A DNA stretch of 64,000 nt from Polytrichum commune (taxonomy: Eukaryota; Streptophyta; Polytrichopsida; Polytrichales; Polytrichaceae), in assembly GCA_950295325.1 (NCBI GenBank), contig OX485809.1, forward strand, positions 27,776,001 through 27,840,000, read 5' to 3'. Of this stretch, positions 1-64,000 are shown one piece after another. Numbering within the stretch: the first letter of the stretch is position 1; every line of letters begins with the position of its first letter. The position numbers and the translations under genes are program-made. Below the pieces are notes generated by a model. That model did no database searches. It saw only the letters and a list, made by a program, of their open reading frames with translations, and was not told the origin of the DNA.

Positions 1-964
1 AAATGTTGGATGCAACTGCATGGAACAAGGGCGAGTCAACAAAAACAAAATCAACACCATCTCTGTAACTATGGAAGTAACCAACCTCCATATCCTGCCA
101 CATCCGCCAACAACGAATTAATAAATCAACTTGCAAGAAAAAAAAGCAGCAAACTGAACCCTTCCAAATTAAGAAAACCACTAGAAACCCTGACCAATTT
201 TCAGACCACATTTTCTCACTTTCTTATCAGGTTATGGCTAAGACAACATATATCACAAGCAATAGGTGATTGAATCATCAGCAAAGGTCACTATTACAAT
301 GAAGGATCTTCCACTTAGAATCAAACAAACTTCTAAAAGTTAGGACTTCCACAAGCAAGTAGATTCTTGTAAATTTTTGCTATACTACAAAGAATTTCAG
401 AACCACCCCTGCTCACCCTGATGGCTAGAATCTAATCTGAAGTAGCTGCAAAGAAAGAAAAGAAAAAAAAGATGACTACAATGTTGCCACCAGCATGCAT
501 TACAGTGTTGCTTCATTTTTGAGTTGGTCTAAGTCTATATGTGATCCCAAAACAAGCATGACAAAAACTAGAGCCCCCAAAAGACTGTTGCTTCCTTTCC
601 AAGGTTAACACCTTGAACAGGCGCAAACAAGCCAACCGGCCCCTATCTCCCCCAAGGGCAAGCCCCTACGTTCCCACATGGTCAGTCAATAATTTCCAGT
701 TCACCCAGATACCCCCACTATGATTGGGTGGACCACAGGCAGTAGGGTGCACCAGAAATCAAGTGCTTTGAAGGTCACCCATCCAAGTATTATACTGTCC
801 TTATGCAGCTTAACCTTAGAGTTCCCATAGGATCCAGGTTGAGGCCTTGGGTTTAAGCCACCCTATAACTGGCTGCAATCTCAATCTCAGAGGCAATTCG
901 AAGCATTAAGTGACCAAAATTATTGATAAGGACACATTTATTGTCCAAGAGGTAGTGGACAAAC
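1..964 (-). other. Intron sequence downstream of starch synthase exon 4
   Basis: Exon 4 ends at 965 with a GT donor, so this stretch is intronic up to the window edge. Apart from the 5S-like sequence at 745-862, I see no exon. The next expected starch synthase motif (the FHAYIDGVDFVF-type block) was not found in any minus-strand frame here. Confidence 0.5.
745..862 (-). pseudogene. 5S rRNA-derived sequence in the intron after starch synthase exon 4
   Basis: Read on the minus strand, the stretch follows plant 5S rRNA from its 5' part (GGATCC-ATGGGAACTC) through the box A region (GGTTAAGC) to a box C identical to the 5S internal promoter core (GGATGGGTGACC). It then continues to a 3' end resembling the 5S tail (GGTGCACCC). 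The 5' third is diverged, so a working ribosomal 5S gene is unlikely. It lies in the same orientation as the host gene. It could be a single retroposed 5S copy, a 5S-headed SINE, or a regulatory 5S mimic like the one in plant TFIIIA genes. The sequence alone does not choose between these. Confidence 0.7.
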
Positions 965-3900
965 CTGTCCAGAAACATTGTAAATCCGCCGAACACCTGT
1001 TTCCCAAGCCTCTTCATAGTTGCTGTATCGGGGTGCCACAACCTGCATTCAGATGAAAATTAAACTCAAAACAGCAAAAGAAAACCAGCCACTTAGATCC
1101 TCAACCAACTGGGTGTCATCCTGAAACAGGTGACTTTTAATAGCCCTATCCCAATATTGGCAAATGCTCTCATGCTCACAATATAAATCGCAATAGAGAC
1201 TTGCAATACTGTAATTTGCCAAGGTGGTGAATGATGTACCATGACACGATGTCCTCGTCGTGCCAATGCCTTTGGCAACGCTCCAACCACATCACCAAGA
1301 CCCCCTTCAGCAAACAGAAAGAAGTAGAATATATTAAGTACCATTGTAGAAAGAGGAACGCAAGTCTTTTGTTAAAATAAGGTAAGCAGGCTAATTTGTT
1401 TACATATCTTGATCAGACACCTATATTTGAGTGGTGCTTCGTGAGGTGCAGATCCAAAGGCCGAGTCCCAAGTCCCACTCACGTTAGCAAGCCTCAACAT
1501 GGAGGCAAGTTCCAACTTTTGAGCCTCAAGACACCATTAAAATATGCTCAGTTATCCTTAAAGTTGGATCTTAATTATTTTATAAAAATATATTTGAAGG
1601 ACTTGTGTTGAGAGTTGGGTCTAGCTTTTGCTCAACCCAACTCTCAACACAAGTCCCAAGCCCCACCTCCAAAAAGTGTTGCCGTGTAGGCATCCATGTC
1701 ATACTTGGGACCCCGTGTGAAGTGGTATTCCATGCTCTCAATAGATTTGTTCTTAGGGCTGAGGTTGCACAGATTGACCTCAAGTGACTTGAGACCTAGG
1801 ACTTGGGACCCATGTGAACCCGCCCTAAGAACAAACACCAAAAAGACTTGTGTTTTAAAGAGATCGGACTCAACGCTCAAAATTTGCAAAACATTCTAGA
1901 CTCAATAGTCAACATAATTGAGGACCTATGTGGCCTTCTCATGGCTCACTGTCAGTGAACTTCGATGATTCGTAACAATTTGAGATTTGCTCCCAAACTA
2001 TCTGGAATTGATCCTGGCTTTTTAATATACATTTGCAGACACACATGAATATCAACCTCGAAAATCCTAGCATAAGGTAGAAAAATAACAAAAAGTTACC
2101 AAATGAGACCGATCTACCTTAAGATATTTTGAAAATGATGTTGATAAGCATCATATAAAAAAGAGGAACACCATATATATTTTATGACAGCATATTATGC
2201 TTTCCATCAAGGACCACCCTCAGTCAAAGAACTAACCTGTTTTGGACCATGGAGCACATTCGGATGCAACAACGATGACGTTCATCACATGCTTAGCCAA
2301 AGGGGGTGGCTTGTTTTCGACTGTTGTTGCATTCACTGCATCATTGCCAGCCTGTGCTTTTTCTTTTTTAAGCTCGGCTGCAGGACCTCTGATGCCCTCA
2401 CGGCTGTGAGCACTGTGAAAAGCTCGATTACTTTCTGTTGTTGTAGGGGTTGGTGGTGTCGGCGAATCATATGAAGGTGGAGAATATGGCTTGACAGCCC
2501 CACGCTCTTGTCGTGGGGTTTTTTTGGGGGGCGGAGGTGGCGGTGACGACCAAGCTGTTGCCAGTGCCCTTCCAGACAGAGAAGTGGGCGATTGCGCATT
2601 GTCTGCGACAACCTCAGCTGTCATTTGATTTTGTGAAGAGACTCTTTGTGGTTCACTACTTGGAACTTCAGCACTCCTTGCATACAGTTCCTGCCGTTGC
2701 TGTGTTGCAAAAATCAGCAAAGTTTTATAAATACCGCATGCAGTTTGACCAAACCCGCTCAAATAGCAGAGACAAGCCAATTAACAAACCAGGAATCTTT
2801 CTATTAAATGTATGCACAGATGTGGCTGCAGACATTTAAGACAAGGTGTTCATTCATGTTGTGTGATAATACAGATGACTACTAACTTAACAGAGTGAAA
2901 ACCTTTTGACAGTCACAGAACACCTATCAGACCACCGCCTCATACTACTTCATATTGCCTCTATTGTCCCTAGCAAATTAGATGTGAGTTAAGCACCTAC
3001 CTATAGAATGCATTGGTCAACAAATTTATACTAATAAGGCTATGATGCTACAAGGATGCATACAAATTTGTCACAGGACATGACCAAACCACAAGAATTG
3101 CAGAGACAAGTGAATTAACAAACCAGGATTTATTTAGAACAATTACTGCATGGATATGGTTGAAGAAATTAAAAGATTGTTTTCATTCATGTCATGTAGA
3201 AATACAAATGGGTATTAATTTAAGACAATGAGAACTTTTGTCAATAAGACAATTGACAGTCACAAAGTTACCTTACACTACTACTGCATATTGCCTCAAA
3301 TGTATATTCCCTAGCAAATAATACATATATATGTGTTGAGCAATTGGCGGGGTTTGGGGGGAGGGGGGGTACCTGAGCTGCTTGCTCGAAGCTCTGGTTG
3401 GGTGTCACATTGCTCTCTCCATCATACTGGCACGCCCATACAGACACAGAAGCTCAATCGCCAATGCAGGTTTAATATAATTCCATCCTAGGCCTCACCA
3501 TCTCACATCTCCCAAAGATGCTGGACTGTGAGGACCTTGCACTACATTAGAAAAGAAAAAAGAAAAAAGAAAACAGACTAGAATGTGCAGATCATCACAT
3601 CCTAAAGCTCTATCACATTCACCCCGAGCTCAAATGAACTGGCATTAATGAACCAGCAGCTGATATGTTCCAGCTTATGCAGTGACACCTGATTGCAATC
3701 AAAATTTGGGTTACCATTATCAGAACCCCACATCCAGATTTATGCCCCAACTAGTTACACTGCGGGCTTATGCCAAAAAACCAAAGACTTCGTTATTTAC
3801 ATCCAAGAAGCTCTGAACAACAATGCATTTCCATGATCAACTACTGCAGCTCTCTGAAGACAAAATTGAAAACTGGTCCAGGAAAGATCCAGGAATGCTA

Positions 3901-4774
3901 CGGCAATGCACAATGCACCAAAGTTGGCTCTCACCCTGCCTTTACCTGATCAACCAATAATGACCCCATCCTAAAAGCTCTCACATTGACCCCAAATGAA
4001 CTGACATCAGATCCCAACACATGGCATGTTCCAGCTTCTGTTACCATCATCATAGCGCCACATCCACATTTATGTCGCAACTAGTCACAGTGCAGGCTTA
4101 TATGCCAGAAAACCAAAGAGCTTAGCGACTTGCATCCAAGAAGCTCTGTACAACAAAGTACTTCAGTGACCAAATACTGCAGCTTTCGGATGAATAGATT
4201 GAAAAGATCCAATTCTTCCAGTCATGCGCAATTCACCAAAAATGATTTCATCCTAAATGCTCTCACATTGACCCCAAATGAACTGACATTAGATCCCAAC
4301 ATATGACATGTTCCAGATTCTGCTACCAACATCATAGCCCCACATCCACATTTATGACCCAACTAGTCGCAGTGCAGGCTTATGCCAGGAAACCAAAAAG
4401 CGTAGCGATTTGCATCCAAGAAGCTCTGTACCAAAAAGTACTTCAATGACCAAACACTGCAGCTTGCGGATGAATAGATTTGAAAAGATCCAATTCTTCC
4501 ACAGTAATGCACAATTGACCACCAAAAGTTGGCCCTCACTCTGCCCTGCCCTTACCTGATCAACCAAATTCTTCTGTATTGCAAGGGTCTTCACCACCAC
4601 CGCTCTGTCTGTCCGCCTCAAAACTTCTTTCCGAACCTTGGGGTTACTCCCAACCCTTGCATTCCTCAACTCCCCCAGACCGCAATGCCGCACAGCAAAC
4701 CCGGACACAGGAGCCGGAACCAGGCCTTGCCACGCGCAGGACGCCGCAGAGGGCGTCCCCACGCCTCGCAGCAT
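965..4774 (-). CDS. Soluble starch synthase (SSII-like), 5' exons 1-4, partial
   Basis: ADP-glucose:glucan glucosyltransferase (GT5) of the plastid, extending alpha-1,4 glucan chains. Four exons join in frame at GT-AG sites: 4774-4556, 2699-2237, 1304-1240 and 1042-965. Their phases agree at every junction (0, 1, 0). Exon 1 (73 aa) is rich in Ala, Ser, Val and Arg with few acidic residues, as in a chloroplast transit peptide. Exon 2 has a proline-rich linker ([12 protein letters not shown]) and ends with [12 protein letters not shown]. Exon 3 completes the family signature [24 protein letters not shown], here read across the junction in two parts. Exon 4 reads [19 protein letters not shown]. 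These are the N-terminal GT5 ADP-glucose-binding motifs. The Pro-rich N-terminus and motif wording favour SSII over GBSS, which is an inference. Later exons were not found in 1-964 and must lie off the left edge. The ATG at 4774 is the first in the open frame; a TATA-like stretch lies only ~35 bases upstream, so the true 5' end is uncertain. Confidence 0.88.
1599..1656. repeat. Perfect 22-bp inverted repeat (hairpin) in starch synthase intron
   Basis: Arms 1599-1620 and 1635-1656 are exact reverse complements (GGACTTGTGTTGAGAGTTGG...), with a 14-base loop. The hairpin lies inside an insertion-like block (about 1450-1837) in the intron between exons 2 and 3. Sequence on both sides of that block matches a repeat seen uninterrupted at about 13190-13310, so the block is probably a small inserted element. 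Confidence 0.6.
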
Positions 4775-5310
4775 CGCGACCGCACCGCAATATAATAGAG
4801 CAAAATATATTCCACAAACGCACCCCGAAATTCAACCACACACCTCCCCGGAACCCACAAACCTCCCACCAGACACAACCTTGAGATAAACGCAACTTGG
4901 TAGAGAGCGTAATTGAGCTTGTGGGTTGGCGCCCGCTGGGGAGCAGAGAGATCGGTGGCGGAGGGCGAGACGGCTATGGCGGACGATGGGCGGAGTGGCT
5001 ATGGCGGCTATGGCGGAGAGCGGCTATGGCGATTCTGCAACCCGTGCGTGGGCTAAGCAACAAGACTAATAACTTAGGCACACAAGGCCAGGGCCGCAGG
5101 CAGGCAGGCAGGCAGGCACGAAGGGAGGGGGAGGGGGAGGGGAGGGGAGGGGGTTTCATCATGGCGATGCTCTCCATGCTTTTGTCCTCCATTCATTCTT
5201 TTTTCTTTCTTTTTCTATTCTTCGCTTTCTTTGGTTGGTTGGTTGGCCAAGTTGGGGGAGGGAGAGGGAGAGGGAGAGGGGGGGGGGAGGGGGCCTAAGT
5301 TGAATGTCGA
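4775..5310 (-). promoter_or_regulatory. 5' flank of starch synthase with purine-rich G-tracts
   Basis: This is the sequence directly upstream of the starch synthase start codon. A TATA-like run lies near 4805-4812 on the minus strand. Two dense G-tracts on the plus strand (5121-5153 and 5254-5293) consist of repeated GGGA/GGGGGA units, with a (GGCA)n run just before the first. Such runs can form G-quadruplexes. An ORF across this stretch (4897-5298) is a by-product of the purine repeats. The promoter role is inferred from position only. Confidence 0.35.
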
Positions 5311-5935
5311 GAGCCTTCGGGGATGGAGGCATGCTTTGCATGGGCTAAGCATTTTTTTTACTCCGTTGATGATCATCTTCGGGCATCCTATGATGGTTGA
5401 GCGAATTAATTTTAATCTATGTCCTTTAAAGGTCCAAGCTTGGTCCAAGAGACTCCATCTGGGTTCAAAGATGTCATATGGAGGGGTCACAATGTTTATT
5501 GACAATATTTGGGTCTTGCTCATTCAAATATCAAAGTCTTCGGGGATGGAGGCGTGCTTTGCATGGGCTAAGCCTTTTTGTTTACTCCGTTGATGATCGT
5601 CATCGGACATCCTATGATGGTGTGGCGAATTAACTCTAACCTACGACCTTTAAAGGTCCAAGCTCAGTCCAAGAGACCCTATCCGGGTTCAAAGATGTCA
5701 TATGGAGGGGTTACAATGCTTATTGACAACATTTGGGTCTTGCCCATCCATATATCAGAGCCTTCGGGGGATGGGGGCGTGCTTTGCATGGGCTAAGCCT
5801 TTTTGTTTACTCCGTTGATGATCGTCGTTGGGCATCCTATGATGGTTAAGCAAATTAACTCTAACCTATGATCTCTAAAATGTCAAAGGGCCCCTATGTA
5901 TCCGGGTTTAAAGATGTTGCATGGACAGGTTAACA
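5311..5935. repeat. Tandem repeat, period ~223 bp, about 2.7 copies
   Basis: The phrase CTTCGGGGATGGAGGC recurs at about 5315, 5538 and 5762, and each occurrence is followed by the same text (TGCTTTGCATGGGCTAAGC, then CTCCGTTGATGATC). Copies differ by scattered substitutions, and the last decays after about 5900. Open frames crossing the copies do not resemble a known protein. Confidence 0.8.
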
Positions 5936-8900
5936 TCCTTATTGATAGTTTTTGTTAAAAAATGTCAAAAGCAACCCTTTCAAGATTAGCATGTTCTTGA
6001 AATGCATTATTCCAATTGGAGCATAAGTATATGTCAACTGAATTATTGCAAGAAGATATGATATTGTATATATGACCTAGGTTCAAATATATACCACATG
6101 TATCTAATCATCATTACCATGTATTGTTTGTTCCTATGTTTTTTTTATAATAGGTTGTGTTGAATATTGATTCAATATGATAGACCAATTATGTTTTTCT
6201 TCTCAATAGTTGTCGAGGTTTCAAACAAAACATCACAAACTATCCCATATTGACATACCCTTGGTCTTCTAAAGGTTAAGGCATGGATCCTTGAAGGCAT
6301 GTGAACCTAATATGGACATTGATTGTAAAGTGGTTCAATATTGTTTAGTTTGTCTTTTGTCTTTTCATTCTAGAACACAAATCTATAATTAATTTAAAAT
6401 AAAAAGTAAATGAGAGAACTGTATAAGCTATGCTCACATACTTACCAAAAAAAATTATTGATATTGATGATCATAATCCCCTCACATCATTTACTTGGGC
6501 CATGGCAATGAACAAGGGGTTGTGCATTGGCACCTCAAAAATCGGGCTCACCTAAATTTGTGTGACTATCTTTTCCTTCAAACCAAAGCCATGTAGTTTT
6601 TTTCCCAACTTGTTTTTGGGCAGTACTCTACGCAAGGTTGCAATTTTTTGGGGGTTGGGAGGGGGGGGCAATGATTTAGCCCAAAAAATGCCTCTTGAAA
6701 CCACAAAGGCCAACGTGTTTGTAACCACGGACATGTATGCCATGCTCCCTTTCATGTGATGATGCACTTGTGGTTTCGGAGCGACAGATATCCCCATTGG
6801 TTACAATGATCCACATGGTTACAACGGCACTCACATTGGTACGGGACCCCTAGTTACATGAGCACCCTGAAATTACACACCATTCTTTTGGATAAGTGTT
6901 GAGGATTTGGTTACAAAGCTTAGGGGCAATTAATGTAGCATGATTGTACATAATGGGCGATGTAGATGATTACAACTGTGGGAGTGTGAATTATATGGTT
7001 ACGTGCAATCGGAGGGGAATACCATCACACTAACATAATTCAAGGTTACAACTGTGGGAATGTGAATTATATGATTATTTGCAATCGGAGGGGATTACCA
7101 TCACATTAACATAATTCAAGGTTACAAATGTATGAACGAAAGTAAACAATTTTTGGGATATTTGCATGACCCCATTAAGTGTGTGACGTAGTTACACATT
7201 CCCATATACATACATCATAGACGGCACTTGGTAGGTTGTAGGCCTTGCCAAAGGCTTGAACTGTCTTCCCTCTCTAGGTTGTTATAAGGTTTCTAATTTC
7301 TTCGATGCTTCGCATAGAAACGTCATTGCCATGTATACGATGGATTGCCTCTTATTGCAGTGTGTCAAAGGTGTGGTTGCAAACTGTATGGGCCGAAGGT
7401 ATGATTGCAATGGCCTTGAGCATTACTACTTGTAGGGGCATCCAAAGAGGGCTTCATTTACAAAGACATTTGTGTTTGAGAACACAAGGCAATGAAGATT
7501 GTGATGAAAGAGGCAATGGAGTGTTGAAATCATTTGTAACTAGAGTATGAGAAGGATGCATGGTGAAGGCAAATAAATTGCAACCATACAACAAATGAGT
7601 ACTTCACCTTTTTCTCTAATGTGCCTTACGTGCACATGGTCATTTATTCTTTTGCCTTATGTGTTTATTTGGTGCATGTTGGGTGATTTCAAAGCTTGTT
7701 TGCCGTTGTCGGTTTTGCTTTGGTGCTTTCGTTAATTGGTTGTCAATTGTTTGGTGCTTTGGGTGGTTCCGACCAAAGCACGATCCTATTGGCCATTCTT
7801 CCGCAATCATGCGCACCCAAAGCCACTGCAAAACTAGCACGTATAATGCACATCCAAAACATTTATTTTCATTATGTTTGGTGAACAAGTTGTTTTGAGC
7901 CGAAGTTTCACGTCACTTATATTCTATACATTCTTGTGATGGAATTTTAGTTAAGAGTTCATAGTTCAATCCCCATTTAATTCTATTTTCATCTAATTTG
8001 TTCAATTTGTCTTCTTTGCATTGCAATGAGGTCTAATTTTTTTGGAAAACCCATAACCACTTAATAGTGTGCTATTTGATCGCTCAAACTTGAAGCAAAA
8101 GAATAAGCAAAGGTCATGCATGAGGGGATTACAAAATGACCTCCTCGAGCATCCGAGTAGACTAAAGAAGTCGAGGATTTTTCTTCTAACAACGAGGATG
8201 TATTCAAAGTCGCGCCAAAGAAGAGGAAGACTACCACGTCTAGAGGGCATGGTAGTGGGCAAGTATTTGAAATGCAAGGAATTTAGTCATACCTATATGC
8301 ATTGAAATACATTGACAACTGTGTTTTGTAGCATGCATAGGTGGAGTGGCAATTGTACACCATTTCGGCGATGTAGGTGGTGTTGATTTATGTTTTTGTT
8401 GATGAGCTCGTTGTAAACAAATGTTGATGTGGTCATGATCATTCATTTATTCCATGACTAAGACTATTAGGACCAAGGAAGTTGACGTTACATATGTGAA
8501 TGCGTAACTTGCAATCATGGCCCAAATAAAGGAGGACCATAATGCAACAACGAAGAAGGAATGGAGGACATCAAGTGACCTTCAACAAAATATTGGTATA
8601 CCGTAAGATAGCGGCATGTAGTGACCACAACATCCAACAACATTGAGGAGCGACCGAGAAGGTAGACACCGCCTCTGCACCGCATATTTGACCCTCTCAA
8701 CAAATACATAGAAGGGTATACGAACAACATAACCGCCCCTTAAAACATGAGCCTGAAAGAAGAGCATTCATTAGGGAAACATTGGGTAGTTGGGGTCATG
8801 TGTGAGCATGGTGGCCAAGGATGTTCATGTTAGGAGGACCATTGGCATTTGTGTACAATCTTAGTGACATTAGGATGAACATAGTTACATTAGGATGTGT

Positions 8901-11142
8901 ACATAGCCTTTTAACCAAAAAGTCCCAAAGCAAATGAAGCATGGAGGACATTTTTGTGAGTTACAAACTTAGCTTTACATTTTGTGTGTCATTGGATTTA
9001 GGGTCACATCAATGTGGATGTAATTTTCATGACCAACCGTCCACTTGATTACAATGGACGCAACAGATGCACTTAGGTTTTGTAATGTTCATGTTATACA
9101 TAACCAACTCATGATATTATTAAGCAAACAAAGTAAAAAAAAATCAAGTTCCATTATAAAGTCAATATTGTAGCATTACAAACAACAAGAACATTGTAAT
9201 CATACAAACAAACACAAATTCTATTACCCATAATAATAAGCATATAACCAAAAAACAAACAAAATTGTTAACCACATTAGCAAGCACAATAATGTAAACC
9301 TACAAATAAACACATAATGGGGACCTTAATAACAAGCACGGTCCTATAACCATACAAACAAACACAAATTATGTAAACAATTAACAAACACACTATTGTA
9401 ACCATACATACAAACTCAATCTTATAATTGTACCAAGCACATTACTGCATAGCAACACTAGTAGTATTATAACCACACTCCAGTGTACATGGTAGAAAAA
9501 TTGTAAGGTTACATTATCGTGAATGGTTGAAACACGTGGTTTTTAAAAGTAACTTTTGGCTAGAACAAGTGGTCCCTAAAGTTACATGATTACAAAGAAG
9601 CATATAGATCGAAACTAGAAAGTGTAACCATTAGTTATGGAAGGGCATAACTATGCATTGCTTCATATACATGTGAGCATACCCTATTTGGAAAATAACA
9701 TATTCTTGCAAAGCTTTTGTATGATATAGTTGCTATGGCTACAACCGACCTTGAGTCCATGAAATTTCTTTTCCATCTCAAACTCATACCCAATTCATTT
9801 CCATTTGAAGAACTCCAACAAATCATGTCAGGGATAACCGTGCTTGAAATTTGTTCCTGATGGTAGTTTAACCTCTATTGTAATATTCAACTCAACATTC
9901 TAGTATGTATATGGTAGGATGTAATTACTGCATACAAGTGTAAAACAAACTTGTGGCAACATTAGCCAGTTTGAAATCTATTTATTTTGGTCAACTTGAC
10001 ATTAGATTTCGCCTCAAACTTCCAAATCGATCTAGTGAATTGATCACATTCAAGATTATATAACCACAAACCTAAGAAGGGGGGCGGGGGTTACAAACAT
10101 GAATGGATGAGATATATGCTTGTATGCAACAAATCTCTCTTGATTTGGCAAAGACTTTAATGTTAGCGAGATTGACTTCAAGCAAGGCCCTATGAAATTT
10201 CAAGAGATCATGAGTGATTTCAATTTACAACCTTGTGACACCAATTTGTATGTCATGCCACTAGATGATCCACCTTGGAGTTGGACATGCTTACAATCCA
10301 TTGTCTTGTTAAAGATCCGTACATGCTTGAAATGTTTGCATATAATAAAAGCTTAATGTCAATAAGTTTCCATTAGGGTCTGAGTCCATGAAAGTTAGGG
10401 TCCAGAACACCCATGCATGGATCTTACTTTTGAAACTGAAATTATACTCAAGCTTGAAGATTGGTTTCTCAAATTGAGAGGAGTGGTTTATTGAGTTAAG
10501 GTAGACAAATTTTGGTGGGAAAGCAATGTTGTGACATTAGTGTTGCATTATATAGATGCATGCTTACTTTGGACTCAACCCTAATGTGAATTCCTTGGGT
10601 CCACGTTTTTATTTTCTACCAATAGAATTATTCATATTTGGAGTTTGTTGGTCTTGATCCCTATTGTAAAAGCCATTTTACACATGTGACCAAGGGATGT
10701 GAGAAAATAATGAGTTGTAATTTCTCACGGTCACCCTTGTCAATACAAAGCCATGAACACGAGAAATCTAAATCATTTCACAAAAGTCTTGTTAATGGGG
10801 CATGTGTAAAGTGGACTTAGGCTAGGATGTAGAGTTTTTAACATAAATCAAAACAATTACAATAAATCATGTACACTATATTTCAAACCAAAAACAAGCA
10901 TAATAGGTTGAAAATAGATTTCTCGACATGGCCGCCTTCATATGGTTGGGTTTTCTTGCCGTGAAATCAGGGTGAGCATCAAACACTACTCATGTCAATT
11001 TCTCATTCAATTTTCGACATGACTGTTCTTATTTTTCATTTTGTATAAAACAAAGTGAGAGCGCCATTGATTCTCAACCAATGAAAGAATTCACAAAGTG
11101 GTGGTCACAGTCCGTGGTCACTAGGTAGTGTAAACATGCCCA
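5936..11142. other. AT-rich sequence without recognisable genes
   Basis: Besides the 76-bp duplication there is a degenerate tract at about 9120-9440 built from AACCATACAAACAAACACAA-like words, and GTTAC-rich stretches near 6780-7200 and 8860-9600. Short open frames (60-91 codons) show no family motifs or consistent splice structure. I call no gene here. Confidence 0.5.
6968..7127. repeat. 76-bp tandem duplication in a GTTAC-rich tract
   Basis: Two units start at 6968 and 7044, and a third partial one starts at 7120, giving a period of 76. Each begins with a GATTACAACTGTGGG-like phrase and ends ACATAATTCAA. The surrounding 6.78-7.2 kb repeats the words GTTAC and GGTTACA unusually often. Confidence 0.75.
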
Positions 11143-11350
11143 ATGAATGGGGGGAACCGACCGCTAGTTACAAACGAACGGTCGAGTTTGAGAAATAACC
11201 AATTGAAGTTCACGACTTTTGGAAAATTGCCGATGACTTTAGAGGAATCTATGGAATTTACCAAAAATCAATAAAGGAAGACCAAAAGATCACAACATGT
11301 AACCCGTTGGAATCGGGAACACATGGGATGGATTTTGACCGATTATGCCT
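11143..11350 (+). mobile_element. Mutator-like MITE, degenerate copy
   Basis: The same ~225-bp family as the well-bounded copy at 12000-12224. Shared landmarks in order are TAGTTACAAACGAACGGT, GAGTTTGAGAAATAACC, TTTAGAGGAAT, AACATGTAACC and TTATGCC. The ends are worn and no target duplication is visible. Coordinates are approximate. Confidence 0.55.
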
Positions 11351-11999
11351 AGAAATTCCCATGGACATCGAACATGCCCTAAACTCACCCTTTTGAAAGC
11401 TAGAACCACACCATGACTAGATGCTACACGAGGAAGATGCTTGGTGAGGGAGGGATTGATCCACTTGAGGTGTGGTACATAGGCCCACAAAAAGGGGGAT
11501 GTGTGTTGCTTTCCATTGGCCCGCGACCCGAGTACTAGCATGAGGTATCTCCTAGACCACCGTGTGCCTCTCTATGGCCGGCTTGATAAGTCCGGGGTCT
11601 TGCAAAAGGTCGAATGGGCTTGCGAGTGTTGATTTTTTGATGAACAATACACTTTGTCGTGAAGTCCCTCAAAGAGCCATGAAACCGTGGGTTCGATCCT
11701 CCTTTGGGAAACCTTCCTACGAGGAGCTCATTAGCTCGTCGTGTATCGGAGGCTATTTTTTAAAGTTGGGTGAATCTTGGGGGCTTTTAATTAATGTTAA
11801 AATGTTGAGAGGACAAGCTATCATGATTTCAAGGCTAGCATGGCCCATCTGTTCTTATACTGTACTAGGACAAGTTAGGAAGTCGGATTTTGATAGTTTT
11901 GACATCATCCGTTGGCATCTCCGGTTATAATAATGTGAGAAGTGGTGGGCGAGCATTTATTTCTCAACATAATCCCCAACAGTTTCATGGCTAGAACCA
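11351..11999. other. Unassigned stretch between MITE copies
   Basis: A 122-codon open frame (11562-11930, plus) has no recognisable motif and an unconvincing composition. A tRNA T-arm-like phrase (GGGTTCGATCC) occurs near 11690, without a foldable tRNA around it. Confidence 0.4.
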
Positions 12000-12224
12000 A
12001 TGATCGGGGAGAATCGGCAGTTAGTCACAAATGAACCGGTTGAGTTTGAGAAATAACCGGTTGAAGTTCAAGAGTGCATGAAAGTTACCGATCATTTTAG
12101 AGGAATTTACAGAATGAACCCCACTTTAATAAAGGAAAGCCAGAGGATGTCAACATGTAACCGGTTGGACTTGCAAACACCAAGATCTCAACTGATTATG
12201 CCCCGAAATCTCCCCGATCACTGA
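12000..12224 (+). mobile_element. Mutator-like MITE with perfect 9-bp target duplication
   Basis: A 225-bp non-autonomous element. Its ends carry the inverted sequence TGATCGGGGAGA / TCTCCCCGATCA. The 9-bp direct repeat CTAGAACCA flanks it on both sides (11991-11999 and 12225-12233), the target-duplication length typical of Mutator-like elements. This copy defines the family for the other copies in the window. Confidence 0.8.
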
Positions 12225-12541
12225 CTAGAACCAGACGAAAAGTTTGGTGTGATCGGGGCATGAGAAAACATCAACAAAAATCGGATTGAAGTGAAGATCT
12301 CAGCTTCTTTAATAGTCTCGGAAGTGCATGTAGGTTGAATACATAGCCCCCCCCCCTCCCCAAATAAGTTGAGTATTGAATGTAAAGTAGTTAATAAAAG
12401 TAGAAGATGTAGTCTAAACCAATCATGTTTAATTATGTTGTCGGTTCTCAGATCTAAATCAAGTCACAATCCGTTTAAATACAGGTGTCTGATTAAGAAA
12501 AGTGACAAAGTAACACCAACAACCTGTATGCCAAGTACTAA

Positions 12542-13058
12542 GAGCATCCTCAGTCGATCTAGGTAAAGCTCATTGCAAACCAAAACCTATCTTTTGACTG
12601 ACCTAAAATTAGAAACTGAAATTACCATAATTAGAAGCACACCTAAATAAACGTGAGATATTTCTCAAGAAAAAAGAATTGTAAAAATTTGACGTAGGTG
12701 AAATCCCTCGTTGAAAACACCACATTTTCAAAATTTAGAGGGAGTGCACCAAATCTTGCTTTAAAATGGAAAGATCCTCCCACACTCCCTCCAAATTTTT
12801 GACATTTAGAGGGAGTGTGGTAGGATTTGTCCATTTTTAAGCAAGATTTGGTGCACTCCCTCTAAATTTTGAAAATGTGATGTTTTCAATGAGGGATTTC
12901 ACCTACGTCAAATTTTTACAATTCTTTTTTCTTGAGAAATATCTCACGTTTATTTAGGTGTGCTTCTAATGATGGTAATTTCAGTTTCTAATTTTAGGTC
13001 AGTCAAAAGATAGGTTTTGGTTTGCAGTGAGCTTTACCTAGATTGACTGAGGATGCTC
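12542..13058. mobile_element. Foldback Tourist-type MITE (PIF/Harbinger), TSD TAA
   Basis: The element is a near-perfect inverted repeat over its whole 517 bp. It begins GAGCATCCTCAGTC and ends GACTGAGGATGCTC. The arms stay almost identical into the centre near 12800. TAA flanks both ends (12539-12541 and 13059-13061), matching the TWA target of PIF/Harbinger elements. The transcript would form a ~250-bp hairpin, a likely small-RNA source. Few arm differences suggest a fairly recent origin. Confidence 0.85.
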
Positions 13059-13650
13059 TAACGTCTATGAGCGACAAAGTTTTGATGAATCTGCAACAAT
13101 TGAAACCTACTTAACAACATCAGAACTATAAATACTGTATGTCCTTCCAGCGTTTATTGTAACCTAAGTCACATTCGTGTGATAAGGTGGATGATCCTTA
13201 ATCGGTTACTTTTCTTAATAAGACACTTGTTTTTTGAGTGGTGTGCAGTTTGGTGTGGCTCCAAGAACGGATCCAAAAAGACACGCATTTAAAAGAGATT
13301 GATTCGCGTGTTGAAAACATGATAACCATTCTCCTACATACGGGCGTTATTTTTCTTTATTTTCTTTATGATTACCATTCTAATTAATCAACCTAATTAG
13401 AAGGGACCTATATACCCATTTAATGAGCATAAGAATCTCCACTTTGATAATAAACATAATATTCTAGATCTTGGACAACTAACCAACTTATTTAACTATA
13501 TGTTAACTAGTTGCCTTTCGTAATCATAGTTGTTCGCAATTTGGTATGCCAAAAAATGTAGTTGACTATGCTTGTTCTAAATTTGGTATGCCAAAAAATC
13601 TAATTGACTAAAGTTGAGCTCAACCTGTTCACGGAATTTTGTTGTAGTGT

Positions 13651-13944
13651 CACTACATTAATAAGATATTTAGTGTTTGATTATATTTAATGTTGTTACC
13701 ACTCACTTGCTCAACACTGATTTTTAATTTTTGACAATTAATGTTAGAAAATATGCTAGAATTCTCCTTGTATAATTGTTATTTTTTCCCCATATCCTCA
13801 CTGACATTAAATTCAAACACATAACTTCCACATATTGCCATAGTTGGTATTTAGTGCTTGAGTTTACATTTAATGTTACTTGCTTTCATAGGGTTGTTGA
13901 TATTTAGTGTATGCGTTCGTGTTTAGTGTATCATTTAGTGTAGT
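13651..13944 (+). repeat. Dispersed repeat with TTTAGTGT motifs, copy 1
   Basis: About 290 bp, closely similar to 22573-22900. Shared features are ATATTTAGTG near the start, TAATGTTGTTACCAC, ACTTCCACATATT, CTTTCATAGGGTT and a TTTAGTGT-rich end. The terminal motif is also found at the ends of the 40.2 kb and 54 kb elements, suggesting related non-autonomous elements of unknown class. Confidence 0.65.
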
Positions 13945-14485
13945 ATGTTATTTGTGTTGGTGGTGTACATGGAGGTTGTTCCCGAGCCCAACATCATGAG
14001 TGATCATATAAGGGAGTTTCTTGATGATCCTTAGTGGCCCGAGCATATTAAAGACCCTCAACTGAAACAAATCAAGAGGCAAACTTCTTCGAATGTATAA
14101 TGATAGTTGAAAAATTGCAAGTAAACTACAATTGTTCTTGAATTTGATCTTAAATTTTTCTAACTTACTACAGTTGTTCTTCAAATCGGTTTGGAAATTA
14201 TGTAATTAATTATAGTTGTTCCCTAAAATGTATCGAAAAAATCTAGTTAACTATAGTTATCTTGGCAATTGTCCAAAGTCTACAATATTCCTATGAGCTC
14301 CAAAAACTACAAGGAAAGTGGCTACGACCTCGATTTGGACTTGCTAATCATCGTTCACCAATTGCGTACACTAATATGCTAGGAGAGGTGGGCTAGTCAA
14401 ACAAAGTATGCATATAAGATCCCTTCTAGGTTACCATACTAGCTTGGTCCCATTATTTTTTTTTCTTGGACAACAATGTCCGGGA

Positions 14486-14690
14486 AATTTTTTGGGCATA
14501 ATCGGTCAATATCTTAATATTTCCAAGTCCAACCAATTACATGTTCACATCTTCTAGCTTCTCTTTATATTCTACATATTCCTCTAAAATGATCAATAAT
14601 TTTCCGAAAGCCTTGAACTTCAACCAATTGTTTCTCAAACTCAACCAGTTAATCTATAACTAGTAGCTGGTTCTCCCTGATCATGGCTAG
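14486..14690 (-). mobile_element. Mutator-like MITE, reverse-oriented copy
   Basis: The reverse complement follows the family consensus (TGATCAGGGAGAACC, GGTTGAGTTTGAGAAAC, TTTAGAGGAATA, GAACATGTAA). The ends are recognisable but mutated. No clear 9-bp duplication is seen. Confidence 0.6.
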
Positions 14691-14715
14691 GCAGGGTTAT
14701 GACGACATTGTCTTA

Positions 14716-15215
14716 GGGCCACTTCACTCACGAGACTGAGAGCCCGTGACCATTACACTTCAAGCACTCTCATTGGTGGAATAGGCGGAGCTGGTCCAAA
14801 TTCGCTTCACACTAGTACACTTGAGGGACCAACAAAGTATATAAGTGAATGCAAGATGGATGTAAAGTCTACATGCATTCCTACATGGCATTACATGGAT
14901 CATGTTTCATGGTCGCTTGGACTATTTTCAAAAACCACCTCTCAGAGGTCGACCTAACACAAAACCGGGAGACCATGGCACTCCAAACGTTCACAACCAT
15001 TGATTTATTCTAATTTATCATGAGTGAGGACCCGCATGAATAAAAATTCATTGAAATAGCATTTGGTTGAGGGCCCGGTCACAAATGACTTCACACTACA
15101 CTCGAGGGTCCGTGACCACACGACATGATTTTGGAGGTGTGTTGGAAGGACCTTTTGGACACTTTCTTTTGGGCTCTCACAATCATTGGCTCAACTTTGC
15201 TCAAGGCCCATTTCA
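14716..15215. mobile_element. TTA-targeting Tourist-like element, copy A (worn right end)
   Basis: Starts with GGGCCACTTCAC directly after TTA (14713-14715). The interior matches, in reverse, the copy at 34195-34662, including the CGAGGGTCCGTGACC and GGGCTCTCACAAT phrases. The right terminus is degraded, so its end is approximate. Confidence 0.6.
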
Positions 15216-17108
15216 CGTGTTCTTTTTTGACTCGGTGTAAAGCTTGAAGGAGTTGTTGCTGCAACCCTTTAGGAAGCAAAACATGTGCTAAACATAATTA
15301 TTGACATAGCCTTGTACCACAATATCGTAGAGGGCTCCCTATTTCATCTTTATATGCGTGAGATTGTAGTTCCACGTTAAATTCAAGTGGTCTTAGCGAA
15401 TGTAAGCAAGACACGTGGCAAATTTTGAGGGGATTGAAAATAATTATTTTGTGTTGGGACAAAGAGCCCTCTACAATACTATGCATGTACTTATATCCAA
15501 AGCAACACCATAATGAACATTGGAGTCTTTGTTATTTCTTACATACTTATATCCCTGCATTAAGCATTCGGTGTACCATTGTTCCACGCATGCGATTAAA
15601 GGACGTGAGAAAATTTGATTTAGGATGTCTTGGTAGTCATGGTCAACGGCTTGAAGACCGTGACCAAAATAAATCCACGTCACTTTCTAAAGCCGCGGGC
15701 AAGGGACATAGTGTAAAAGCAAACTTAGACTGTGGACATATTAATATGTTGTGAAGATAAACAAATACAAAATCATTCAAAATATGAACATATATTTAAT
15801 AACTTCAAAAAATTTACTTGATTTTTTTACATAGAAATGTAAAACTTCTATGACATGATCACCTTCATTTCTTGTTAAAACAAGTTATTTGAGTTCTCTC
15901 ACCACAAAATTTAAGTGACCTCCAAACATTATCTAGTTATGAATATGTAGGATTCCATGTCACTATTCTCAACCATTTTATGACAAGGTCGTCCTCCCTT
16001 TTGATGATCTAGCGTGTTAAAAGGAAGTGGGGTTGCTACTTAAATCTCAACCAATGAGAAAATTTAGAAAGCAACGGTCATGGTCATTGGCCACCAATAA
16101 ACATTGTGGCGTTGAAATTGGTGTTTGGTGTTAACTAGTGTGGTTTCAATGGCTTGTCATGTAGCACCAAGTGTTTTATGACGTCTTCTTTAGTTAGGCT
16201 CTAGTCATCGTTGAGTGATTGTATAACAATTAACTAAGGTCGACACTAAATAGTGTGAGTTGCACTAAGGCTCTTGGTCCATATGTAAAGTGGTCCTAAA
16301 TCACATTTTTTTTTGGGAGATAGATTGTAAATCCATACGAACGTTAGTGTCAAATGAACTTAAATTGCATCAAACTAAAACATCGAATCAAAATGGTTGC
16401 AATTTAATCTTTTGTGCATACTTGTTGTTATTGAAGGACTTCAAAAGTCAAATTATGAGATCATTTAGTGTTGATTGAATCATTAGCTAATAGTTGAGTC
16501 AACATTCAGGAAATATTTGCGCCCTGCATGGTTTTCATCAACACTAACTCCACAAGAAAAACAAGTCATTGTTAACACATATTTTTGGTCCCAACCTCTT
16601 GGACTCTTGGACATGATGATCTCCATCTAAAGTGTGCTCCAACCCCCCCCCCCCCCCCCATCTTATTGCCCGATCTAGGTCGTTGGTTTCTCGAGACATG
16701 ACCTAACTTATGAGATGTGATGAGTCATGGTCATAACCAACATGTTGTCCCGCTATCATGGTAGATCCTAACATGATATACCAATGTCCACAACTTTGTC
16801 TTCTGATTTGAACCACACCTAACTAGTAAAGTATCTTCTTTGTCCTTGGTTTTCCTAGATGGAAATTCAAATGTGATGTTGTTCGTTGAGCTAAACCTAA
16901 CCATGATCTACCCATCTTCATTATTGTTGGTCTTGGATTTGCTATATTCTAGCCTAGATCTACATTCCTGGCTTTAATTTCTTGCAATCCTAGTTAGACG
17001 TTATCTGCAACCACCATGTCACCCAACTGAATCACTATAACCTACACACCCTCATAATAATCTAGGAAGGGAGTCTGTTGATCCTAATCATTTTCCACAC
17101 TTGCAAAA
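15216..17108. other. Unassigned AT-rich stretch
   Basis: Open frames up to 109 codons (15425-15754) show no family motif. A run of about 18 C residues lies near 16642-16659. Nothing else is supported. Confidence 0.4.
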
Positions 17109-17650
17109 ATACTACACCGTTTATGGTATTTAGTGTTGTGTACATTATTTGCGAAGGGTTTAAACTAGATGCCTAGAGGTCTCAAAGTGTCACAATGCTA
17201 ATTAATTATCAATATGATTCCATTTGTCAACATCAATAACTTATGTAAGTGAAAGTTTATTTTACATTATGACGTTTAGAGTAGCACATTGGACACTTCA
17301 ATTAATAGTCTTGTGTTTTAGTATGCAAAGGGAAGATCTTTTCAAATGGACTAATGGCAAGTGCCATGTGTTTACATTTTAGTATGTAAGAGAAAGATAT
17401 TCTTGAGCAAGTGTCATTTGTGGACACTTTAGTCAACTTGTAGACCATTGTGTAACATAGGCATGCACCTCGTAACCCTATTGAACATGCTCATGCCAAG
17501 ATATTAGTAAGCGCACTTGAATGCCAAGTGTCATGAGGTGACACTCATGGTGGAGTTGTTAATCATCAATGCCACCTAGCATACGCCTCAAAATAGGGTT
17601 AATGACATTGTTACACATGTGACACTAAATACCATAAATGATGTAGTGCA
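17109..17650 (+). repeat. Repeat element with TTTATGGTATTTAGTGT ends, uninterrupted copy
   Basis: The left end (ACTACACCGTTTATGGTATTTAGTGT) recurs inverted at the right end (ACACTAAATACCATAAATGATGTAGT). The internal part matches 19230-20205, except that the latter is split by a Tourist element. This copy therefore supplies the empty site for that insertion (GACACTCATGGTGGAG). Class unknown. Confidence 0.65.
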
Positions 17651-17735
17651 AAGGAAAAGTCCTCTTGAAGAAGGTTGCTCTTTTATATGTGTGCACACAA
17701 CCACCTTCCATTCTCAAGCATCCAAGTGTTGCAGT

Positions 17736-19191
17736 CAGGGTTGTTTTTCACAAAGTTTTTACCCGTCCACGTCCCAAAACCTCGAATTGAAAGGCAAAAA
17801 AAATTGCAACCCGTCCCAAAACCGGTAATTTCAAAACCAACCCGTCCATGGAAAGGTTGAAGAAAAAACAACCCGTCCCAAAACCGGTAATTTCTAAACC
17901 AACCTGTCCATGAAAAGGTTAAAGGAAAAAACAAATCGATAAAGATAACCCAAAAGATGTCGGCATGTGATTGGTGCACTTGCCACTTGGAAACAATAGT
18001 ATCTTACTATCTTTGTTCATTTCTGCTTTTTCTATTATAATTACCAATTTGCCAGCCTGCCACTGCCCCATTTTGTCTGTTTGTCCACATACTCGTTCAG
18101 AGAAACTGAACTAGACTCAGTCACTCAAACTCAACCGGTTCATTTGAAACTAACTCGAATTCAAGAAGTTGGAGAGTGCCGATGGAACAATCTCCTCCTG
18201 CAATCTTGAACTTCAACAGGTGTTTTCTTAAACTCAACCGGTTCATTTGAAACTAACTCGAATTCAAGAAGTTGAAGAGTGTCGTTGGAACAATCTTCAA
18301 TGCATGCAAGCTCTTTAGTCTCAATCTCTATATTGATGATGAGAGAACTTGTATTACTGAAGAGTGGTTGGAAAGGTTGTTTGTGAAGTTTCAGACTTCT
18401 GAAGAAGAACAAGATCGGTGTCGGGGTGAGTGTTTGGAGATGGTGGAGACCATGAGAGAGATGATCCCAAATAAGTCTTTATTTGAAGCTTGGGAGTTTG
18501 CATGTACCACTCCAGAGTGGTCAATCAATTGGCCTGGTTTGAGTAACTTGTGGAAGAGAGTTATGGTGATTCTAGTGAGCACTGCAATATGTGAGAGGGT
18601 TTTTTCTAAACAAAACCTAATCAAAAGTCATCTACGTACCTGTTTGAAGTTGGAAACTTTGGATGCTTTGATGCGCATTTCATGTGCAAATATTCCAGTT
18701 GAAAACATCGATTGGAATGCAGCGATGCTTGTTTGGAGAAACATGAAGGATAGAAGAATTCATTCACTTCTTTGAAGGGTAAGTAGCTCTTTATTTTTAA
18801 AAATTTTAACATGTTTATATATACTAATTCTTATTCAATTACTAAGTTTACCTTCAATTGTAATCTTTGACATTATGTTAAAAAGGTTCTAAATTTTTTG
18901 GTTGATGAATTAATGTATGCAGGTGAATCAAGCACTTCAAGATTAATATTTTGATTGGGTATTAGTGGTTTGATTGCATTATGCTTATATTCACATGTCA
19001 TATATGACATAACGTAATTGATATTTGTACCATTTTTTTAATTTAAAAAATGTTATTTTTAGAACCCGTCCAAAGTGAATTTGACACGTCCCAAAACCGG
19101 TTCACTTTCTAAGAACCCGTCCACTGGAAATGTTTTTTTTTTATGAACATGTCCCTAGACATGTTAGGGACCTTGTGAGAAAACACCCCTG
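17736..19191 (+). mobile_element. hAT element (hAT-1), non-autonomous, 1456 bp
   Basis: Ends are CAGGGTTGTTTTTCAC and the inverted GTGAGAAAACACCCCTG. Flanking 8-mers GTTGCAGT (17728-17735) and GTTGCAAT (19192-19199) match at 7 of 8 positions, the hAT target length. Subterminal regions carry repeated ACCCGTCC words (about 17761, 17810, 17839, 17871 on the left; 19063 and 19115 on the right), expected transposase-binding sites. A 104-bp internal direct duplication lies at 18128-18300. Only the C-terminal part of a transposase is retained. Confidence 0.88.
18272..18775 (+). pseudogene. hAT transposase C-terminal fragment (dimerisation domain)
   Basis: 167 codons open to a TGA. The C-terminal half reads LSNLWKRVMVILVSTAICER then VFSKQNLIKSHLR, followed by LETLDALMRIS. 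This is the hAT C-terminal dimerisation motif (W...P.S.A.CER.FS.....K...R..L....L..LM). The N-terminal zinc finger and most of the RNase H-like catalytic core are absent, so it cannot cut DNA. The frame is nevertheless open over the whole dimerisation domain. The related fragment on the minus strand at 51830-52525 shares the same key residues (CERxFSxQNxIKS). Confidence 0.82.
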
Positions 19192-19229
19192 GTTGCAATG
19201 ACTAACCTACTTGGGAGTCATTATGGGCG

Positions 19230-20205
19230 ACATTTAGAGCACGCCGTTGGGATATTGTAGATGGTAGTCTTGCGTTTTAATATGCAAGGGGAAGATATTT
19301 TTGACCATACTAATGGCAAGTCTCATATGTTTACATTTTAGTATGCAAGAGAAGATATTCTTGAGCTTAATAATGGCTAGTGTCATTTGTTTACACTTTA
19401 GTCAACTCGTAGACCATTGTGTAATATAAGCATGCCCCTCACAACACTATTGAACATGCTCATGCCAAGATTAGTAAGCACACTTGAACACCAAGTGTCA
19501 TGAGGTGACACTTAGGGCCACTTCACACATGAGCCAAGAGTTGTGACCTTGTAATGGTGAGGACCCTTGACTCTCATCCAAAGGCCGTACCATGGGTGTT
19601 GGGACAGCCGTTTTATGTAGTCACGGGCCCTCAAGCATAGTGTGAAGTGAGAATAGACCATGTTGCGGGACCATTGCATATTTTGTTGGCAGAAAAGAGG
19701 GGAGGACTTGGTTTAATATAATATGTCTTAAACTTTACGAGTTTAAGAGAATTACTTGGTGGTGTTTGTGTGTCCTCGAATATGTTTTGGAATCTGCCCG
19801 AAATATGTCCTGAAATTTGTCTTGCTAGAAAAAATATTAAAATAAATCATGGTCTACCGGAATTTTCGTCAGGCCCACCTCTTGGAGGTGGGCTTGACGC
19901 AAATTCCGGTAGACCATGCACCCTTATCCACAACATGCCACGTAGGACTCCATGTAGACTTTTCATCCACAAACTTTTCTTTAGTCCTTTAGGCCTTCAC
20001 CTCCTAGTGTGAAGTGAACTTGGACGATCTCAGCCTTTTCGACCCATGAGAGCTCTTACATTGCCATGGTCAGGGGCCTTCAGCCTTGTGTGTAAAGTGG
20101 CCCTTATAGTGGAGTTGTTACGTATCAATACAATCTAGCATAGACCTCAAAATAGGGTAAGTGACATTGTTACACATGTGACACTAAATACCATAAACCG
20201 GTGTA
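19230..20205 (+). repeat. Second copy of the TTTATGG/TTTAGTGT repeat, split by Tourist copy B
   Basis: 19230-19511 and 20107-20205 together match 17277-17645 (for example TTACATTTTAGTATGCAAGAG, read as two parts, and GTTACACATGTGACACTAAA). The two halves are separated only by the TTA-flanked element at 19515-20103. Confidence 0.7.
19515..20103 (+). mobile_element. TTA-targeting Tourist-like element, copy B
   Basis: 589 bp. Ends are GGGCCACTTCACACA and inverted TGTGTAAAGTGGCCC; TTA lies on both sides (19512-19514 and 20104-20106). This is a PIF/Harbinger-type insertion. An internal palindrome at about 19848-19918 (GGTCTACCGGAATTT ... AAATTCCGGTAGACC) folds around a CCACCTCTTGGAGGTGG core. Short open frames in it show no transposase motifs. 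Confidence 0.85.
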
Positions 20206-22162
20206 CCACTGCGAGAATGCCCCAAATTTGGTTTCCTCAAACCTTTACTTCTACATGCTACTCAAAATCTCTTAAAGGATATCAAATTCCATCTCACAAG
20301 TATCTTGGAACATCTTTGCTACTAAGAGCTAAGAGCCTAATTCAACTACTCAAATCTGAGGGTACTCAAACGAACTCCAACTAAGTTACTAGTTGAAACC
20401 ACTGTCCACTACTACTAACAACTCCTCCAAAAGCCTTTGCCTCTAATTATGTAGCAAAACTCTAAACCTAAACCTAACCCTAACCATACATTACCTGAGT
20501 TATTATAAATCACCAAAGTAAAACCAACAATTATCACAATAAAACTAGAAAATTACTAATGTGGTAAACCAATAACTTGCTATTGCAATGAACCATAATT
20601 CACTGGTTGGTAAAAGCAATAAGTTACCATTGTAGTAAACCATTAAGTTATTGGTCATTTAAACACTATGTTACTGTTGGTCACAAACATTGACTAGGTT
20701 ACAAATTACTTATTGGTCCAAACCTTACAAATGAACCATGCATTCTCACTAAGTAGAAGTCAATGATTCTATAGCTTTTCCACCCCAAACAACCATGTGC
20801 ATTTTGAGATGTATAATGGAATGGTTTCACACAACTCAATACAAAAATTGTGCCAAGGATAACTGATTATAACAAAATTACCCCTTAATATGATTGGTTT
20901 TTTTTTTAAATATATATTTTGGAGAATGAGATGATTTAAGTTGAAGACTTTCAAAACTCAAATTTTGTTTGCACAACTAAAAGCTGCTACAAAGCACATA
21001 AATTTGGTATTGAGGTAATTATGGACTTTTGATTAGTTTGGAACCCGGGGGATGCATTCTATTATCAAGTTAAACACCACGTGCAATTACAGAAAAAGAA
21101 GAAGAAAAAAACCTAATTTTCACATAAAGCATCACTAAAATGGGTCAACATTTTAATCAAAAAAGCCCCATGAGTAGATATACATGGTATCTATTACATA
21201 GTACAAAATGGTAACCAAATTTGATGATTTGTTTTATTTTATAAAACATACCATTTCTAACTAGAATAACACAAACTTGAACTAAAAAAATCACTACCAA
21301 AAATGAAGATGACTAAAAATTTCAAAAAATATATACAAAAGATATTATCAATGGTTATCTATATGTAGAAAAAACATCATAATTCTTAAAATTATCTATG
21401 GCACATAATGTAGGGTACCAAACTTTTATCACACATGGTTATGAAATACCCGAGGTTTGGAAATAAGAAAACAATTCAGAAAATGTGAACACTTGGGCTT
21501 TTAAGTGTCGTTACTTGTCATGCAGCCAATATATAGGTGAGTGTATGTCAACAAACTATGGATATGATGCGTGCAAGCATTTGTCACCCAAAGTGGAGTT
21601 ACAAAGCGGTCATGCAACAACAATTTACCTTGGAATTAGCCAAAATGTCCGGAATCGTCTAAATGCCAAGTATGAAGATTACTTTCATATGGTTCAGATC
21701 TATATCTAACAGATCGATATGCCATACATCATCTGTGTATAAGCTTTTGATTGTAAATACTCACCAAAACATAACATCATGTCAGGGTTGCATACGATGA
21801 CAAATGTATCTCAAGGCTTTATACGATGACATGTAGAAATGGCGGCTATTATTACTAGATATTGCATTAAATTGTTCATTGTATTTCTTCTATTTTATTT
21901 TATTTCCATCCTAATTTCAGATTATTTCTTTAATTGGAGAATCACACTGACAAAATCCGATTCAACACGGGCATTCTGAGAAAAAAAACTAATTTTGAAG
22001 CTGAAAACAACAACATTTGGTTTCCTTGTCTCCGAAGCCCTGTTAGGTCTTGGTGACATTTCACCCCACTTGCCTGGGCCTATTTCCAAAAAGTCAAAGC
22101 ATTGCGTGTGAGTAGTTTTTTGTTTACTTGAAGTGCATGTTCTTAAGCAAAATCCTATCTAA
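20206..22162. other. Unassigned AT-rich stretch
   Basis: A short run CTAAACCTAAACCTAACCCTAACC near 20460 resembles degenerate telomere repeats but is only about three units long. No gene, inverted ends or tandem array was seen. Confidence 0.4.
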
Positions 22163-22572
22163 GGGTGGGTTTACAGTATGGACCATGAAGTCGGACCATG
22201 GAAGAGGGCCTTTTTCAGTGGTCCGAGTTCATGGTCCAACTTCCATGGTCCAACTTCTTGAAAAATTAGTTTTGAAAGCCTTGGGCCCCTCACTAGGTGT
22301 AAACCGAATGTGGACCAAGAAGAATGACCATGCACCAAAAAGTGAATGTGCTGGTTTTTTTTCATACATGCTCAAAAAAGGCAGTTTTGAAAAAAAATAA
22401 AGTTTGACCATTCTCTTGTCTTCTCTTGGGCTTCACTTGTCTTCACTTCTTGGTAAACATGTCAAAAATGTGGCTTGCAAATCTTCTCACAACAATTTTT
22501 ACAAAAAAAAATGAGCAATTTAATTTGTACATGTTCAATGTAATTTACATGTGACCTGTACCTTGTGTTGTA

Positions 22573-22900
22573 ACTACACTAAATAGGATATTTAGTGCTT
22601 GTTTAAATTTAATGTTGTTACCACCGTACCTTGCTCAACAATGAATTTCAATTCTTTGATAATCAAAGTAAGAAGATATGCTAGAAGATATGATGGAATT
22701 CTCCTCTTATCATTGTTATTTTATTTTTTTGATATCCTTCCTAGTACTAAATTAAAACATGTAACTTCCACATATTTCTTTAGTTGATATTTAGTGTTTA
22801 AGTGTACATTTAATGTTACTTACTTTCATAGGGTTATTGATATTTAGTGTATGCGTTCATATTTAGTGTATCAAACACTAAATATGCTATTTAGTGTAAT
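22573..22900 (+). repeat. Dispersed repeat with TTTAGTGT motifs, copy 2
   Basis: Matches 13651-13944 along its length and sits inside the PIF-like element. The right end has a small inverted repeat (AACACTAAATATGCTATTTAGTGT). Confidence 0.65.
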
Positions 22901-22907
22901 AAAAAAA

Positions 22908-23140
22908 CTATGCGAACAAGAACCGCAATTGTTTTCCCATTGTGATTCTTTTGACCACCCTGATCTACAATCACTACATGACTACAAATTTTTGTTTTGT
23001 TTTGCAAGTAATTTTGAATTTTTTTGGGGGGCGTGTAATATACAGTTAGAAAGGTATTTTTGAGACCTTTCCAACGGTATATTACAAGCCCCTAAATTCC
23101 AAATATTTCAGTTGGTAGACTAAAAAAACAAATTTGCACT
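22908..23140. mobile_element. Worn, probably truncated copy of the CACTA MITE family
   Basis: Shares GAACCGCAATTGTTTTCCCA, TTTGACCACCCTGATCT and CCTTTCCAACGGTATATTAC with the clean copy at 27626-27957. It lacks the CACTA termini and the second arm is degraded. Confidence 0.6.
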
Positions 23141-23623
23141 CAAATTCTTGAGTTTCAGATGTCCCACATTGTTTGATGAAACACGTGGGAGCAAGTTTAA
23201 GAGGTAGGGCATGGAAGAAATGGTATGTCTCATGGGCTATGATATGATCTATGCACATAGAAGGTTGACTTGCTTCTCAAGGTTCATTCCATCATCTAGA
23301 TGTTGAAAAGTGAGCCTTACCTAGTGGGAAGAGTTGTATATAAAGCCCCCCAAAAAAATGTTATTATGGCATTTCTTTGCTATGGGCTTGTGCATTTTCC
23401 TATCAGACCACCTCTCTTGCCTCTCTCACCGCAAAACCCGTTGGACCATGCCAGTGCATTTATTAGGCCTTGAAAATTGTATTTTGGGGACCTTGACCTC
23501 CATGGTCCCTCTGCCATTTTTTCCTAAGTGTAAACCGAAGTCGTCCCAGGACGAGTTCAGCATCCAATCATCGCTCTTACAACGCCTTGGTCCGACTTCG
23601 TGGTCCATAGTGTAAACTGCCCC

Positions 23624-24600
23624 TAAGTAGGCATATGTAGTTTGAAGCTACAACCAACCTTTTAACATGATTGAACCATATTTAGATCAGTTATGATTTT
23701 TCATGTAAATAAGATAGATTTGAAACAAATATATTGTAAGCATAAAATATAATATAGTAGCTATTTTTTAAATTAAAAAGTAATATGTATTCATCAATAA
23801 GTAAGAAGTTGCAAAGGAAAAAGTTACAAGAAGCACATGTTTAATGCATCCTCACATAATCTGGCCCATGAAACCTAATTCTTGGCCTCTATGGAAACGC
23901 GCCCTCCTCACCTACCGTGATTTTTGTTTTTAAATTTCTCATTTTATAAACCCCCCCCCCTCCCCCACAAAGGCTTCCTCCTCAACCTTCATCCCCAAGT
24001 TTTTTTTTTTTCCTCACCGATGGCCCCAACTCGCTACGTGGTTCCCATCGGTTACGTATGCACCATGGGCATACCTTACAAGAATACACCCTCCTTAGTC
24101 ACATCCTTTTAAGGTATGAGAATGGTCACATGTAGTTACATGGTTACAAGATACCAAGTCTTCTAGTGCCAAGTTACGCAATCCCATAGTTACGCTTCGT
24201 TACGTGGTCCCCAATGGTTACATGGAAACCCATGGTTACAAAATGCTTCACAGTCACACAGTGCAAGGATACACCCTCTATGGTTACGTCCTTTTAAGGG
24301 TTAAATTCCAAGCACATTTGCGGGCAATCATTTATTTTTTACGCTCATTACTTTTTTTTTAATGTTTCGCACCTTTGCAATGCAAAATTAAGGAAGGTCA
24401 TTGGTTCCAACCGTTAACATTGTTGCACACAATGACTTAAACATACATGATTACAATGGTCCAAGGTTACGCAATATAGGGTTTATGTTAGGCATTACAA
24501 AAAAAGTCAGGTCCATAAAAGGCTGTTAGAATTAATTAAATATGGTTGTACAATATTTGAAAAGTAGTTGTCGCGATCATTATTCCCCTATTCCTGCTCA
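23624..24600. other. GTTAC-rich and AT-rich stretch upstream of the two-gene unit
   Basis: From about 24030 to 24480 the words GGTTACG, GGTTACA and GTTACGT recur at irregular spacing, as near 6.8 kb. No open frame of interest. Confidence 0.45.
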
Positions 24601-24887
24601 AGCCGGGAAGCGGGCAAAGCAGTTTTGAAAATCTTCTTGTGAACTGTTCACGCTCTTCTTGTCCTTGCTGGCGCTTATTCCCGCCTATTTTTTTTTTGAG
24701 ACAGAAGGCCAACTTATTCCCGCCTATTCACTGCTGTATTCCCGCCTTTGTATAGGCACCTGATTTCCTGTCTGACACTGTCCACCATTTTTGCTTGTCC
24801 AACACTGTCCGCCATTACAGGCACAATTCTGATTCTATTTTTGGGCTTGCTTCCGATGCATTTTTTTAGCTTTTACTAGGTTTCTCA
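24601..24887 (+). promoter_or_regulatory. Upstream region with three ATTCCCGCC motifs
   Basis: ATTCCCGCC occurs exactly at 24677-24685, 24716-24724 and 24738-24746, about 140-210 bp before the start codon at 24888. The TTCCCGCC core fits the E2F consensus used in plant S-phase promoters. The motif recurs at 30319-30327 upstream of the convergent partner gene. It could be a cell-cycle promoter element or a subterminal transposase-binding repeat. Confidence 0.4.
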
Positions 24888-27800
24888 ATGGAGAAAATAG
24901 ATTCTGATCGTCCTTTCAAAGTTCAGGTGTCCTTGAACTCGAAGTACCAGTCTTTAATAGTGAGAGGACGATTAATTCATGAGCAGACGCCGAGATCAAC
25001 TTTTGCTGAGAAACGGAAACGAGGTGATTCTAACCTTGATTTATGGTTGGATTCTTCAATTTACCCTCTGGATCCATCAACAGGGAAACGACCAAGGTTT
25101 AATGATGTGAAAAGTCTCCTAGAGTTTGTAGGTGATGGTCAGAGAGGTTTGTTTGGTTATACCCAAAGCTTGAACAATTCTGAATCTGAGAGAGAACTTG
25201 TGATTCAGCGATTCAGAATGCAATCAGACTGTGAGATTCTGAAAGATCGTATAGACAAACAAGCCCGGGAATTGGAACCTTTACAATTAGAATTGATGCA
25301 ACAGAAGACCGATTTTGAGCAGAGCCGAATTGTTGACTGTTCCTACCATCATAACAAATTTGAGCAAATGCGAAATGAGTATGTCAATCTTGAGAGAAGT
25401 TCAACCACATTAGTTGCATCGCTAAGCACAGATCTTGAGGAAAGTATGAAATCAGAAGCAGAACTTGAATCAGAAATAGAGGCAATTCAGAGAGAAAGAA
25501 ATGAGAAAATAAACGAGCTAGAACAATCTCACATACTTGAGGTACAGAAGATGAGTGTAGCGTTACAAGAAGCGTCGAGAAGTATCTCAATCCTGGAAAA
25601 GAAATGCAAACAACTTGAGTCAAAACGATTGGGTCAAGTGCGAAAATGCAGAGCCCGTAAAGATTTGCATGACTTGTCTCAATCTGGAGGTCATGCAAAA
25701 AACCAGAGGCGGTTGGCGAGATCGATTATTGCTGGAGCAACTATGCAGAGTATCCAAAAACGTAACGCACAAACTGGATTGAAGCAAAGGTTGTGTGGAT
25801 CAAAGGAGATTCAAATGCAATCAGGGAAGGTACTTGCTACAATCTTTTCAAAGAAAGAAGTCAGCACCATGTTAGAAAGTCCATGCATGCAGTCGGTCAC
25901 CACTAAGATTGTGAACGACTGCTTGGAGAAGATCGGTTCTCAGATTGGAGCAGCTGAAATTTGTGAGATAAAGGATTCTAGTGGAATGACCGACATTGGT
26001 TATTCAAAGATTTACAGAAAATTTAAGAACGGTATCAAAGCTGTTGGATCTGGATTACGGGTTGGTTGCTTGCCGCGGCCTTGGCATGTCTCATTACTTC
26101 GTCGAGAAATGAATGCTAAGCTCCGGGATTTTGTAGGAGATTACTATTCAATCAACAACATTTTAGAAATCCAACCGAGCACGAAGTCAAAGAAGAAGGA
26201 GACTGTACGAGTGGAGTTGACCACAAAGAATTCATTCTTTGTAGACGTCGAGATGGTGCAGAGAACAATGGTTGCATTGTACAATTTCACGCCAGAAGGT
26301 GTGTTCATTTATACTACACTTGTGTGCAATCATTGATACTTTGTTGGATTCATTTTAAAGTAGCTGATAAATGTATTATTCTTTGATTCATGCAGAGCTC
26401 GGTGAAAAACCACTCATATTTGTGATAAAGCTAGATGAAGCTGAAATTATACACGGACAAAAGTTTGAGAGAATCAGCATGACTATAATGAACCGTGCTT
26501 TGGATCGACAAATAGACAAAAAAGATCCACAGTATATTGCAGTTCAAAGTGAACGTGAGATCTGGCCAATCGGTTGCTTCCAAGTAGAGAAAGAGTCGCA
26601 TGAGATCCTATCTTGGGTGTTCAACCAGACCAGAATTCCATCTTTGATCAAAGCACAAGAGGCTGGACAACTTTTGGTAGTCCCTGGGGTGGGTGAATTC
26701 AAAGTGGAATGGCATCTATCAGCCGATATGAAGACAATGAAATGTATGTACGGTTTAGGCCACGGAGCTTGTGCCAAACACCGTTGCATCTATTGTTCCC
26801 AAGCAGGTCAAAAGACCATCATCGGAACAGCCGAAGAGGCTCGAGCTGCATTCAGTAAACGAGGAGGAAGAACTTGGGAAGGTGGCCTGTTTTCATCTAC
26901 TGTGCAATCAAAGCCTGTCAGTGGAGGTGCAACTTTGGCTCGGTGGAAACCAATCTTGCCTATTCCCCTTGCAAGGGTGCACATTTGCACGTTACATGCT
27001 TTTAACCGTATTGTTGAGAAGATTGTCCATCTGCATTTTCAGTTCATATGGACAATAAGAGATAAGAAATTGCAAGAGCAGGCAATTGAAGATATGCAAA
27101 GAGTTATATCCTCTACAGGTGCACATGGCGGAAATGTGGTAATATTCAAAGATGATAAGCTATCAGGAAAGAAGAATAGTGTTCCCAGTAAGCCATCGTT
27201 CAACGGAGTTCATGCCGAAAAGTTGTTTAAGAAGTCGACTTTGCCTTCTGGATCAGAGAAGTTGTTCACAGATGTCATAACAGCTGAAAGAAACTTCATT
27301 GATGGCGGAGAGGCTAGAAGAGCAAAGCTCGCAGTTTGGCAAGGATTGGACAGTCTTCGACCTTATTTCTCGGGACTAACACTAAAACAAAATGAGATAA
27401 ATGAATTTCAATCGCTTGTTTCAAAATGGGGACACGATTACATTGCTGCTTATGGCGAGACACATGTCACGCATTATATTGTGAGTTACTCCCTCTGTCC
27501 CAAAGTTGTAATAAGAGTATAATAAAGCAAAATTCTTTGTTGATTCTTCAAATCCAAGGTGACTTTATGGATAACCCCAATATGATCAATGAAATAAACT
27601 ATAACTTACATGTTTGAGGTTGTTGCACTAGTAGAAAACATGGTAAAAAAGAACCGCAGTCGTTTTCCCATTGCGGTTCTTTTGACCACCCTGATCTGCA
27701 GTCACCAAACAACTGCGGATTTGTTTTTTGTTTTTACGACTGTAATTTTGAAAATTTGGGGGCTTATAATATACCGCTAGATAGGTCTTGAAAATACCTT

Positions 27801-28462
27801 TCCAACGGTGTATTACATGCCCCCATAATTTCAAAATTGCAGTCATAAAACCAAAAAAACAAATGTGCAGTCGTTTGGTGACTGCAGATCAGGGTGGTCA
27901 AAAGAACCGCAATGGGAAAACGACTGCGGTTCTTTTTTACCATGTTTCCTATTAGTGTTGTAACACTTTTTTTTATTTCTCATCCATGTATCAAAGCTCA
28001 GTCTAACATGGATGTGGCTAATTTTGGCAGCATATAATCGTGAGGCATGCACCATGGTTTGTGCTCGAATATGGAAGCCTATCTGTATGGTCTAATCAAG
28101 GAATGGAATATAGTCATTACGCTGCTAAAGCAGCATATCAGGCTCATACACAACATGGGGGAGGTCGAACAAAGTTGAGTCCTTTAGAACAAACATACCA
28201 ACATTGGTATCGTCTGATTCAACACCGTTTCAGAGAGAAAGAAAATAAAACTTCTGCAAGTCTTTGGGAGCAGTCAGAGGAAGGGCTCATTGTCGAGGCA
28301 CGCATACAGAAGAGAAGAGAAGCCTCAATTAATTCAAGTGCAAATTTACACAGTCAGTTGTGGCGCCAAAATTGTGATAGAGTTGGATCTAAATGGGTCC
28401 CTCGTTCAACTAATCAACCAAAAGATTCAAGTACATCACCTGCTGCTGAAGAAGTCCAGTAG
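24888..28462 (+). CDS. Three-exon gene for a candidate RAG1/Transib-like DDE protein (975 aa)
   Basis: Exons 24888-26298, 26396-27480 and 28031-28462 join in phase (1, then 0) at GT-AG sites and give 975 residues without a stop. Residues ~98-250 are a long coiled coil, followed by a basic stretch (~250-300). A likely RNase H-fold core spans exons 2-3: D484 in FVIKLDEAEI, D581 in LSADMKTM and E858 in NQGMEYSHY. A C-x2-C pair (C601, C604) follows D581 by 20 and 23 residues. H833 and H838 (H-x4-H) precede E858 by 25 and 20. As I recall mouse RAG1 (D600, D708, E962; C727/C730; H937/H942), these spacings nearly or exactly match. The fold and family are therefore inferred from spacing, not from a search. 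The gene is intact, unlike other transposase remnants nearby. It meets the minus-strand gene tail to tail, with stop codons two bases apart. CMC-type or domesticated forms remain possible. Confidence 0.72.
27481..28030 (+). other. Intron 2 of the DDE-like gene, carrying a CACTA MITE
   Basis: Donor GTGAGT at 27481 and acceptor TTTTGGCAG ending at 28030. The joined exons read THYI then HIIVRHAPWF. More than half of the intron is the CACTA MITE at 27626-27957, so the intron was shorter before that insertion. Confidence 0.75.
27626..27957. mobile_element. CACTA-type MITE, foldback, TSD TTG
   Basis: 332 bp. It begins CACTAGTAGAAAACATGG and ends with the inverted CCATGTTTCCTATTAGTG. TTG flanks both ends (27623-27625 and 27958-27960), the 3-bp duplication of CACTA elements. 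The arms are nearly identical (AACCGCAGTCGTTTTCCCAT, CACCCTGATCTGCAGTCACC) around a short centre near 27790. It carries no coding capacity. A worn relative lies at 22908-23140. Confidence 0.9.
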
Positions 28463-28469
28463 TACTACT
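28458..28469. other. 12-bp palindrome holding both convergent stop codons
   Basis: AGTAGTACTACT is a perfect palindrome. The plus-strand TAG is 28460-28462 and the minus-strand stop occupies 28465-28467. Both mRNAs must run into each other's coding strand, since no 3' UTR space exists between them. Confidence 0.7.
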
Positions 28470-29831
28470 TGTCAGGAATTATCTTCAACATCCGTGGAGG
28501 TAAGACATCTCCCGCAATCCTATTCTTCTCGTGCCTGCGATTCACCTGCAGTTTTTTGACATTACACTTAGATAGGCTTCAAATATAATAAAATTTAAAT
28601 AAATAATAAAAGGCTTTTGAAATTACCTTTGTAGACTGTTGATCTTCATGAACAATGTAGAACGTGAATTCAGAGGGGGCACTTGCTCCTAATGCCATTT
28701 CAACTTCTGACCGCAAGGAAGTTAATGTCCAATTGTGCCCAACCTCAAGTTCTTGTTGCCACTCATCCATTTGGCAAAGAACTTTGACAATATGAATAGG
28801 CCCTGTTTGATCCATTGGTTGCCACATACCACCAGCTTTCAACCGGAACCTGTTGTACTGATAGTTTGAGTATAACGTGCTACGTCCTACATGGTATTTG
28901 AAGATTACCGAGGCTAAGTCTACGCAACACTTGATCTCATCAGCCCCTAAATATATCCTTTCATTCCACCCTTTGTCCATAAGTGAGTCAAAGACTTCCT
29001 CCGAATTATCTTTAAAAACAAATAGGCTCCGAGTTTTATGAATGTTTGTTGAAATAGCGAACAAATCAACCATGACATTGATTGGCATAAACCAACTGAT
29101 GTGTGTTACTCGGCTTCCAGTACTTGGTTTCATTGCAGAAAGAAAATCCTCTCTCATTTTCGCTCTAAAAGCTTCTGTTGTTGCCATGTCAGGTAATGAC
29201 CAGGCCGGATCATCAAATGAAGGCAAAGGAATTGCTTCTAAACGACCGAATCCTCCAGTAGTATTTGGATGGTACCACGAATTGTAAAAGTACACAGACT
29301 CGTCCATGAGCTGTCTATGACTGCGAGAACCCTTACTTGCTTCTCCAATTTCAGCATGGTAGACACAAATGACTCGTACAACACTAGTAGGTGCAACCCA
29401 GTCGTCATATTTTGATGGATATAAGTCTGCAATTCATGACAGTCAATTCCAAATTTAATAAAGTGCTAGAAAGAGATAAGAAATTTCATAAAACTTAAAT
29501 GTAAAATAATGTAATGAAAAAGTTGATAAGACTACTTACAATTGCAAGCTCCGTCTGCTGGAACATCTCTGGGATTGAGCTTCAGTTGTTGACGGCTATA
29601 TGCATGTTGGACTTGAATTGCCGAAATTGTTGATCCATCTGGACCTACTTTGAACTTTAAAACCCTAGCCAAATAGTTGCCATGTTTCTTCGCTTCACGA
29701 GCATGACCTCCTTTCTTCTCTGGTTCCAAACCCACCCATGAATTGACCTCTACCTTCGTAGGAATGTAATCACCATCCCTGTTCTGCAATGGGTACAGTA
29801 TAACACTCTGTACATAGCTTCGAGGCCTCAT
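28465..29831 (-). CDS. Unrecognised three-exon gene, tail-to-tail partner of the DDE-like gene (390 aa)
   Basis: Exons 29831-29540, 29426-28627 and 28545-28465 join in phase (1, then 0) at GT-AG sites and give 390 residues ending in a TAG at 28467-28465. I do not recognise the family. Exon 1 is moderately basic (WVGLEPEKKGGHAREAKKHG). Exon 2 has a Trp- and Tyr-rich middle (VYFYNSWYHP, SWFMPINVMVDLF). The last ~80 residues alternate short hydrophobic runs (HIVKVLCQMDEW, WTLTSLRSEVEMAL, EFTFYIVHEDQQSTKV, LPPRMLKIIPDK) in a pattern that would suit a beta-grasp, ubiquitin-like fold; this is a guess from pattern only. No kelch repeats, PHD finger, signal peptide or membrane segment is seen. Its clean reading frame and adjacency suggest it works with, or is mobilised with, its neighbour. 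Confidence 0.72.
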
Positions 29832-29968
29832 TTCTAGTGGGGAAAAAATGAAATGCCAACCCTACAACCTCAAAGAAGTGCAAAAGATCAAACGAGAGAA
29901 ATCGAGCAAAACTGAGAAATTAGCAAAAGTGAAACTCAAAAATTAGCAGAAGCCACAAAGTTGGAGCT

Positions 29969-30193
29969 ATGATCGGGGAGAACCGGCAGTTAGTTACAGA
30001 TGAACCGGTTGAGTTTGAGAAAGAACTGGTTGAAGTTCAAGACTACAGGAAAATTACCGATCGTTTTAGAGGAATTTATAGAATATACTCCAATTTAATA
30101 AAGGAAAACCGGAGGATGTGAACATGTAACCGGTTGGACTTGCAAACACTAGGATCTCAACCGCTTATGCCCAAAAATCTTCCCGATCACTGA
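29969..30193 (+). mobile_element. Mutator-like MITE upstream of the partner gene
   Basis: 225 bp with ATGATCGGGGAGAACC and CTTCCCGATCACTGA ends. Flanking 9-mers GTTGGAGCT (29960-29968) and GTTGGAGAA (30194-30202) match at 7 of 9. It lies between the partner gene's start codon and the G/C-rich block with E2F-like motifs, so it may have displaced upstream elements. Confidence 0.78.
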
Positions 30194-30500
30194 GTTGGAG
30201 AAGCAGCAAAGCAAACGAAGCAGCATCGCGGGAAAGCAGGAAAAGTGCAAACGTTCGCTTGAGACTGTGGGAGAAAAAGCGGGAGAATGTACAGCTGTCT
30301 TCCCTCTTGCGCATCGATATTCCCGCCCGAACTGTCAGACTCCAGCATGCCACGCTCCTCAGACCAATAACGAGGTCAAGTTTGTCCACATCCTCGAAAT
30401 CCGGCCACGTCATCCAACTGACCTGAGCTTAGGCCTGACGACGGGCAGCCTCATTAAAACTCCTGCAACCCGCTCCCAGAATACAGCCCTAGCATAGCTT
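30194..30500 (-). promoter_or_regulatory. Upstream region of the partner gene with E2F-like motifs
   Basis: GCGGGAAA at 30228-30235 (TTTCCCGC on the minus strand) and ATTCCCGCC at 30319-30327 fit E2F-type sites. The region is richer in G and C than its surroundings, like 24600-24760 at the other end of the unit. A weak inverted similarity between 24605-24632 and about 30453-30477 could be a decayed terminal repeat. Confidence 0.35.
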
Positions 30501-30514
30501 GATTATTTTTGTAA

Positions 30515-30790
30515 TGGGTTTATATTGGAAGTCAATAGGACTAGAGTTGAGATTGCACAAGCATATTACACATGCACGGAGGCATATGAACAATATTTGG
30601 AGTGAGAGGGTCATTCTCGCCCCTTGCCTTGCCCTTTATTGCTCATTTTCAACTTGGTTCTTACATACAATATCAAATAACTCTTCTCCCACTACGGACC
30701 ATCCTTGTAGGCTTATTACAACCTTATTCTTTCTAGTATTACATTTTTGTGACTATGAGGAATGTGATGCTCCATCTTCAACACTGCCAC
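30515..30790 (+). repeat. Dispersed repeat (possible LTR fragment), copy 1
   Basis: Matches 33462-33735: shared GAGATTGCACAAGCA, CCTTGCCTTGCCCTTTATTG, CTTGTAGGCTTATTACAA and TGATGCTCCA/TAATGCTCCA. Copies differ by scattered substitutions and small gaps. The class is uncertain; no TG...CA boundary was fixed. Confidence 0.6.
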
Positions 30791-33461
30791 TTTGCGAGTA
30801 GTCAAAGGCTTGTAATACTATTGAGTTTCTTAGTTTCTCATGGAAAGTAAAAGGGTGCAAACATTAAACTCTCTTGTATCGAATATCTCTCGATGACCAT
30901 CATCTCTTAAATAATTGTAGTAGCATCAGGTCGGTATTTGATCATTTGGGAAGTTGTAGGAATTGAATGGTGTTTCATTGTGGAAAAATTGTCATAATTT
31001 ATGTTTATTGGTCGGGAAATGATTCCTCAATTCAAAGAAACCCAGACACTGCTTTTATTTATTCCTTAGTTCATTGTCTTGACCAATTGAAATAGTTTCT
31101 TATAAATCTTTTGTGAGTGCTTCACAACAATGATGAATGTCTTAATTTGACATGTGTAATATCAAATTGAGTGAGAAATTGGAAGATTGTTTGACATTGG
31201 AAATCGACACTAGAATTAGATATTGATTCCCAAGGCCCTTGGTTTGTGTCTACCTCAAGACTTGTATGAGAATGAAATGCAAGTTGATTGTTTGATTAAT
31301 TTGAGGAAGTTGTGGATTAGTCTCTAAGGTGGACGAGATGGTCGGAATTTCTCTTCCCTATGTATCGATCATGAGAAAGATGGGTAAGATTGAATGAGAC
31401 TACTAAATGCAAATACATACTATGGAGTATTTGTACTATTTCATGTAATTCAATTGTTGATAAGAAGAAACAAATTTGAAGCGGGTTAAGATCCTTACGG
31501 AAATTAAGTGTTTCCTTCTTCAAATGAACTTTACAAGACACAATACGTGTGTTCCTCACAAGGAGGGCTGATGGTGAGGAATGAAAGTCAACGGGCTATT
31601 GATTTCTATACTTAACCAACGATTCAAAAAATTCACGCCATTGCCTCCAACAATGGCGGACCTTAAGTCATTTGTTCAAGATGGAAAGTAGAGAGAAAGG
31701 TTAAATAAGAGTAAGGTTGATATTTGGCATAGAACGAATCTTTGAATGTTGAGCATGTAATTGTCTTAATGTTTGTTTGGCTAGAGATTGGACGTCGTTG
31801 TAGTCATTGGAGACCATCTCCTTGTGCCATCAATGGAAACATGAAGTTGTAAATGAAGGGTTAAGGGTTTGTTAATAGATTGGTCTCTAGTTACCAAACT
31901 GTCTCTACCTTCCATCTACCAATATTTCATACTCCCTGATAAAGAAAAGAGAAAATCTACAGATTGATGAATGTATTTGAATGAGTAACTAAAAGCCAAC
32001 TTATCTTGGGGTACAAATATGACTTAAAACATATAGGTATTTAAATTACATGCATGGATTCAAACCTCTTATTAATTCCATCATGGTTGTAATTATTTAT
32101 GATGAGTTATATATTCAATACTCTAAAGACCAAGTCAAGGAACCGCGCCATGGACTTTCAACATGCTTTGTGGTTTTGGCCAATGATGACATCTAAAGAG
32201 CATGTACAAGACAATTATCAAACCACATAATGAAAATAAGATTTAATCAATGAGATTGGAAATTATGTAAGGATGACTATATTGCCAATTCAATTTACAA
32301 AAAAAAAAAAAAAAAGGCTAATGAACAAGAGATTGTTGACTACACCAAAAGTGCCCTTGGCTTTGGTAAAGAGACAAAATGGGCTACTACATGCAAGACT
32401 ATTGATGATGGTCATGCCTATGCTTGCGCACCGCTTATGGTCTAATTAAAATGAACTTGGTCCGAGATGACCATAAACTATCGGGTGATAGTGGAGAAGT
32501 ACCCATGTCCGAATGGAGTGGTTAGTGATTTGATTCCCATTGTGATATTTTTTCTCTACTTGACGGGAAAAACTAGCTATGTAGGTAGGAAGCCAAGAGC
32601 CCACCCACCGCAAGGTAGGCAGTATACCCCACCCTGCACCAAGAGGATTCTTCAACAGGGTAGGGCCAACGGGCTCAATTCACATTGGATTACCCGACAT
32701 TGGTTATTTATTTATTTAAAATGAACTCACTGCTAGACTATCGCTTGGGTGAAATAGTGTGAAATTGACAAACTATCACCACTGCATGTACTTCGATTGA
32801 GAGACTCTTAAATCTTTTATTATGAATGTAAGAATTGTCAACCAAATTCTTAAATAACGTGACATACACTCAATTTGGTCATGATAAAACTAATATGAGA
32901 CACCTAGACAATATAAAGATCATCTTTGAAGTCTTCCGTGAGTGTTTCTTTGGGTTTTGTTCAATTTAAAATCTAAACTACAAACCTAAATCTTAATGTA
33001 AAACCAATATATTTTGGGGTCTTCATAACATTATTTAGCTACATGGTTGTGTTCCTTTCTATACTTAGCAATTGACATGAGCCTTCACTATCTTACCTTC
33101 ATGGGTAGAAACTTAAAGAATAGGAAGAAATTAACACTAGTACGAATGATGAATAGTGCTGCAATGAATAGTAAGATTATTGTGAATAATGTCGGTCTTT
33201 TCAGTGACAATCTTGCCGTGAATAATACCGGGATGAGTAATGATTCTTGTGAATAGTGCCGGGAGGATAACTCCGCCCAAATTTTCAAGTGTCAAGTTGA
33301 ATGTATGAACAATAAAAGAATGTTCTCACTTTGCTTGGGGCCCCACATAATATAATTGACATGTTCCAAGGTTATGGAACCGACCCACATGGCTGAATAA
33401 TGTTATGTTTGATGGTTATTCTAATCTGAATTAAATAATTGGAAGATATAAAATAATTCAT
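30791..33461. other. Unassigned AT-rich stretch
   Basis: Contains a 16-A run near 32300. No coding frame, inverted ends or tandem array supported. Confidence 0.4.
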
Positions 33462-33735
33462 TATGTTTTTATTGGAACTTAATAAGTCTAGAGATGAGAT
33501 TGCACAAGCAAGTCACACACACACAAAGGCGTATGAACAATGCTTGAAGTGAGATGGTCTTCTCCACTCCTTGCCTTGCCCTTTATTGTTGATTTTCACT
33601 TGGTTGATACAAACAATATGGGATATTTCATCTCCCACTATGTATCAGCCTTGTAGGCTTATTACAAACTTATTACTTTTAGTGGTACATTTCTATGACT
33701 ACTAGCAATCTAATGCTCCACCTTCAACAATTTTC
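33462..33735 (+). repeat. Dispersed repeat (possible LTR fragment), copy 2
   Basis: Second copy of the 30515-30790 sequence. The text that follows (TTGTTGTTAATTCAT, then TTTCACCCTTCCCCTTGG) resembles that at 62840-62990, so the repeat unit may be longer than the shared 275 bp. Confidence 0.55.
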
Positions 33736-33944
33736 ACCTTCTCAATGGATGAGTTTACATGGGGATGCAATCAAAACCTGCCCCCTAAACGATTGTTGTT
33801 AATTCATCCTATTGTTGTTAACCATAGTAGAGTGATTCAAGGTCTTTGACCACGATCTAGATGTAACTTCATTTGTAAACATGAATAAATGAGATCTACA
33901 TAGCGATTAACAAATTTCACCCTTCCCCTTGGAAGGTGCTACAA

Positions 33945-34172
33945 AACAATGAATGGGAAGAACCACTTGCTAGTTACAGATGAACCGGTTGAGTATGAGA
34001 AATAACTGGTCGAAGTTCAAAACTTCAGAAAAAACTACATGTCATTTTAGAGGAATTCATGGGAATTTGCTTGAGATGAATGAGGAAAAACTGAAAGATC
34101 ACCAACATGTAACTGGCTGGACTCGGAAACAATAGGATTTCAACCGATTACTGTATGTCCCCAATCTCCCTT
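33945..34172 (+). mobile_element. Mutator-like MITE, worn copy
   Basis: Family landmarks GATGAACCGGTTGAG, TTTTAGAGGAATTCATG, CAACATGTAACTGG and CCCCAATCTCCC in order. Terminal bases are mutated and no clear duplication is left. Confidence 0.55.
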
Positions 34173-34194
34173 CTACATAACATCACCTCCCTTA

Positions 34195-34662
34195 GGGCCA
34201 CTTCACACACGAGCCAAGGGCCGTGACCATGAAATTGTGAGAGCCCAAAAGAAAGTACCCAAAGGCCCTCCCAACACACCCTCCCACATCATGTAGTGTG
34301 GTCACGAGTTCTCAAGTGTAGTGTGAAGTCATATGTGACCATGTCCTCACCCAAATGTTGTTATGTCAATGAATTTATGTTAATGCGGGTCGTCACATGT
34401 GATAAAGTAGAATAAATCAACGGTTGTGAGCATTCCGTATGCCATGGTCTCCCAACGGTTTTGTGCTAGGCCTATCTCCAAGAGGTGGTTTTTGAAAACA
34501 ATCCAAGTGACCATGAACCATGATCCATACGATGCCATGTAGGAATCCATCCATGTAGACTAGTGTGAAGCAGAGAACTTGGACCGGCTCCGCCTTTTCC
34601 ACCAACAAGAGCGCTTGAAGTGCAATGGTCACAAACTCTGAGCTTTGTGTGTGAAGTGGCCT
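34195..34662 (+). mobile_element. TTA-targeting Tourist-like element, copy C
   Basis: Begins GGGCCACTTCACACACGAG after TTA (34192-34194). It ends TTTGTGTGTGAAGTGGCC, where it runs straight into copy D. The interior matches copy A in reverse orientation. Confidence 0.75.
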
Positions 34663-35255
34663 TTCACACATGAGCCAACAGCCGTGACCTTGTAATGGTG
34701 AGGACCCTTGACTCTTATCCAAAGGCCCGTACCATGGGTGTTGGGAAAGCCATTTTATGTAGTCTTGGGCCCTCAAGCATAGTGTGAAGTGAGAATGAAC
34801 CATGTTGCAGGACCATTGCATATTTTGTTGGCGGGAAAAAGAGGGGAGGATTTGGTTTAATATAATATGTCTTAAACTTTATCAATTCAAAAGGAATCAC
34901 TTGGTGGTGTTTGTATGTCATGGAATCTGTTTTGGAATTTGTCATGCAATATGTCCTAAAATTTATCCCGCTGGATAAAAAACATATTAAAAAAGTCATG
35001 GTCTCCCGGAATTTGCGTCAGGCCCACCTCTTGGAGATGGGTCTGACGCAAATTCCGGTAGATCATGCACCCTTATCCACAACCTGCCATGTAGGACTCC
35101 ATGTAGACTTCTCTTCATCCACGGACTTTTCTTTGGGCCTTTAGACCTTCACCTCCTAGTGTGAAGGGAACTTGGACGGTCTCCACCTTTTCGACCAATG
35201 AGAGCTCTTACATTTGCATGGTCAAGGGCCTTCAGCCTTGTGTGTGAAGTGGGCC
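34663..35255 (+). mobile_element. TTA-targeting Tourist-like element, copy D
   Basis: Closely similar to copies B and E along its length, including the inner palindrome at about 35000-35068. The left terminus has lost a few bases at the junction with copy C. The right end GTGTGTGAAGTGGGCC is followed by TTA (35256-35258), which also serves as the left target of the next element. Confidence 0.75.
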
Positions 35256-36542
35256 TTATGGGCCCTCCCCACCTGACTTTATCTAAAACCTGGTCTTATA
35301 GCTAAAACCGGCCGTTATAGGCGGGACCCGGGTATTAATGTCAAACATCAGGTTTAGCAAGGGTGGCAGGTTTGGCCCTAATACCCGGGGCTCTCTTAAC
35401 GTGGCTACTTAACTACATTCTTAACTCTGCCGGAATTCTTAGGGGAGATTCCCATTTCAACCGGCGCATGGCTAACGGTATGCTGAACCATTCAGTTCTG
35501 CATGAATGTCGCGCACCTCTCCATGAGGAGTGCCCGAAACACCATGGGCACAAGGGGGACCCCGGAGTGACACCCGGGACTTGTGGCGCCGTTGGTGAGA
35601 GGGCCCAAGTGATCCTAGTGTGGGTGAGGGCCCCGGGCGTTGGGAACGCCTCCCACCCACAAAGACTAGGAGGCACAAGGGTAAGGCCATGAGTTATGCG
35701 TAGCTCATGGCGTGGTGATTCTAGAAAGCCCAAGAACACCTCAATCGGAGGTGTGAGCTAGGAGTTATGGCCATTTGAGTGGGGCGCTGTCCCGGGACAG
35801 CGCCCTGGTACAGCAGTGCCTGGGAGTGATTCCCGGGACTGCCAAGGTTCAAACAGGCATAACTTCCTCAAGACTTGTCCGAATGGGGCAAGTGAGGTGT
35901 CCATCGGCATCTACGTGAAGCGTAGATGAAGATGGAGTGGTTGGTTGTTATGATCAGACATCATACAAGGAAGTTATGATGGTCTGAAGCTGCTGGGGGG
36001 TTCTAGGCCCAGCAGCTAAAGGAAAATGTCCACTTGGCCCCAACTCTTGGTAGAGAGACAAGAGGTTGGTTGACGGTGGGGTAGGGGCCCCGCGTAGAGT
36101 CCTAGAGGCTTATATGGGTGAGGTGGTGTGGCCTCACCCACCCGAGGCCAAACGGCAAGGCCTCCATGGGCATTGGCCCATTGTGAGGCCATAGTTGCCT
36201 AGTATGGTTCGGGTTGTTGTAGTGTTGCTCCGGCAATGCGATGATCAACATAGGATTGGACTTCCATGGATGGAAGTCCACATCCAAGGAATGGTTACCG
36301 ATTAAGGGGTGAGTCCCAAAAGCAAAGTAGGAGGGTTGGTTCCCTCCTATGAACTATAAGGTCCGGGGTAGGAGGAGCTAACCATTAGCATGGCAGAATG
36401 CGAATGGTTAGCGCTCGTAACCTTTGCTAAAATTGAAAATTGGCAAGATTGTCAAGGGGGCTTAGCAAGGGTAGCGACAATGAAGGCGGCGATACACCAA
36501 CGGAATTCTTGACGAAATCTCTGCACTTCGGAGGAGGGGAGG

Positions 36543-36701
36543 GTCTCTGCACTGGTGAGAAAGCTTGGGGCGGGGTTAGATTTTCTTTTCCCCTCGTCGG
36601 TGCCATCTTCACATCAAAGCAGGTTGAGGCGAATTATGTCCGGGCTGAGAGCAGAGCGAGAGGAGGGGCGGCAATTGGAAGCGCTTTCTCAATTGTGCGA
36701 G
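36543..36701 (+). pseudogene. Captured fragment of a UPL3-like HECT E3 ubiquitin ligase
   Basis: About 53 codons inside the PIF element read RKLGAGLDFLFPSS, SSHQSRLRRI and GLRAEREEGRQLEALSQLCE. This matches the stretch of plant UPL3/UPL4 proteins that leads into the armadillo-like repeats (GLLRKLGAGLDDLLPSS ... SGLRA-GEEG-Q-EAL-QLCE as I recall it). The match stops abruptly after LCE, near a GT-containing stretch that could be the old exon-intron border. There is no HECT domain. It is a transduplicated fragment, not a working ligase. Confidence 0.75.
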
Positions 36702-36895
36702 TGGGTTTGGAAGTGGAGTCCGGAAGTACCTGTTTCCGACCTTGAGACCGCAACTCCAGGGACTTCGACGAGGGCACTCAAAGGGAGGTAAAGAGTCTGC
36801 AAACGAGGGGAGTCTGCAATGCGGCACTCACACAATCCAAACGCCGAACAGGTTGTCGCTGAACCCAAACGCCAAATGCCGAAGAGGATGTGTAA

Positions 36896-37054
36896 ATTTG
36901 TGTCGCCGAACTTTCCTTAAGAAGGATTCTCGCCGCCGTAGGTTTCGGTGATTTCGACAACAAAATTCCGTTCGCCTACAAAATTCTTGTGTCACTTGAA
37001 TTGGCAGTTGGATGCCCGTTAGAAGCCCGAGAGTGGACCTCTTCAGTCTTAACG
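36896..37054 (+). pseudogene. Possible second captured exon in the Pack element
   Basis: 53 codons open from just after a stop, reading RRILAAVGFGDFDNKIPFAY and then LELAVGCPLEAREW, and ending at a good splice donor (ACG|GTAAGA). The residue pattern looks protein-like, but I do not recognise the source. It may be another host exon, or chance. Confidence 0.4.
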
Positions 37055-37328
37055 GTAAGACAGGCGGGAAGGCTAGATAACTAAAACCCTGCAGTGGCCA
37101 ATCCGATGCCGCTGCAGCTGGGTATTAGCGGCCCTAGAACCCCTCCGCATTGTTAGCGGAGGGGGCAAGCTTTGGTACAAAGACCGGAGGCATGGCAGAT
37201 TTAGGGGCGCCAGGTTGACTTGCCACCTCGGTCCGGCAGCTAATACCGGCTCAGGTGGGGAAGGCCGGTATTAAGCTTGGGGTCTTAGCTTAAAACCCAC
37301 TTGCCTAAAGTCAGGTGGGGAGGGCCCT

Positions 37329-39007
37329 TTAGACCCTTAAGTTAGGTGGTCCATAACATTCCGATTCCGTGATTATTATACGAGCGAGGGCAAGGGGTTT
37401 TATTCTCACACGAGGCAAGGATCTCTTAGCAGGCTGTGTACGGCCAACTGTGTATGGCATGCTTCTCACACCACAGACTTCGAAAGCCTCATGTTGGGCT
37501 CACCATAACAAAGGCTGGCACTACTCTAGCTAGTGTAGCTTCATACATACTTTATAATAAACTGCCACTGACTGTGCTTGCAATTGAGAAGGCGGGGCTG
37601 GGCACCATCCAATAATGGATCCTTTGGAAGCCAATGCTATTGTTGATTAGGAAGGTGCAGCCCGGGAGCAAGTTGGTACTTTGCACATGGGAAGCAGCCG
37701 AAAGGCTCCTCCCTCGTTTTAGTGAACTTGGCGTTGAAATCGGAATGTGAAAACGAGGACGTGTGATCGAGTTAATTTTAACATGGTTGGATGGAGAGGA
37801 ACATGTGATGCAAAATATGGAACGATTCCCCCATCACATGACCGTTTTGAATCACCCACGTGCAAGTGATGGGCCCCATCGACCGGAGTTCGAATGGTGA
37901 ACATATGATGATTCCATTCACGAACCAAAAGTCAAAGAGAGGAGTTAGAGATGGCTTGATGCCCTTTTGTGAGGAGCTCCATCGTTGGAGTTGAGCCAAC
38001 CACCGTCGTTGGGCATCTTATGTGCACGTATGTTTTGAAATTTAGATTTCGACGCTGGGGTTGAACCCGCCCAACATGTTCTTCACAATCGTAGTAGTTG
38101 TGGTGGACTAGGTGGAGGTGTAGGGATAGAAAAAAACAAAAAAATAGAGGGATCGAGTGAAGAGAAGAAGGTGAATTGCTTGTCTGCACATGGCGTGTGT
38201 GTCATGAACCCCAAAGTGCTCAACCATTAAAGTTTCAACCAATGTTTTTGGGCATGTTTCTATGCACATGCGTTTCGAATTTCAGTTTTTGACACGAGGG
38301 TTGAATTCAACATGTTCTTAGCATTTGGAGGAGTCGTGGCGGAACATGTGGAGGTGGAGGAATAGAGAGGGTAGAGATAAAGTGAAGAAGAGGGGATAAA
38401 TTGCTCGTTTGCACGTGGGTTGGGACAACAAATACCACGGGTTTGCAAGGCAACGAACATCACTCGTTCTCGATCCTACTCAAGGGGTTGGATCAATTGG
38501 TACACTTTCATTTGGAGTCCAATATTTAAAAAGATATTTGATGAAAAACAACGATGATGTTGTTGGTTCCAATTGTATCGATGTAGTTTAAGATACACCT
38601 TGTGCAACATTCTTTTGTATGTTCACTCCAAAACAAGCATCTCGACTGCATTACGTTCTATAATACATCTTTGATTTGGATTGGAATCTCAACGCTTTTA
38701 AATGGTTGTTCTACTCCCAAATTTCTTCACTTGAGTTCACTTAGGAGTGATATCACGAAACATGATACTTTGTTAATTGTTAAGAAAACAAGTCTTGAAA
38801 GTGAACATGTAGGGGATGGTTTTCATCCCCCCCCCCAACGATACATCTCAATATTAAAATAAGAAATCTATAAAAAGTCTCCATATCCAAAGCCAAATTT
38901 ATATGTATTTGACGATGAAAATCATAAACTCTACGTAAATCTACCAACATTATTTGGTAATGTTTTCTGTTGCCTAATCATAGATCAGCATCGATCGGTG
39001 CCCAAAG
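37329..39007. other. Unassigned stretch with a ~239-bp direct duplication
   Basis: 38004-38190 and 38243-38430 are diverged direct copies (GGGCAT..., CACATGCGTTT/CACGTATGTTT, GGGTTGAA, AACATGTTCTT, GGAGGTG). No gene or bounded element recognised in the rest. Confidence 0.5.
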
Positions 39008-39207
39008 AAATCTTTGGACATAATTGTTACATATTGTGCTCTCTTTCGGTTCCCTTTCTGGATTCGGGGCATACTCTCTACATAAATTCATCTAAAATGA
39101 TCGGTAATTCTCCTTAAACCCTAAACATCAACCGCTTGTTATTTCTGAAACTCCACCGGTTCTTATGTGACTTAGCGGTTGGTTCGCCCTGTTCATTGTT
39201 GGGTGGA
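39008..39207 (-). mobile_element. Mutator-like MITE, worn reverse copy
   Basis: The reverse complement carries GAACCGGTGGAGTTT-like, TTTTAGATGAATTTATG and GGACATAATTG-side landmarks of the family. Ends are degraded. Confidence 0.5.
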
Positions 39208-39451
39208 CCTTCACGGGGCCTTTAATAGTAGAATATTGGTAATATTAACAAATACAATAATAGACTGCAAACCTATACCTACTAGCAAGGGAGCACGTGT
39301 TTTGGCCCACATGAACGGATGAGAGCCTAGCTAGGGGTATGTACAATATAAGAAGTCCCTCTTGCAAATCACGTGACCATTTTATAATGGATTCCTTCGT
39401 GCAAGTGATGGCCGGCCAGCCTGCCTTGAAAGGGAATCGCATAACCATTTA

Positions 39452-40046
39452 GGGCTACTTCACATACAAGGCTGAAGGCCCCTGACCATGGCAATGTAAG
39501 AGCTCTCATTGGTCGAAAAGGTAGAGACTGTCCAAGTTCACTTCACATTAGGAGGTGAAGGCCTAAAGGCCCAAAAGAAAAGTTTGTGGATGAAAAGTCT
39601 GCTTGGAGTCCTACATGGCAGGTTGTGGATAAGGGTGCATGGTCTACCGGAATTTGCATCAGACCCATCTCTAAGCGGTGGGCTTGACGCAAATTCCGGG
39701 AGACCATGACTTTTAAAAAAAAAATTCCTCCAACAAGACATATTTCAGGACAGACTGTAGGACAAATTCTTGAATAGATTCTAGGACAAACAAACACCAC
39801 CATGTAGTTCTCTTAAATTGATAAAGTTTAAGACATATTATATTAAACCAAATCCTCCCCTCTTTTTCCGCCAACAAAATTTGCAACGGTCCTGCAACAT
39901 GGTTTATTCTCACTTTGCACAATGCTTGAGGGCCCAAGACTACATAAAATGGCTTTCCCAACACCCATGGTATGGACCTTTGGATGAGAGTCAAGGGTCC
40001 TCACCATTACAACGTCACGAATCTTGGCTCATGTGTGAAGTGGCCC
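39452..40046 (-). mobile_element. TTA-targeting Tourist-like element, copy E
   Basis: 595 bp, the reverse orientation of copies B and D. Ends GGGCTACTTCACAT and ATGTGTGAAGTGGCCC, with TTA on both sides (39449-39451 and 40047-40049). The inner palindrome lies at about 39638-39708. Open frames across it arise from the palindrome and match no transposase. Confidence 0.85.
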
Positions 40047-40150
40047 TTAGTAATAACTTCATGTAAGTTGCAGTATTTCCACACAAGATGCTTGCACACC
40101 CTGATCAACCTTTACTTACTTACTTTTATTTATTTATTTATTTAATTTCC

Positions 40151-40544
40151 GGCTACTGCACTAAATATGATATTTAGTGTCATATGGTATTTTATGTGAC
40201 TATGGTAACTTCTCGGATGACACTTTTTATGAATAGCTTTAACGAATATTGTCATGGATGATGGATGAGTTCATCCATTGGCCAAAACCCTACCTTCTCT
40301 TGTCATCAACTTGTGATGAAATATTGTCATGGATGATTGAAGTTCGGATGAAGAATCACTTGGTAAGTGACAATAATTGCAACACTATAAATCTAGCATC
40401 CCCTCCCCAAAAAAAATTACAAGGAATGACAAATAATGTTGGGTTTACATTTAGTGTTGGTGACACTATACCATGGTTTACGATTTGTATTGAGCAAGAC
40501 AATTAGAATTAGTAACACTAAAGATTATATTTAGTGTAGTAGCC
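40151..40544 (+). mobile_element. Short element carrying one 75-bp unit of the 54-kb minisatellite
   Basis: Ends GGCTACTGCACTAAATATGA and inverted ATATTTAGTGTAGTAGCC. The middle (40252-40326) is one copy of the unit GATGGATGAGTTCATCCATT...CCAAAACCCTACC. Sequence on both sides of the unit matches both sides of the 15-copy array at 54070-55195, so the two are alleles of one element family with different repeat number. No target duplication recognised. Confidence 0.7.
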
Positions 40545-43500
40545 ACTTTACGATTATGAAGTGAATTGATTTACACACTTGTTTTAAAAAATAAAAATAA
40601 AAATAATCGATTTTTGTCTTGTAATGTGCCACCTCTACTCTTTGTGGGTAAGAGGAGGCGTCGACTAGCTTCACATGGGTAGAGTGGAGTCAGCTAAAAG
40701 TTAGGACCCACCTCGAAGCTCTATTAGTGGGAGGAGCCAATGAGCCATAAATGGAGCCCATCATCCAAGCCAAGGGCTCATGTCGACTAGGGTTTATTTG
40801 GGTGGGGTAAGTGGTGTTGCCACGTTCTCCTCCATTCTCCACCCCTATGCTCTCTCAACTTGCACCTTATAGCCTCTTCATTCATGCAGTGGCGATTCAT
40901 GGCACCGCCTCATGATTTTAGTGGAGTTTAAGCATCTTGGGCACCAAATTTGTAGTTTCGAAGTGGAACGCATTGGTGGTGCTTGAAGGAGTAAACATCT
41001 CTCCCTACGTGTTTGTACTTGTATGTGTAATTATAACAATGGTCTTTTTAAGCAACGATGTCAATTTGGGGTGTATTCTCTTATTTAAGTGGGTTGGTCC
41101 AATATGTTTGGGTGTAGACAATGCATCGTGTACTTCATATGTATAATGTTTCAATGCTAATCACCTTATATGTGTGCAAACGGGTTCACTATATGTGTAT
41201 ATTGATATTTTAAGAGGGCTGGTGCAACACTTGTTGGTCTAAGATGTTGCTAAGTGCTTGAAATGTATGATATGTGTATGTTGATCCTCTCATACATTCG
41301 TGAACTAGTTGAACTTGGAAGCCTCTAGAGGTTTAAAGGGGCTAGTGCAATTTTTTTTGGGTGTAGCCAATTTCAATATGTAGCCATCTTTCCCCTTAGT
41401 TTGTGGTGTGTTTGTAGACTATGAATATAAATACGGGCCCACTCACTATTTTATATGTGGGGCCATTGTTCACCTCATCAAAGCATACATGTAGGCTTCT
41501 TCCATGTATAATTAGAAGTTGCCACCTGAATTGACAAATATGTAAATGATGTGGATGATAAGCGGTCCGTATGGGGATGAGAAATATCTTCATTTGAGGG
41601 AGATTGAAGCCGAGCGGCCCACCGTCCGACTTCAAGCTGTGGGGTCCACACATTCGTGTGTGTAGTGAAGGGAGCTTTATTATTTGGGTTGCATTCGGAA
41701 ATGATTAGGAAAAGACCATGGTTAACTGCTTTCAAACCTCACATATACATACATACATACCTACATGCCTACATGAATACATACATACAATTAATTCTTT
41801 GCATTGATCTCACTCATTTTCACTAGAGTAGCTCCTTGTGCAGAATTTCCTGACATTATTAGAGTACCATAATGTGCTGTTGTGGGCAATGGCAGTGTCC
41901 TAGTGAGGCCAAGAGGGAATTGTCGCAAATGAACGTACCTTTTTCATCCATCAAATATAAGATAGAAATACCATAACCTGTGAAAATAAGGTGATTCGCA
42001 TTGAAGTTCTAGTCTGATAATCAAATTCGTAATTTTCCAAGATAGACGAGAAGGATTCATGAAGAATGCAAGTTGTTTCATATTTTTTTGTCCTATACAA
42101 AAAATGCTACAATTTTTCAAAGTGGAAAGTTGTCCAACCCTCTATTCGTTCACTAGGTTCTCCCTACACCAAAGAAAAGAAAAGAAAAAATAAAATAAAA
42201 TAAAATAATGCCCGTACCTTGGTATCGGCATGAATGTGAGCCCGTTAGCCTTATATTGATCACGGTGTTCCGAGATGCAATATAGGGTGTTTTACCTCCA
42301 TGGGAGGTGGGTCTCTAATATTATATTAGCATATCCAACTTTACTATGGCGGGGAGATAGGTGCTTGTTTGTTATCTAGTTTTCTTTTATTTAGGACTAG
42401 GTATGTAAGGTATTTAATGGTGTTTTGGTGTATATGTTTCATGAGGAGTTTGATGTTGGGTTTTGGGATTTTTAGTTGGGTTAATTTATTGATGGAGTGT
42501 TCGTGTATGGCTCCTCCTCCCTACACCAAACATGGTAATCCGCATTTCCATACAGAACATCGCCTAAATCGGTTTCCTCATGAGTACATTAACAATTGAC
42601 TCCCATTGGCTACACTAAGTGTACACGCATTGAAGTTGCTGTTGAGCCATGATCCGTTTTAGAGATGGCACTTCACCATTATGACAACAGTCTAGTGCAC
42701 GGCTAGAGGGTGGTAAACGGGTTACGGTATTTCTACCTTAGGTTTGTGGTTGATTCAATTTGATGAATTGACCTTCGTAACGTCATTTATGGTGCTTAGG
42801 GCCAGTCTACATCACACTAAGGGCATGTTTACACGGAAGTTATTAGGATGTGGCTCTTGAGAATCCTTGAATTTTCATTGGTTGAGAGTGTCACGGTCTC
42901 TTTATTCAAGTTTACATGAGGATAGTTTTGGACCACAACCATAACATTTTCATTGGATGAACAATCTAGAGGGAATCCCACATGGCAAGTTTGGATGATG
43001 TTGGTTGAGATTGTAGATGTTTTTTTCTTTTTCTTTTTTCAAACAACTTTTGAAGGTAGGCCTAATGGAATTTGTAAAAGGAATTATGGTATATGCTAAG
43101 GGCTTGTGCCCTCCAAAAGACTTTGGGCTATATAGTCCATTGAGTTTTTTTAACTAAACCAACATAAAAAGTTGGTGTGGATTTCAAGGAATAAGAAATG
43201 ATATTATTGGATAAATAACGTATCCTCCAAGGGGATGCACTCTTCATTGAAAGCATGGCTCATGTGTGTGCGTCATCTTCAAATCAATACTCCTATACAT
43301 TGTTTATGGGTGGACAACAAAATGAATATACATAGCAAGTTATAACTAAGTGCAATGAGCATATATGCCACACAAAAAAAGAAATGGAAATCAATATCTT
43401 CACACATGTATGCGAGAAACCTGTAGTAGATAGGCCTCTATTATTTGTAGGAAAAAATACTTCATCTCATGCTACATCATAAATGGTAAATCCTCTTCGA

Positions 43501-45954
43501 ATTTCCCTCAATGACTTAGATGCATTATATGTCAAAGATACCAAGATAGAAGGTGTAGAACTACAAAGAATAAAATGTGGAATTAATTATGATAAAGTTT
43601 GATTTAGGCTAGTTAAGATGAGAGATTCAGGGTCGGTTTAGACTAAGTTGAAGAAGTGCTACGGTCGATTAATAATTTCAGCCCATGATAAGGTTATTCG
43701 AGGCAATGGTTGGTATAGTAGACAAGATGGAAATAATTTTAAATAAGAAAATGCCTTAACTTGGAGTTCTCTAGAGGCCAAGTTCCTTGTTCGAAGGTTT
43801 GAGGTTGCCCAAGAAAGTTGACCTCTGGAGAACTCCCCTAGCAAAAAGCGTTGCCTTGATGGCATGCATGTCATTTTTTTTATCCATGCTTAAAGTTCTC
43901 TACTAGAAATTTTTTGATTGCAATGTAAACCCCAGTTGCCGAAGAACCCAATTTGTAGTCAATCACATTGCTCCATTCCCTTAAAATTCTTGACCAACTA
44001 GTGCACTTCTTCAATGTAGTCTAATTTGACCCTAAGACTCAAGAATGTTTTGTGCCAAACATAAATACTATTGGCAATTGTTTGATCTATTGTAGCAACA
44101 AATACCTTGACACTTGAGGAGCCAGGCTAGGACATGGGATATGTGGCACCCTTGCATTAGACACCCTTGTGATGTTATAAAACATGACATCTATGGATCA
44201 ATGGCACAACTCCAATGTGGAAAATTGTAGAAAATGGGATACAAACTCCAATATGTCAGAGTGACAAATTAATAGTCCTTGATCACTAAATGGTTGCACA
44301 TGTGATTGAGGGTTAGAGCATGTTCATGGGTTGTCATCAAAAGCCTTGCAATGGATTTATTCCGGGTTAGGTGGGCATCCAACTCTCCATCCGAATCCTG
44401 GAACTCAAAAATTACCAACCCACATCGTCAAATGAATCTCATCTTCACAATATGCTAACGTCTTTCTAGCCTTGGGTTCCTCCCCACTAGCTCGATCAAC
44501 TAGTGGCTGACACCCATATCCCCCCAAAATGGCAACGTTGTTACTACATTCTAAGGGGCCCACAACTAGGTTGCCAACAACACACCCTCAAGGTCCACAA
44601 CGGTGCAGGCTGCGGCCACGTCCCCACACATAGCTGCCATGTCACCAAGGTTGCCTTTGGGCACCGCAACAACTGATGTTGCCACTAGAAGGTCAAAGGG
44701 GGAAAAAAACTATGACTGTAGAGGAGGCTCTACTTTGCAGACCTTACTTTGCCATCTTCCAAGACCCAATTACTTCCAATTAACAAAGAAAATATTCGTT
44801 TTGGTTGCGGGTTCAAGACATTTGGATTGGAGGCAGTTGTCTTTGATTGCTAGTAGAATGGCTTTAGAGGCAAAATGGGGGAGCGTCAAGCAACGAGATG
44901 TTCTACACTAGTTGTAAAATTAATCAAATTTTACTATCCATATAACCAAATTTATAAACATAGTATAATATGATATTTATTAATTTTATTTACTTTAATT
45001 TAAAAAATACAATTGAATGCTCTATGAAATTATAATGTATCATAAACAACACAAAGTTTAAAACTTTGGCAAGTTGGGCATAACCTTGGCTAGTAAACCT
45101 TATCTCTTTTTGAAATTGACGTAGCTTTAGTTGTTGTTAATGAGGATCGGAGGTGTATGACCGGGGCTAGGATATCAATTGATTTATTCCAATAACTCAT
45201 AGTAAGAATCATTCCACTGACCTAGTTGGTGCGGCCATAATTACAGTTGCCTATACATTTGGATAGCCAACTCCACTAATTCATAAGATAATTGTTGTTT
45301 ATAGAATGAAATATTCTCTACCTAAGGCTAATTTTGTTGAACATTTTTTGAAACTCTCATATTTTGACCACTTGAAACGCACATGAACACTAAACGTTTT
45401 TAATTCAAACAATAACCACATATGGGGTAACCGTCAATGGGTATGCACAAATATGGGTGGATCATATTGTGAAATCAAATAGGAGACCAAAAAGGATGAT
45501 CGATAATAGAACATAAATTTTGATACTCCAATATTAAGAAAATATTTTTCTATTACGTGTATGAAAATCAAGAAATTTTGGGATAAAAAGAACAAATCAT
45601 AAATCAAAATATGAGTAAGAACTTGAAGTTATTATGAACCCAAAATTAATTCAATAACAAGACATATGAGTAATCATCTTTATTTTCACAACAAAGTAGG
45701 AATATCCATGAAATCAACAGACAATGCAATTCTCAAGGCTTCTTCCGCCAAACCAACACCACGCCCCTCACGCAGACACACTTTGGGGAAGTTTTCTCAC
45801 TGAACATCTAGCCAATTTGAGAATGCACCATCTACCCTTCAACAAAGCAATTGCATATTTAATAACAATACATCCACCATTCATTTACTATCAAGCTTAA
45901 ATTTATTCAAGTCACTATGAGGGGGTTTGAAATTTCCAAGCATATAATCCCTAA
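40545..45954. other. Unassigned AT-rich stretch
   Basis: A (CATA)n run lies near 41745-41770. A TTAGGGCCAGTCTACATC phrase and a CTAAGGGCATGTTTACAC phrase near 42796-42840 look like starts of TTA/TAA-targeting elements, but no matching right ends were found. The 102-codon frame at 44603-44911 has no recognisable motif. Confidence 0.4.
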
Positions 45955-46615
45955 GGGCAAGCCCAGTGGTTATGGATCTACATCTGCATCTGCACTTTTT
46001 CATCCGAATTGCAGATGCAGATCCAGGAACTTCACCCAGTGGTCTCGCATATCAGCAGCTGTGGATGAAAAACTCTGCAGGAACTGCAGTGCTCCCTGCA
46101 TAACGTCGACTTATGCATGGAGGTTGCTATTAGAATAGGTTAATTGTCATTAATATATCTTGCCAGATAAGACAAGCCAATTAAAAGAATTTTGCTTGCC
46201 TTTCGTAGGTACAGGGGTAGATAGGCTAAAGTATTTCTCTGTCCTGCTACTAGTAAATATGATATTTTTCGAAAATCAGTTCATTTGAATATCAGTTAAC
46301 TAGTAAATGAGGTCTTTCTTGAAAATCAGTTCATCCGAATATCAATTAACTCGTAAATAACGTCTTTCTCGAAAATCAGTTACTTCACAATCAGTAGCAG
46401 GACAGAGAAATGCTTTAGCCTATCTAACCCTGTACCTACGAAAGATACTTCGCAATCAGTAGCAGGACAGAGAATTACTTTAGCCTATCTACCCCTGTAC
46501 CAGAATGCAGGCAGGCAAAATTCGGCATGAGTGGCCGACTTACCTGCATCTGCATCCCAGACGGAGGCCACTTTCTGTTTCTGGATGCAGATGCAGGCAG
46601 TGACTGGGCTTTCTC
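45955..46615. mobile_element. Tourist-type MITE with nested foldback, TSD TAA
   Basis: Ends GGGCAAGCCCAGTGG and inverted CACTGACTGGGCTT-like arm (GAGAAAGCCCAGTCACTG on the minus strand), with TAA on both sides (45952-45954 and 46616-46618). Repeated ATCTGCATCTGCA words lie near both ends. Inside, a second hairpin has arms 46201-46251 and 46393-46443, with a third arm-like copy at 46451-46501. Between the arms is a 50-bp tandem repeat with units at 46271, 46321 and 46371. Confidence 0.78.
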
Positions 46616-46659
46616 TAAGAGGATACCCAAAGTTTGCTAGCAAATAAGGACGCACCTCA

Positions 46660-47545
46660 TGGCCTTCGGACTCTTACAACATGCTCTTTAAGAATTTCAC
46701 GCGCCCATAGTTGATCAAATATAGATGAACTTTGGAAGGGTCCCTTGTCAATGGTACCCTTGGGCGTATTGCAACATACATTCCAAAATAAATTATATGT
46801 GTTGCACACAAATTGGTGTACAACAAAATTGAAACCCTTTCTAGCACAATAAAAATTAGCAGGGACAATTGTGTCACGTGTACTTGGTTTTTCCGCCAAG
46901 GGTATGTCAGCGGAACCAACCACATTCCACAAACTGCAAGTAAATTGAAAACGGTCAATCAACTCTTGAAATCTTCCTTGCTGTGGAATAGAAATATACC
47001 AAGCATATAATTTTGCTTGTCAGACAAAACATCAATGATAAAGTCCACGTATCTCTGTACCATGGATGTGCCTACACAAAACCTGTCTATCATGAAGTTG
47101 GTAGAATACCCATGCGTTGGCCTGTAAACTACCAACCCTACAACCTTCTGTATAGGGAGGGTCTCCTTCACAAACATTAAAGCTTGAGATGTGATCCATG
47201 CCTCAATTTCAAAAACTAGGAACTAGAATGAAAAAAAAAAAACATTCTATATGCTTCTCTATACTTTTGATCTTGAAATTCAGGATCATGATCCCAAACA
47301 TCACTTTCAATGACGTTGTAATTAGCATATTGTTGAGGCTCCTTCCACTAGCCACGCTCGGGATTGCTAGCCATGTGCACCACTGTAGCAAATATTATAG
47401 GCAAAGAGCGATTGAGGATAGGAAAATCCTCGACGTGGAGGGTCTCCATACCCCAACTATAACTTTTAAATGACTGACAATGTTTGTGTGGTCGAAGCAA
47501 ACACATTAATATGAAAATAATAACAATCTTTTTGATCTCCATTGT
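46660..47545 (-). pseudogene. Harbinger transposase (HARBI1/DDE_4-like) pseudogene
   Basis: Translated pieces in several frames read in order: VGLVVYRPTHGYSTNFMIDR (the N-terminal helical region), IPLAEKPSTRDTIVPANFYC, FNFVVHQFVCNTYNLFWNVC, and SSSIFDQLWAREILKEHVV. This is the plant HARBI1-type DDE core, in which the usual G-x-D-G-T-H-I motif has decayed to VGSADIP. Frameshifts and stops separate the pieces, so it is dead. It adjoins the TAA-flanked MITE at 45955-46615. Confidence 0.75.
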
Positions 47546-50059
47546 AACAATTTCTCAACAACGAAATTGCATGTGCGATCAAGAATCCAACTAGAATATT
47601 GAGAGTAAGATAGAATGTATCTAAATATAACAATTTTCATACAATTATATTAATCAAAGTTAGATTTCATTGTGCATTATTACAAAAAATGTTTACACAA
47701 ACATAGTAGGTCGTGACCGAACATTCGATGATGCATGACAATATCTGTGAAGTTAATGCACTAAAGTTTCACAGAAAAGTCCCGGTAGTTTTAGAAAGTC
47801 TTATCTTAAGGTTTAATCACTAAGGTATGCAAGTGTTAGTTGGTTCATTCTATTCGTTATTCAACTTCAACCCATTAGGGTTACTATTTAGTGCAGGTGG
47901 CTAAGGCCCTAGAAGCCTCTTGCAAGTGTTATTTGGTTACATTTGAAGAACATAAAAGACGAACAAAATAACACCTAAATCCACTAAACCATAAACATGC
48001 TAGTTTGTCATACTTGCTTTTTTGATTCTCGTTGAATCACTTATTAATCAAGTATAGGGGATCGATTAAGGAAAGTTGTCACTTAAGACTGTATTGGCTT
48101 CCCGGCTAGGGTGCTTATGGCCTAGGGTAGGTGGGTCTTAAGTGGCTCGTATCTTAATCGGACCCCTGCGGTGGTTCAATGAGGATCAAAGAGTGAATAT
48201 TGTTAAGGCATGTGTTTAGAATGTCTTCAAATGTTATTAAGTATCCTAAATTCACTAACTAAATCAAACAAGGTATGATTTTCAATCTGGTTTTTGTAGA
48301 TGTTTATCGTAGATTTGTTAATGCAACATGACTTTTGTTGTGTAAGTCTAACCAATAGAAGCTAGAGAACATGAATCCACCACATAATGCACTGACATTT
48401 GTCACCTCCACGGTTTAAGGGTAACATATCCTAAACATGTTTTTTTGTGTTGATCCCTATGTGCAACTGATTTTCAATTGATCTAAAAACTTTCATGACA
48501 CTCAAATGCAACATACTCTAAACATTTGTTGTTCAAATTTTTAGTTGGACATGTGTTGGTGGGTTTGGATTTCATGTGGAAGATGCGGTTGTGGCATCGT
48601 TGCCTCAATTTGCAAAGTTTCTCAAAAAATCACAAAATAATGGTCTCAAGATTTGTGAATTTATTTGAGTAGGTATATTTCCCCTCTTTTGGATGAGGGT
48701 AATATTTTGTCATTTGTAGGTTCATGGAGTGGAGGTTTAATAAAAAAAACCAACAACAATGTAATTTCTAAATTGCTGCCCTTCAAGACCATTATTGTCA
48801 TTCCTTTTATAATATGCTACATAACAAAGCTTCAATGTTTAAAATCTGGACTGTGAGTAGTCACCTCTAACTTGGAAACATCTATACGGTTGGATTTGTC
48901 AAAAAAACTTTAGATATTTGGCTATGGGTGTTAATATCTGGGTAGATTTGAAGGAAATTGGGCGTTGGGAGTTTGGGGGTAATTGGCAATAAAATAATGG
49001 TGGTTCACTACCTCCTTCACTACGTACCCGGGCTTAGGTGGCAATGGCACATGCCCGTATGCCCGCCTTAGCCATTTGTAGCGTAGGCGGAGTAGGTACC
49101 AAAATTTGTGCCTACCACCATGCCCACAACTTCACAGCCAAAGCAACGTTGGCCTCATGTGCTAGGGCTAATAGCCATAGTTATCAACTTGGGTCCAACT
49201 TTAATATGAACTCTTTGATTGAATAAATACTTATACTAGTGTTCTACATGACATTAGAGCTTACTATTGTGTTTTATTTCAATGTGTGTGCTCAAATTTT
49301 AGATAAATTTTGTGTTTTTCCAATGAACAAACCTCTCCCTCATCTTTGGTTGTCATTTGTTGGATTTTTGTGTGATACAAGTTTTGAAACGACCAATGGA
49401 ATATAACGAGGCTCTGTGTGTTAAGGTTACGAAATGGTTGTTGTTGAATTCAAAAGAAATTCTAAACATCAACAAGCATTTGAGGCCAAGTTTATGTGCA
49501 ACCTCGTTTTTGGTCGGAGTTGTAGCATTGGGTGCAACCTTCAACCCTTGTTGGACGGGATGTAACTCAAAATTTCTAGTCCAAGGACACTGCCTAGTTG
49601 GCCAACGAGGATGCCACAGAGGTTGTGAATAAGCCTAGGTAGGCAAGGAGGGTGCCCACTTCAATTTAAAGGTTGCTCGCTTGAAAATATAGCTGCTTAG
49701 TGAGGAAAAAAACGTTGCCCTCATGAAAACAAGGCTAAACAAAGGCAAAAAAGGATGGTTCCTTCCCAGAGGCTGCCCATAGTCAATTTTTGTTTTTTCC
49801 CATTTAAAAACAAGGTTCCCCAAGTGAAACACAAGGCTACAAATAAACCAATAAACCAATAATTTGCCAATATTTATATAACACCTTGGGTTTGCTAATT
49901 TGAGTATTCATTATCATCACGCATTCTTCCACAGTGATCCCAAAGGTGTTCTATAAGATCACAACAGAGGTTGTAAAATGTTTTTGCATCCTTGATTTTA
50001 GTAGTTCTTTTAACAAATTCTCAATAACTCAACCCTCAAAGAAAAGGTTGTGTGTACTT
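47546..50059. other. Unassigned stretch with a ~110-bp hairpin
   Basis: 48057-48166 begins GGGGATCGATTAAG and CACTTAAGAC and ends with their approximate inverses GTCTTAAGTG and CTTAATCGGACCCC. No gene motif elsewhere in the interval. Confidence 0.45.
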
Positions 50060-51180
50060 GGATTTATGAGAGTTCAAGGTCACAGTGTTGCTCATCTTCT
50101 ACAACCATATTATAAATTATGATGCATGCTTTGATGATGTTGTCAAGGGCTTCAATTTTCCATTGTTTTCTTGGATTTTGGATTATGGCCCAACGTGTTT
50201 GCAACACTCTGAATGCCATCTCCGTATTTTTATTTGATGTCTCTTGTTTTTTAGGCAAAGTACTTCTCTTTTCATCTTGTGGTTCATGGATGGTTTGCAC
50301 AAAGCAACTTCATTGTGGGTAGATACCATTAGTCAAAAGGTAATATCTATTGTGGACATATCCATTAACCCTAAAGATAATACCATCACTTTTTCCATTA
50401 ATAATGTCTCTAATTAAAGGGGATCTATCCAAGATGTTCAAATCATTTTTGGATCCCGACACACCAAAATAGGCATGCCATATCCATAATGATTAGCATC
50501 AACAACCTCAAGAATAATAAACTTATTACCGGACTTGTTCACATATTGTCCTACCCAAGAGTTGGGACACCTTTTCCATCTTTAGTGCATACAATCCATG
50601 CTAGCAAACATACCAAGCCACCCTCGACCCTCGGTAATGCTCATTTGATGCAAGATGTCGAAATGGGTAGGTTGTCTTAAATTTTTACCCTTGAAAAATT
50701 CTTGCACATAAATACAAAACATTTTCATAGTCTCATCGATGGTTGACCGGCCCAGGCAACAATAATCATCCAATAAATTTGAAACTACTCCATTATGGTT
50801 GCATGACATTTCTGCTATGTTGACAACCCTGATTGTTTGTAGCGTCACATCATTGCATGGAATATGCATTGTTCTCAAACACAACTCTCATGATACATGT
50901 GAACAAGGATCTACATATACGAAACCTTCTTTTGGACTTATTGTTTGTTGAGTGAGGAGATCATCAAAGTAATTTCTCATGAGTTTTGCATGTCCAATTA
51001 CTCTCTCCCTATCTATGTTACCACAAATTCTAATCAATGACCCTCCATGATGGCTAGAAGAAGCACATACGCCATCATCATACAAATCCTCAACCATTTC
51101 AACAATTGCATCCACTGTTTGTCGAGCAAAGTGATCCTCATCACAATCATAACTTAAAGCCTCCTCTAATTGGGCTTGAT
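50060..51180 (-). pseudogene. Harbinger transposase pseudogene, second copy
   Basis: In reading order: DRERVIGHAKLMRNYFDD, an in-frame TGA near 50885, LDDYCCLGRSTIDETMKMFC, GWLGMFASMDCMHW (the G-S-x-D-C-M-H motif with first catalytic Asp), SGNKFIILEVVDANHYGYG, then frameshifted pieces, and MAFRVLQTRWAIIQNPRKQW with ACIIIYNMVVEDE at the C-terminus. This is the plant HARBI1-like (PIF) order. Stops and shifts in the middle make it non-functional. Confidence 0.82.
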
Positions 51181-51353
51181 ATATTCATGAACATAATAAG
51201 CCATTACTATCATTTTTGAAAGAGACTATACTTGATTAAAAGAAACAAGCTAATAAGAGAATAAAATGAACAAGAGAAAGGGAAGACGGGAGTAAGAGAA
51301 GTAGAGAAAAAGAGAAGTACATGACGATATACCTTAAACCGTAACCATATCCC

Positions 51354-51381
51354 ATATATATATATATATATATATATATAT
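51354..51381. repeat. (TA)n microsatellite
   Basis: Uninterrupted alternating TA, about 14 units. Confidence 0.95.
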
Positions 51382-51651
51382 TGAGATTAGATAATATTAT
51401 TGGCTATTTCTACATGCACAACAAACATGCTCAAAGAAGAAGAAATTTCAATTAGAAAATGGGCTCTTAGAAACAAAATATCCACACTAAAACTAGTTGT
51501 AAAACAAATAACAAATTGTTCTTGTCATATAGCCACCCGCTTCTCTAAATTTTGTGCCCTAAACATCCACATTAAAAAGGGTCCCGATCAATTTGAACAC
51601 ATGTCAATGGGGTGCTTAACGGGTGATGAATTCTAGGTTGATTGCCTGAAT

Positions 51652-52707
51652 CAAGCCATAAATTTGACACCCTAGCCAAATTTCCAGGGGACACCCTGCT
51701 CCAATTTTTGGGTGTCCTCATAAATTTCTCTTAATTTTTTTTTTGTGAAAAATATATAATATCATTTCAAAATATCAATTAAAAATCAAAAAAATCACTA
51801 CATATCATAACTTGCAATGCAAATCAAACCTACAAGCGGCGGCCTTTCATAGCACACCACTTTACCCATACTTGTTCAAAGTCAATGGCCTCTATGGGGA
51901 TTTTTGCCATTGCAACTCTCATTTGTGCTTCCAAAGTCTCTAATACCAAACTACACCGTAAAGTAGATTTAATATGATTTTGAGTAGAAAATCCTCTCTC
52001 ACAAGAAGCTATACTAGCAGGAATTACAAGAACAACTTGCCACAACTTTGTCATATGAGGATATCTTCCAACATAGTCCAAATTGGAAGAATAAACCATC
52101 CAAGCTTGGTGCATTTTAAGACCACCACATGAAATATGAAGTGTATCCAAAAAACCTTGAAGCTCTGATTTTAAACCACGCTCATCAAAAAGATTCCCTC
52201 CATTAGTGCAGAAGTGGTCAATGAAACTCTGAAGCCATAAACGAGCATTTCGATGAAGAAGTGTCAAGTTTGTTGAAAAACAAACATGGCTAAATAGCTT
52301 AGTTGCATTGAAGAGCTTCAAATCAGGAAATCGTTGCTGCAATGATTCTATCACCTTAACCACATAGGCTTGTGCAATCACCTTGCACCCATGGAGGATA
52401 CCATCACCACCAAACTCAATTGCATGAGGCAATGGTGCATAATGCAATATATGTGAATGCACCACTCCTGTAGAGTCTTGAAAATGGATCTCACCACCTC
52501 TAGAAATGTCCAAAAATTGTGCCACAAACTTGGTATCTGCTGATAGGCCCTACAAGTACAGGGGACACCCTGAATTTTTTTTGGGTGTAAAAAGGACACC
52601 CTTGTAGGATTTTTGGGTGTCCTCGGGGACACCCTGTTTGAGATTTGGGTGTCCTAGGACACTCTAGGAAGCAAAATACACCCCCAGGGTGTCAATTTTA
52701 TGCCCTG
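51652..52707 (-). mobile_element. hAT element (hAT-2), non-autonomous, perfect 8-bp TSD
   Basis: 1056 bp. The left end CAAGCCATAAATTTGACACC matches the inverted right end CAGGGCATAAAATTGACACC. The 8-mer GCCTGAAT is exact on both sides (51644-51651 and 52708-52715). GGACACCC/GGGTGTCC words are repeated near both ends (for example 51700-51725 and 52560-52660), as expected for transposase-binding sites. It carries only the C-terminal part of a transposase. Confidence 0.92.
51830..52525 (-). pseudogene. hAT transposase C-terminal fragment in hAT-2
   Basis: 231 codons open on the minus strand. The end reads MTKLWQVVLVIPASIASCER, GFSTQNHIKSTLR and LETLEAQMRVA, the hAT dimerisation motif. The upstream part (SLQQRFPDLKLFNATKLF) fits the region just before that domain in ZNF862-like hAT proteins. 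The catalytic core start and DNA-binding finger are missing. The frame fills most of the element and lacks internal stops. Confidence 0.82.
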
Positions 52708-52715
52708 GCCTGAAT

Positions 52716-53480
52716 CTTAACCCTTTACATGGATAATGTGAATGAAAACCTTGGGCCTTTGTAGACGTACAAAACCAACATTCTTCAGTGAATGAAGCCA
52801 TGAGGATGTCACGGATGTAAACACGGATGAGATTGTGTGGATGAATTCCATGCATCCATGGGTTGGCACAATGAACGCTACCCATGCTTGCCTCTGTGGA
52901 CATTGTACATGTTGTTGTTCAGTCAGTATTGGGACCCTCGAATTAATGGTGGTTTCAGAGCCGAAGTGATGCACAACCTGTGAGTCTTGAAAGAAAAAAT
53001 ATACTGGATGGGGCAAACATGGCCCTAACTTTTAAAAAAAACCCTTGAAATTTATGGGTTTGTTGGCTCTGTCTGTAGGATAGAGACTATGCATCAACTT
53101 CTTCGTTTCAAGAGCAAATTTCCTAACCACTTTGTGTTCACACTTGGACGTTTCTTGTTCTTGTTGTTTTTGGTCCACTTTATGTAATGTGGATGTTAAC
53201 TATAGTTTTTACATATATATACAAGTGCTCCCTAACATGCATTGAAAGAAATCTAGTTAACTATAGTTATTTCGGCAGTTCTTGATTATTTATTTTAAAA
53301 ATTTCGGGTGATAAATGAGTAGCTTCAATCCTTGACCCGTATTTGAGAAGAAGGTGCACAAAATCCAAGAAAGGTTTAGTATAGTGAATAGCCATGGATT
53401 GGCATGAGCAAAGTAATTAGCTATAATTGTAGTCTTTCATAACAAAGGACAGAGCCTCACGGTTCTACCGTTTTCTTGTT
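52716..53480. other. Unassigned stretch
   Basis: Open frames here (for example 52664-53016, minus) have no recognisable motifs. Confidence 0.4.
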
Positions 53481-55653
53481 GCACAACCCGTAAACATGCT
53501 CTTACAAATGGGCATAGTCGACTAATCATCCACACTCTGTCCTGAAAATGTTTTTTTTAGTTTTCAGTTATATATATCAACTCTTCCATGATAAACCATT
53601 GATGTAGTCAAGAGAGTGTTTTGTACATTGTTTTACCAATAGATTTCAAAGACTTTGCATTTAAGAATGTAAGATGATTATATGTGCTCCCCAAGTCACT
53701 TGGACTTTGGCAAAATTGGTTGAGTATGGATATTGCAAAAGGTACACTAAATCATCTAATTAGTGTGGAAGATTATTCAGAATTATGTAATGTTATAGTC
53801 TAATTTACTTAATCAAAGGATATCATTTTTATTTTTAATCAAATGAGCACATTGTTTTTATTTTTTATTTTTTTATTTTATCACTTTAGGACAATGGAAG
53901 TTTCAGTTATAATATCAATTAGCTCCAAATAGCTCAATAAAGAAACAATGTAGTATAGTAGGATAATACAAGCTACACTAAATATGATATTTAGCGTCAT
54001 ATGGTATTTAATGTCACTATGGTAGTTTTTTGGATGACACATCTTATGAATAAGTTTACAAATACTGCCATGGATGATGTATGAGTTCATCCATTGGCCA
54101 AAGCCCTACCTTCTCTTGTCATCAACTTGTGATGAAAGACTGTCATGGATGATGGATGAGTTCACCCATTGGCCAAAACCCTACCTTCTCTTGTCGGCAA
54201 CTTGCGATGAAAGACTGTCATTGATGATGGATGAGTTCATCCATTGGCCAAAACCCTACCTTCTCTTGTCAGCATCTTGTGATGAAATACTGTCATGGAT
54301 GATGGATGGGTTCATCCATTGGCCAAAACCTTACCTTCTCTTGTCGGCAACTTGTGATGAAAGACTGTCATGGATGATGGATGAGTTCATCCATTGGCCA
54401 AAAACCTACCTTCTCTTGTCAACATCTTTTGATGAAAGACTGTCATGGATGATGGATGGGTTCATCCATTGGCCAAAACCTTACCTTCTCTTGTCAACAA
54501 CTTGTGATGAAATACTGTCATGGATGATGGATGGGTTCATCCATTGGCCAAAACCCTACCTTCTCTTGTCGGCAACTTGTGATGAAAGACTGTCATGGAT
54601 GATGGATGAGTTCATCCATTGGCCAAAGCCCTACCTTCTCTTGTCGGCAACTTGTGATGAAAGACTGTCATGGATGATGGATGAGTTCACCCATTGGCCA
54701 AAACCCTACCTTCTCTTGTCGGCAACTTGCGATGAAAGACTGTCATGGATGATGGATGAGTTCATCCATTGGCCAAAACCCTACCTTCTCTTGTGAGCAT
54801 CTTGTGATGAAATACTGTCATGGATGATGGATGGGTTCATCCATTGGCCAAAAACCTACCTTCTCTTGTCAGCATCTTGTGATGAAATATTGTCATGGAT
54901 GATGGATGGGTTCATCCATTGGCCAAAACCTTACCTTCTCTTGTCGGCAACTTGTGATGAAAGACTGTCATGGATGATGGATGAGTTCATCCATTGGCCA
55001 AAACCCTACCTTCTCTTGTCAGCATCTTGTGATGAAATACTGTCATGGATGATGGATGGGTTCATCCATTGGCCAAAACCTTACCTTCTCTTGTCAGCAA
55101 CTTGTGATGAAATATTGTCATGGATGATGGATGAGTTCATCCATTGGCCAAAGCCATACCTTCTCTTGTCAGCAACTTGTGATGAAATATTTTCATGGAT
55201 TATTGAAATTTCGATGTAAAATCACCTAGTAAGGCACAGTAAATGCAACACTTTAATTTACAATCCCCCCAAAAATTTACAAGGAATGACAATTAATGTT
55301 GGGTTAACATTTAGTGTTGGTGACACTCTACTGTGCATTACAATTAGTATCCGAATATTTTTCCACACTAATTAGGTGATTTAATGTACCTTTTGCAATA
55401 TCCATACTCAACCAATTTTGCCAAAACTCCAAGTGACTTGGGTTACACATATAATCATCTTACATTCTTTAATGCAAAGCCATTGAAATTTATTGGTAAA
55501 ACAATGTACAAAACACTCCCTTGACTACATCGACGGTTTATCATGGAAGAGTTGATATATTTTTGAGAACAAGAAAAAACATTTTTAGGACACAGAGTGT
55601 GGATGACTAATTTAGCTATGCCCATTTGTAAGAGCATGTGTTATGGGTTGTGC
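53481..55653. mobile_element. Foldback-like locus with ~290-bp inverted arms around a minisatellite
   Basis: Arms 53481-53770 and 55361-55653 are inverted copies. Landmarks are GCACAACCCGTAAACATGCT, CATCCACACTCTGTCCT, TTTTGTACATTGTTTTACCA, TTGGTTGAGTATGGATATTG and TAATTAGTGTGGAA. Between them lies an element starting near 53971 (AGCTACACTAAATATGATAT) that holds the 75-bp array. The overall form resembles foldback transposons with long arms and internal tandem repeats. No target duplication at the outer ends was established. Confidence 0.7.
54070..55195 (+). repeat. 75-bp minisatellite, 15 copies
   Basis: Fifteen units with exact 75-base spacing and no indels, followed by a partial diverged unit. 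Each unit contains ATGGATGAGTTCATCCAT, an inverted repeat with arms ATGGATGA/TCATCCAT. Because 75 is a multiple of three, the plus strand is open through nine and a half units (25 residues each, MMDEFIHWPKPYLLL-type); a TGA in unit 10 breaks it. Unit variants (GAG/GGG at the palindrome, AGAC/ATAC near the unit end) recur in a mixed order, as expected from unequal exchange. Confidence 0.92.
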
Positions 55654-56725
55654 AGCAAACCCGTAAATTTCAAGATGCCACTAAATAGTATCATTAGAAG
55701 TTACCACAAGTTGTTTACAAGAGAAGGTGCCACTAAATATCGGTTTAGTGTAGTTTGCAAAGAAATAGTATATTGTAACAAAAACAATAGGCTTACCCAT
55801 CGTGGTAAAATTTGTATACAAGAAATTCAATAGATCAAATATCCAATGGAGATATCACTGAAAAAGCATCTGAGCAACATGAGGCATATCACAACAAGCA
55901 CCGGCACCCCTAACCCGTCCTCATAGGCTTGGAAATTGAATGAAACATGTTTGTGCTTAATGAAAGGCTTATTTGCCCCCAACCCTACATTTTTTCAACC
56001 ACTATTTGGTCTTTCCTTGAATACGGGGTTAAACATAGTTTAGGGCTCATGTTGCATCTTGGTGATATTCTTGTAGTAATTTTACTACGTAAACAATGCA
56101 CAAATTTGTGAGGATGCACATCAAAAAACAGACGAGACTAAACTTCACTACAACCATGAGACATTGATACTTGGTTGTACGTAGGTCAAGGAGTTTAACT
56201 CCTACGATTCAAAAATAAATATAGATAGTTTTTGATGATCTATGGACCTAAATATGGGCATGGTTGTCTTACCAAATCGATGATGTAGATGCAAGTAGTT
56301 ATTGTTAAAAAGGATAAAAAAAAAACAGCTCAACATTTTCCCACAACAGATCACGAAATGGATTCAACTCCAACCTGAATGAAAATAAGAAGGGAGCTAC
56401 AAAATCTATCCATGGAACTGTGACAATCGAAATGGAATTTGGACTGCTACCTTGACACAAAGGTTGTAACAGATGTGTTCCCGACGTGGAAAAACTTGGG
56501 ATTAACACTGGCTCACCGCACTTGATCAAACTTTGACACGAACTTGCCAATAGTGTTATTATATTGTCAAGCAATTTGACACAAACCCGTTTCGTGCCAA
56601 ATTTCAAGTGCATTCGTGAGAGTTTAGTTTGTTCAAGGCGTTTAATTGAAAGTCTGCTGCAGTCACGAGTAATGGATTGTGCGTGCTCATGCATCATAAA
56701 TCTGCCTTCCAAGTACTTCAGTCTA

Positions 56726-56867
56726 CACTAATGTGTTTTGACTGCATTAATGCCAACTTATGGAGCACACTAATGTCACAAATATGACACTTTCTCTCAG
56801 TGGAAACTAAGAATGTCACACAGTTGGCCAACGAATATGACATTAAATCCACTGGATTCCAGTAGTG
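56726..56867. mobile_element. Short CACTA-like element, TSD CTA
   Basis: Begins CACTAATGTGTTTTGAC and ends GGATTCCAGTAGTG, with CTA on both sides (56723-56725 and 56868-56870). AATGTCAC/ATATGACA words repeat inside. The termini agree only in the CACTA core, so this is a moderate call. Confidence 0.4.
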
Positions 56868-59235
56868 CTACTTTTAAGTAAGATATATAGCGGATTGGTG
56901 ATTTTAAGATGAGTTGCTTGCTTCTGTAGAATGTTGTGCTGAAGTGTGATATATTCATACTTTACTGTGGCCCTGCGAGTCTTGAAATAACTGTGTCCTG
57001 AATATATACATCACGTTGCAATGATCATGAGACTGTCTTAAGTCTAAGAACTGAGCCTGAGCTTGCAATGATCGGATGCAAGGAGAGGCAACCTGGCTGA
57101 ATGCATGAGATTGGAAAGGAAGGGAGGTTTTTTTCCATTTTCTTTTTCCATTTTTTTTGGGGTTGGGTTTTGTATCATTTTTCACCTCCTCGCCATAAAC
57201 AATGTTCTTCAGTGAGATCCTACTGTTCGCTTCTCAGAGAATTGGGTTAAGTAGATGTTGGTAGTTGCTAGAATCAACAGGGGTATATGTTAGACAATCA
57301 GTACGAATTTGCGATCTGTAACAAGGGGAGGACAATGCTAAATGTGAATAAAATTTGAACGCAGTGCACAGAGCATGAGTCATGGCTGAAGAATGTTATG
57401 ATAACTTTCACAAACATTTCCTTCTACACATTCCAGAGTTGATGACGCCAAAAATGCAGCAAACAAAGCACCGAATTCTTAAGAATTGGCATCGTTTCAA
57501 AGTAGTTGCATCCCTATTAGAACAAACTCCACACAAGGTAAATGCTGAGATTTAAGATCTGACATGTGAGTGACACTGGACAAATTTCCAGAAGGAGAAA
57601 TGTGATAACTTGATTTGACGAATCTCTGGCAGGTTCTTCCAGTCCTTATTATATGCATACAAGTCAAGGACACCTTTGCCCGTTAAGAGATAAGAAGAGA
57701 GTACACAGCGATCATTTGCAACAAGTACCTCATTGAAGGAGTGAGAATATATTAGTACATGTATTAATAGCAAAACTGGTTATGTTTGCAGTGGACATGA
57801 TTTCTTGTAATTATTAAGTCTCAAAATATGACACCAGGAGGTTCCAAAATAACTGTTATGCATTAAGTGCAATGATCTATAAGCCTTCAAAATTCTCAAC
57901 AATTCAATATATTTGCTAGAGTTCAGAATCCATGTTGATTTCATTCACTCTTCTTAACCCCCATGTACGCGCTGTGGACCGTGTTGAAATCTCCAGAATG
58001 GTGTAGATATTGAATCACCTGCTTTAGTGATTAATCTGAAGGAGATTGAGGAACTTTGGAGATGATATATACAACCTTACGGATTTTCAGAGATTGAAGC
58101 ATGGAGTTGCATCTTTGTCAACAACATTTCAGGTGGCGTAGTTTAGGAGGATATGCAGGTTCTGTGGGTGGAGGTCTGATTCGGGCACCATTGGGGCTTG
58201 TTTTTTGGAAGAGGAAAGTGAGAAATTGCATATGCGAATTTGAATATTGAAACCAACCTGTCGGGTGTTAGTACATTGATACGATGCTTTAAAATTTGAA
58301 CACATTAAGTTCGCCATTCTCATTTGATAGATCTTGAGCAGCGATTTGCCCTTAAGCAGGCTTCAAAGTTGATCGTTCATCTAAAATGAATGGTATGCGT
58401 CTTTGTAGCATATGCAATCCCGAAATATCTACAGGGGCATTTTTTATCGTCCAAATGAGAAATTTTGGGAGAATGGGTGTTGATGTAAATGAAGTCTTTT
58501 TGCTTCAAACATTGTCTACTGATTCATGGCGTATCCGTCTTCTCCCCCAAGAAATTTTGAATTACCATATTTTACCTTCAATATTGATAGATGTTGAGAA
58601 TTTGTGTGAAATTGGTAAATACTTTTCATTCGGTGAATGTAACACAAAACAAAATTCTTAAATAAATAGAGAAATTTAATGTCCAAATGAAAATCTAAGG
58701 AACAAACGTAGTAGATTTTCAATTGTGGAAGATATTCCCGTGGGTAAATTTCTTTGACCTTATTGCACGTCTTAAAGTTTCAATAGACAATACATATAAG
58801 ACCATAACTATGCCACATACCCTTAGGGAGGGCCAGGGATTCGTGGCACTCAAGTAAGTCATCTGCTAACAAAAATCGGATGAGTCCATCAAGGAGCTCG
58901 GATGGAGCTTACTTTAGTGAAACGCCTCCGAGTTGGCATGTAAGACTTATTTTCTCCCTCATAGCTATTGTGAACTACTAGCTATTTTGGACATATCAAT
59001 TAGTTGGCAAGGGGCAATGATGTGGCCTTGGATGCTCTCAACTTATTTTCTAACCTCCCATGAGTTGTTTCCAAGGCCATGATGTGGATTTGAATTCCAC
59101 ATGCTTATTTTGATAAATATCGCAAGATATCAACATCTGCAACATATAATTATGACGTGTTGTCATAGACATTTTATTTATTCATAATTCATTTATTTTG
59201 CACGGGTGTGATTGCTCAAATATTTGTAATATGTC

Positions 59236-59242
<7 letters not shown>

Positions 59243-59270
<28 letters not shown>
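59243..59270. repeat. (TA)n microsatellite
   Basis: About 14 TA units, followed 30 bases later by an (ATA)n run at about 59302-59331. Confidence 0.93.
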
Positions 59271-59274
<4 letters not shown>

Positions 59275-62200
59275 CCTATGGTAAATTGGTGAACTCAAAA
59301 ATTCAATTCATAATAATAATAATAATAATATGAAATTTATTTGTAAATAATTAATAATTAATGTGATTTTAAAGATAACACAATATATGATGAGGATAAA
59401 ATATTATAATAATTCAAATAGGCTATAGTCAGAAACTTATGATTTTCTGAGTATACTCCATTCATAACGTTGTCCCACAGGTCTAATTCCAAATAACATA
59501 CCATCTATTTATACCTCACATTATATTACCTAACAAATTTTGATTTTTATATAATTTTTTTGTTATATATTTTATATTCTATCTTCATTGTTTCATTTTG
59601 GTCATCCTATGAACACTTGCACTAATCTATCATTAGAATGACAAAGATAATTTCAAATGGTAAGTCTCAAAATTATAATCTCAATGTTAATGAGGATTTT
59701 GTGATGTTTAAGACATCTAAGTTAATTGTGTGCTTCATTGATGGTTTCACTTCCGGAGTGAAATCCCAATGAATTGCTTATTTACTAATTGGAAGTGCAC
59801 TCAATATGGGATTTGTAGTCAAGCGGCCTTCAAGAATGCAAGGGCAATGTTTTCTCGAAGTTGGATGGGATGGGCAACAGTTTTCGGAGGCAATCGCTAG
59901 AGGGGGTCAAAAGCACGTGGATGCGTACTTTTGAACCCTTACAATATGTACATTTATAATTGATATGAAAAAATACGAAGGAAACATATACATGTCAAGT
60001 TTTGAGCAAATTCTATGTGGTTAAGAAATAAAGGCCATTTTTATTCAAATAATTTTGGTTACAATGTTTTTGGAGCCAAAGCATGGTAAAATGAAGAAGA
60101 AAAGTGGTATGCCCTTCAATTGTGATAATTTTCCATATAAAATAAGGGAAGTAGGCTCAAATCTATACAAAATATCATTCAAAGTCCATGGAGCCCTCCA
60201 ATAAGTTTGAACCAAAATATAATACATAATTTGTACCCCATTCGTGTTATGGAGATATGTATGAAGCAGATCGTAAACTAAGTGGTGGATTTGAGCTAAA
60301 ACCTACTTCATTTCAAAATCTATTGTGATTTGTTCGTAAGATTGAAGTCATTGGCGACATCATATTGTATGTTAGTGCGCCACACATTTTGAAGTAACAT
60401 AAATTTTCTTAAGATCTACTTCTCTCTTACTTTTCGAAAACCGATAATTTTGGAAGCATATTCTACAAACTTTAGAATTTACTTTTATGGATGTAAATCA
60501 TGTAATCTATAAAAATACTTATGAAATCATCATGATCCACCTTATTAGTAATCTTAATCATTATTATTGTTTTGAGTTATATAACTACAGAATGCGGCTA
60601 CTTGCCCCCCTAAATTAATAGGCACAACTTTTGTTCACTTTATCATGCTTTGACCTTTTGTAAAATGAAAGAACAAGAAGTAATGAGACAATATCCAAAA
60701 GATTGGACATTCATAACGAGATTTACCCATTTACATTGAAAGTTATTACCATTATTCTACACTTATGTTTGTTTGACCACATTAAGTGCACCCCTTGGGC
60801 ACATATCATTATCACTATTATAGATACCAAACAATTTAGGCTACGCCTCAATATGTGGAATGGGGCAATTGGCAAGAGTGTCGTGGCTTTCTAGTAGCTT
60901 GGGCACCTTTTTGCCTAATAATTAATCAAAGTGCGAAAGTAAGTTAGGCAACCCAAAAAATAATATTCCTAAAATTGGGCATATTCAAAAAGTAATTTTA
61001 AAATAAGTTAGACAATCATCCAAGTCATTTCTAAAATTCATGGATGGTTTTCTTAATTTCATCTATGGCAGCTACGAATAACCTAAATACTTCCCTTAAC
61101 CAACATTCCTCACCCTAAAGTTTGTCTTTTACTTGTATGTCATGGTTTTGCTTGGCAACATATTTTGCTTTGTGTGAGTTAAACGGAGTGGTCTTTGTGA
61201 CATGCAAAGTGGTCTATGTCACCTGCATTATTGTGATTTTAAAAACTCTTTGGAATGTTATTTCTTTTTTCTGGACACTCAAGGAAATATATTTCCCATA
61301 AATTTAGGCACCTTTAAAAGTAATTGTTTTCAGCCCAAGTTGCTAGAGAGCTACGGTAGTTGTGTGCTAATGATCATCCACCAAAGAGGCATGCAAACAA
61401 ACTCGATAAATGCAACAACTAGGGCTAATAGATCACATAATTGGGAGGGCCTATGTGATCAATCTAGATCGAGGAAAGTTAATTATGCAGTTATGATGGT
61501 CAACCAATTGAATGGATGTGGGATGTTTATTAATCGTATACTACATTAAGTAGACCCTAATATATCTCTTATGAAAAAATAAACCGTTCATTTTAGCTCC
61601 CATTTTTACTTCAAAAATCTCCCCCCCCCGCCCCCCCGGCGGATGAAAGGAGCATGCAAGTGGACTTGACATGTTCAACAAATCGAGCTCAATAGTCCAC
61701 ATGATTGCGAGGGCATAAGTGATCACTCTAGATAGAGCTAAACTTTTATGCATTTGGATGGGGTGATGGCCAAACGGTTGAAGGTATGTGGAACGTTCAT
61801 CAAGCTTAAACTATACTAAAAGAGAGCTTTAAGTTTTATAGTTTAACCTTGCGTACATAATTGTAACTATTGCAATTCCTTAATGCTTTGTTAATTTGAC
61901 TTTGAACATAATGTTTGTCTCCCATGAATACAATACACCATTGACTCAATTCTTATCTAACTCAGTTAAAATATATATATATATAAACCTTTTCATGAGT
62001 AAAATTAAAATTTATTATAATTATGATTGATTATTTAATGTAATCACACAACCACCGTTTCAAAAATGACTAGCCGTTGATAGTGGTGTGTTGAGCAGAC
62101 ATTGCAAGGGGTGGTCCAGGACATTAATTCATGTGCCCAAGTGCAATAGGATGGGACAACATATGCTCATATGAGTCGATTGAACAATGACAATAGATGT

Positions 62201-63084
62201 CCATATGTGTATTTTCCTTTGATTGTGATCTAATCTACATTAGTTGAGAAATTATGTAAATGTTTAAATTGATTTGGTTCAATATTGGAAGATTTTAGGG
62301 TCTATGCCCTGTATAATTTGTATGAATGTCTTATGTAAAGCTTTGCTTACACTTCTTGTTTGTAGGAAACGACATTTCAACACAAAAACCTTCTTTTTTT
62401 CAAGGATTTTGTGTTTCCATTGCATTCAATTGGTGAAGAATGTTCACTAGTCGTACACAAAGTATTAACATTTTTGTGATTAAAAAATGATATCTCCTCA
62501 TGAAAATTAGAATTCATTTTTCTTCCTTAATGAGTTATATATTTCATCTATTGTCAAACAAAATTAAAGCAAAATGAGTTCATTGGCATCTTGATTCCCC
62601 ACCCACCCTTCCAAATATTCCATATGGGACATCAAGGGTTAAGGTTTGGCATGATTATTTTTATGCTTCATATTTCACATAAATGTTGAACAAACACATG
62701 TAACTTTTGATAAGACGTGGACTAATTCAAGCTCATCCAAACACTTGAAGTGGCAAAAAAACTCATTTGTTGAGAAGATTTTTGGTTCACGACACCTCTA
62801 AGGAAAGGGCTCGTGAAAATCCAAACCTCCCAAGTTTGTTGTTAATTCATTCCAATTGAGTCTCAATAGACCAAAGCAAAGTCTATGAGCCTGCTTTAGA
62901 GGCCGGTTAGGCTTAAATAAGAACCCTGGGTGATATTATGTTTCTCTACATTTTCACCCTCCCCTATGGTGGGTGCCACAAACTTTTACCTTGTTGTGAA
63001 TTCAAAGATTGTACCATTTGACCCTACAAAGTTATAGAATGACCAACTCCAACCATCACAATTTGGACCCATGCATTGTCGGGA

Positions 63085-63300
63085 GGAGATTTTTGAGCAT
63101 AATTGGTCAAGATCCTAGTGCATAACATTATTAAGCAGTGTGCGTTTGTTCATGTGGGCCCTGAGAATATCACCACAGGATGCTACGGCTAGTGTAGATT
63201 CAAACCGATTAGTAATTTTCCTAAAGTCTTGAACTTCAACCGGCCACTATTCAAACACAACCGGTTCATTTGTAACTACCGGTCAAATATGCATGTTCAT
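63085..63300 (-). mobile_element. Mutator-like MITE, worn reverse copy
   Basis: Reverse-strand landmarks GGTCAAGATCC, CCTAAAGTCTTGAACTTCAA, CACAACCGGTTCATTTGTAA follow the family. An unrelated segment interrupts the middle (about 63115-63190), replacing the usual TTTAGAGGAAT part. Confidence 0.5.
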
Positions 63301-63432
63301 CGTTTGGATGTCTAAGGATTGATGCTATGGTTTGTGAATACACTACCATGTGAGCTAAATCCTAGCATCTTCAACTCAGGTGGATAGTGCTAGAATCTTC
63401 ACTTTAAGCATTGAGTGTATAAACTACTCTTA

Positions 63433-63952
63433 TGTCCCCTTCCCACCTGACTTTAGCTAAGACTAAAAGTTGGTTCTAACAACCCGGCCTTCACACCATC
63501 GACATTATCTAGTGCCGAGCTTAGTTGGCAAATGATGTGGCATGGCTTAAAAGTGGAGGTTTTAAGCCTCAAGCACCAACCCTCCCATCGGTACCTAAAC
63601 ATGAGGCACGAATATAGGACCTTTAAAAGTGCCACCTCCCGCCCTTGTCATTGGTTGCTTTTTAGTCTTAGCTATGAGGGCACGAGGAGCTCCATCAACA
63701 AGAACTGATGGTAAGAGAGGTGAGTACTAAGGCATTTGGAGATGGGACAAATACTACCCAACATTCATTGCTTGGTAGATAAAACAATGAACATGTGTGA
63801 AAACTACTTAACTAAAACCTACTTGAAAATCTTCGGAGCAAGTTCTTATAGGTGCATTGGATAGCCGGGTGCCTCCGCTGTAATCGAGGGAGCTTTACCC
63901 GGTTTGTAGGGAATACTTTTAGTCTTAGCTAAAGTCAGGTGGGAAGGGGGCA
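63433..63952. mobile_element. TTA-targeting element sharing ends with the Pack element
   Basis: 520 bp. The left end TGTCCCCTTCCCACCTGACT and inverted right end (TGCCCCCTTCCCACCTGACT on the minus strand) continue as TTAGCTAAGACTAAAAG on both sides, giving arms of ~37 bp. TTA flanks both ends (63430-63432 and 63953-63955). No coding capacity seen. Confidence 0.85.
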
Positions 63953-64000
63953 TTATGTTCATAGAGGTTTTGATTCTTACTTGTTAGCAATTTCAACACA

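Follow-up and report, generated by a model that had tools for sequence, protein, structure and literature searches.

RAG1 and RAG2 are the textbook example of a transposon that became an immune recombinase, in which RAG1 cuts the antibody genes of vertebrates. Another lineage, Lanisha, is of land-plant origin and was proposed in 2020, reportedly by moss geneticists. Lanisha is cited from Repbase Reports in PMC12730594, a source whose description has C(2)C and H(3-4)H pairs as common to all CMCT lineages (EnSpm, Mirage, Chapaev, Transib and kin), Lanisha included. RAGL elements are described as having convergent genes, ends that start with CAC and 5-bp duplications (PMC7204232); the RAG1L-RAG2L layout has also been termed head-to-head (PMC4411706), and the RAGL element described from a pelagophyte alga has divergent gene directions (PMC9435367). 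For Transib elements, a single encoded protein is described (PMC4411706), and counts of Transib-like proteins have been made for plants (PMC9435367).

Here we analyzed a convergent gene pair in the moss Polytrichum commune, located in a 64,000-nucleotide stretch of DNA referred to below as the window. Our favored and most likely reading is a two-gene transposon of the CMCT clade. With a probability of about 0.65, the unit represents an intact two-gene DNA transposon of the cut-and-paste kind, its plus gene coding for a DDE transposase and its minus gene for a conserved accessory protein, hereafter the partner.

Two convergent genes with matching homologs

The original prediction of two intact three-exon genes lying tail to tail is borne out by the exons (Table 1), by the introns of the plus gene, both of which are GT..AG, and by the spacing of the stop codons, which occupy positions 28460-28462 (plus) and 28465-28467 (minus) and leave a gap of 2 nt. 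Phase was used to place the final base of exon 2 of the minus gene, and a tblastn search of the window with the spliced protein was concordant. Both gene models are supported because the starts or junctions of homologs match them. Homolog P0001 reads through the exon 1-2 junction of the plus gene without an intron and stops at the same exon 2-3 junction, while partner homolog P0118 shares the start and the first junction of the minus gene. The partner's exon 2-3 junction is read through in 5 of 20 homologs (P0126, P0127, P0129, P0131 and P0133).

Table 1. Features of the convergent unit and its flanks (positions within the window)
Feature	Position	Strand	Description
Plus gene (transposase)	24888..28462	+	Exons 24888-26298, 26396-27480, 28031-28462; 975 aa
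Exon 2 of plus gene	26396..27480	+	D484, D581, C601/C604, H666-x-C-x2-H671; from conservation and homolog model
Exon 3 of plus gene	28031..28462	+	H833-x4-H838, E858; register matches RAG1 H937/H942/E962
Minus gene (partner)	28465..29831	-	Exons 29831-29540, 29426-28627, 28545-28465; 390 aa; no recognized domain
Candidate left inverted repeat	24493..24512	+	CATTACAAAAAAAGTCAGGT; 16/20 with right end; GG on both flanks; unconfirmed
Candidate right inverted repeat	30497..30516	-	CATTACAAAAATAATCAAGC on minus strand; unconfirmed
TATTCCCGCC, three exact copies	24676, 24715, 24737 (24676..24746)	+	Left flank
TATTCCCGCC, fourth and last exact copy of the window	30318..30327	+	Right flank

Two MITEs lie in or near the genes. 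Intron 2 of the plus gene contains a nearly palindromic CACTA-type MITE (27626-27957) with the ends CACTAGTAG.. and ..TATTAGTG and a TTG duplication; a diverged relative of it is present at ~22915-23141. Upstream of the minus gene, the MITE at 29967-30192 has an 8-bp duplication (AGTTGGAG) and the inverted ends CTATGATCGGGG and CAGTGATCGGG; it is hAT-like as judged from the length of the duplication, and related stretches are found at 7 other places in the window. Elsewhere in the window, the minus-strand ORF at 2232-2780 is a possible host gene, whose terminal residues we take for the beginning of the catalytic domain of a starch synthase. Another minus-strand ORF (51830-52549) resembles, by eye, the C-terminal dimerization part of a hAT transposase, and a plus-strand ORF (54050-54796) consists of tandem repeats of ~22 codons each (MDEFIHWPKPYLLLSATCDERLSW).

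Active-site residues of the transposase

In the 975-aa product, D484, D581, C601, C604, H833, H838 and E858 all occur where the original prediction had placed them. The RAG1 positions with which it had compared them (D708, C727/C730, H937/H942 and E962) proved correct against the full-length RAG1 chain; the first catalytic Asp of mouse RAG1, given as the counterpart of D484, is presumably D600. The spacing of D, C-x2-C, H-x4-H and E, a motif picked post hoc, exceeds chance. In a relaxed form (D 18-22 residues before C-x2-C, H-x4-H 100-350 later, E 19-21 past the second H and D484 optional), it was reproduced in 31 of 20,000 shuffles of the protein.

Conservation was counted in an alignment of 62 rows, consisting of the window protein and 61 of 115 exon 2 homologs, with the other 54 left out of the column counts. 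D581 is kept in all 62 rows, as are H577, K583, K586, H666, C668, H671 and K679, while C601 is kept in 61 and C604 in 60. D484 is kept in 52 of the 53 rows having a letter there, the remaining 9 being gapped. A one-pattern scan of the 115 homologs for the exon 3 motif (H-x4-H and E with the same spacing) yielded P0101 as the single match. The conservation that the original prediction expected of the catalytic residues and Cys/His pairs is thus seen across the alignment for D484, D581, C601 and C604, and in the window and P0101 only for the E and the H pair. With this distribution of the E and the H pair, the window protein has the layout of the CMCT clade, in which the C(2)C and H(3-4)H pairs of a DDE core are placed between the second D and the E. 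In the structure predicted for a homolog, D484 would be located on a long strand and D581 directly after a strand.

Relationship to RAG1

Residues 472-975 aligned with residues 643-1006 of mouse RAG1 at a score of 70, compared with a mean of 37 and a maximum of 62 for shuffled sequences, none of 1000 being as good. In the best stretch, THYIHIIVRHAPWFVLEYGSLSVWSNQGME aligned to RAG1, H833/H838/E858 fall onto H937/H942/E962. As controls, residues 1-471 and the partner were matched or exceeded by 148 and 284 of 300 shuffles, respectively. With the family profile, RAG1 outranked 999 shuffled versions of itself in the same register, at an E value (0.04) short of the HMMER inclusion threshold. Profile-profile comparison against a lone RAG1 sequence gave a weak signal (probability 3%, P 0.015, compared with 0.12 for reversed RAG1); the register was nevertheless right. 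Among 14 homologs without exon 3, 6 of 200 shuffles were as good for P0027, 28 of 200 for P0099 and 48-167 of 200 for the other 12, while P0101, which has exon 3, gave a marginal result (29 of 1000).

The predicted structure of a transposase homolog without exon 3 displayed a RAG1-like core fold; a fold devoid of an RNase H core, which would have spoken against the original prediction, is not what the model suggests. Since the fold lists contained no EnSpm or Chapaev structures, RAG1/Transib is inseparable from EnSpm and Chapaev by fold. The two links draw on different parts of the protein: the C-terminal part of the window protein carries the sequence link, and the remainder carries the fold link. 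Taken with the conservation of the named residues, they agree with the RAG1/Transib-like RNase H core that had been proposed, and a transposase with a RAG1-like core is well supported by the modeled homolog fold and the C-terminal sequence.

Transposase relatives in plants

A core query (residues 330-975 of the spliced protein) retrieved one relative, P0001 (58% identical), while a search with a two-row profile of exon 2 retrieved 115 proteins, the weakest with an E value of 5.6e-10. The 975-aa query gave just one homolog, because ORFs predicted from contigs terminate at introns. Nearly all of the 115 homologs are ORFs of public contigs, and 3 are from the fern Adiantum nelumboides, in line with the plant-genome setting that had been claimed for the unit. 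The top rows are 98, 88, 69, 69 and 65% identical.

As a single query, the spliced transposase had no significant match in Pfam or the PDB, and an NCBIfam search returned nothing significant. The family profile found no sequence relative in the PDB, RAG1 included (best E 0.11, a coiled coil). No relative was confirmed in scans of viral and prokaryotic contigs, plasmid and phage searches gave weak matches only (best E 1 and 9), and the viral structure library held none at E <= 0.001 (best 9.5e-3, probability 0.38).

P0052 has a frame change close to its end, retroelement pieces are fused to the Adiantum gene models P0111 and P0115, and, judged by their sequences, all three look decayed. The decayed copies in a fern make a lone domesticated locus less probable. 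We consider it very improbable that the two genes are a domesticated recombinase that serves the host and has lost its mobility. Both genes are intact despite MITEs in an intron and one flank, and the unit has no firm ends, as such a recombinase might; however, diverged relatives are many, decayed copies are fused to retroelement pieces, and there is no sign of a single-copy syntenic gene. This pattern of decay and fusion, as far as the predicted proteins reveal it, is the behavior of a transposon rather than of a lone host gene, and we retain the two-gene transposon as the favored reading.

The partner gene

A search with exon 2 of the partner retrieved 20 homologs that are 42-98% identical, with top identities of 98, 85, 81, 66 and 64%. 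At the level of sequence, the partner indeed has no kelch match: no kelch family was found in Pfam at E <= 10, either for the partner or for 21 members of its family. Its family profile found no sequence relative in the PDB, and its structural model is poor (pLDDT 59.5; best Foldseek match E 0.39). A C-terminal beta-grasp domain, for which strand order was the sole hint, was not adopted.

The identity ladders of transposase and partner resemble each other, as would be expected if both had spread jointly, which is suggestive only. Among the contigs of transposase and partner homologs, none was seen to carry both genes as a second locus. When the lengths of the longest contig per cluster were compared, no length of more than 1,300 bases was common to the two match lists, and the four long contigs of the partner (87,666 to 368,379 bases) had no counterpart of equal length among the transposase match contigs shown. 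Three short lengths coincide (1136, 1173 and 1233 bases); two of these differ in source, and the third cannot fit both ORFs side by side. Since copies decay, the absence of shared lengths is weak evidence against pairing.

That absence would also be compatible with chance neighbors, a transposase gene having inserted tail to tail by another gene or element. We regard this as unlikely, although less so than domestication, given that the stop codons are only 2 nt apart, the identity ladders of both proteins are similar, the partner family likewise occurs in many contigs, and the 10-mer TATTCCCGCC is found in both flanks.

Candidate ends and the CMCT clade

The repeats bounded by 24493 and 30516 are the top-scoring CA..TG candidate in the searched flanks, with 1 of 100 (narrow search) or 1 of 30 (wide search) shuffles as good. 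They are also the one candidate for ends of the kind described for the CMCT clade (5'-CA..TG-3' with a 2-5 bp duplication), agreeing at 16 of 20 positions between GG flanks. The candidate is weakened because its left copy also pairs inverted with 24337-24364 in the left flank. No convincing pair of ends beginning with CAC and bearing a 5-bp duplication was found in the flanks searched.

Besides its 4 exact copies, the motif TATTCCCGCC, which was picked by eye, has 2 one-mismatch copies elsewhere in the window, and six copies were reached in none of 100 shuffles. When the inner flanks were aligned, 7 of 300 simple shuffles were as good in direct and 2 of 300 in inverted orientation, and this alignment was set aside. 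The GC content of the unit (0.40-0.45) exceeds that of its surroundings (0.36-0.38). The end candidate, TATTCCCGCC and GC content are hints that ~24.5-30.5 kb is a single element with candidate ends.

Beyond the unit, 30517-30783 is repeated directly at 33464-33729 with ~80% identity, the homology beginning exactly at the candidate right end. An empty site within the window at 33464 was considered and rejected; the right flank is repeated there, and the left flank has no match.

RAGL elements (ProtoRAG, BbRAG1L-RAG2L) and vertebrate RAG1 resemble the unit in core fold, as predicted for the homolog without exon 3, and RAGL elements also in convergent layout, as seen at this one locus. They differ from it in that the unit's partner has no kelch match by sequence and that identity in the structural alignment is ~13-17%. 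Transib (HzTransib) is described as a one-gene element, whereas here a second gene adjoins and would lie inside the element. EnSpm/CACTA, Chapaev, Mirage and Plavaka share with the unit the layout of C(2)C and H(3-4)H pairs and its candidate CA..TG ends. Lanisha, as a named CMCT lineage, would share the two pairs. Of the 20 papers listed among 23 that contain the word Lanisha, one, judging by titles, means a transposon by it.

It is possible, at slightly less than even odds, that the unit belongs to a named superfamily of the same clade, Lanisha above all, or a deviant EnSpm or Chapaev. The mechanism would overlap with that of the favored reading, and the difference would be one of novelty, with only the partner, or not even it, being new. 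The C(2)C and H(3-4)H pairs described as common to all these lineages and the 2020 proposal of Lanisha (referenced in PMC12730594) agree with such an assignment, as do candidate ends that start with CA, finish with TG and have 2-bp flanks like those in the description of the clade. However, no CACTA or Plavaka model of Pfam matched the spliced protein or 19 members at E <= 10, although a diverged lineage could escape these models, and the register is nearest to that of RAG1 among the sequences compared, which is a weak argument.

Proposed mechanism and significance

As a two-gene transposon, the unit would encode a DDE transposase whose domains follow the order of RAG1/Transib, from dimer/DNA-binding through pre-RNase H to RNase H. 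The RNase H domain would carry D484, D581 and E858, and C601/C604 together with H833/H838 would form a zinc site. A transposase dimer would bind the element ends, cut via two metal ions and join the ends to a new site. The minus gene product, probably a conserved accessory protein moving with the transposase, may aid in recognizing the ends, in assembly or in regulation, much as RAG2L aids RAG1L, though it is an unrelated protein.

Among the open-access papers listed in literature searches, none was on a two-gene fern element of this kind. How new the two-gene unit is hinges on its relation to Lanisha and on the occurrence of the pair at another locus. We suggest only tentatively, and with more doubt than confidence, that land plants harbor their own, independently arisen equivalent of the RAG transposon, in which a RAG1-fold transposase acquired an unrelated convergent partner, and that enzymes of one kind gave rise to the two-protein plan on more than one occasion.

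At minimum, the locus represents a conserved transposase family with fern members and a second protein family with no significant Pfam match. If the larger proposal is true, the combination of this enzyme fold and convergent layout with another partner in a plant would provide an independent case to set against RAG1/RAG2, one that tests what the partner contributes and bears on why a second protein was added to a one-gene transposase.
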